Notes: a model not told the origin generated them from the letters alone. DNA of 37,464 bases from Spirochaetales bacterium (GCA_017540815.1 JAFYAI010000153.1:1-37464), one strand, 5' to 3'. Shown: positions 1-37,464, counted from the first letter of the stretch. A program made the numbers and translations.

Positions 1-348
1 AATATTATCCGCCGCAATATCCGTCCGCAGACTAAGAATTATAACATCTTCGGCGGAGCATTGACACTTGGCATTCTTGTATCGGTATTTGAGCTTGCCT
101 GCACCGGTCAGGTGTATTTCCCGATCATCGGATATATGGTTGGCACTGTCGGACAGCGTTCATTCGGGATGTTTCTTCTGCTGATATACAATATCGGATT
201 CATAATACCGCTGCTGCTTGTGTTTATCCTTGTCTATGCAGGGGTGTCAAGCAAAAAATTGGGAGACTTCTTCGGGAAACATCTTGATATTGTTAAACTG
301 CTGTTTTTCTTCTTATTTATAATATTTGCAGTTATAAATATTGCTTGA
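1..348 (+). CDS. CcdA/DsbD-like cytochrome c biogenesis transmembrane protein (C-terminal part)
   Basis: The reading frame is open from base 1 and ends at TGA 346-348, so only the last 115 residues are present. They are strongly hydrophobic, with about three membrane helices, and contain the motif ELACTGQVY near residues 31-39. This corresponds to the conserved Pro/Ala-Cys-Thr-Gly segment of the CcdA/DsbD transmembrane family. Members of that family carry electrons across the inner membrane through a cysteine pair, to extracytoplasmic thioredoxin-like proteins. The second cysteine would lie upstream of the window. A TlpA-like exported protein at 22769-23992 is a possible client. The TTG at 61 is only an internal codon. 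Family fairly sure, exact substrate unknown. Confidence 0.75.
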   Translation, partial: NIIRRNIRPQTKNYNIFGGALTLGILVSVFELACTGQVYFPIIGYMVGTVGQRSFGMFLLLIYNIGFIIPLLLVFILVYAGVSSKKLGDFFGKHLDIVKLLFFFLFIIFAVINIA

Positions 349-373
349 CTTTATGATTTTATTGTAATACAAT
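345..373 (+). promoter_or_regulatory. sigma70-type promoter for the Mrp-like ATPase gene
   Basis: TTGACT (345-350), a 17-base spacer and TACAAT (368-373). The -35 box overlaps the stop codon of the preceding gene. Same architecture as the other promoters in this window. Confidence 0.6.
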
Positions 374-411
374 GTGATGGAATGTGTGCCAAAAGCACAT
401 ATTCCATCACA
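373..411 (+). promoter_or_regulatory. long dyad overlapping the start of the mrp transcript (candidate operator)
   Basis: A 17-bp inverted repeat (arms TGTGATGGAATGTGTGC and GCACATATTCCATCACA) surrounds a 5-base loop. It begins at the last base of the -10 box. The predicted transcription start (about 380) falls inside the left arm, so the RNA would carry only part of the hairpin. No U-tract follows, which argues against a terminator. A protein-binding site is the simpler reading. Confidence 0.45.
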
Positions 412-428
412 TAAAAACGGAGTAAATA

Positions 429-1247
429 ATGAATCAGAGCGAAGAACAGCAGAAGAAAGAACTGCAGCGGATGGAGAATCTCCAAAAAATCAAAAATAAA
501 ATAATCGTAATGAGCGGCAAAGGCGGTGTCGGCAAAAGTACAGTGACAGTCAATCTTGCTTATGCACTTGCACTGCAGGGGGTCAAAGTCGGTATAGTCG
601 ATGTAGATATTCACGGACCGTCGATTGCTAAGATGACAGGCATAGAAGGCAAACAGATCACTCTCAATGAGCATGAGCGACCGGAGCCGATACAGGCTGT
701 GAATAACCTGTATGTTTTGTCTATCGCATCGATGCTTGAGAATCCTGACGAAGCGATAATATGGCGAGGTCCGATGAAGATGGGCGTTATCCAGCAGTTT
801 TTCGAGGACTTTGAGTGGCCTGAGCTGGACTACCTCGTTGTAGACTGCCCTCCTGGAACAGGCGATGAGCCGCTTAGCGTTATCCAGACTATCAATGATG
901 TAACCGGTGCTGTTATAGTTACTACACCTCAGGATGTTGCATTGCTTGATGTACGCAAGTCTATCGACTTTGTAAAGAAGATTCATACACCGCTTATGGG
1001 TATTGTAGAGAATATGTCAGGTTTTGTTTGTCCTCACTGCGGCGAGCGTGTTGATATATTCAAGTCCGGCGGTGCGGATAAACTTGCTGCTGACGCAGGA
1101 TGCGAGATACTCGGCAGAATACCTATCGAGCCGGATATTGTTTCATCAGGTGATGATGGCAAGCCGTTTGTCTATTTCTGCGGTCAGAAACAGTCTGCTA
1201 AAGAGTTTAATGCGATTGCAGAGAAGATAATCAATAAAACGAAATAA
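429..1247 (+). CDS. mrp: Mrp/NBP35-family P-loop ATPase, iron-sulfur cluster carrier (ApbC-like)
   Basis: A 272-residue cytosolic P-loop NTPase of the Mrp/ApbC family, which binds and transfers [4Fe-4S] clusters to apo-proteins. The deviant Walker A motif GKGGVGKST is at residues 30-38. The sequence DVDIHGPS follows near residue 58, and VVDCPPGTGDE is the family signature. The C-terminal CPHC pair (C201, C204) would hold the bridging cluster in a dimer. The short N-terminus lacks the DUF59 domain of longer Mrp proteins. It has its own promoter and an unusual dyad upstream. Fe-S clients nearby include ThiH, the CooS-like protein and perhaps MnmA. CooC, the nickel-insertion ATPase, is a relative, but the CPHC motif and the distance from cooS favour Mrp. 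Confidence 0.9.
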   Translation: MNQSEEQQKKELQRMENLQKIKNKIIVMSGKGGVGKSTVTVNLAYALALQGVKVGIVDVDIHGPSIAKMTGIEGKQITLNEHERPEPIQAVNNLYVLSIASMLENPDEAIIWRGPMKMGVIQQFFEDFEWPELDYLVVDCPPGTGDEPLSVIQTINDVTGAVIVTTPQDVALLDVRKSIDFVKKIHTPLMGIVENMSGFVCPHCGERVDIFKSGGADKLAADAGCEILGRIPIEPDIVSSGDDGKPFVYFCGQKQSAKEFNAIAEKIINKTK

Positions 1248-1251
1248 CGAT

Positions 1252-1303
1252 AAAATAATAAAATAAAAAATCATCAGCTGATGATTTTTTATTTTATTAT
1301 TTT
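1252..1303. terminator. 52-bp perfect palindrome, terminator of mrp, with a dispersed-repeat core
   Basis: Bases 1252-1303 are a perfect inverted repeat with no unpaired loop, centred between 1277 and 1278. The core TCATCAGCTGATGA (1271-1284) is flanked by A- and T-rich arms that can form a stem and U-tract on either strand. It probably terminates mrp. The core matches the 14-base palindromic repeat found elsewhere, except for a GC centre instead of GG or CC. Confidence 0.7.
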
Positions 1304-1304
1304 T

Positions 1305-1322
1305 AACCTACTAACCTACTAT
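1305..1322 (+). promoter_or_regulatory. tandem ACCTACTA half-sites upstream of mnmA
   Basis: Two direct copies of CCTACTA lie within AACCTACTAACCTACTAT, just before the mnmA ribosome-binding site. They match the left half of the CTAC-N7-GTAG dyads at 2589-2603 and 13937-13951, but no right half-site is present. A regulatory role is a guess. Confidence 0.3.
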
Positions 1323-1334
1323 GGAGAATAGAAT

Positions 1335-2477
1335 ATGGATTGGATTTTACAAAATATGCCTGAGCCAAACAGTACTGTTGTTGTCGGCATGTCCGGCGGA
1401 GTGGACTCGACGCTGACTGCATATCTGCTCAAACAGAACGGCTGCAATGTCATTGGCGTGACGATGTCGCTGTGGGATGGGCACATTCAGGCTGTCCGGA
1501 ATGACGGATGCCGCGATACATGCTACTCACCGCATGAAGAAGAAGATATTGCCGAATGCAAGCAATTCTGCGAAAGGCATAATATTGCATACCGAGTCAT
1601 TGATGTCAGTGCAAGTTACAATCGCCTTGTGCTTGATTATGTCACTTCGGAATATCGCAGCGGCAGAACGCCGAATCCGTGTATTCGGTGCAACAGCCTG
1701 ATTAAGTTCGGAGCCTTGCTTGACGGCTTGCAGAATTGCGGATTGGACTATGACTATTTCTGCACCGGACATTATGCAGCCGTTGTGCGTCCAAGTGATG
1801 GACTGTTCGGAACAGAATGCCGTCCGTGCATGATTGCCGTGGCAGCAGATAAAAGCAAAGATCAGTCTTATTTCCTGTATCGGCTGTCTTCCGAACTGCT
1901 GGAGAAAGTCAGATTTCCATTGGCATCTCTGCCGAAGTCGGAAGTCTTCCGCCTTGCACGCGAAGCAGGACTTGCCGCTGCCGAGCGTAAAGAAAGTCAG
2001 GATTTCATCGCGGCTCCGTATTTCAAAGCATTATTCGCAGACAAACCGTGCTGCAGCGGCAATGTCCTTGATGATCAGGGCAATATTATCGGCACTCACA
2101 GCGGTATTGAACATTATACGATTGGACAGCGGAAAGGATTCAGCGTTCGCAGAAACGATCCTGTCTATATACGGAGTATCGATGCTCAAAATAATACGAT
2201 CACCGTTGTCCCGAAAGATAAACTGCTTAGCCCTGCTCTGCTTGCCACTGATATGATTTGGCCCGGTGGCATCATCCCGAATAAGCCATTCAGAGTTGTC
2301 ACAAAAATTCGACTTCGCAGTCCGGCTGCCAATGCAACTGTCGAACCGACTGACAATCCGCAGCAATGGCGTATAGTATTTGACGAACCACAGTCCGCGG
2401 TTACGCCGGGACAGTCAGTTGTTCTTTATCAGGATGATGTGATTGTCGGCGGCGGAATAATCGAAAAAGGGCTGTAA
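1335..2477 (+). CDS. mnmA: tRNA-specific 2-thiouridylase MnmA (variant lacking the usual second catalytic cysteine)
   Basis: A 380-residue PP-loop ATPase that thiolates U34 of Lys, Glu and Gln tRNAs. The ATP-binding SGGVDS is at residues 20-25, the GHYA motif near 145 and KDQSYFLYRL near 175. The active-site region NPCIRCN supplies C116 and C119. In the E. coli type a second catalytic cysteine sits in a GICF motif; here that place reads SQDF (221-224) and has no cysteine. An extra pair, C59 and C63 in a GCRDTCYSP segment, is present. From memory this pattern is shared by a subclass in spirochaetes and some other anaerobes, so it looks like a natural variant rather than damage. The start has GGAG at 1323-1326 and follows the ACCTACTA half-sites. 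Function confident, mechanism of sulfur transfer open. Confidence 0.92.
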   Translation: MDWILQNMPEPNSTVVVGMSGGVDSTLTAYLLKQNGCNVIGVTMSLWDGHIQAVRNDGCRDTCYSPHEEEDIAECKQFCERHNIAYRVIDVSASYNRLVLDYVTSEYRSGRTPNPCIRCNSLIKFGALLDGLQNCGLDYDYFCTGHYAAVVRPSDGLFGTECRPCMIAVAADKSKDQSYFLYRLSSELLEKVRFPLASLPKSEVFRLAREAGLAAAERKESQDFIAAPYFKALFADKPCCSGNVLDDQGNIIGTHSGIEHYTIGQRKGFSVRRNDPVYIRSIDAQNNTITVVPKDKLLSPALLATDMIWPGGIIPNKPFRVVTKIRLRSPAANATVEPTDNPQQWRIVFDEPQSAVTPGQSVVLYQDDVIVGGGIIEKGL

Positions 2478-2483
2478 AAATGA

Positions 2484-2536
2484 ATATAAAAAAATAAGGA
2501 TTTTGTCATATAGGCAAAATCCTTATTTTTTTATAT
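2484..2536 (+). terminator. rho-independent terminator of mnmA
   Basis: A 22-bp perfect stem (2484-2505 with 2515-2536) around a 9-base loop. The A-run and T-run in the arms supply the U-tract. It separates mnmA from the promoter of the thiol operon. Confidence 0.85.
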
Positions 2537-2555
2537 ATTTTAACAGTTTAACCTA

Positions 2556-2584
2556 TTGACAAAGTAGGTAATTAATGTTATTAT
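2556..2584 (+). promoter_or_regulatory. consensus promoter of the M20/ligase/amidotransferase operon
   Basis: TTGACA (2556-2561), exactly 17 bases, then TATTAT (2579-2584). The boxes are identical to those of the promoter of the ABC transporter-CooS operon. The spacer contains the half-site AGTAGGTA (2563-2570). Confidence 0.8.
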
Positions 2585-2585
2585 A

Positions 2586-2606
2586 TACCTACTAAACCAG
2601 TAGATT
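2586..2606 (+). promoter_or_regulatory. candidate operator CTAC-N7-GTAG just downstream of the -10 box
   Basis: TACCTACT (2586-2593) pairs with AGTAG (2599-2603) to form the dyad CTACT-N5-AGTAG. It also pairs with AGTAGGTA at 2563-2570 inside the promoter spacer. The position around the transcription start is typical of a repressor site. The layout recalls Rrf2-family sites (IscR/CymR type), but no regulator gene is in the window. Confidence 0.55.
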
Positions 2607-2621
2607 GAAAGGAGCGCCGCT

Positions 2622-3842
2622 ATGCTTCACGCAGACAGGAACAGACTTATACAGGATTTCATTACGCTTGCTCGGATTGATGCCGTAAGCAAAAATGAGC
2701 GAGTGATTGCCGATGCTGTTACAGAAATGCTTCGCAATATCGGATTTTATGTAAGCGAAGATAATGTCGGCACGGAGATCGGCGGTTCTGCCGGCAATAT
2801 CTGTGCTGTCCTGCGAGGAAATAATCCGGATGCCCGCCCTATTCTGTTCTCTGCCCATCTTGATACAGTGCAGCCGGGAATTGGCAAGCTGCCGGCTCTT
2901 GACGAAAATCATCAGGTGATGATTTCCAATGGCAGCACAATCCTCGGTGCTGACGACATCTGTGGCATTGTTGAGATTCTTGAAGGTGTGCGGCTTGCTT
3001 TAAGTGATGCAGCCGCAAAAAAATCATCAGGTGATGAAAATTCCGATAACTCTTTATCTGCACAAAAAACAGCCGTTCACGGCGATATAGAGATCCTTTT
3101 CACTGTCGCAGAAGAATGTTACGGTCTCGGAGCAAGGCATTTCGACTACTCAAGACTGATAAGCCGTGATGTGTATGTCCTCGATATGAGCGGTGCTGTC
3201 GGCAAAGCAGCAAATGCCGCTCCGTCGATAATATCATTCTCAGCGGTGATTAGAGGCAGAGCATCGCACGCAGTATTCAAACCGGAATACGGAATTAATG
3301 CCGCAGCCGCTGCTGCTGATGCAATAAGCCACATCCCACAGGGACGAATATCCGAGACAGCGACATTCAACATCGGCACGATAAGCGGCGGAACTGCTGA
3401 CAACATTGTTCCTGCGGAATGCCGCATTACAGGTGAATGTCGCAGCCTTAACCATGACGAAGCGTTAAAGATAATCTCTCATGCCGAAGAAACATTCCGA
3501 AACGCCGCAGCCAAAGTCGGAGCGGAACTGACATTCGACAGTGATGTCAAGATACAGGCATATCGGACTCCAACCGACTCCGATGTGTGCCGTGACTTCG
3601 TATCGGCTTGTGAGTCACTCGGACTAGATGGCACAATTGTGCAGACTCTCGGCGGCAGTGACAATAATGTTTTCGCTCGGCACGGTTTAAGTGGCATTGT
3701 CCTATCATGCGGGATGTTTAACACACATTCGACACAGGAGTACGCAAGTGTCAATGAAATGGCGGCGGGTGCAGAACTTGTTGCCGCACTAATCGCACAG
3801 CGGAGCAGATCGATAAGAAGGAGCGGATATGATAACGGTTAA
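2622..3842 (+). CDS. M20-family metallopeptidase (PepT-like)
   Basis: A 406-residue zinc peptidase of the M20 family, first gene of a four-gene operon. Metal-binding and catalytic motifs are visible: SAHLDT (H79, D81), GADD (D111), VAEE (E164, E165) and a late NTHSTQEY histidine. The overall order fits tripeptidase T-like enzymes, which cleave short peptides. Yeast Dug1, a Cys-Gly dipeptidase of glutathione breakdown, is also an M20 enzyme, and the company of two glutamate-cysteine ligases and a Dug3-like amidotransferase suggests thiol peptides as substrates. Two copies of a palindromic repeat lie inside the coding sequence, at residues about 95-101 and 134-139. The second sits in a Ser/Asn-rich stretch that looks inserted. 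Start supported by AAAGGAG 7 bases upstream. Confidence 0.85.
   Translation: MLHADRNRLIQDFITLARIDAVSKNERVIADAVTEMLRNIGFYVSEDNVGTEIGGSAGNICAVLRGNNPDARPILFSAHLDTVQPGIGKLPALDENHQVMISNGSTILGADDICGIVEILEGVRLALSDAAAKKSSGDENSDNSLSAQKTAVHGDIEILFTVAEECYGLGARHFDYSRLISRDVYVLDMSGAVGKAANAAPSIISFSAVIRGRASHAVFKPEYGINAAAAAADAISHIPQGRISETATFNIGTISGGTADNIVPAECRITGECRSLNHDEALKIISHAEETFRNAAAKVGAELTFDSDVKIQAYRTPTDSDVCRDFVSACESLGLDGTIVQTLGGSDNNVFARHGLSGIVLSCGMFNTHSTQEYASVNEMAAGAELVAALIAQRSRSIRRSGYDNG
2906..2925. repeat. palindromic repeat copy inside the M20 gene (frame NHQVMI)
   Basis: The core TCATCAGGTGATGA is at 2909-2922, with perfect arms extending to 2906-2925. It is translated in frame without disrupting the gene. 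Confidence 0.7.
3021..3037. repeat. second palindromic repeat copy inside the M20 gene (frame KSSGDE)
   Basis: TCATCAGGTGATGA at 3024-3037, with an A-run on both sides. It encodes KSSGDE within a low-complexity loop, just before the conserved HGDIEILFTVAEE segment. The reading frame across the repeat differs from the copy at 2906. Confidence 0.7.
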
Positions 3843-5247
3843 TGACATTGACGAAGCAATCTACAAACGGTGGATCGCTCCAATCCAAAATAAACATGGC
3901 AAATATATCGGCACGGAATTTGAGCTGCCGATCATCAATCTTGACAAAAAAGCAGTCGATTTTGATGTTGTTCATCGGCTGACTGTCGCATTCTGCGATA
4001 AATTCGGATTTGGCTCATTCCACTATGATGATGACGGCAATATCTGTGCTGCAGAACATGCCGACAATGGCGACAGCATATCTTTCGACTGCAGCTATAA
4101 CACGCTGGAGCTTTCATTCGGCAGGGAATTGTCGCTTCATGCGATAGATACGCGTTTTCGCCGATATGTCGGATTTATCAATGAATATCTTGCCGCAGAT
4201 CATCACATTGTGACCGGTATGGGGCTCAATCCTTATTATCAGCTCGACAATCTTGAGCCTATTCCAAACGGACGCTATAGAATGCTGCTGCACCACCTGA
4301 AATCCTACGAGAAATACGCAGATCAGATGTTGTTCCATAACATCCCGTATTACGGGCTGATCGCATGTTCGGAGCAGACTCACATCGATGTCAGTGAGAA
4401 TGAAGTTGTGCGGTTTATAAATGTGTTTAACCGGCTTGAGCCATTCAAAGCACTGCTGTTTGCCAACTCACCGTCAGGCGAATATCTGTGCCTTCGCGAT
4501 CACCTGTGGCGTGAGAGTATGCACGGGCTTAATCCTCATAATGTTGACAGCTGGAATGTCGAACTGCATTCCATTGATGAGATTGTCGCATATATTCGCT
4601 CGATGAGTCTGTACTGCACGGAGCGTGACGGTCATTACATCAACTTCACGCCGACTCCGCTGGAGACTTACTTTGCCACAGAGAATATGTGCGGCGAGTA
4701 TTGGGACGGAAGTCGGTATCAGCGGATAGAATGGCAGCCTGAACTTAACGACTTGAAATATCTCCGATCGTTTAAATTTGTGGATCTGACATTCCGCGGG
4801 ACACTGGAGCTTCGCAGCTGCTGTATGCAGCCTCTGAGTGAAGTGATGACCGTACCTGCGTTGAATGTCGGATTATCGCAGCGACTCGGTGAACTGGAAG
4901 AACTGCTTGCTCAGTCGGAGATTTTCCGATACGGCTATACCACGGCTGAGCTTCGCAAGATGTTTGTTATGAGGACACTGCCGCCGTTTGCACATTCCGA
5001 TAAGCTCAAAGAGACACTTCATCAGATTGTATGGCTCGCTTATAACGGATTGCGTGACCGCGGACGGGATGAAGAGTCTATGCTGCTGCCGCTGTTGGAT
5101 CGGGCAGACAGAATGGAGAGCCCGGCTCGTGAGATGGTTAGGAATATTGAGAATGGCAAAACTATGGAAGATTATATTGTCCGATACGGCTCATTCGGCA
5201 CAAATGCGGAGGAACAATCATGCTGCACATTGATGATGAATATATAA
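3829..5247 (+). CDS. glutamate-cysteine ligase-like protein (GCS2-like type)
   Basis: A 472-residue member of the glutamine synthetase-like ATP-dependent ligases that join the gamma-carboxyl of glutamate to an amine. Visible features are IGTEFELP (28-35), NTLELS (91-96), QTHIDVS (183-189) and RGTLELRSCCMQP near 330. These fit a glutamate-cysteine ligase related to the GCS2/EgtA group rather than the E. coli GshA type. It overlaps the end of the M20 gene by 14 bases, with AAGGAG 5 bases before the ATG, so translation is probably coupled. The next gene is a second ligase of a different class, which is unusual. The substrate could be cysteine, a gamma-Glu-Cys derivative or another amine; the sequence does not decide. 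Confidence 0.75.
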   Translation: MITVNDIDEAIYKRWIAPIQNKHGKYIGTEFELPIINLDKKAVDFDVVHRLTVAFCDKFGFGSFHYDDDGNICAAEHADNGDSISFDCSYNTLELSFGRELSLHAIDTRFRRYVGFINEYLAADHHIVTGMGLNPYYQLDNLEPIPNGRYRMLLHHLKSYEKYADQMLFHNIPYYGLIACSEQTHIDVSENEVVRFINVFNRLEPFKALLFANSPSGEYLCLRDHLWRESMHGLNPHNVDSWNVELHSIDEIVAYIRSMSLYCTERDGHYINFTPTPLETYFATENMCGEYWDGSRYQRIEWQPELNDLKYLRSFKFVDLTFRGTLELRSCCMQPLSEVMTVPALNVGLSQRLGELEELLAQSEIFRYGYTTAELRKMFVMRTLPPFAHSDKLKETLHQIVWLAYNGLRDRGRDEESMLLPLLDRADRMESPAREMVRNIENGKTMEDYIVRYGSFGTNAEEQSCCTLMMNI

Positions 5248-6629
5248 ACGCACATAAATTCGACTGCAAAATCGGATTGGAGCTGGAGTCTCACCGCATC
5301 AGCCCTGACGGCTATCTGTCGCATACTGCCAATCCGTTTGATGACTGCCGATATATAGATCGGGATTTCAGCGAGTCGCAGATTGAGATCAACACTTTGC
5401 CGATGGACTCGCCGTCATCGGCGTTGGATTTCCTACGGCAGCAGCTGTATATTGTCCACGATCGTTTGGAGAGCCGCCGCGAGCTGCTGTGGCCATTTTC
5501 CAATCCGCCGATGATTCGCAATGCCGACGATGTCCCGATCGCTGTTTACACAGGCGATAATGTGCAGAAACTGATTTATCGGCAGCATTTGGCAGAGTAC
5601 TACGGCAAGTATATGATGACCTACTCCGGGATTCACTATAATTATTCTTTTTCAGATGACATATTAATGCACAACTTTAATATTGATGTCAAAAATCAGA
5701 GCATTGACTGTGCAAAAACTAAGCACCTGTGTCACCCTGAACTTGATTCAGGGTCTCATTCGTTACACATAACGGAGATGCTGAAACAAGTTCAGCATGA
5801 CAGCTCTCATTTGGACAGTCTAAATGCTCAAAATGCGGAGGATTATAAAACATATAAGGAAAAGTTCTATCTGCATCTGGCTCAGCAGGTGCTTGCTCAC
5901 AGTTGGATGGTTGTCGCACTGCTTGCCGCAAGTCCTATAGCTGATAACTCATTCTTTGAGGTCGGCAAATCTGACAAGAGTGTGTTTACGGGATTTTCAT
6001 CACTGCGGTGCAGCGAACACGGCTATTGGAATATATTCTCTCCGGTGTTGGATTATTCGTCAATCGAGGCTTATACGAACTCAATCGAATCGTATCTCCA
6101 TCAGGGACTGCTTGCTCAGGCGAGCGAGTTATACTACCCTGTCAGATTGAAGCCTGTCGGCAGCTACACTCTTGACAATCTTCGTAAGAATGGCATAAGC
6201 CACATCGAACTGCGTATGATAGACCTTAATCCTTTCTCCGAATCAGGCGTTGCTCTGTCGGATCTTGAGTTTATCAGGCTGCTGCTTGTGTATCTTGCTT
6301 CGCAGAATGCCGCTCTACTTACTCAGCGTGACCAGCTGCAGGCTCTGCAAAATCACAAGAATGCGTCGAATTACGATTGGGATATTGCACGCATTACACT
6401 TGGCAGCAAAAGTCTGTCACTGACCGAAGCATTGTCGGAGAAACTCAACCAAATCCAATCATTTTACGCTGACTCTCCGCAGGCTATAGCCATTCTGTCT
6501 GCTCAGTGGGATAAGCTAAACTCTAAGTCCAGCCGCTACGCTTACCGAGTTCGGGCAGAATACGGCAAAGACTATATCGGCAGCGGCATTCGCAGGGCAA
6601 AACAAATACAGGAGTACTACAATGTGTGA
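5220..6629 (+). CDS. gshA: glutamate-cysteine ligase, E. coli GshA/GshF-N type
   Basis: 469 residues. The motifs follow the E. coli GshA class closely: IGLELESHRISPDG (18-31), DRDFSESQIEI (48-58), LLWPFSNPP (89-97), YRQHLAEYYGKYM (120-132) and SGIHYNYSF (136-144). The reaction would be ATP-dependent formation of gamma-glutamylcysteine. There is no ATP-grasp glutathione synthetase domain, and no gshB is in the window. A two-hairpin dispersed repeat (5731-5802) is translated in frame as residues about 171-194, within a variable region between the SGIHYNYSF motif and the later LAHSWMVVALLAASP segment. The gene overlaps its upstream neighbour by 28 bases and the next gene by 8. It may work with, or on the product of, the other ligase. 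Confidence 0.82.
   Translation: MLHIDDEYINAHKFDCKIGLELESHRISPDGYLSHTANPFDDCRYIDRDFSESQIEINTLPMDSPSSALDFLRQQLYIVHDRLESRRELLWPFSNPPMIRNADDVPIAVYTGDNVQKLIYRQHLAEYYGKYMMTYSGIHYNYSFSDDILMHNFNIDVKNQSIDCAKTKHLCHPELDSGSHSLHITEMLKQVQHDSSHLDSLNAQNAEDYKTYKEKFYLHLAQQVLAHSWMVVALLAASPIADNSFFEVGKSDKSVFTGFSSLRCSEHGYWNIFSPVLDYSSIEAYTNSIESYLHQGLLAQASELYYPVRLKPVGSYTLDNLRKNGISHIELRMIDLNPFSESGVALSDLEFIRLLLVYLASQNAALLTQRDQLQALQNHKNASNYDWDIARITLGSKSLSLTEALSEKLNQIQSFYADSPQAIAILSAQWDKLNSKSSRYAYRVRAEYGKDYIGSGIRRAKQIQEYYNV
5731..5802. repeat. two-hairpin dispersed repeat inserted in frame in gshA
   Basis: Two hairpins in series: ACCCTGAACTTGATTCAGGGT and ATGCTGAAACAAGTTCAGCAT, joined by a variable spacer. A second copy lies between thiG and thiH at 14915-14982. 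The translation (HPELDSGSH, then EMLKQVQHDS) resembles peptide stretches I recall from many metagenomic proteins, which come from such repeats. Confidence 0.85.
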
Positions 6630-7392
6630 AATGTTAGCCGTCACGGCAAAAAACAGTTTCAGGATAAATGAACTGCTGGAGACATTCTACAGTCACAGTA
6701 TCAATCACAAAGACGGCTGGGGGCTTGCCGTATTCCGCAAGCTGTCCGTCTCAATGGAGAAAGAGCCGCTGTGTGCCTCATCAAGCAAATATCTGCAGCA
6801 GCGTCTGTCGCGTGACATTATCGCTGCGAATGCGATTGCTCATATCCGCCGAGCGACGATCGGCCGCATCGAATATGCCAACTGCCATCCGTTCGTTTGG
6901 GATGATGAGAGCGGTCGGACTTGGACACTTGCTCATAATGGGACAATATTCGACGGTCAGCAGCTGTCGCAGTTTGTCGGACAGCAGGAAGGCTCGACTG
7001 ACAGCGAGAGAATTCTTATGTATATAGTGAGTCTTATGAATGATTTGTATCGGATTAAAGGAGCAGTGCCTTTCGAGGAGCGGTTTCGGTTGCTTGAACG
7101 CATTGTCGGTGAGCTTGCTGCCGGCAACAAACTCAATCTATTGTGCTTCGATGGCGAGGTGCTATATGTTCACTGCAACTGCCGTGGCACGCTGTCAGTC
7201 CTGACTGAATCCGACAAATGTATCTTTGCAACCGCACCGGTATCATTCGATGCGTGGGAGTCCGTGCCGCTTTGTCAGCTGTTAGCTTACAAAGACGGAG
7301 AACTGATTCGATCCGGCATGAAACATTCGCACGAGTTTATCGAAGGTTCGCAGGATATGACATCGCTTATGTCTGTATTTGCGGAATTGTAG
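6622..7392 (+). CDS. class II glutamine amidotransferase (Dug3/EgtC/YafJ-like)
   Basis: 256 residues with an N-terminal nucleophile fold. Cys2 directly follows the start methionine and becomes the catalytic N-terminal cysteine after Met removal. AHIRRATIG, NCHPF, LAHNGTI and GSTDSE are all present, so the glutaminase site looks intact. No synthetase domain is attached. Stand-alone members include EgtC, which removes gamma-glutamate in ergothioneine synthesis, and Dug3, the yeast glutathione hydrolase subunit. In an operon with an M20 peptidase and two glutamate-cysteine ligases, a gamma-glutamyl thiol hydrolase is the most sensible guess. It overlaps gshA by 8 bases, with AGGAG before the ATG. 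Confidence 0.82.
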   Translation: MCEMLAVTAKNSFRINELLETFYSHSINHKDGWGLAVFRKLSVSMEKEPLCASSSKYLQQRLSRDIIAANAIAHIRRATIGRIEYANCHPFVWDDESGRTWTLAHNGTIFDGQQLSQFVGQQEGSTDSERILMYIVSLMNDLYRIKGAVPFEERFRLLERIVGELAAGNKLNLLCFDGEVLYVHCNCRGTLSVLTESDKCIFATAPVSFDAWESVPLCQLLAYKDGELIRSGMKHSHEFIEGSQDMTSLMSVFAEL

Positions 7393-7414
7393 AAAATCAT
7401 CACCTGATGATTTT
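7393..7414. repeat. palindromic repeat copy after the amidotransferase stop codon
   Basis: A 22-bp palindrome with core TCATCACCTGATGA (7397-7410), starting one base after the TAG. It could act as a weak terminator of the thiol operon, but it is short and AT-rich, and the thiS promoter begins 2 bases later. Confidence 0.7.
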
Positions 7415-7416
7415 GC

Positions 7417-7445
7417 TTGATTTTATTATTGAAATAATATATTAT
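7417..7445 (+). promoter_or_regulatory. promoter of thiS-thiF
   Basis: TTGATT (7417-7422), 17 bases, TATTAT (7440-7445). No TPP riboswitch fits in the 16 bases between the -10 box and the thiS start. Confidence 0.55.
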
Positions 7446-7461
7446 AATCGAGGAGGCTGCT

Positions 7462-7656
7462 ATGGTTAAAATCAATGGCGAAGAGAAAAATATAGCCGGA
7501 ATGACGGTCGCAGAATATTTGTCATCATCCAACTATAATCTTGCACGCATTGTGACTGAGATTAATGGCACAATTGTTCCAAAGTCACAATATGCCGATA
7601 AGACATTCGCTGACGGAGATACCGTTGAGATCGTTTCATTCGTAGGAGGCGGTTAA
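7462..7656 (+). CDS. thiS: sulfur carrier protein ThiS
   Basis: 64 residues with a ubiquitin-like beta-grasp pattern, ending in the diagnostic Gly-Gly-Gly tail. The C-terminal glycine is adenylated by ThiF and converted to a thiocarboxylate, which donates sulfur to ThiG for the thiazole ring of thiamine. IVTEINGTIV and DGDTVEIVSFVGGG match the family well. The start has GAGGAGG at 7451-7457. thiF follows after a single base. Confidence 0.95.
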   Translation: MVKINGEEKNIAGMTVAEYLSSSNYNLARIVTEINGTIVPKSQYADKTFADGDTVEIVSFVGGG

Positions 7657-7657
7657 A

Positions 7658-8329
7658 ATGTTATCACCTGATGAAAATGTTATTAAACATAATTGTCCCC
7701 CATCAAAATCGGAAATGCTTGACGCATTGTATCTCAAACAGGGCAAAGAACGCACTGATAAGTTTCAAAATGCCGTCGTTGCGGTCTGTGGTCTTGGCGG
7801 ACTCGGCTCTAATATCGCTGTGAGTCTCGCCCGTGCCGGTGTCGGTCATCTCATCTTGATTGACTTCGATAATGTGGACATCACTAACCTGCACCGCCAG
7901 CAGTATAAGGCATCTCAGGTCGGCATGCCTAAAAGCGAGGCTCTCGCAGCGAACCTTCGTGAGATTGCTCCGTATATAAGTCTGACTATTCACAACCGGC
8001 GTATTGATCAGGATAATATCGAGGCACTTGTTGGTTCAGCCGATGTTATCTGCGAGGCATTCGACAATGCGGAATCTAAGGCAATGCTCGTTAATACCAT
8101 TCTGGAACGAATGTCTGACAAATATCTTGTGTCGGCATCGGGAATGGCCGGTATCGGCTCGGCAAATGAGATAAAGACAAAGCGGATTATGCCACATTTC
8201 TATCTGTGCGGAGATCTGACGAGTGATGTCTCAGAATGTGACAGTCTTGTCGCTCCGCGGGTTGCACTCTGTGCAGCAGCACAAGCATTGACTGTGCTGA
8301 GGATATTGGCGGGCAAATTTGATATATAA
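7658..8329 (+). CDS. thiF: ThiS adenylyltransferase ThiF (short family)
   Basis: 223 residues of the E1-like/MoeB-ThiF fold. The nucleotide-binding GLGGLGSNIAVSLARAGVG is near residues 45-63, followed by DFDNVDITNLHRQQY. It activates the ThiS C-terminus with ATP. The short length and the absence of the CxxC zinc ribbons of E. coli ThiF place it with the smaller ThiF proteins of anaerobes, which often travel with thiS, thiG and thiH. The codons just after the start contain a one-mismatch copy of the palindromic repeat (7661-7674), encoding LSPDE. thiGHE is encoded 6 kb downstream. Confidence 0.92.
   Translation: MLSPDENVIKHNCPPSKSEMLDALYLKQGKERTDKFQNAVVAVCGLGGLGSNIAVSLARAGVGHLILIDFDNVDITNLHRQQYKASQVGMPKSEALAANLREIAPYISLTIHNRRIDQDNIEALVGSADVICEAFDNAESKAMLVNTILERMSDKYLVSASGMAGIGSANEIKTKRIMPHFYLCGDLTSDVSECDSLVAPRVALCAAAQALTVLRILAGKFDI
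7661..7674. repeat. palindromic repeat copy (one mismatch) at the thiF start
   Basis: TTATCACCTGATGA differs at one base from TCATCACCTGATGA and begins directly after the thiF ATG. Confidence 0.5.
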
Positions 8330-8336
8330 TATTAAT

Positions 8337-8356
8337 GGGCGTGATGAATCACGCCC
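8337..8356. repeat. GGGCGTGAT palindrome downstream of thiF
   Basis: GGGCGTGAT-GA-ATCACGCCC is a perfect 9-bp inverted repeat with a 2-base centre. It could act as a hairpin after thiF. No T-tract follows, so it is more likely a dispersed repeat than a terminator. Confidence 0.6.
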
Positions 8357-8388
8357 GTACATACAAAGCATTATGAAAAAGAAAAATT

Positions 8389-8464
8389 TGTCGTTTCGAC
8401 CGGAGCGTCAGCGAAGCGGAGAAATCCATAGAAAATAGACCTCTCCACTTCGGTCGAGGTGACA
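8389..8464. repeat. 76-bp imperfect inverted repeat (TCGACCG / CGGTCGA arms)
   Basis: The outer arms TGTCGTTTCGACCGGAGCG and CACTTCGGTCGAGGTGACA are imperfect complements. The interior GGAGAAATC...GACCTCTCC adds further pairing. The layout is typical of intergenic REP-like elements. Only one copy is in this window. Confidence 0.65.
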
Positions 8465-8476
8465 AAATAGAAAACC

Positions 8477-8512
8477 AGCGAACGCCGTTAGGCGTGAGCA
8501 AATCCGTGTGAC
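8477..8512. repeat. partial unit of the CAAATCCGTGTGA repeat family
   Basis: A short hairpin (GCGAACGCC, loop, GGCGTGAGC) is followed by CAAATCCGTGTGA. The reverse complement of that end, TCACACGGATTTG, occurs exactly at 17388-17400, the border of the larger unit between dut and the M16 protease gene. Confidence 0.55.
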
Positions 8513-8530
8513 AAAAAAAGGAGTTAAATT

Positions 8531-9280
8531 ATGGAAAACGCATTTTCAAAATTCAAAAAAATCGATGCTCATTCGCATATCGGTTTTTTCGGCAGTCCGT
8601 TTAATGTGAACTTCAACGCTGATATGCTTGCCCGGCAGATGGACGAATACAATATTGAGAAAACCATTCTCTGCCCTGCGGCAGCCACACTCAACGAAGA
8701 GCTGCTTGCCGCATACAAGCAGATGTCTGACCGCATTATCCCGCTGTGCTGGGTCAATGCCAATCTCGGTCAGGCGGCTTACGATATGTTGGAGCATTAT
8801 CTGCGTGACGAGCATTTTGCCGGTGTGAAGATGCAGCCTCTGTTCGACGCATTTACCGCTGACTCGCCGATGGTCGATCCGATTATGGAGATTGCCAAAC
8901 AATACAGCAAGCCTGTGTTTATTCACTGCGGACATCCGCCATTCTCACTGCCGTGGCAGATTGGTCTCCTGGCAGAGCGTCATCCCGATGTGCCGACTGT
9001 GATGATACACATGGGGCATGGTCATGGTGTTTACATTGATGGCAGCATCACTATGGCGAAGAAATATGACAACCTTATGCTGGAGTGCTCCGGTATGCCG
9101 ATGGGCTGCCAGATTAAAAATGCGTATGAGAATGTCGGGGCTGAGCGGATTATGTTCGGTATTGACTCGCCGTTCCACCACCCGACTGTCGAAATACAGA
9201 GAGTCCTAAGCTGCGGACTGAATGATACCCAATTGGAAGATGTGTTTTATAATAATGCGGCAAGATTTATGGGAATGTGA
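8531..9280 (+). CDS. amidohydrolase-2 family TIM-barrel metal-dependent hydrolase
   Basis: 249 residues. Metal-ligand motifs appear in the expected order: DAHSHIG (HxH near residues 13-15), VKMQPLF, PVFIHCGHPP, VMIHMGHG and GIDSPFHHP, which ends in the conserved Asp. This fits COG2159-type amidohydrolases or decarboxylases, whose substrates vary widely. GGAG at 8520-8523 precedes the ATG. The gene is flanked upstream by a cluster of dispersed repeats and downstream by a strong bidirectional terminator shared with the converging cooS-like gene, so it is probably expressed alone. No substrate can be inferred; its place between thiF and the transporter operon is the only clue. Confidence 0.82.
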   Translation: MENAFSKFKKIDAHSHIGFFGSPFNVNFNADMLARQMDEYNIEKTILCPAAATLNEELLAAYKQMSDRIIPLCWVNANLGQAAYDMLEHYLRDEHFAGVKMQPLFDAFTADSPMVDPIMEIAKQYSKPVFIHCGHPPFSLPWQIGLLAERHPDVPTVMIHMGHGHGVYIDGSITMAKKYDNLMLECSGMPMGCQIKNAYENVGAERIMFGIDSPFHHPTVEIQRVLSCGLNDTQLEDVFYNNAARFMGM

Positions 9281-9281
9281 T

Positions 9282-9334
9282 AAAACTCAGATACATAACA
9301 CGCTGCTACGCAGCGTGTTATGTATCTGAGTTTT
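9282..9334. terminator. bidirectional terminator between amidohydrolase and cooS-like genes
   Basis: A 25-bp perfect stem around a 3-base TAC loop, with A-run and T-run ends. It can terminate both converging genes. Confidence 0.9.
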
Positions 9335-9349
9335 TAATTTTCATCTGTA

Positions 9350-11425
9350 TTAATCCCACCCAAGTGCTTTACGCTTTGCTTTCATATCTGATATAATCTT
9401 TTCGGCAAGAGTGATTGGATCTGTATCGACATTCATTGATGAACCTAATGTCTCCACTGTGCCGTGCTTGAGGAACTCTATCACATTCTTAGAGCCGTAT
9501 ATTTGAGCTTCAACGCAGTGATATGAACTGATTCCATTTAATCTAAATCCAAGTGCAGCATCTATACCTTTTTCGTTGCCCCATTCAGGTGATGCGAATG
9601 CAAAAGGCATTTCATACATTTTATGTCCTGCTGCAGCGGACACTCCTGCGAAGATACCTGATGAACGGGTATTGTCGATACATTCTCCGACATGCCATAC
9701 CGGTGGCAAGTCAGGCTCTAAGAATTGTTTTAAAGTTTGTCCTGCTTTGTCTTTGCCGGACACAGCACAGTACCCCAACTTCATCAGCGGAAAAGACGCA
9801 CATCCGTTGGATAGAATAAGTACATTATTTTTAAGCAAAACATCAGCCACATCGACGATACATTTTTCATACAAAACTTTTGGATTGTTGCAGCCGACCA
9901 TGTTGACTATACCAAGTATTCTGCCGTCTTTAATTGCATCTGCAATCGGCTGCATACCGCCGAATCTTTTATGAATGTATTCTACAGAAAATCCTACTTC
10001 TGCTTCAACTTCATAAGGCGGAATATGAACAGGGATACCTTTTCTTGCGGCAAAACTATCAATGGCTCGGCGAACAATCTGCTCAGCTAATGCTTTTGTT
10101 TGTTCAATATTGGAATGATGATGATCATATTCATATCGTTCTGCTCCTGGCAGGCGTGCAGATTCGCTTGTGGTAACGACAGTTGTTTGGAAACATTTTG
10201 CGACTTCCATAATCGACGGAAACACATCCTGAACATCTGCGACCCAAAGGTCCAATGCTCCTGTTCCAAGAACAAGTTCCGCAGAAACAGCATTAGACAA
10301 AGGAATCACTCCTGCATAGCGGTACATAGCAGATAATCCTGAGCAGCATATTCCATAAAATTTGATGCCCTTTGCACCTTTCGACTTGGCAAGATCAATT
10401 AGATCTGTGCGTTTACCTGCTTCGACAATCTGACTTACAAGCAGAGGCAGATGACCGTGAACGGCAATGTTTACATATCCTTTCTCCAATGCACCGATAT
10501 TAACTTTAGATGTTACTCTGTCACCTACGCCAAACAGACAGTCCGTCGCAATCGATGCACCTACTACTCCTGAGAATGTGAATGCCAGTCCACATCTAAG
10601 GAACTGCTGCATGATGGAACGCCAATCTCCGTCAGTAGCACATCCTGATTTATGATATGCTTCAAACACTTCGTGGTATGCACTGATTGGAACTATGTCG
10701 AGTTCTTTCCACACGGCTTGCCTTTCAGGAACTGCACAAGCGGAGATCGTCTTATACTCATCAGGTATTGTTCTTGATAAATCTTCCAAAAGCATTTTTG
10801 CCAAATCTCGTGCAACATTTTTCAGTGGACGGTGTTTTTGCTTTATGCCGAATGCTTCGGCTGTTGCTCTGACCTTTTGTTCTCCGAGAATCGGCACATT
10901 AAGTTTGCCTTCTGCTGCCCATAAAAGTGCAAGCATTACCTCTCTTGCGTGCATGCCATGCTGAGCGGCACCTGCTGCTGCTGAGCGTAAGAGATTTCTT
11001 GAGACAATCAAATCTGCATCTGCTCCGCATACTCCTTTAGGTGATTTTTGCGTAATGCGGCATGGCCCCATATTACATATCTTACAGCAAATACCTGCCA
11101 AACCAAAATTACACTGCGGTTTCTGAGCATCGAAACGATCGAATGCGGTATCTATACCAACTTGTTCCATTCTTAGCAGCATATCTCTAACGGCAGGATC
11201 CGGAGTTTGATCTATCACATCCTGTTTCGATGGAAATGTCCTGCGGTATTCAGTTACGGCATTCATATAATCTCTGATAAATGATTGATCATCTTCGTTA
11301 TCACTTTCATGATGGTCAGACTTCAGTATCACTGTAGGAATACCATGCTTGTCAAAGCCAATAATATTTCTGTGTGAATGTATGTGTGCCGGTGAATGGT
11401 GATCATGGTGATGATGTTCGTTCAT
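9350..11425 (-). CDS. CooS-like anaerobic CO dehydrogenase homologue with a C-cluster cysteine replaced by Asp
   Basis: 691 residues, last gene of the transporter operon. The D- and B-cluster cysteines are complete: C105, C113, C114, C117, C122 and C133. C-cluster elements include the HGH motif (323-325), GICC (360-361), GCNN (C512), NGCAS (C542), HVGECIDN (C582) and a lysine in PEWGNEKG (K619). The motif that reads DVQC in active Ni,Fe enzymes is DVQD here, so D400 replaces the cysteine equivalent to Carboxydothermus C333; the codon is GAT. A homologue lacking one canonical cysteine, C. hydrogenoformans CooS-V, is known to carry an Fe-S-oxo cluster and not to turn over CO. The first 50 residues are rich in His and Asp. 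No cooC or cooF adjoins. Fold sure, CO activity doubtful. Confidence 0.88.
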   Translation of the reverse strand: MNEHHHHDHHSPAHIHSHRNIIGFDKHGIPTVILKSDHHESDNEDDQSFIRDYMNAVTEYRRTFPSKQDVIDQTPDPAVRDMLLRMEQVGIDTAFDRFDAQKPQCNFGLAGICCKICNMGPCRITQKSPKGVCGADADLIVSRNLLRSAAAGAAQHGMHAREVMLALLWAAEGKLNVPILGEQKVRATAEAFGIKQKHRPLKNVARDLAKMLLEDLSRTIPDEYKTISACAVPERQAVWKELDIVPISAYHEVFEAYHKSGCATDGDWRSIMQQFLRCGLAFTFSGVVGASIATDCLFGVGDRVTSKVNIGALEKGYVNIAVHGHLPLLVSQIVEAGKRTDLIDLAKSKGAKGIKFYGICCSGLSAMYRYAGVIPLSNAVSAELVLGTGALDLWVADVQDVFPSIMEVAKCFQTTVVTTSESARLPGAERYEYDHHHSNIEQTKALAEQIVRRAIDSFAARKGIPVHIPPYEVEAEVGFSVEYIHKRFGGMQPIADAIKDGRILGIVNMVGCNNPKVLYEKCIVDVADVLLKNNVLILSNGCASFPLMKLGYCAVSGKDKAGQTLKQFLEPDLPPVWHVGECIDNTRSSGIFAGVSAAAGHKMYEMPFAFASPEWGNEKGIDAALGFRLNGISSYHCVEAQIYGSKNVIEFLKHGTVETLGSSMNVDTDPITLAEKIISDMKAKRKALGWD

Positions 11426-11445
11426 AATGCTGTCTCCGCTATTAA

Positions 11446-12222
11446 TTATATATAATATTCGATATATTCTTCGGTTTTAATATTGAATAATTCCAATATC
11501 TTATCTCTAACATAGAGAAAATCTGACGCGATCCGATCTCTGTGATGTCCGAGCGGAACTTTGACAATACTTTTAATTCTGCCGGGATTAGCCATCATAA
11601 CGACAATTCTATCCGCAAGAAACACCGCTTCTTCAATGTCATGAGTAACAAAGATAATTGTTTTTTTTTCTTGCCGAGATATTCTAAGAATATCTTCCTG
11701 TAGTTTCATCCTTGTGATAGCATCCAATGCACCAAATGGCTCATCCATGAAGATAATATCAGGGTCAACTGTAAGCCCTCGTGCAATTGAGACTCGCTGC
11801 TGCTGACCACCGGATAGTTGAGCCGGATGACGCTTTTCGAGTCCGGTCAGTCCGACTAAGTCAATATATTTTTGAGCAATTATCTTCCTTTCTTCTTTGG
11901 GGATTTTCTTGGTTTCAAGACCGAGCTCAACATTGCGAATGACATTACGCCATGGCAGCAGTCCATAATTCTGAAATATAGTTATATGATTAATAGTCGG
12001 TTCACTAACCTCTTGACCGTCGATCATAACACTGCCCTCAGTCAAATGGTCAAATCCCGCAATAGCATTAAGCAATGTACTCTTACCGCAGCCGGATGGT
12101 CCAAGCAAACATATAAATTCTCCTTTGTTAATATCAAGAGATACATTATCCAGTGCGTTAAATTCTTTGCCATTGTGAATAAACTTCTTGCATGCCTTCC
12201 TAACCTGAATATATGAAGTCAT
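11446..12222 (-). CDS. NitT/TauT-family ABC transporter ATP-binding protein
   Basis: 258 residues from the ATG at 12222. Walker A GPSGCGKST, the Q-loop around TIFQNYGLLPWRNV, the signature LSGGQQQRVSIARG and Walker B IIFMDEPFGALDA are intact. It energises import through the permease encoded upstream. The phrase FGALDAITRMKLQ is typical of the nitrate/sulfonate/bicarbonate group. The ATG at 12222 overlaps the permease stop as ATGA and has a GGGGG stretch before it. An upstream in-frame ATG at 12234 is possible but less likely. The cooS-like gene follows after 20 bases. Confidence 0.92.
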   Translation of the reverse strand: MTSYIQVRKACKKFIHNGKEFNALDNVSLDINKGEFICLLGPSGCGKSTLLNAIAGFDHLTEGSVMIDGQEVSEPTINHITIFQNYGLLPWRNVIRNVELGLETKKIPKEERKIIAQKYIDLVGLTGLEKRHPAQLSGGQQQRVSIARGLTVDPDIIFMDEPFGALDAITRMKLQEDILRISRQEKKTIIFVTHDIEEAVFLADRIVVMMANPGRIKSIVKVPLGHHRDRIASDFLYVRDKILELFNIKTEEYIEYYI

Positions 12223-12977
12223 TTTAACCCCCATAACTTTAATATCCGTTTCTCAGCAGATTTGAGCAGACTGTCCAGCAGAATGCCAATAACTCCTATG
12301 ACGAATATAGTTGCCAAGAGTATGTCAGCACGAATATTGTTCCTTGCATCGATAATCTGATACCCAAGACCTGATTGAGCTCCCACCATCTCACCGGCAA
12401 CTAAGAAAATCCACGCCGTTCCAAGAGCAAGATGAATGCCATTGGCAATTTGCGGAAATACCGCAGGAAATATAACCTTCCAAGTAGCAGCACTCCCACT
12501 TATCTCAAAATTTTTTGCGACTTTAAGATATATCGGGTCTATATTCCCAACTGCCGACACTGTTGAGAGAAGAACAGGGAAAAATGCTGCGATAAAAATA
12601 ATAACGATAGCAGGTATATCGCCAATGCCAAACAGCAGCACGACAAACGGCATCCATGCCGTTGGCGAAATCGGACGAAGCAGCTGTACGACCGGATTGA
12701 TATATTGAAACACTTTTGGCAGCCGACCAAGGATTAGACCAAGGATAACGGCAGCTGCAACCGCACTAAAATACCCTGCAGCAAAGCGATACATACTTGT
12801 ACCTATATTAGACAACAGCGTGCCGCTGCGAATCATCTCTATGAGTGCATAGAATGCCATCAACGGCGAAGGGAATAATGCTTTGCTGTAACTGCTGCAG
12901 AGAAATAAAATTTCCCAAACAAGCAGCAGTGCCGCTATCGATATTATGATGTTTTTTATAGACAATAGCTTTTTCAT
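12219..12977 (-). CDS. NitT/TauT-family ABC transporter permease
   Basis: About 252 residues with around six membrane helices. The binding-protein-dependent transport motif appears in LGTAWIFLVAGEMVGAQSGLG, which contacts the ATPase. LRPISPTAWMPFVVLLFGIG is characteristic of the SsuC/TauC/NrtB-like permeases. The ATG at 12977 is preferred; a GTG at 12986 is in frame, and neither has a strong ribosome-binding site. The ATPase gene overlaps by 4 bases. The sequence does not tell the substrate. Confidence 0.9.
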   Translation of the reverse strand: MKKLLSIKNIIISIAALLLVWEILFLCSSYSKALFPSPLMAFYALIEMIRSGTLLSNIGTSMYRFAAGYFSAVAAAVILGLILGRLPKVFQYINPVVQLLRPISPTAWMPFVVLLFGIGDIPAIVIIFIAAFFPVLLSTVSAVGNIDPIYLKVAKNFEISGSAATWKVIFPAVFPQIANGIHLALGTAWIFLVAGEMVGAQSGLGYQIIDARNNIRADILLATIFVIGVIGILLDSLLKSAEKRILKLWGLK

Positions 12978-13007
12978 TTTTATCACGCTTTTTTATAATA
13001 TAACTGA

Positions 13008-13913
13008 TTAAAAATCATTCTTGACAAAGTCCCGGTATGACGGTGGATTATCAGACAGTCCATATCGGCGAACTTTTTCCAGCAGATTATTATAAGCCTC
13101 TTCTGTAATGTCAAGATCATTGTATGAAATCCACTGCAGCGATATATCCAACACTTCATCTGATTGTGCCAGATATTTCTTAGCAACACTCTTTGCTAAA
13201 TCCTTAGTCAGTGAATTGCCTGCTGCTTTGTATGCCGTTACGAATGTTTTGGCATCCGCCGGTCTGTCATTGATAAATTTATCTGTTAAAACCAAACCGC
13301 AGCACAGTGAGTTCTCCCAAAGATCCTCTGATGAAGCAAGAACTTTGCCGACACCGAGAGATACTGCCATTGCACCGAATGGTTCTGCAACACAGTAGCC
13401 GTCAATCTGTTTGGCAGCAAGTGCAGATGGCATCTCTGTTGGTGCAAGTTCTGTTACCTTGACATCAGCGATTGACAGCCCTGCTGATGATAATATTTCA
13501 TTTAATAAAATATTATGAGATGATTGTCTGTGCGGAATCGCAACTGTTTTTCCACGCAAGTCTGCTGCTGACTCTATTTCATTGGATGAGATAATCACAT
13601 TGCCATCGCGATGACCGAGTGCAACTGCTGTGATGCCGATGCCTTCCTGCTTGGATTTCATTGCCAACTCTATTAGAACAGATGCTCCATCTACACGATT
13701 TGAATTCAAAGCATCAAGCAGCTCAGGCCATGAGCCATATCTGACAAGTTCAATATTCAGTTCAGGTGATTTAATTGACTGTTCTACTGTTTCAAGAACT
13801 GATAGAGAATGTGTAATCGGCAAATATGCAATTTTGATTGTGCTCTTTTTTTCAGAGCAGCCTGTCAATAAAAGGACTGCAGCTGTTATAATATAAAATA
13901 GTCTTTTTTTCAT
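13008..13913 (-). CDS. NitT/TauT-family ABC transporter substrate-binding lipoprotein
   Basis: 301 residues from the ATG at 13913, which has AAGGAG 7 bases upstream. The signal peptide ends in the lipobox LLTGC, so the mature protein is a lipid-anchored binding protein. Family features are IKIAYLPITHSLSV, YGSWPELLDALNSNRVDGA and the hinge region DLRGKTVAIPHRQSSHN. The group includes binding proteins for nitrate, bicarbonate, sulfonates and the thiamine pyrimidine precursor. The flanking thiSF and thiGHE loci would suit a pyrimidine precursor. Co-transcription with the CooS-like enzyme would suit a substrate of that enzyme, or a C1 or sulfur compound. The sequence alone does not choose. Confidence 0.85.
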   Translation of the reverse strand: MKKRLFYIITAAVLLLTGCSEKKSTIKIAYLPITHSLSVLETVEQSIKSPELNIELVRYGSWPELLDALNSNRVDGASVLIELAMKSKQEGIGITAVALGHRDGNVIISSNEIESAADLRGKTVAIPHRQSSHNILLNEILSSAGLSIADVKVTELAPTEMPSALAAKQIDGYCVAEPFGAMAVSLGVGKVLASSEDLWENSLCCGLVLTDKFINDRPADAKTFVTAYKAAGNSLTKDLAKSVAKKYLAQSDEVLDISLQWISYNDLDITEEAYNNLLEKVRRYGLSDNPPSYRDFVKNDF

Positions 13914-13934
13914 TATAATGCTCCTTGTTATATT

Positions 13935-13956
13935 ATACCTACTAATCTTGTAGGTT
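13935..13956 (-). promoter_or_regulatory. candidate operator CTAC-N7-GTAG of the transporter-CooS operon
   Basis: The plus strand reads TACCTACTAATCTTGTAGGT, a dyad of CCTAC and GTAGG around 7 bases. It begins just after the predicted transcription start on the minus strand. The left half matches TACCTACTAA at 2586-2595 exactly, so a shared regulator is likely. Confidence 0.55.
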
Positions 13957-13962
13957 ATAGAC

Positions 13963-13991
13963 ATAATATAACATTTCTTTTTATTTGTCAA
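13963..13991 (-). promoter_or_regulatory. consensus promoter of the transporter-CooS operon
   Basis: On the minus strand: TTGACA (13991-13986), 17 bases, TATTAT (13968-13963). The boxes and spacing are identical to those of the promoter at 2556. Confidence 0.8.
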
Positions 13992-14061
13992 GTGATTAGA
14001 AATATTTTTTGGGGAGCTATTGTAGATTTTTAAGTCTTATACAGTTTTATTTCATAAAAAT

Positions 14062-14090
14062 TTGACAATAATTCAAAATAATAATAAAAT
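14062..14090 (+). promoter_or_regulatory. promoter of thiG-thiH-thiE
   Basis: TTGACA (14062-14067), 17 bases, TAAAAT (14085-14090). The leader is about 30 bases long, too short for a TPP riboswitch. The 70 bases between this and the divergent promoter show no other feature. Confidence 0.7.
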
Positions 14091-14123
14091 ACAATTCATA
14101 TTCATAAAAGAAGGCAATTCAAA

Positions 14124-14894
14124 ATGAACGATGATAAACTGATAATCGGCGGGCACGAGTTTAACTCTCGCTTTATATTGGGATCGGGCAAATACTCGAT
14201 GAAACTGATCAAAGCTGCTGTTGAAGATGCCGGAGCGGAGATAATAACGCTGGCGGTTCGTCGTGCCAATACCAAGGACGAGGAAAACATTCTTGACTAT
14301 ATCCCGAAGGGTGTGACGCTGCTGCCCAATACGAGCGGAGCGAGGACTGCTGATGAGGCTGTTCGCATTGCAAGGCTTGCTCGTGAGTTAGGATGCGGCG
14401 ACTTCGTGAAGATCGAGATAATGCGTGATACGAAATATCTGCTGCCTGACAATGCAGAGACGATCCGGGCGACTGAGACGCTTGCCAAAGAAGGTTTCAT
14501 CGTTATGCCGTATATGTATCCGGATCTTAATGTTGCACGCGACCTTGTGAATGCCGGAGCTGCGACGATTATGCCGCTTGCCTCGCCTATCGGCTCTAAT
14601 AAGGGCCTGGCAACTGAGGAGTTTATCCAGATATTGATAGATGAGATAGACCTGCCGATAATCGTCGATGCCGGTATAGGCAGACCTTCGCAGGCTTGTA
14701 AGGCTATGGAGATGGGAGCCGCTGCGATCATGGCTAATACCGCACTTGCAACAGCCGGCAATCTGCCTCTGATGGCAGCAGCATTCCGCGATGCGATCAT
14801 CGCCGGACGAAGAGCATATCTTGCAGGAATCGGGCGAGTTCTTACCCGCGGTGGCTCGTCTTCCGATCCGCTTACAGGATTTCTAAGAAACTAA
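14124..14894 (+). CDS. thiG: thiazole synthase ThiG
   Basis: 256 residues of a TIM-barrel enzyme that builds the thiamine thiazole phosphate from deoxyxylulose phosphate, dehydroglycine (from ThiH) and ThiS thiocarboxylate. FILGSGKYS, the LAVRRAN segment, FVKIEIM with the Schiff-base lysine, the phosphate-binding [11 protein letters not shown] and MANTALATA are all visible. Length and ends are normal. GAAGG precedes the ATG. thiH follows after a 114-base gap containing a two-hairpin repeat and its own AAGGAG, so the genes probably still form one transcript. Confidence 0.96.
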
Positions 14895-14914
14895 AATGAC
14901 TATAAGAGTTCTTC

Positions 14915-14982
14915 GTCACCCTGAACTTGTTTCAGGGTCTCAAAGTAATGGAATGAGATGCTGAAACGAGTTCAGCATGACC
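14915..14982. repeat. two-hairpin dispersed repeat between thiG and thiH
   Basis: The same element as at 5731-5802: ACCCTGAACTTGTTTCAGGGT, then ATGCTGAAACGAGTTCAGCAT. Its right half is open in frame into thiH, which can mislead start calling. Confidence 0.85.
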
Positions 14983-15008
14983 ATTACGCAATAAGGAGTT
15001 TGTTTAAA

Positions 15009-16262
15009 ATGGAAAACAACTATTTCATAGATGATCCGACATTATCAGAAGCGGCACTTGCCAAGAAGCACCGCATTGAGACAGATCCGTCTGCCCGCAC
15101 CGATATAATGAAGTATCTGAGCGGAATGGAGATTATACAGTCTGATGTGTCTCAGAATGTCCTTACACATCTCAATGAATACGACTATAACCGATATACT
15201 CCGACCGATGTCAGAACTGCACTAAGTCATGACAAATGTTCTATCGATGACTTCAAAGCTCTGCTCTCGCCTGCGGCAGTTCCATTCCTCGAAGAGATGG
15301 CTCAGCGGGCAAGGATGGAGACCGGTAAGCATTTCGGCAATACTGTATATCTGTTTACGCCGCTTTACATCGCCAATTATTGTGAGAATTACTGCATTTA
15401 CTGCGGATTTAACACTTACAACCACATTCAGCGAATGAAACTGTCCTACGAGCAGATCGAGCATGAGATGAAAGTCATCGCCGACAGCGGTATGGAAGAA
15501 GTTCTGATGCTCACCGGTGAGAGCCATTCTCAGAGTGATCTGAAATATATCGGCGAGGCGTGCAAGTTGGCTCGGAAGTATTTCCGCAATGTCGGACTTG
15601 AAGTCTATCCGATGAATGTTGCTGATTATCGGTATCTCCATGAATGCGGAGCTGACTATGTGACTGTGTTTCAGGAAACTTATGATACAGTCAGATATGA
15701 GCAGCTTCATTTGCTCGGACACAAGCGCGTCTGGCCGTATCGGTTCGATTCGCAGGAGCGTGCTATAATGGGCGGGATGCGCGGCGTAGGATTTGCCGCA
15801 CTGCTTGGTTTGTCGGATTTTCGCAGAGACGCATTGGCGACTGCACTGCATGTCTACTATCTCCAGCGGAAATATCCCCATGCCGAGATGTCGCTCTCAT
15901 GTCCCCGATTACGCCCCATCGTCAATAATGACAAGATTACGCCGCTCGATGTCGGTGAGAAGGAACTTTGCCAAGTCCTGTGTGCTTACAGAATATTCCT
16001 GCCATTCGTTGGGATCACTGTATCGAGCCGTGAGAGTGCCTCATTTCGCAATGGCATCGCCAAGATTGCTGCGACGAAGATCTCAGCAGGAGTCTCAACC
16101 GGTATCGGCGATCACGAAAGCAAATACACCGGCAAGGAAGGAGATTCTCAGGAAGGAGATGAGCAGTTCGAGATTAACGACGGGCGAAGCCTCAATCAGA
16201 TGTATGACGACATAAGCGGCGAAGGACTTCAGCCTGTGCTGAATGACTACCTGTATGTATAA
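15009..16262 (+). CDS. thiH: 2-iminoacetate synthase ThiH (radical SAM tyrosine lyase)
   Basis: 417 residues from the ATG at 15009, supported by AAGGAG 10 bases upstream. The longer frame from 14958 starts inside the dispersed repeat and is not credible. The radical SAM cluster motif CxxxCxxC is at C125, C129 and C132. Downstream segments MLTGESHS, EVYPMN, VFQETY and GFAALLGLSDFRRDA match ThiH. The enzyme cleaves tyrosine to dehydroglycine for ThiG and needs a [4Fe-4S] cluster, hence anaerobic or well-protected conditions. ThiH rather than the oxygen-dependent ThiO fits an anaerobe. Confidence 0.95.
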   Translation: MENNYFIDDPTLSEAALAKKHRIETDPSARTDIMKYLSGMEIIQSDVSQNVLTHLNEYDYNRYTPTDVRTALSHDKCSIDDFKALLSPAAVPFLEEMAQRARMETGKHFGNTVYLFTPLYIANYCENYCIYCGFNTYNHIQRMKLSYEQIEHEMKVIADSGMEEVLMLTGESHSQSDLKYIGEACKLARKYFRNVGLEVYPMNVADYRYLHECGADYVTVFQETYDTVRYEQLHLLGHKRVWPYRFDSQERAIMGGMRGVGFAALLGLSDFRRDALATALHVYYLQRKYPHAEMSLSCPRLRPIVNNDKITPLDVGEKELCQVLCAYRIFLPFVGITVSSRESASFRNGIAKIAATKISAGVSTGIGDHESKYTGKEGDSQEGDEQFEINDGRSLNQMYDDISGEGLQPVLNDYLYV

Positions 16263-16887
16263 GCAAAGTGAAAATAATGCTGTCAATGAATTGACAGCAT
16301 ACATCGATAGAACTATATGTATCACAAACAGAGAGCTGTTTAATCAGTATCACCAATGTCACTCCGATGATGACTATCTGGAGCATATTCGCAGAATTGC
16401 TGCCACACAGCCGCGAGCCATTATACTGAGAGAAAAATCATCAGGTGATGATTTTTATTACTCCATTGCCGGGCGAGTCATCTCAATTTGTGAGTCTAAC
16501 GGAGTTCAGTGCATTCTCCACACTTTTGTTGATGCAGCAATGAAACTCAATCACAGAGCGATACATCTGCCGATGAGTATTCTGCGGCAGATGACCGATG
16601 AGCAGCGTCAGTTCTTTACTATACTCGGTGCGTCGTGTCACTCTGTCGAAGAAGCTCGCGAGGCACAGCTGCTCGGTTGCACTTATATCACTGCGAGTCA
16701 CATCTTCACGACAGAGTGTAAGCCGGATCTTGCTCCGCGTGGTTTGGACTTCCTCTCGGAAGTCTGCCGAGCCGTTACAATCCCGGTCTACGCTTTGGGC
16801 GGCATCCATCCGCATAATGCGGCGGCGGCTATCGCCGCCGGAGCAAGCGGCGTATGTATGATGAGTGAGTTTATGAAAATAAAATAA
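16243..16887 (+). CDS. thiE: thiamine phosphate synthase family protein (ThiE/TenI)
   Basis: 214 residues. The ThiE-like core begins at ICITNREL (about residue 25) and continues with IILREK, HLPMSIL, GASCHSVEEA, YITASHIF, CKPDLAPRGL and VYALGGIHP. ThiE couples the thiazole and pyrimidine phosphates; TenI is a related aminotransferase-like isomerase. HLP and the loss of the usual GP before IF lean slightly toward TenI. The first 24 residues exceed the family and overlap a 24-bp palindrome (16277-16300). A second palindrome (16433-16456) encodes KSSGDDF after ILREK. The start at 16243 overlaps thiH by 20 bases; the ATG at 16255 is an alternative. Confidence 0.78.
   Translation: MTTCMYKQSENNAVNELTAYIDRTICITNRELFNQYHQCHSDDDYLEHIRRIAATQPRAIILREKSSGDDFYYSIAGRVISICESNGVQCILHTFVDAAMKLNHRAIHLPMSILRQMTDEQRQFFTILGASCHSVEEAREAQLLGCTYITASHIFTTECKPDLAPRGLDFLSEVCRAVTIPVYALGGIHPHNAAAAIAAGASGVCMMSEFMKIK
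16277..16300. repeat. 24-bp palindrome in the extra N-terminus of thiE
   Basis: ATGCTGTCAAT-GA-ATTGACAGCAT: 11-bp perfect arms around a 2-base centre. It is translated in the part of ThiE that precedes the conserved core. Confidence 0.7.
16433..16456. repeat. palindromic repeat copy inside thiE
   Basis: A 24-bp palindrome with core TCATCAGGTGATGA (16438-16451), translated in frame as KSSGDDF at a position where ThiE proteins vary. Confidence 0.75.
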
Positions 16888-16938
16888 AATAAGATAAAAA
16901 AGAGTTTGCCTTTCGCAAACTCTTTTTTATCTTATTTT
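16886..16938. terminator. bidirectional terminator between thiE and dut
   Basis: A 24-bp perfect stem with a CTTTC loop. The right arm overlaps the last codons and stop of dut, and the left arm overlaps the stop of thiE. Confidence 0.9.
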
Positions 16939-17363
16939 CCGGTAGAGCCAAATCCACCCTCGCCCCGCTCCGTCGCTCCTAATTGTGAGACTTCCATCAG
17001 CTCAGTCGGGGCGACCGCGGCGAATACAAGCTGAGCGATGCGGTCTCCTGCATGGACATCATAATCAGTATCACTGTGATTGATTAGACAGACACGGATT
17101 TCGCCGCGGTAGTCGGCATCAATTGTTCCGGGAGAGTTCAGCACTGTAATGCCGTGCTTAAATGCAAGCCCACTGCGAGGTCTAACCTGTCCTTCGATAT
17201 TATTAGGCATTTCTACAGAAATGCCTGTGCCGACTGCTGCGAAGCCATGTGACACAATTGTGACATCTTCACTTGCATACAGATCATACCCTGCACTGTT
17301 TGCCGTCTGCCGTGTCGGGATAATGGCGTTTGATGTTAGCTTTTTTATTTTGACTGTGTTCAC
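16932..17363 (-). CDS. dut: dUTP diphosphatase
   Basis: 143 residues, a normal trimeric dUTPase that hydrolyses dUTP to dUMP. All five motifs are present: AGYDLYA, RPRSGLA, GTIDADYRGEI, RIAQLVF and the C-terminal RGEGGFGSTG. The start is a GTG at 17363 with AAGGAG 5 bases upstream; the ATG that overlaps it is out of frame and stops at once. It lies downstream of the M16 protease gene on the same strand, separated by a palindromic repeat unit. Confidence 0.96.
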   Translation of the reverse strand: MNTVKIKKLTSNAIIPTRQTANSAGYDLYASEDVTIVSHGFAAVGTGISVEMPNNIEGQVRPRSGLAFKHGITVLNSPGTIDADYRGEIRVCLINHSDTDYDVHAGDRIAQLVFAAVAPTELMEVSQLGATERGEGGFGSTGK

Positions 17364-17387
17364 ATTAACTCCTTTTATTTTTAATTA

Positions 17388-17475
17388 TCACACGGATTTG
17401 TGATTTACTACGTAAATCACATTTCTAATTTCTACTTTCATCGCAAATTCCGTAGAAATTTGCAAATCCGTGTTA
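17388..17475. repeat. 88-bp nested palindromic repeat between dut and the M16 protease gene
   Basis: The outer arms TCACACGGATTTG and CAAATCCGTGTTA enclose two inner hairpins: GTGATTTAC-TAC-GTAAATCAC, and GCAAATT with AATTTGC. A related end lies at 8498-8510. It looks like a complete mobile or REP-like unit. Confidence 0.7.
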
Positions 17476-17481
17476 CAGTTT

Positions 17482-18741
17482 CTAAAATTTCCAAGCCGGC
17501 ATATCACATTCTTTGCGATACAACAAATGAGTGTACCATTTATCGATGTCGAAAACTTTATGCACAAACGCATTGACATCTGCAACAGTTATCGCATTAT
17601 AACCGGCTATCGTCTCATCGAATGGGATAAATCGCCCGTATTTAACTAGCTGACTCACCATCCTTGCTGCACGCAACTGAGCCTTGTCGAAACTGAGATA
17701 CACTTCATTGATGATAGCCTGCTTTGCTCGGTTAAGCTCTGACTCTGTTATACCATTGTGCTTAATATCTGTGATAATGTCTGAAATGGCATTGACAGTT
17801 TTCTTCAGATTGCGGGCTGCGATAGACAGATTGATACAGAACTGCGTCTCGAATGTGTATGCTGCAGTTGATGTGTGGACTGAGTAGCACAGTCCGAGAT
17901 CCTCTCTTATCCTTTGGAAGAGCCGCGATGACATATTGTCACCCATGATGCTGTCCAATATCCTTATCAGTCTGTGTTCATTGAAAGTCAGCCGCAGCCG
18001 AGAGTTGCCGGCTATAATATGAAGCTGCTCGCTGGGCATGATTGTCCATCCGACAGAATGTTCAGGACTTGGCATGAGATCTTTTCTGACCGGCGGAGTG
18101 CCGTGTCGGAATTCCGTATTCTCCAAGAGTGTGAGGACTTCATTCTCATTGAAGTTACCTGCTATCGAAACTATGATATTCTCGGCAATGAAGGCTTGGT
18201 GATAATAATCCCGCAACTGATCGGCAGTAAAGCCGGATACTGATTCGACTGTTCCGATGATCGGCGGTGAAAGCTGCGTTCCTGCAAATGATTTCTCATC
18301 AAACTCATCATTGATACGGTTCTGAGGTATCTCCAACCCCATCCTCAGTTCATTGAGAATAACTTCACGCTCCAAGTCGATCTCTTTTTCGTCGAAGAGA
18401 GAGTTGTTGACCATATCGCAGAATATCTCCAAACACTGACTGACATATATTGATGGCACAATATTGTATATACACACTCTCTCATTGGCTGTATAAGCAT
18501 TATACTTGCCGCCCATCATATCGAGCGTCTCGGCGAGAGTATTCTTCGTATAACTTGGAGTGCCTTTAAACACAGCATGTTCGCAGAAATGCGTCATACC
18601 TGATTCGTCAGGACTTTCATCGCGGGCACCTTTTAGGATATAGAATGAAATAGCCGTAGAAGCATTCTGCGGCATCTGATCTGTAAGAAGTGTTATTCCA
18701 TTCTTAAGGATCGTTTTCTTTTGATTGGTTTGAAATGTCAT
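17482..18741 (-). CDS. M16-family zinc peptidase (processing protease-like)
   Basis: 419 residues. The inverted zinc motif HFCEH (HxxEH) is near residues 47-51, and the downstream glutamate of the family lies in LEREVILNELRM near residue 125. These are short, single-unit M16B-like enzymes related to mitochondrial processing peptidase, which degrade or trim peptides and often sit next to dut in bacterial genomes. There is no signal peptide. AGGAG precedes the ATG by 6 bases. No promoter was confidently placed in the AT-rich 140 bases upstream. Confidence 0.9.
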   Translation of the reverse strand: MTFQTNQKKTILKNGITLLTDQMPQNASTAISFYILKGARDESPDESGMTHFCEHAVFKGTPSYTKNTLAETLDMMGGKYNAYTANERVCIYNIVPSIYVSQCLEIFCDMVNNSLFDEKEIDLEREVILNELRMGLEIPQNRINDEFDEKSFAGTQLSPPIIGTVESVSGFTADQLRDYYHQAFIAENIIVSIAGNFNENEVLTLLENTEFRHGTPPVRKDLMPSPEHSVGWTIMPSEQLHIIAGNSRLRLTFNEHRLIRILDSIMGDNMSSRLFQRIREDLGLCYSVHTSTAAYTFETQFCINLSIAARNLKKTVNAISDIITDIKHNGITESELNRAKQAIINEVYLSFDKAQLRAARMVSQLVKYGRFIPFDETIAGYNAITVADVNAFVHKVFDIDKWYTHLLYRKECDMPAWKF

Positions 18742-18808
18742 TGGAATCTCCTGCGTGTAATATAATAATTTTTAATATAAAAATCAATAAAAATAATGTT
18801 TTTTTTTG

Positions 18809-18837
18809 TTGAAAAAATTAAGGTTTTCTATTATAAT
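18809..18837 (+). promoter_or_regulatory. promoter of the PPC-like lipoprotein/TPR operon
   Basis: TTGAAA (18809-18814), 17 bases, TATAAT (18832-18837). Confidence 0.6.
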
Positions 18838-18890
18838 AGATCCTGCGGTATGGTAAAATCATATCATAAAATATATTATAAAAAAAACTT

Positions 18891-20111
18891 ATGAGAACAG
18901 CCAACATCTTGTATATATTTATCCTGACAGTTTCTCTTCTGTTCCTGTCCAATTGTGCCCGCAGAGATACGACGGACGATAACTTGTTCGGCATTGCTCT
19001 TTTGGACTATGAGCCTAATGATACTGTATCTGCTGCTTTGGAAGTATCTGCACAAAGTTTGATCGCAGGATTTATGAATGATAAAGGCAATGTCGGCGAT
19101 ATGGACTATTACAAAGTGACTTTCCCGCAGCATGATGTGTCTTACAAGATCGGGCTGACAGGAGTTCCGGGAGTTGATACGACTCTGCAGGTTTTCGGCA
19201 CTAATGGGCGGCAGCTGTTCATCACTGACGAAGGCGGTATCGGAGAAAGTGAGAAAGTTTGGGATTACTATCCGACAGGTGAGTTTGTGTATATATGTGT
19301 TAAAGCTAAAACATCATATAATGAGAAGATCCCGTATTATCTGACATTCACACCGAAAGGCGATAACTCTATCGAAGAGATCGAGCCTAACAACAGCGAG
19401 GAGACTGCACTGTCTCTGTCTGAGAATGAGCGTAAGAAAGGTCTGATATTCCCGAAAAATGATGTGGACTATTACAGGCTTAATTTCGTTTCGCAGCATA
19501 GTTTTGTCTTCTCTATCAATGTAGAGCCGCTGTCGAACATTGATGTGTTTTTTACATTGTATGATAAAACTAACAATATAATTAAGTTGATTAATAACAA
19601 CGCCGCGGGGATTACCGAGCAGATCAAATATCTTGACTCCGGCAAAGGCAGTTATTATATTCGTATCGGCGGCAGCCCGGACCGCACAGACAAGAGAGAT
19701 CCTGCATACTCTGTTTCGGTGTCTGTCCATCCTGATACAGATCTTCGCGGCAATACTCTGTTCTATGAACAGGAGTTTAATGACACGCCTGATATGGCGA
19801 CTGATATTTGGGAGAGAGTCAATATCACGGGAATGTTATTCCCTGATAATGACGAAGATTGGTATAGATTTGATGTGCTTAAAGAGACTAACACCGTCAA
19901 TATATCGCTGTCTGATATTCGCGGACTTGATACTGTGATAGAGATATATGATAACAGGGATACCCTGCTCTACACAGTTGATAATAACGGATCTGACGGT
20001 CATGAAAATATCTCCATCACAAATATTCCTGTTGGCAGATATTTTATGAGACTCTATGCAAAAAAAGGCTCATCGATGATCAATTATTCTCTGTTTTGTA
20101 ATATTAATTAA
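18891..20111 (+). CDS. lipoprotein with three PPC-like (pre-peptidase C-terminal) domains
   Basis: 406 residues with a signal peptide and lipobox LSNC, so probably an anchored envelope protein. Three tandem beta-rich modules are marked by EPND, EPNN and EFND leads and by DMDYYKV, DVDYYRL and DEDWYRF cores. This is the pattern of PPC domains, which are usually accessory modules on secreted peptidases. No catalytic domain is present here, so the protein may be a binding or structural lipoprotein. It shares a transcript with the TPR protein 9 bases downstream. Function unknown. Confidence 0.75.
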   Translation: MRTANILYIFILTVSLLFLSNCARRDTTDDNLFGIALLDYEPNDTVSAALEVSAQSLIAGFMNDKGNVGDMDYYKVTFPQHDVSYKIGLTGVPGVDTTLQVFGTNGRQLFITDEGGIGESEKVWDYYPTGEFVYICVKAKTSYNEKIPYYLTFTPKGDNSIEEIEPNNSEETALSLSENERKKGLIFPKNDVDYYRLNFVSQHSFVFSINVEPLSNIDVFFTLYDKTNNIIKLINNNAAGITEQIKYLDSGKGSYYIRIGGSPDRTDKRDPAYSVSVSVHPDTDLRGNTLFYEQEFNDTPDMATDIWERVNITGMLFPDNDEDWYRFDVLKETNTVNISLSDIRGLDTVIEIYDNRDTLLYTVDNNGSDGHENISITNIPVGRYFMRLYAKKGSSMINYSLFCNIN

Positions 20112-20120
20112 GGAATAAAA

Positions 20121-21704
20121 ATGATATTTGTAATTATTGTTCTTATCGTTATCGCTTTGATTGTCTTATTTATCGTTCTTGCCCGCAGCGGTATATTCGG
20201 TTCTGACAAAGGCATAAAAGACGGCATGAGATATGAGTCTCAAGGGCGTTATCATGATGCACTGGCTGCTTATGACAAGGTTATGCAGCGGTCTAATGTT
20301 ACTCCTGAGCTGCGCTGGAAGATTGCCAACATCTGCCTTAAACTTAACCTCATATCCAGAGCACAGAAGGAACTCAACATCTTGGCCAGCACTAAGAACT
20401 ACCCGTCAGGAGTATCTGCTGCACAGATAAAAGCGACATTGGCAGCAGCGAGCATTGCTGCCGGCAATGAGCGTGAGGCATTCTACGAACTTGCAGAAGT
20501 GCTCCGAATGAATAACCGCATTCCGACGGCATATCGTGATATGGGATATATCTACTGTCATCAGGCACAGACTAAGAAAGGCATTGCATATCTTGAAAAA
20601 TACATAGGATTTGTGCCTAATGATCAGGAGGCACTTTATACGCTTGGTATAGCATATCTTGATGCCGGCAATGCTAATACTGCACTGTCATATCTTGAGC
20701 GGGCTCTCCGCGTTAAAACACCTGAAACTGCTGATATAGAGTATTATATCGGATTGATTTATCTCGGCAGCAAGAAATACGGACCTGCACAGCAGCATTT
20801 GTCTCATGCACTGAGTAAAAAAGGCTCAAAAGAGATCATCACAGACGCATATCGCATGTTGGCATTGTGCTGCAAAGAGAAAGGTCTCATCGATGAGGCG
20901 ATTATTAACTACGGCAAAGCAATCGAAGCGTCTAAGAACAATGCAAGAGATCCGAGTAATAAAGCAAGTATGTATAATCAAGCCGTTCTCTATGTCCAGA
21001 AAAACAATCTCAAAAAAGCCGAAGAGAACTTCACTCAACTGCACATGCTTGATCCAGGATACAAGGATACCCGCATTGCTTTGGAGGCAGTCCGCAATCG
21101 TATTGCCAACAAGCCGACAGCTTATATTTTCAAATTCATAGAATCAAGTATTATCAACTCTGTTCTGATGAAAGGTCTGCTCTACTCCAGATCACGTTTC
21201 GATATAGAAGCATTTGAGATCGAGGTGCAGAAGCAGCTTGATATGAAGTCTCCGGCTAATACCGGTAATGGCGGCGGTGAAGCGAAGAAATCAGCTTCGG
21301 CATCTCATTTGTCCGTAGCGGATATTAATAACATGAATGTAACGAGTTTCAAAGAAATCGCAAAAAAAATAATCATGGCGACAGGATATGCTATACAGTC
21401 TGATATACGATTCCAAGGGGATCATGATTATATGAATGGCAACGCTGTCAATTATGTAGTTAAGCCTACTGACGGCAGCAAAGGCGGCAATAAAGTATTC
21501 TCTATACGGCGCTTTTCTGCTGAGGTTGATCAGATGGATGTCGGAACATTCATTGATTGGCTGGAGGAAAAAGGCATCCATAACGGTATCTATGTTGTGA
21601 CGAACAGTTTCGGCAAGTCGGCTGTTTCACTTATCCAAAAGACACCCAATGTTAAGTTCATTGATCAGAACGGATTATCCAAGATCCTTATGCACATAAA
21701 ATAA
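20121..21704 (+). CDS. membrane-anchored TPR protein with a degenerate Mrr-like C-terminal domain
   Basis: 527 residues. An N-terminal membrane helix (about 2-22) is followed by several TPR units covering about 35-340, for example YHDALAAYDKVMQ and EALYTLGIAYLDAGN. A linker rich in Gly, Lys and Ser leads to a last domain (about 405-527). Its pattern FKEIAKKIIMATGY ... GTFIDWLEEKGIHNGIYVVTNSF ... VKFIDQNGLSKIL looks like the Mrr/restriction-endonuclease-like fold. The QxK catalytic strand of that fold seems replaced by SIR, so nuclease activity is unlikely. It is co-transcribed with the PPC-like lipoprotein. The domain call is from pattern memory only. Confidence 0.7.
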   Translation: MIFVIIVLIVIALIVLFIVLARSGIFGSDKGIKDGMRYESQGRYHDALAAYDKVMQRSNVTPELRWKIANICLKLNLISRAQKELNILASTKNYPSGVSAAQIKATLAAASIAAGNEREAFYELAEVLRMNNRIPTAYRDMGYIYCHQAQTKKGIAYLEKYIGFVPNDQEALYTLGIAYLDAGNANTALSYLERALRVKTPETADIEYYIGLIYLGSKKYGPAQQHLSHALSKKGSKEIITDAYRMLALCCKEKGLIDEAIINYGKAIEASKNNARDPSNKASMYNQAVLYVQKNNLKKAEENFTQLHMLDPGYKDTRIALEAVRNRIANKPTAYIFKFIESSIINSVLMKGLLYSRSRFDIEAFEIEVQKQLDMKSPANTGNGGGEAKKSASASHLSVADINNMNVTSFKEIAKKIIMATGYAIQSDIRFQGDHDYMNGNAVNYVVKPTDGSKGGNKVFSIRRFSAEVDQMDVGTFIDWLEEKGIHNGIYVVTNSFGKSAVSLIQKTPNVKFIDQNGLSKILMHIK

Positions 21705-21707
21705 CTG

Positions 21708-21751
21708 AACTAAAAAAAGCGTGTTGTTACTGTACCACGCTTTTTTTAGTT
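21708..21751 (+). terminator. terminator after the TPR gene
   Basis: A 16-bp stem (AACTAAAAAAAGCGTG with CACGCTTTTTTTAGTT) followed by T-rich sequence. Confidence 0.85.
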
Positions 21752-21811
21752 TCTCTTAAGAAAATTCCACATTCTCCGATAATCAATACAAATTGTCGAT
21801 GGAGAGTTCGT

Positions 21812-22753
21812 ATGAAAGGTCGAATGATATTCATAATATCGCTTTTAGTGTTAATGTTTGCATTGTTTTTTGCATTGTATTTCTTAGGTTTTGCCAACTT
21901 ATTTATGAATGAGTCTAATTTCTTCGTCAAATACAAGTGGCTTGACTTTGGCAAGCCGATCATTGCGGTATTTTACATGATTATACTGACGATATTTTTC
22001 ATAGTTGTGATCTCCATAATGTTTAGATTAGTCATATCATTGCGCAGCGATATTCCGCAGTATAACAGTGTTCGTACAGAAGAGCATAGTAAGAATGCGG
22101 AAGCGAGCAACAGCAATCACAAAATCCTAATTGAGAAACCAGAGCTGATACCAACTGTGCAGCCGCCTGCGATAGAGACGACTCTTGAAGAACCGATCTC
22201 CGCTTCAATCGATGAGAATGAAGTTCAGAGCCGTATTGATAACATATATCAGAATTTTTCACAGATGACAGGAGAGATCCTCCAGTGTATCGATATTTCC
22301 GAATTGTTTGAGAAAGTCTTATTCTGGGGTGCCGGATTGTCACATTCCAAGAGAGCGTCAATCATGGTTGTCGATAAGAATAAGCACCTGACGATCTATA
22401 AAACTATGGGCTGGTCAATCGATGAGAAACAGAAGATCAAAGATATTAATATACGATTAGGAGAAGGTATTGCCGGGAAAGCGGCTGCGAATAACAAGCG
22501 TATCTTCGTAACGAATATCGACAACTATGAAGGCTACGACTTCCCTAACCGAATGCGATACAAAACCAAGTCATTCATCAGTCTGCCGATATATGGTATG
22601 CACCGAGTGGTAGCAGTACTCAATATCACAGACAACAAGAACGGCTACTACTCTGTCAGTGATCTGGAAGGTCTCAATGTCATGGCTGGCATTGCATCTA
22701 AAGTGTTTGAACTGATCCAGTATAAAAAGAAATACGAAAGCGACAGACGATAA
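21812..22753 (+). CDS. membrane protein with a C-terminal GAF domain
   Basis: 313 residues. Two membrane helices (about 5-28 and 48-70) precede a polar linker, and a GAF domain covers about 150-305. Visible GAF segments are RASIMVVDKNKHLTIYKTMG, IRLGEGIAGKAAANNKRIFVTNI and SFISLPIYGMHRVVAVLNI. GAF domains sense small molecules or redox state, or mediate dimerisation. No kinase, cyclase or phosphatase domain follows, so the output is unclear. GGAG is at 21801-21804. Confidence 0.8.
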   Translation: MKGRMIFIISLLVLMFALFFALYFLGFANLFMNESNFFVKYKWLDFGKPIIAVFYMIILTIFFIVVISIMFRLVISLRSDIPQYNSVRTEEHSKNAEASNSNHKILIEKPELIPTVQPPAIETTLEEPISASIDENEVQSRIDNIYQNFSQMTGEILQCIDISELFEKVLFWGAGLSHSKRASIMVVDKNKHLTIYKTMGWSIDEKQKIKDINIRLGEGIAGKAAANNKRIFVTNIDNYEGYDFPNRMRYKTKSFISLPIYGMHRVVAVLNITDNKNGYYSVSDLEGLNVMAGIASKVFELIQYKKKYESDRR

Positions 22754-22768
22754 CTTATAATAATATCT

Positions 22769-23992
22769 ATGCTGTTTAAGATTGTTGTTATAGTATTATT
22801 CGCTGCATTGCAGCCGTTATGTTTGTCTGCTCAGACACAGATGCAGCAGCTCAATGCGATGCTGACTCAGATGTCTGCTGACGGTTCATTCGATACGGAT
22901 AAGTTTGATAAGATCGCAGCTTCTGCTCCGGCACAGCAGCAGTTCCTCATCTATGCTAAGCTCCGAACATACTATTGTGAGCGATACCTGACTGCCGATT
23001 CAATGCCTATCTCCGATATTGAGAACATTATCAACTCATATTTCACATTCGACAACAGACTCGGTTATTTCACATTCTGCACTGAGAGGCAGCTGTTTAA
23101 CGTATATACTGCATCTGAGTTTGAATATTTTTCTAAAAATGCAGATGACAAATCAGAATATGACAATCTTCATTATGCTCTGGATCTGTACAATGGCTTA
23201 TATCGATATAAGCACAATTGTGCCAAAAATAATGCAAAAGTTTCCAAAGAAGATTATTCATATTCTGCAGAATTGCTTGACAAAGCATTGAGTTATAAGC
23301 CTAATGATACCCTAAACGATATATTGGACGATTGTTTGCACAAAAGCGGCAATTTTGAGCGTTTATTTTGGATAACTGCATATCGTCATTACGATCGTGA
23401 GAATGATAATATTCTAAAAACTGCACAGTTGTATCTTTTATACCGAAAGATAAAACACCCGTCTAATTCTTTTGCACAACTGTGTCAAAATATCAAAACT
23501 GAAGTTCTGTCTGATACGGTAAATCGGTTCACAGTGAGCAAAGATCCAACCTCTGAGGTGGATTTGACAGTAATAGATATTAAAGGTCAGACCGTTCCGC
23601 TTATTAATTCTGCTCCGCAAAAAAATAAAAGCAGCACAATTGTGCTATTTTTCAGCGTCACCTGTCACAATTGTATCGATGAGATGAATACATTGTCCAA
23701 GATGGCAGATGATCTGCGGCAGAGGAATATCGGTATTGTTGGTGTCTATACGATGTTCAATAATCCTCAGACTGCCGCAGATGAACTAAAATCATTCCAG
23801 ACGACACATAACTATCTTTTCCCGACTTATCTTGACCCTAACCGCAGCAGTATATCATCCCGATATGGCATAACATCAGTGCCATCAATGGTGCTGATGG
23901 GCAGTGACGGCACAGTCAGAGGAATCGGCAGTTTTAGTCATTACGGGCACTTAGCAGATAAATTTCGAGCATTATTGCGTCTTTTTGATTGA
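22769..23992 (+). CDS. exported protein with a C-terminal TlpA/ResA-like thioredoxin domain
   Basis: 407 residues with a signal peptide ending near LSAQTQ. Residues about 25-250 form a helical, mostly charged region that I do not recognise. The last 145 residues are a thioredoxin-like fold with active site CHNC (C299, C302) and the cis-proline segment TSVPSMVL. The product probably works as a thiol-disulfide reductase outside the cytoplasm. The CcdA-like protein at the left end of the window could supply electrons, though the two are not neighbours. The start lacks a strong ribosome-binding site. Confidence 0.82.
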   Translation: MLFKIVVIVLFAALQPLCLSAQTQMQQLNAMLTQMSADGSFDTDKFDKIAASAPAQQQFLIYAKLRTYYCERYLTADSMPISDIENIINSYFTFDNRLGYFTFCTERQLFNVYTASEFEYFSKNADDKSEYDNLHYALDLYNGLYRYKHNCAKNNAKVSKEDYSYSAELLDKALSYKPNDTLNDILDDCLHKSGNFERLFWITAYRHYDRENDNILKTAQLYLLYRKIKHPSNSFAQLCQNIKTEVLSDTVNRFTVSKDPTSEVDLTVIDIKGQTVPLINSAPQKNKSSTIVLFFSVTCHNCIDEMNTLSKMADDLRQRNIGIVGVYTMFNNPQTAADELKSFQTTHNYLFPTYLDPNRSSISSRYGITSVPSMVLMGSDGTVRGIGSFSHYGHLADKFRALLRLFD

Positions 23993-24017
23993 CATTTGAC
24001 GCAAATATTTATACAAT
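23989..24017 (+). promoter_or_regulatory. promoter of the PC4-like gene
   Basis: TTGACA (23989-23994) overlaps the stop codon of the preceding gene; 17 bases separate it from TACAAT (24012-24017). Confidence 0.65.
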
Positions 24018-24055
24018 AATGTTATACTAACATTGAAGTGATACAAGGAGTAATT

Positions 24056-24304
24056 ATGGCAGATGAATCAAAAGAATTAGGCAGGATCGGTTTTGACGGG
24101 GAGACTCCTCTTGTGCGCGAGCCGATTATTGTGAAACTCTCATCATTTAAGAACAGCAAATATCTCGATATTCGCAAATATTATGATAAAGACGGAGAAT
24201 GGTGCCCTACATCGAAAGGTGTCACACTGCACCGCGAACAGATCAGAGAATTGCTGCAGATCATCACAGATAATACTAATGAGATCGAGCAGTGGTTTAA
24301 TTAA
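24056..24304 (+). CDS. PC4/YdbC-family DNA-binding protein
   Basis: 82 residues from the ATG at 24056, which has AAGGAG 5 bases upstream; an in-frame upstream start at 24038 is weaker. The segment VKLSSFKNSKYLDIRKYYDKDGEWCPTSKGV, then REQIRELLQII, matches the PC4 (transcriptional coactivator p15) fold of bacterial YdbC proteins, which bind single-stranded DNA or RNA as dimers. It is transcribed alone, from its own promoter to its own terminator. Confidence 0.85.
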   Translation: MADESKELGRIGFDGETPLVREPIIVKLSSFKNSKYLDIRKYYDKDGEWCPTSKGVTLHREQIRELLQIITDNTNEIEQWFN

Positions 24305-24317
24305 AATGCCGGATAAA

Positions 24318-24351
24318 TGAAAAAAAGGGGCTTAAACGCCCCTTTTTTTCA
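24318..24351. terminator. bidirectional terminator between the PC4-like gene and the 583-residue protein gene
   Basis: GAAAAAAAGGGGC and GCCCCTTTTTTTC form a 14-bp stem around a 6-base loop. It overlaps the stop codon of the minus-strand gene. Confidence 0.9.
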
Positions 24352-26100
24352 ATATACATTCTCAATATATTTATAAACCTTAAAGAAATCATTCATCATT
24401 TTATTCATTTTCTCAACGAACTCGTTAGTGTTTGCAACACCTATGTTTATGGAGTCGAAGTTTTTTATCTGTTTCTCGGATTTGTTGGCATATTGAGATA
24501 CACTCTGGAAGAATGCAGACAGATGATTGAACGAGTTCATAAAATCTTTCGTGATAGACATACCATGATTGTTGATCTCTTCCACATATTTTGCTGATGT
24601 TTTCTTGATGTTATCATCAGTTGTCCGAGAACCTTTTGCGATGTAGAACATTAACTTCTTGCCGAACTCGTTGTCAGTACTCATCTGATTGTCGAACTCT
24701 GTGAGTTTCTGAACATTGAGTCCCATAGAATGATACACGCTGGACAAATGGAACTTATACTGCTCACTTGTCCACTCACCGTCTATGAGTATCCTGTTAA
24801 TGATCGCTTCGAGCTGCGTCTTATAGAACTTAGTCACGAAGAACAGTATGAGATTAAGCAGGAATATGGAAGTCATTTTAACGCCGAGAGCCTGCTTAGC
24901 CTGAGTGTACATCTTGACTGTGTAGTTCTGCAGCACATCGAAATGAAAATCAGGATATAACTCTGACAGCAGTTTACGCAGATAATTTCTGCGAACATCC
25001 ATATAATGTTCTTCCCACATTTTATCGAAGTTGTCACGCACGATCTTTTTATATACTTCGGGGAAATTCCTTGCTGATGGAAGTTGCTTCGGCGAATACA
25101 GCATATCACCTTTGAAATACTGCAGGATCATAGTCAGCGGTATCTTAGTTCGGAAAATATTGACCGCATCGAGCACCGATAAAACTCTCTCAATATCAGA
25201 GACAGATATCCCCTGTTTCAGGACTTCCATAGACTCTGAGATCGGTTTGCAGCGGAAATACTCTGGATATTCCTCTAAGAACATCAAAGATGAGTTGCCG
25301 AAATCAATATCATTGATTAATGAGTTTAAGTAATCGAGTTTGTTTTCCACATTCTTAAACAATGCGTAATTCTTAGCTGTCAGATTATCATCAACTGATG
25401 TTACAGAAAACTCAAACATCAGATCCCTGTAATTATAATTGATCAGTTTCATCAGTTTATCGTAGCACTGCACATCATTGATGAATGTTGAGAAATTTTC
25501 CGAATCGAGTGACGAGAAGAATTTTTTGATGCGTTTATCTTTCTCGCGATTGTACATATTCTCATCAAGGATAGCTGTATCTTCTTTTTTAAGATTCTGC
25601 GGCAGACAATCGTTATATAGTTTTTTTAACCCTTCAGAGAACTCCATCTCATATACTTTTCGCAGAAATCCGTTGAAATAATCCTCATTGGAAAAATATG
25701 TCGTGATGATCGGCTGTATCTGTTCGATAGATCTGATCAGATTCATAAGATGGGTCACAAACTGTGATGTAAGGAATTTCTTGTCAAAGTTTACGATGGT
25801 AGGATTCTGATCTGATATTTTTTTTCTGATTCTGTTTAGTTTTTTCTTAACGATAATCTCTTCTTTCTTCTCACCGCTGAACATTGCCTGGAAAAATATC
25901 CGTATTTTTTCAAAAAATGCCATGGTTTTATATTCATTTTCAGCCATTTTGAGCTGCATTTCTTTATTGGACTTAGAGGATATTGGAGTATAAATGTCAC
26001 TGACCTCTTCACTGCCCTGCTTATTGATCTTGGACAGCAGTTCCTGACGCTCAGACAAGTTTAACTCTCTTGACAGTTTTTCAAATTCGGTATTATCCAT
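24349..26100 (-). CDS. 583-residue protein of unknown function (possibly the spirochaete DUF5312 family)
   Basis: A large, mostly helical and charged protein without a signal peptide. Residues about 60-75 (MAFFEKIRIFFQAMFS) may form an amphipathic helix, and a hydrophobic stretch lies near 430-445 (MTSIFLLNLILFFVTKF). The rest is rich in Lys, Glu, Asn and Phe. It resembles a family I remember as restricted to spirochaetes (DUF5312), but I cannot confirm this. It overlaps the TVP38-like gene by 8 bases, and the three genes up to 27378 form one operon, which suggests a membrane-related role. Confidence 0.6.
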   Translation of the reverse strand: MDNTEFEKLSRELNLSERQELLSKINKQGSEEVSDIYTPISSKSNKEMQLKMAENEYKTMAFFEKIRIFFQAMFSGEKKEEIIVKKKLNRIRKKISDQNPTIVNFDKKFLTSQFVTHLMNLIRSIEQIQPIITTYFSNEDYFNGFLRKVYEMEFSEGLKKLYNDCLPQNLKKEDTAILDENMYNREKDKRIKKFFSSLDSENFSTFINDVQCYDKLMKLINYNYRDLMFEFSVTSVDDNLTAKNYALFKNVENKLDYLNSLINDIDFGNSSLMFLEEYPEYFRCKPISESMEVLKQGISVSDIERVLSVLDAVNIFRTKIPLTMILQYFKGDMLYSPKQLPSARNFPEVYKKIVRDNFDKMWEEHYMDVRRNYLRKLLSELYPDFHFDVLQNYTVKMYTQAKQALGVKMTSIFLLNLILFFVTKFYKTQLEAIINRILIDGEWTSEQYKFHLSSVYHSMGLNVQKLTEFDNQMSTDNEFGKKLMFYIAKGSRTTDDNIKKTSAKYVEEINNHGMSITKDFMNSFNHLSAFFQSVSQYANKSEKQIKNFDSINIGVANTNEFVEKMNKMMNDFFKVYKYIENVY

Positions 26101-26818
26101 CTATTTGTTCCTTTGCTGTATCATTTGATACAGTATCATTATTTTTATTAAATATTTTCTTGACAAGCAAACTCGTGAAGAATATACTCGCCACTATCGC
26201 GATGATCAGTCCTACCCACATCATGACATTCTTTACAGATGAGGAGTCCATCGCTGCACGCTCTATCAGCACTCCTATCAGCACATGTCCGAGTGTGATC
26301 GGAGCAACGCCGATTATAGAACCGATGATATAGTCTTTAGCTGCTATCGTAGTCAGTCCGTAAGCGACATTCTGCATATTATACGGGAAGATAAAGAATA
26401 TCCTAAAGAATATTACGGTCCACATCGGATGTTTGTGAGTGTACTGCTCTATCTGAGATACGATCTTGTTAGACGCAAACTTTCGCTGGAAGTCATCTTT
26501 GAACAGATACCGTGCTGCGAAGAACGAGCATACAAGCCCGATACTCATCCCGGTAATCGACAGCAGATACCCCCAACCGATGCCGTAGAGATAACCGGCG
26601 AGGATATTGAAGAACATCGTTGGCAGAATAATCAGGTTAAATACGATATACAGTATATAGAAGATAAGCGGTGCAAACACGCCGAATCGGAGAATTAATT
26701 CTTTAACCTGAGAAATATTCTCATAACTGAAATATCGATCGAGCCTAAATATGTAAAAACAGATAATCGCAGAAGCTATCAGCACTACAGCGATTATTTT
26801 TTCTATATGTTTTTTCAT
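26093..26818 (-). CDS. TVP38/TMEM64-family membrane protein
   Basis: 241 residues with about five or six membrane helices. The conserved core GYLYGIGWGYLLSITGMSIG, then FFRIFFIFPYNMQNVAYGLT, is typical of the DedA-like TVP38/TMEM64 group. Some members of the wider superfamily are lipid scramblases or flippases. It overlaps the upstream small exported protein gene as ATGA and the downstream gene by 8 bases, so expression is tightly coupled. Confidence 0.88.
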   Translation of the reverse strand: MKKHIEKIIAVVLIASAIICFYIFRLDRYFSYENISQVKELILRFGVFAPLIFYILYIVFNLIILPTMFFNILAGYLYGIGWGYLLSITGMSIGLVCSFFAARYLFKDDFQRKFASNKIVSQIEQYTHKHPMWTVIFFRIFFIFPYNMQNVAYGLTTIAAKDYIIGSIIGVAPITLGHVLIGVLIERAAMDSSSVKNVMMWVGLIIAIVASIFFTSLLVKKIFNKNNDTVSNDTAKEQIDG

Positions 26819-27378
26819 TCTGATGTGATGTAGAATGTCTCGCTTACGCTGACACCGGTTCCTCCTACTTTAATGTGGAGCTGATTCATAGGATATATCA
26901 TCCCTTTGAAACCTCTCTTTGACTTTTTTATTTTTTTATATGATTTTGACTTTTTTATTGCTTTGACCATTGCATTTTTCAACACTTTGACACTCTGAGT
27001 GCCTTTATCGGCAGCTTTGACCGTCACTCCGCCCTGCATATCAGGCACAGTGTAGTTCAGACTTATCTTGCTGTATGAGTGCATTTGTCCTTTGATCCTG
27101 CATCCTCCGGCATCGATGACATTCAGACCGGCTTCTGTTGGACTGAATGAATAATCTCCGAATAGTTTCACATTGCCGTCATTATCAACAGTATAACTTT
27201 GTCCGTGTGTATATATACAACATACATCTGCCGTATCGGACGATACAACAGCATTGGTCAGAGCCGGATTACTCTTCTCTGCAGCCGTTACAGTGTATCT
27301 CAGCACAGACTCCCCGGCAAAGATATTAAGGCACAATGTGAATAATATGGAAAAAATAATACAAAATTTTTTATTCAT
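26815..27378 (-). CDS. small exported protein of unknown function
   Basis: 187 residues from the ATG at 27378, with a classical signal peptide ending near NIFAGE. The earlier in-frame TTG at 27408 is not supported. The mature part is beta-rich and ends with a Lys-rich stretch (KAIKKSKSYKKIKKSKRG) before a last strand. I do not recognise the family. First gene of the operon with the TVP38-like and 583-residue proteins. Confidence 0.65.
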   Translation of the reverse strand: MNKKFCIIFSILFTLCLNIFAGESVLRYTVTAAEKSNPALTNAVVSSDTADVCCIYTHGQSYTVDNDGNVKLFGDYSFSPTEAGLNVIDAGGCRIKGQMHSYSKISLNYTVPDMQGGVTVKAADKGTQSVKVLKNAMVKAIKKSKSYKKIKKSKRGFKGMIYPMNQLHIKVGGTGVSVSETFYITSE

Positions 27379-27425
27379 TTTTTTTATTACCCCAATATAA
27401 TTTATCAAAAAATAATGGTTTTGTC

Positions 27426-27477
27426 AATTAAAAAATACAGGGACTTGCCGTTCGGTGAGTCCCTGTATTTTTTAATT
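27426..27477. terminator. terminator hairpin in the divergent intergenic region
   Basis: A 20-bp perfect stem (AATTAAAAAATACAGGGACT and its complement) with a 12-base loop. It lies between two divergently transcribed genes. It may insulate them or end read-through from either side. Confidence 0.75.
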
Positions 27478-27542
27478 AACTGTAAACAAAATTCATAATC
27501 TGACGATATTCATAATGAAAAACTTTACAAGGATATAACAAT

Positions 27543-27884
27543 ATGTGCAAAAATGTTTTAATCGTCGATGATGATGCCGGATTTGTATGGCAGATTATGA
27601 ATAACATCCAAAACAGAGACTGTTCTATAGCGACTGCTAACTCACTTCTCACAGCAGAGCATATCTTGGATAATAATAAATTTGATGTAGTTGTTGCTAA
27701 TGTCAATGTTCCGGGCGGAAGCAGTTTGGAACTGAAAAAACACACTACTCCCAAGACAAAGTTCCTCTTTATGTCCGGGTTGTCTGCAGTTCGCAATCAT
27801 TTCATTGAGAATCATATTAATGAGATATGCTGGTATAAAAACGATATGACCGCTATCCTTGACAGGACTTTACTCAATGCGTAA
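27543..27884 (+). CDS. stand-alone pseudo-receiver domain (phospho-acceptor Asp replaced by Asn)
   Basis: 113 residues with the fold pattern of a response-regulator receiver. VLIVDDD (5-11) gives the acidic pocket. The strand that normally ends in the phosphorylated Asp reads FDVVVANVNVPGG, putting N53 at that position. The switch Ser/Thr (FMSG) and a Lys near WYKND are kept. Such pseudo-receivers cannot be phosphorylated in the usual way and often act through protein contacts. AAGGA lies 9 bases upstream. The next gene overlaps by 8 bases. Confidence 0.75.
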   Translation: MCKNVLIVDDDAGFVWQIMNNIQNRDCSIATANSLLTAEHILDNNKFDVVVANVNVPGGSSLELKKHTTPKTKFLFMSGLSAVRNHFIENHINEICWYKNDMTAILDRTLLNA

Positions 27885-28422
27885 ACTAATCACGGTGGTT
27901 ATATTCCTAATGGCATTCGTGGCAGCCGCATTTTGTGCAGACTCAGACACTAAGTCTCTCAGTAATGGCTACAAAGAGATCAAACTCGGTATGTCTATGG
28001 ATGAAGTTAAGAAGAAACTCAGGTATTCTGCTGAGTTTGCTCCTGAACACATAGAAGCCGTGCAGACCAGAATGGAGCCGGATGTCAAGACTATCACTGC
28101 AGAAGGTGTTAATCCGCAGAGCGGTTTAATCAAACTCGGATATTTTTTCTTCGACGATGATGATAATCTCGCCGCTATTACGATTAAGATTAACGAATCT
28201 AAGATTAGTTACTATTCTATATTGAAGCGTTTCACCGAAAAATACGGCAATCCGAACGAGTTCGAGCCTGACAGAGCAATATGGTCTGATGATCAGACTC
28301 GTATCATATTGGAGAAACCGTGTGAGTTAAAATATCAGTCAGCCGACTATAACAGCGGTTCTAAACCCAATACTGATATTCTGTATAATAAACTTCGAGA
28401 TAAGTTTATCGACGATCTCTAA
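27877..28422 (+). CDS. exported protein with a BamE-like GMSMDEV motif, function unknown
   Basis: 181 residues from the ATG at 27877, which overlaps the pseudo-receiver stop. A signal peptide ends near AAFCAD. The segment IKLGMSMDEVKKKL recalls the BamE/SmpA-type motif, and RFTEKYGNPNEFEPDRAIWSDDQTRIIL is a pattern often seen in small periplasmic proteins. No enzymatic motif is seen. Probably periplasmic; coupled to the pseudo-receiver and followed by the lytic transglycosylase gene. Confidence 0.65.
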   Translation: MRKLITVVIFLMAFVAAAFCADSDTKSLSNGYKEIKLGMSMDEVKKKLRYSAEFAPEHIEAVQTRMEPDVKTITAEGVNPQSGLIKLGYFFFDDDDNLAAITIKINESKISYYSILKRFTEKYGNPNEFEPDRAIWSDDQTRIILEKPCELKYQSADYNSGSKPNTDILYNKLRDKFIDDL

Positions 28423-28453
28423 AAAAATCATTCTTTATCTGACGGAGGATAAT

Positions 28454-30487
28454 ATGTTAAAGATAATCCGTATTACCATCGCCGCATTTCTGTTCACCAC
28501 TGCTGTTTGTTCATGCAGTGCTGCAGACAATGATCTGACAGCTCGTCTTATTCACGCTCTGCACAAAGCCGAGATCACAGATGTGCCGCTGCATGTCACT
28601 AATACTGCCGAGTATCTGCCGCTTGCTATGCGATATATACAAACTTTCGGATTTGATGAGCATGCCGACGGACTGTTGCGATATGCAGTATCCGTTAAAC
28701 CGAGTAATTACACTCATCTGGTCAATTACTATCTGAAAGAATTACTTAAAGCAAATAATAAAACCTCATTTGACCGTATCTATAGTGTCCATCGCAGTGC
28801 TGTTCTGCCTGCATATACGCAGATATTTGAGCTGTATCATCAGAATAATCCTGATTTCATCAGCCATTTGTCGGAGTTGCCCAGTTCTAAGGCAAGATCA
28901 CCTTATGGTGTGATGGCTAAGACTGCGGAGTTTCTTCCGACTATCGTCAGCTATATCACACTTTATCCGGAGGTGCTGTGTGCCAATCAAGTCGAGATAT
29001 ATTTGTCATACGCATGCTTTAATATCGAAGATGATGACGATAAAGAATACTTCGACACAATTGTGCATCATTTCTCCGACAGCCCTACACTTATTCTCAT
29101 TCACAGCCTTTTGCTGAAGGATAAGCGCACTGCAGAGAAGTATCTGTCATCGGCACTTGCTTATGAGGCTAATCATATCAATAACAATAACACTGAGACT
29201 CAGATGTTTGATAAGATCGATATGATCAAAAATATCGCCATTAAACTAGGACTTCGCGGTGTATTCTCAAGTGCAGTGAGTAATTTTAAAGATCGATATG
29301 ATATTTTCAACTATTATTACTGCGAAGAGCAGCTTTATTTCCACGGAACAGAGAAAGGCTTGTCGGCATATAAGACTCTGTATGACAGATACTCTAACTC
29401 AAAAACTGCTCTGGGCCGCCGAATTCGGTCTAAAGTCCTGACATTGTCTCCGAGTGCCACTGACACTTGGGTTAGCAATGTTATCCGATTCTATAATGAC
29501 TACAAGACGAGCAAAGACGCTCAGAATCTGCTCAACCTAATGGTTCGGACTGTTATGAAGTCTAAATCCCGCTCTTGTCTTATATCTCAAGTGTCTCACA
29601 TTGACTTGAGTGCTATGTCAGAGACTGATAAGGTGTATTTCTGGTATGATATGTATCTCATTGATGGTGCTAATCCGAAATGGCGGGAACAGATCGATCG
29701 TTATCCGTTCTCATATCCGAGTCTCGTGCTGCACAACGGTTTAAGCAACCATTTCTTCCCGGTGAAGAATGATCCTGCACCTCTTACATCACTTGGCAGC
29801 ACTGTTATGCAGAATGTGCAGGCATTCCTGACGATTGGGCTTGCAAACGAGATTAACTATGATGCGATTAGTTCACTGAACGGTTCTGACAAATATCACA
29901 TCTACGAAGCGATCGGCAATCACTACAACAAGCATGAGAATTATCTGATGGGGATCAAGTATCACATCCTCAAATGCGACTCATTCTATCAGACAGGGTA
30001 TACTGATATAACGATGAAGGATTTCCGTATTCTCTATCCGCTGCATTATAAGGATCTCGTCATTAAATACAGTAAGCAGAACAAAGTCGATCCTGCATTT
30101 GCTTACGGCATTATGCGTGAGGAGAGCCGATTTAATCATGCGATAGAGTCGTATGTAGGTGCTGTCGGACTGATGCAGATAATGCCGACTACCGGTAAAT
30201 GGATCGCAGACAGAACTAAGGTTAAAGATTACGATCTGGCTAATCCAGCTGACAACATCCGTATGGGAACATATTATCTGGACTTCCTCACCTATTACAC
30301 TGATGACATGCGATTCATTGCTGCAGGATATAACGCCGGCCCGGGCCGAGCCAAACAGTGGATAGCCGAGTTCAAGAATAATACTGCACTTGAGAAAACA
30401 GAACTCATACCGATCCACGAGACCCGCAACTATGTCCGCCGTGTTATGAACAGTTATTATATTTACAAGTATTTGTTAAAGCAATAA
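28454..30487 (+). CDS. lytic murein transglycosylase (Slt70-like, lipoprotein)
   Basis: 677 residues. The N-terminal signal sequence ends in a possible lipobox (AVCSC). Residues about 30-510 form a long alpha-superhelical region like the U-domain of Slt70. The SLT catalytic domain at about 530-677 shows MREES (catalytic Glu about residue 557), AVGLMQIMPTTG, AAGYNAGPGR and ETRNYVRRV. The enzyme cleaves peptidoglycan to 1,6-anhydro-muropeptides in the periplasm. GGAGGA precedes the ATG. Confidence 0.92.
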   Translation: MLKIIRITIAAFLFTTAVCSCSAADNDLTARLIHALHKAEITDVPLHVTNTAEYLPLAMRYIQTFGFDEHADGLLRYAVSVKPSNYTHLVNYYLKELLKANNKTSFDRIYSVHRSAVLPAYTQIFELYHQNNPDFISHLSELPSSKARSPYGVMAKTAEFLPTIVSYITLYPEVLCANQVEIYLSYACFNIEDDDDKEYFDTIVHHFSDSPTLILIHSLLLKDKRTAEKYLSSALAYEANHINNNNTETQMFDKIDMIKNIAIKLGLRGVFSSAVSNFKDRYDIFNYYYCEEQLYFHGTEKGLSAYKTLYDRYSNSKTALGRRIRSKVLTLSPSATDTWVSNVIRFYNDYKTSKDAQNLLNLMVRTVMKSKSRSCLISQVSHIDLSAMSETDKVYFWYDMYLIDGANPKWREQIDRYPFSYPSLVLHNGLSNHFFPVKNDPAPLTSLGSTVMQNVQAFLTIGLANEINYDAISSLNGSDKYHIYEAIGNHYNKHENYLMGIKYHILKCDSFYQTGYTDITMKDFRILYPLHYKDLVIKYSKQNKVDPAFAYGIMREESRFNHAIESYVGAVGLMQIMPTTGKWIADRTKVKDYDLANPADNIRMGTYYLDFLTYYTDDMRFIAAGYNAGPGRAKQWIAEFKNNTALEKTELIPIHETRNYVRRVMNSYYIYKYLLKQ

Positions 30488-30518
30488 AAAAAGTTCCCAC
30501 AGGGAACTTTTTTTTATT
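30484..30518. terminator. bidirectional terminator between the transglycosylase and fcl genes
   Basis: GTTCCC-ACA-GGGAAC with A-run and T-run flanks; the stem extends to AATAAAAAAA and its complement with one bulged base. Confidence 0.88.
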
Positions 30519-30521
30519 GCT

Positions 30522-31454
30522 TTATAATATTTTGTTATCCAATACCCACTGATAAGTTTTTCTAATCCCGTCTTCAAGCGAAGTTTTGGCTTTCCAGCCC
30601 ATACCGTGCAGCTTGCTCATATCGAGGAGCTTTCTCGGTGTACCGTCAGGCTTGCTGCTGTCATAGACGATCTGACCTTCGTAGCCGATAACTTTCTTCA
30701 CAATGTCAGCCAACTGTGCGATCGATATATCTTCTCCTGTGCCGACATTGGCATGGATATTGTCATTGTAGTTATTCATCATGAAAACAAGAGCATCTGC
30801 CAAGTCGTCAACGAAGAGGAACTCACGCAGTACTTTACCTGTTCCCCATACTGTTACAGTCGGTGCTCCGCTTACTTTCGCTTCGTGGAATTTGCGGATA
30901 AGTGCCGGCAGGACATGAGATGTCTCTGGATTGAAGTTATCGTTGATACCGTAGAGATTAGTCGGCATAGCACTGATATAGTTAGTACCGTATTGAGCAT
31001 TGTATGATCGGCACATCATAAGACCGGTGATCTTAGCAATGGCATACGCATCATTAGTCTCTTCGAGATAGCCTGACAGCAGATACTCTTCTTTGATCGG
31101 CTGCGGACAAAGTTTCGGATAGATACAAGAACTTCCAAGGAACAGCAGCTTTTTCACACCGTTAAGGTAACTGTTGTGGATGATGTTATTCTGGATCTGC
31201 AGGTTTTGGTAGATAAACTCAGCCTTGTATCTGCTGTTCGCCAAGATACCGCCGACTTTAGCCGCTGCCTGAAATACATACTCCGGCTTCTCAGTCTTGA
31301 AGAACTCGGCAACAGCTTTCTGATCGATAAGGTCAAGTTCTTTATGAGTTTTGGTAATGATATTATTATACCCTTGTGCCTGCAATGCACGCACGATTGC
31401 CGAGCCTACAAGTCCTCTGTGACCGGCTACATATATTTTCGCATTTTTTTCCAT
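30522..31454 (-). CDS. fcl: GDP-L-fucose synthase
   Basis: 310 residues of the extended short-chain dehydrogenase family. The NADP-binding [15 protein letters not shown] is near residues 12-26, the catalytic Ser in [10 protein letters not shown] and the YAIAK pair follow, and the product-binding PTNLYG motif is intact. It makes GDP-L-fucose from GDP-4-keto-6-deoxymannose, for surface polysaccharides. GDP-mannose dehydratase (gmd) is not in the window. The ATG overlaps the rsmA stop as TAATG, so the genes are translationally linked. Confidence 0.94.
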
Positions 31455-32344
31455 TATATGATGTCTCCTTTTAAATGCTGAAGTTTTTCAGAGAGTTTAT
31501 TGGATAATGCAGTGACCTGTTCGATCGATAGTGCTTCTCCGCGAATATCTTCTTTTAGATTAAGCTCTGAGAAAATGTTTATTATTTCATCTTTTGTAAT
31601 ACTACAAAAAATCGAATTCGTCAATAGATTATTGATTAATTTTTTGCGGCGGTTGCGGAAGATCTCTTTAGCCGTCTGGAAATATATCCGCTTATCAATA
31701 ATATTATTAGCCTTCTTAGTCATCTTAACAAAGATGGAGTCTACATTCGGCTCTGGTAAGAATGACGCAGCCGGGATATTGGCACAAACAGTCGGTTCGG
31801 AGAATGTATTGACCAACAGAGACAGCAGACAATACCGTTCTGTATTTGGCTGAGCCAGCAGTCTGCCCTGCATCTCTGCCTGCACGATTATATCGATCTC
31901 ATCGAAATCGATCTGTGTGTAGAAGATCTTCTCCAATATCGGTGTCGTTATATAATATGGCAGACTGCCATAGATGATGAGTCGATTGTGCGGCGGCAAG
32001 TCTTTGACAGTTTTTGGCAGTGTTTTGAGGACATCTCCCTGCACGCATCGAAAATGCTCATTATCACCGAATAATCGGTTAAGGATATCAACGAATTTGT
32101 AATCCAACTCAAATGCTGTTACATCCGCACCTGTGGCAAGCAGCAGATGAGTGAATGTTCCTATGCCGCTGCCAATCTCCAAGACAAGATCTCCTCCGTG
32201 CAACTCCATGCTGCTCACACTGTCAGATGCGAAGTCTCTATCCATAAGGAAATTCTGCCCGAATTTCTTCTGAAATCCTATATTATACTCATCAAACAGC
32301 TTCTTAATGTCGTATTTGTCGAAGAAATCAATAGTTAAACCCAT
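31454..32344 (-). CDS. rsmA: 16S rRNA dimethyladenosine transferase RsmA/KsgA
   Basis: 296 residues from the ATG at 32344; a GTG at 32371 is possible but would lengthen the protein beyond the family. KKFGQNFL and the SAM-binding [11 protein letters not shown] are present. It dimethylates two adjacent adenines of 16S rRNA helix 45. The catalytic motif usually reads NLPY; here it is SLPYY (in [10 protein letters not shown]), with Ser in place of Asn. The start overlaps the end of the upstream lipoprotein gene by 17 bases. Confidence 0.92.
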
Positions 32345-33179
32345 ATTTGTTATGATTCCTAAACGACGCACTGAAATAATAGCTTACTCCAAACGTAAAA
32401 GTCAGCAGATTGGCGAGGTAGCTTACTGACTCATAATCGAAATTATGCTTGTCATCATTCTCAACTAAAACAGAATAATCCATCGTATTGAATGTAAAAC
32501 TCGTGAATATAGCAAACTCATTGCGGTAGACAACCTTGTAAGCCATCCTCTCCCAACCAATGTTGAAACTCAAATCCAAGTCATATCGAGCCTGAGTGAG
32601 TTTGCGGCTGCAGATACCTGCCAAATCCGGTGTAAAGTTGATCACACCGCCGTAGTAGAGATTTCTTTTGAAATATGCCTTGCTCGCTATAACGGCAAAT
32701 CCGACATTCGGATCAAATGAGAAGTTAGCATCGACCTGATCGGAGTATCTTATACCGCGTGTAAATGTGTTATTAGCATTGAATGCCAAACCGATGTACG
32801 GCATAATCGCAACACCGTGCGTCTGTATGCCCATCAGATCGACTTTGAGACATGCGTTGACCACATTATGATTGTAAAATCTGAAACCTGATCGGCTGCT
32901 GCCAAACATTGACAGATCGGAGTGACCTTTTATTTGCAATTCGATTGTGTCATTCAAACCGAACCTCTGCTGGATCTCAACATTTAAGTCAACTCCGGGA
33001 TAAACGGCATTGCCGTTGAGCAGATTACCGTGTATAGCTGCACCTCCGCCGGCACTTGTTTCTTTCCCGTCTCGCCCTATTACATTGGCATCCTGGTTGA
33101 GCTGGAGTGTGCGACATCCCGTTAGGTTTACAATCACAACTGCTGTTATCAATAAATGTATCAGATATTTTCGTATCAT
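32328..33179 (-). CDS. lipoprotein with outer-membrane beta-barrel-like pattern
   Basis: 283 residues with a signal peptide and lipobox LTGC. The mature part alternates polar and hydrophobic residues with many aromatic ends, such as VNACLKVDLMGI, YDLDLSFNIGWERM and LLTFTFGVSYYFSASF. This suggests a small barrel or an outer-membrane-associated beta protein. I do not recognise a family. It is the first gene of the operon with rsmA and fcl. GGAG lies 9 bases before the ATG. Confidence 0.65.
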   Translation of the reverse strand: MIRKYLIHLLITAVVIVNLTGCRTLQLNQDANVIGRDGKETSAGGGAAIHGNLLNGNAVYPGVDLNVEIQQRFGLNDTIELQIKGHSDLSMFGSSRSGFRFYNHNVVNACLKVDLMGIQTHGVAIMPYIGLAFNANNTFTRGIRYSDQVDANFSFDPNVGFAVIASKAYFKRNLYYGGVINFTPDLAGICSRKLTQARYDLDLSFNIGWERMAYKVVYRNEFAIFTSFTFNTMDYSVLVENDDKHNFDYESVSYLANLLTFTFGVSYYFSASFRNHNKYGFNY

Positions 33180-33220
33180 TTAGTAAGACTCCGATAACTA
33201 TTCCATTATAAGTCTTTCAT

Positions 33221-33248
33221 ATTATAACAGTTTTTCTGCTATTTTCAA
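33221..33248 (-). promoter_or_regulatory. promoter of the lipoprotein-rsmA-fcl operon
   Basis: On the minus strand: TTGAAA (33248-33243), 16 bases, TATAAT (33226-33221). Confidence 0.6.
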
Positions 33249-33281
33249 GAAAATTTTATTATTTTTATCATTTTAGTAAAT

Positions 33282-33325
33282 TTATTAAAAAAAACTCACT
33301 CAGACGAGTGAGTTTTTTTTAATAA
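33282..33325 (-). terminator. terminator of the thrS-infC-rpmI-rplT operon
   Basis: ACTCACTC-AGAC-GAGTGAGT with long A/T flanks. It ends one base before the rplT stop codon. Confidence 0.9.
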
Positions 33326-33673
33326 TTAACCTTTCACTTTAGCGATAAGAGCATTAAATGCTGCAATATCAGTGATAGCAAGGTTTGCAAGATTCTTGCG
33401 GTCGATGATGATATTCTGTTTCTTCAGACCGTCAATAAACTGCGAATAAGAAATGCCTGCTGCACGGCAAGCTGCATTAATTCGTGTAATCCACAAAGCT
33501 CTGAAGTGTCTTTTCTTCTGTTTACGACCTTCATACGCTCGTGACAATGACTTAAACATTGCATTTCTTGCTACTCGGTAGAGTTTGCTTCTCGCACCTC
33601 GATAGCCTTTAGTTCTCTTTAAGACAGTTTTTGCTCTTTTTCTATGTACTCGTCCTGTAATAGCTCGTGCCAT
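33326..33673 (-). CDS. rplT: 50S ribosomal protein L20
   Basis: 115 residues, normal length. ARAITGRVHRKRAKTVLKRTKGYRG and LWITRINAACRAAGISYSQFI are typical of L20, which binds 23S rRNA early in assembly. AAGGAGG precedes the ATG. It follows rpmI after 59 bases, the usual order in bacteria. Confidence 0.98.
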   Translation of the reverse strand: MARAITGRVHRKRAKTVLKRTKGYRGARSKLYRVARNAMFKSLSRAYEGRKQKKRHFRALWITRINAACRAAGISYSQFIDGLKKQNIIIDRKNLANLAITDIAAFNALIAKVKG

Positions 33674-33732
33674 AAAAATCCTCCTTATTTAGACAGCGTT
33701 CTTTGAGTAACAGCCCATACTTTTATGCGTGA

Positions 33733-33939
33733 TTACGCATTGTATGGAATTAAAACTTTGATTCTCTTTACTTCGCAGCTCTTTAAGATGCCCGGCTTAC
33801 CCAATTTTCGCTTTGTCTTAGCGGATTTTTTGGTCATGATATGTCTCATACCTTTCTTGTTATAGACAACTTTACCGTTTTTTGTGATTCGGTATCGCTT
33901 AGCTGCACTTTTGTTAGATTTAACTTTAATCTTAGACAT
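33733..33939 (-). CDS. rpmI: 50S ribosomal protein L35
   Basis: 68 residues from the ATG at 33939, with AAAGGA 7 bases upstream. The longer in-frame extension to 34002 does not match L35. KVKSNKSAAKRYRITKNGKV and the basic RHIMTKKSAKTKRKL stretch are diagnostic. It lies between infC and rplT as expected. Confidence 0.97.
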   Translation of the reverse strand: MSKIKVKSNKSAAKRYRITKNGKVVYNKKGMRHIMTKKSAKTKRKLGKPGILKSCEVKRIKVLIPYNA

Positions 33940-34037
33940 TGTTTTTTCCTTTATAATTATAAAATAATAGCTTTCGCTATGCCGAGACAACATCCCGGTC
34001 AATAAACAGTAAAAGAGGCAGCAATCCTCGTACCGTA

Positions 34038-34559
34038 TTATTTCTTCTTAATAGGAGCAACTATCATGCTCATAAATTTCCCCGCATACTGAGGTGCTTT
34101 CTCAATAACACCGCATTCTTTGAGGTCTTCCTCGTATCGGTGGAGTACATCTTCACCTAAGAATAAGTGTGCCTTCAATCGTCCCTTGAACTTAACAGAG
34201 ATCTTAACCTTAGATCCTTCCGCTAACCAACCTTTGATCTGATCAAGTTTAAACTCATAGTCATGCGTATCGATATTCGGTGCGAACTGCACTTCCTTAA
34301 TCTTGACAATCTGCTGACTTTTCTTGGCTTCTTTAGCTTTCTTCTCAGCTTCAAATTTAAACTTGCCGTAGTCGATGATTTTACAAACAGGCGGCTTTGC
34401 ATTCGGAGAAATCTCAACCAAATCATATCCGACTTCATCGGCCATTGCCAACGCTTCGCTTGTGGGAACGACACCAACTTTGTTTCCGTCCATATCGATC
34501 AGCAGGACTTCTTTCACCCTTATCTGACCATTGACTCTTAATTCTTTAGATGATGACAA
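34038..34559 (-). CDS. infC: translation initiation factor IF-3, TTG start
   Basis: 173 residues. The N-domain (KELRVNGQIRVKEVLLID), the linker EAEKKAKEAKKSQQ and the C-domain (FAPNIDTHDYEFKLDQIKGWL) are normal. IF-3 checks start codons and keeps ribosomal subunits apart. The start is TTG at 34559 with AAGGAG 5 bases upstream; no ATG is available nearby. An unusual start codon on infC is the well-known route of IF-3 autoregulation. Confidence 0.95.
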   Translation of the reverse strand: MSSSKELRVNGQIRVKEVLLIDMDGNKVGVVPTSEALAMADEVGYDLVEISPNAKPPVCKIIDYGKFKFEAEKKAKEAKKSQQIVKIKEVQFAPNIDTHDYEFKLDQIKGWLAEGSKVKISVKFKGRLKAHLFLGEDVLHRYEEDLKECGVIEKAPQYAGKFMSMIVAPIKKK

Positions 34560-34573
34560 TATAGCTCCTTATA

Positions 34574-36481
34574 TTATATTTTTTTATCTTTAATATCGGT
34601 TAAATACGGTATTAAATCATCAAATTTTATCGTAATATTATCATTACCATCCGCTTTGCGAATAGTAAGTGTGCGGTCTTCCAATTCCTTATCACCGATA
34701 ATGCCGATATAATAAACTCTTGCAAGTCGGGCATTCTTAATCTTACCGCCTAACTTCTCTTCAGACTCATCGACAGTAACATCAAATCCTGCTGCACAAA
34801 GAGATTTCTTAATCTCGTAAGCATAGTCAAGATGTTTTTCATTAAGCGGCAATAACCTAACCTGTTCAGGTGCGAGCCAAAATGGGAACTTGCCTTTGTA
34901 ATTCTCGATGAGGATACCGATGAATCTCTCTATCGATCCCAAGCATGCTCTGTGCAGCATAACAGGTCTGTGCCGCAAACCATCTTTGCCAATATAAGTT
35001 GCATCAAATCTGTCCGGCATCGAGAAGTCACACTGTATCGTTCCGCATTGCCAAGTTCGCCCGATAGCATCTTTGATATGGAAGTCTATCTTCGGTCCGT
35101 AGAATGCTCCGTCACCAGGATTAAGCACATAATCAATATTCAGTGTCTCCAAAGCATTCTTAAGAGCCGACTCTGCAATCTCCCATATTTCATCAGATCC
35201 GATAGAATTCTCAGGGCGTGTAGACAACTCTATCTTAACTTCGTTGAATCCGAAATCGGCATATATTCTCTTAATAAGATCTACAACTTTGATAACTTCA
35301 TCTTTCACCTGCTCTTCTGTGCAATAGATATGAGCATCATCCTGTGTGAACTGTCGAACTCTCATAAGTCCGTGCAACTGACCTGACTTCTCGTGTCTGT
35401 GAACAAGACCGAGTTCTGCATATTTAAGCGGCAAATCCCTGTATGAGTGAATACCGTCTTTGAATATCAGCAAACCGCCCGGACAGTTCATTGGCTTAAC
35501 AGCATATCGCTCTTTATCTATCTCCGTGAAATACATATTTTCCTTATAATGATCCCAATGTCCTGACTTATGCCACAGAGACTCATTAAGGATGATAGGA
35601 GTCTTTACCTCTCTATAACCTGCTTCCTTATGGAGTTTCTTCCAATAATCAATGATGCGGTTATACAGGATCATACCGTTTGGTTTCCAAAACGGGAATC
35701 CGGGACCTTCAGGATAGAATCCAAACAAGTCCATCTCTTTGCCGATCTTGCGGTGATCTCGTTCAAGAGCTTCTTCTATCATCTTAAGATATGCTTTGAG
35801 TGACTTAGGATCTGCGAATGCCGTTCCGTATAAACGCTGAAGCATTTGATTATGCTCATCACCACGCCAATAAGCACCGGCGATCTTCATCAGTTTGAAT
35901 GCCTTGATATACGCTGCAGACGGCACATGAGGACCTCGGCACAGATCAGTGAAATCACCGCTCTTATACAGAGTTATCTCTCCGTCATTCAGATCTTCTA
36001 TCAACTCAACCTTATACGGCTCATTCTCTGACTTGAACTTAGCCAAAGCATCTGCCTTAGAGATACTGCTCTTGATAAAAGGCACATCCTCATCAATGAT
36101 CTTCTGCATCTCGGCTTCGATAGCAGGGAAATCAGCTTCGTTGAATCGATGCGTACTGTCGAAATCATAGTAAAATCCGTCAGCCGTACTCGGTCCGATA
36201 GCGATCTTTGTATCGGGGAACAGTCGTCTGACTGCCAATGCCATTATATGTGATGCAGAATGTCTGATAATCTTTAAACCTTCCTCAGAATCTGCTTTAA
36301 TCCATTCAATAGTTATATCGGTAGTGACAGGGGTCATAAGTTCAAAAATCTGTCCGTCTAACTTCGCTGCTGCATAGTTATATCTTGCTCCGGGCATATT
36401 TGCTTTGAGCAGGTCATAGAGTGATGCCCCTGACTCAATCTCATATTTCTTTCCACTGTCTGCTACTGATACCGTAATCAT
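34574..36481 (-). CDS. thrS: threonyl-tRNA synthetase
   Basis: 635 residues, full length. The TGS domain is at 1-60 and the editing domain shows HSASH near residue 75. The catalytic core has the zinc ligands in MNCPGG, DDAHIYC and MLHRA, and class II motif 3 in GSIERFIGILIE. The anticodon-binding domain is at about 535-635. GGGAG lies 7 bases before the ATG. infC starts 14 bases downstream, with no terminator between. No T-box leader is seen in the short upstream region. Confidence 0.98.
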   Translation of the reverse strand: MITVSVADSGKKYEIESGASLYDLLKANMPGARYNYAAAKLDGQIFELMTPVTTDITIEWIKADSEEGLKIIRHSASHIMALAVRRLFPDTKIAIGPSTADGFYYDFDSTHRFNEADFPAIEAEMQKIIDEDVPFIKSSISKADALAKFKSENEPYKVELIEDLNDGEITLYKSGDFTDLCRGPHVPSAAYIKAFKLMKIAGAYWRGDEHNQMLQRLYGTAFADPKSLKAYLKMIEEALERDHRKIGKEMDLFGFYPEGPGFPFWKPNGMILYNRIIDYWKKLHKEAGYREVKTPIILNESLWHKSGHWDHYKENMYFTEIDKERYAVKPMNCPGGLLIFKDGIHSYRDLPLKYAELGLVHRHEKSGQLHGLMRVRQFTQDDAHIYCTEEQVKDEVIKVVDLIKRIYADFGFNEVKIELSTRPENSIGSDEIWEIAESALKNALETLNIDYVLNPGDGAFYGPKIDFHIKDAIGRTWQCGTIQCDFSMPDRFDATYIGKDGLRHRPVMLHRACLGSIERFIGILIENYKGKFPFWLAPEQVRLLPLNEKHLDYAYEIKKSLCAAGFDVTVDESEEKLGGKIKNARLARVYYIGIIGDKELEDRTLTIRKADGNDNITIKFDDLIPYLTDIKDKKI

Positions 36482-36520
36482 AATATGACTCCCTATATTT
36501 GAATGAAATAATATTTCGAT

Positions 36521-36549
36521 ATATTACATCTTTTTTTGAAAAATGTCAA
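36521..36549 (-). promoter_or_regulatory. promoter of thrS-infC-rpmI-rplT
   Basis: On the minus strand: TTGACA (36549-36544), 17 bases, TAATAT (36526-36521). Confidence 0.75.
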
Positions 36550-36563
36550 TAATAATTGATTGG

Positions 36564-37145
36564 TTATTTTTTGACTAACGATGCACCATATTGGAATGCA
36601 GCCCAGTTATCATCAAAAGTCCCTGCCGGAACTTCTGCTTCGATAGCCTGTTTCCACGCATCCTCACTTATACCGGCAAACTGTGATACTATGCCGAGAA
36701 CAGCGACATTGAAAGACTTAGGCTTGCCTGTTGCGATAACGACATCTTTCTGTTTAACCTGTATCACATTCTTGAATGCAGCTGTCAAAGCATCGATAAG
36801 ACCTTCCGGATAATCCTTGTCCTCAGATCCCTGCGGTATAATACGCTCAGCATTCATAATGATAACCGTATCCGGACGACAATAGTCTGCCCATCGAGCA
36901 GTCTCCATCTCTTCCATAGACACAAGTATATCGACCTGCCCTCTCGGGATCACAGGTGATGCAACATCCTTACCGAATCGCACATGGCTAAACACAGATC
37001 CGCCTCGCTGGCTCATACCGTGGATCTCACTCTTCTTAGAGTCATATCCGTCGATCATAGCAGCCTTAGACAGAATGTCACTGGCCAAAATAACGCCTTG
37101 ACCGCCGACACCAACGATCAGTATATTCTTTATATCATTGCTCAT
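36564..37145 (-). CDS. iorB: indolepyruvate:ferredoxin oxidoreductase beta subunit (IorB-like)
   Basis: 193 residues from the ATG at 37145, with GGAG 7 bases upstream; the longer frame to 37181 is not supported. LIVGVGGQGVILASDILSKAA and SEIHGMSQRGGSV are the hallmarks of the gamma-type domain of 2-oxoacid:ferredoxin oxidoreductases. With the thiamine-diphosphate subunit IorA, IorB oxidises aryl pyruvates to aryl-CoA and reduces ferredoxin. No iorA is adjacent: upstream is an acyl-CoA ligase gene and downstream thrS. Confidence 0.9.
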   Translation of the reverse strand: MSNDIKNILIVGVGGQGVILASDILSKAAMIDGYDSKKSEIHGMSQRGGSVFSHVRFGKDVASPVIPRGQVDILVSMEEMETARWADYCRPDTVIIMNAERIIPQGSEDKDYPEGLIDALTAAFKNVIQVKQKDVVIATGKPKSFNVAVLGIVSQFAGISEDAWKQAIEAEVPAGTFDDNWAAFQYGASLVKK

Positions 37146-37171
37146 AATAATCTCCGAAAATTTATTGAATA

Positions 37172-37200
37172 AATTTACCACAATAATATTTTTCTGTCAA
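37172..37200 (-). promoter_or_regulatory. promoter of iorB
   Basis: On the minus strand: TTGACA (37200-37195), 17 bases, TAAATT (37177-37172). Confidence 0.7.
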
Positions 37201-37224
37201 GTAAGAAAATATTAATTCTTAGAA

Positions 37225-37257
37225 ACTAAAAAATGGTATTGCATTGCAATACCATTT
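37225..37257 (-). terminator. terminator of the acyl-CoA ligase gene
   Basis: A 13-bp stem, AAATGGTATTGCA with its complement around one base (37231-37257), followed on the minus strand by a T-run. Confidence 0.85.
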
Positions 37258-37276
37258 CCGTTAAATTATTATATTA

Positions 37277-37464
37277 TTATTTATAAAGAGCTTCAATCTG
37301 TTCAGCATATTTCTTGGCAATGACATTTCGCTTCATCTTCAGTGATGCTGTGAGTTCCTTGCCGACAACGAACGGTTCATCAATAAGGAAGAAGAACGGC
37401 ACTGTCTCATAAGCACGGAAACCATTATGCTTGTTAATCTTATGTTTGATAATATCAGTGATCT
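37277..37464 (-). CDS. long-chain acyl-CoA ligase (AMP-forming), C-terminal end
   Basis: Partial: the frame is open to the window edge and ends at a TAA (37279-37277), leaving 62 residues. VVGKELTASLKMKRNVIAKKYAEQIEALYK matches the extreme C-terminus of FadD15/ACSL-like AMP-binding ligases, including the late lysine-rich segment after the acyl-adenylate lid. The full enzyme would activate fatty acids to acyl-CoA. A terminator follows, so iorB is a separate unit. Confidence 0.8.
   Translation of the reverse strand, partial: ITDIIKHKINKHNGFRAYETVPFFFLIDEPFVVGKELTASLKMKRNVIAKKYAEQIEALYK

Follow-up and report, generated by a model that had tools for sequence, protein, structure and literature searches.

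An operon encoding two classes of gamma-glutamyl ligase, an M20 peptidase and a class II amidotransferase in a Spirochaetales bacterium

In haloarchaea, the main thiol is gamma-Glu-Cys itself, and GshF-N-like ligases are known as stand-alone proteins from gut methanogens (PMC7278568). In yeast, Dug2-Dug3 acts on glutathione and on gamma-Glu dipeptides (PMC7617739). The operon described here, found in a 37,464-nt stretch of DNA from a Spirochaetales bacterium (GCA_017540815.1 JAFYAI010000153.1:1-37464; "the window"), resembles the haloarchaeal system and stand-alone GshA in having a glutamate-cysteine-type ligase without a glutathione synthetase, but differs from the haloarchaeal system by its two ligase classes and by the presence of a class II glutamine amidotransferase (GATase) and an M20 peptidase. 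Like the yeast DUG pathway (Dug1, Dug2-Dug3), it combines an M20 peptidase with a class II GATase; however, its M20 is PepT-like, its ligases are encoded in the same operon and the GATase of most relatives has no linked M20. The EgtA/EgtC enzymes of ergothioneine synthesis likewise include a GCS2-family ligase and a class II GATase, which in EgtC is a gamma-glutamyl hydrolase, whereas the operon GATase scores only 52 bits against the EgtC model TIGR03442 (cut-off 219) and the genome has no EgtD. Since the M20 is PepT-like and the GATase is not an EgtC, the likenesses to DUG and EgtC are analogies only. The GshA-like ligase, finally, aligns along the N-terminal ligase domain of GshF (GshAB), but it has no ATP-grasp domain and carries Met in place of a conserved Gln (the E. 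coli Gln144 column). No account of this four-gene operon was found in the open-licence papers searched.

The four genes are encoded on the + strand and overlap by 14, 28 and 8 bases, in agreement with the 8 to 28 bases given in a first-pass annotation of this DNA. They encode a PepT-like M20 metallopeptidase of 406 aa (2622..3842), a GCS2 (family 3, plant/alphaproteobacterial-type) gamma-glutamyl ligase of 472 aa (3829..5247), a ligase of the GshA/GshF-N-domain type (5220..6629) and a GATase_4 class II (Ntn) amidotransferase of 256 aa (6622..7392), and each gene is preceded by a purine-rich Shine-Dalgarno-like stretch. A terminator-like hairpin of 20 pairs with a T run (2488..2532, + strand) separates the upstream mnmA unit from the operon. 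The strong promoter predicted earlier was found as a sigma-70-like site on the + strand at 2556..2584 (TTGACA-17-TATTAT, extended TG), near-consensus at 11/12 positions, which is a match to the consensus only. Past a gap downstream of the operon start thiS/thiF and other thiamine genes, and no functional tie between these and the operon was found. This downstream region (7658-16887) contains thiF, thiG, thiH and thiE-like genes, interspersed with a thiY-like binding protein/ABC transporter and a CODH-like cooS; these names were read off the translations, and thiF alone was tested by profile.

Profile matches bore out that the two ligases belong to different classes. The GCS2 protein matched PF04107 (E 2e-8, 34.6 bits against a cut-off of 21) and carries the catalytic Glu/Arg motifs of this family; its relatives in the PDB were plant glutamate-cysteine ligases only (2gwc, E 5e-10), and its identity to alphaproteobacterial glutamate-cysteine ligases (GCLs) was about 21-25%. 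The GxExE, LELS and E-x-R (ELR) motifs were invariant or nearly so among homologues. Plant and alphaproteobacterial cysteine ligases share its RY, Q..D, LFA/SNS and R..W positions. The EMRGADGGPW motif of the plant/alphaproteobacterial enzymes is not kept; the protein has ELRS-C-QP instead, in which the E, the R (and a P) remain, and it scored 54 bits against the 463 required by the plant-type GCL equivalog TIGR01436.

The GshA-like protein matched PF04262 well above the cut-off (E 2e-53, 182 bits against 27) and the PDB GshAB structure 3ln7 (E 3e-35). Its closest similarity is to the N-terminal half of the bifunctional GshF, with about 26-31% identity along the ligase domain, after which the protein stops, with no ATP-grasp domain of the kind found in GshF. 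The ExE, DF.E..E, H and E-R motifs, including the metal-binding Glu columns, are kept, as are the equivalents of E. coli Tyr131, Arg132, Tyr241 and Tyr300. By comparison, the E. coli Gln144 column held Gln in 7 of 7 glutathione-pathway ligases (4 PDB sequences and 3 GshF) and Met in all 4 of the operon-type GshA-like proteins compared; a Cys and a Trp near the Arg/Tyr motif also distinguish the GshA-like protein from GshF. Tyr131, Arg132, Tyr241, Tyr300 and Gln144 reportedly bind the cysteine substrate in the E. coli structure. The acceptor pocket of the GshA-like enzyme therefore appears to be altered, and with Gln replaced by Met across the family the amine acceptor may not be cysteine. In alignments, the catalytic Glu/Arg residues were invariant in both operon ligases, and conserved positions near the presumed substrate sites of both depart from those of known cysteine ligases. 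Each ligase family is represented by one copy in the assembly, which spans 3.07 Mb and is 93% complete.

The GshA-like gene also contains a dispersed palindromic (REP-like) element (5724..5805, + strand), which lies in frame in a length-variable region, adds CHPELDSGSHSLHITEMLKQVQHD to the protein and is missing from homologues. This element occurs in about 45 places genome-wide. Eight further copies among the ten best had sufficient flanking sequence, and none of them was in a long ORF, so the in-frame insertion in the GshA-like gene looks exceptional. A second copy in the window lies at 14915-14981, 5' of thiH.

The fourth gene product matched PF13230 (E 8e-34, 117 bits). Cys2 was found in every complete GATase_4 copy; in one relative (L021) the start chosen for the alignment hides this residue, and an upstream GTG start includes it. 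Arg76, Asn106-Gly107 and Asp127 were invariant in an alignment of relatives, and are presumably, by analogy with PurF/GlmS, the class II gamma-glutamyl pocket. The GATase_4 domain, the N-terminal Cys and the pocket expected of a Dug3-like domain are thus all present, which places the protein in the broad GATase_4 family. Its nearest characterised relatives include EgtC. The first-pass annotation had called the protein Dug3/EgtC-like; identity with EgtC itself was not supported, given the TIGR03442 score and the lack of EgtD. Structure predictions for two sequences (pLDDT 43 and 33) were too low for use. The M20 protein matched PF07687 (E 1e-15) and PF01546 (E 7e-9), has the metal/catalytic motifs HxD, D, EE, D and H and scored 258 bits against the PepT-like model TIGR01883, slightly below its cut-off of 274. 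The nearest solved structures were the PepT-like 3gb0 (E 2.5e-58) and 3rza, and neither Dug1 nor a Cys-Gly dipeptidase appeared by name among the solved-structure matches up to E 10. Close kinship to the Dug1/Dug2 enzymes cited in the first-pass annotation was not supported by these matches, on which membership of a DUG pathway was rejected.

Glutathione and ergothioneine genes were sought at the genome level by family profiles at the tested thresholds, the window's assembly being 93% complete. GshB (PF02955) had no match above cut-off in the window's genome or in its Bacillota relative, and the GshF ATP-grasp family (ATP-grasp_6, PF18419) was absent from 12 of 12 genomes that carry parts of the module, the window's included; the earlier observation that no glutathione synthetase lies nearby thus extends genome-wide at these thresholds. 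EgtD was absent from all 13 genomes searched, again including the window's. Allowing for incomplete assemblies and unrecognised enzymes, these absences make synthesis of ordinary glutathione and of ergothioneine unlikely. Both were rejected as products, ergothioneine also because the GATase falls far under the EgtC cut-off, and glutathione itself is probably not made.

Among the matches listed from a species-level genome collection, one close locus was found (L002), in a Bacillota metagenome-assembled genome (MAG) from roe deer jejunum. It has the identical gene order (M20-GCS2-GshA-GAT4), with identities of about 51, 60, 51 and 58% in gene order. GCS2 relatives were found in 10 of 346 genomes related to this MAG (its own included), which carry the Bacillota label from being listed as its kin. 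Linkage, which had been set as a test that could refute the first reading, was conserved in distant relatives as well, although with fewer genes: GCS2-GshA-GAT4 in L020, GAT4-GCS2 in L021 to L026 and L028, and M20-GCS2 followed by the contig end in L029. A lone GshA-like gene was found in L044. In a wider sample, a remote GCS2 (31%) was located beside ribosomal protein genes (G698), and the GCS2 of G772 followed a different, aminoacylase-like M20 amidohydrolase, with no adjacent GAT4. In the latter case (L047, 6471-9090, reverse complement), the aminoacylase-like M20 lies directly 5' of GCS2, apparently an independent ligase-amidohydrolase pairing. Where GCS2 had 43% identity or more and the flank was readable, GATase_4 adjoined GCS2 or was one gene off in at least 10 genomes (the window's included), with G772 as the sole exception. 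GATase_4 and GCS2 are the constant core of the module, and the GshA-like and M20 genes are add-ons. Pairwise distances of GCS2 and GATase_4 were correlated (r = 0.90, 9 genomes, Mantel permutation p 0.0004), and as common species history feeds into this value, the correlation shows co-inheritance and not contact.

A neighbourhood common to spirochaetes, for which the first-pass annotation had suggested a search, was not supported. Of 384 genomes sampled in the window's phylum, only the window's own has a GCS2 of the operon kind, and given the lack of the module in the other 383 the operon looks horizontally acquired; its G+C is not strongly deviant. A contaminating contig is unlikely, because contig C71 has two dispersed repeat kinds that are common to many other contigs of the assembly. 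No relatives were found in viral contigs, and viral carriage was rejected on this basis.

Taken together, the two ligase classes, the lack of a detectable synthetase and the conserved linkage favor the view, moderately probable in our judgment, that the operon is a module that makes and recycles a gamma-glutamyl compound other than ordinary glutathione. This best reading keeps the central proposal of the first-pass annotation; a spirochaete neighbourhood, close Dug1/Dug2 kinship and EgtC identity were not supported. In the reactions, substrates and direction of flux that we infer, GCS2 would spend ATP to couple glutamate, through its gamma-carboxylate, to the amine of cysteine or of some similar amino acid, giving gamma-Glu-Cys or a near relative, and the GshA-like enzyme would carry out the same ligation onto a second acceptor, perhaps not cysteine. 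The N-terminal Cys of the class II GATase would split the gamma-glutamyl bond to release glutamate and the acceptor, like EgtC and yeast Dug2-Dug3, and the M20 peptidase would cut the leftover peptide or help the GATase. The second ligase and the PepT-like peptidase could then represent an extended version for a longer or different peptide. A more specific form, possible but doubtful, is an undescribed gamma-glutamyl metabolite with at least one step using a non-cysteine acceptor, for example a bis-gamma-glutamyl or mixed gamma-glutamyl peptide made by the two ligase classes, which could serve host-associated anaerobes for redox or storage purposes as a compound distinct from glutathione. Several points weigh against the module reading. 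An unregulated ligase and hydrolase side by side would form a futile cycle, and since in most relatives the GATase_4-GCS2 pair has neither a GshA-like gene nor an M20 linked to it, no single pathway fits all layouts. In addition, the GCS2 of G772 is paired with another M20 amidohydrolase and no adjacent GATase_4, and both ligases differ from known cysteine ligases at conserved positions around their presumed substrate sites.

The most constant link, one GATase with one ATP-dependent ligase, is also the classic amidotransferase layout. The Arg, Asn-Gly and Asp of the glutamine pocket are retained, as would suit a glutamine-dependent amidoligase in which ammonia released from glutamine by the GATase is used by GCS2 to amidate an activated carboxylate, as in other GATase-ligase pairs. 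However, GCS2 keeps the RY, Q..D, LFA/SNS, R..W and E-R features of cysteine ligases, suggesting glutamate and an amino-acid acceptor, and the presence of a gamma-glutamyl hydrolase among the closest characterised GATase relatives makes amidation distinctly improbable. We also regard as unlikely a role in scavenging, where the hydrolases would break down glutathione or gamma-glutamyl peptides taken up from outside to obtain cysteine and glutamate, with the ligases only storing surplus cysteine as gamma-Glu-Cys. While a PepT-like peptidase and a GATase could dismantle gamma-Glu-Cys-Gly, in a genome without glutathione synthetase and with a host-associated relative, the window operon has no linked transporter, two ligases would be odd in a catabolic operon and it is with a ligase, rather than a peptidase, that the GATase is constantly paired. 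The pairing of a ligase with a gamma-glutamyl hydrolase, and the changes that set the GshA-like family apart near its presumed acceptor pocket, could also reflect gamma-glutamylation as a handle. In that case an amine or an unusual amino acid would be tagged for a time, processed by enzymes encoded elsewhere and freed by the GATase, as with PuuA/PuuD for putrescine and EgtA/EgtC for ergothioneine. This seems quite improbable, as no recurrent linked enzyme for a tagged intermediate was found across the layouts and the 13 genomes lack EgtD. If the preferred reading, a module that makes and recycles a gamma-glutamyl compound, is true, bacteria without a recognisable glutathione synthetase own a dedicated gamma-glutamyl ligase-hydrolase module, and thiol labelling with mass spectrometry would make the question of their small thiols directly testable. 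The GATase_4-GCS2 pairing also suggests a role for a class II GATase subfamily known by domain alone.

The window also contains a 14-base palindrome, TCATCASSTGATGA, at 1143, 1271, 2909, 3024, 7397 and 16438, with two of these sites within the M20 gene and one just 3' of the operon. These 6 sites compare with 0.45 in shuffles, a figure that covers both strands and tolerates as many as 2 mismatches, and genome-wide 94 sites were found while the reversed control gave 0. Five copies on contig C31 (10485-10918) follow one another at intervals of 105 bases.
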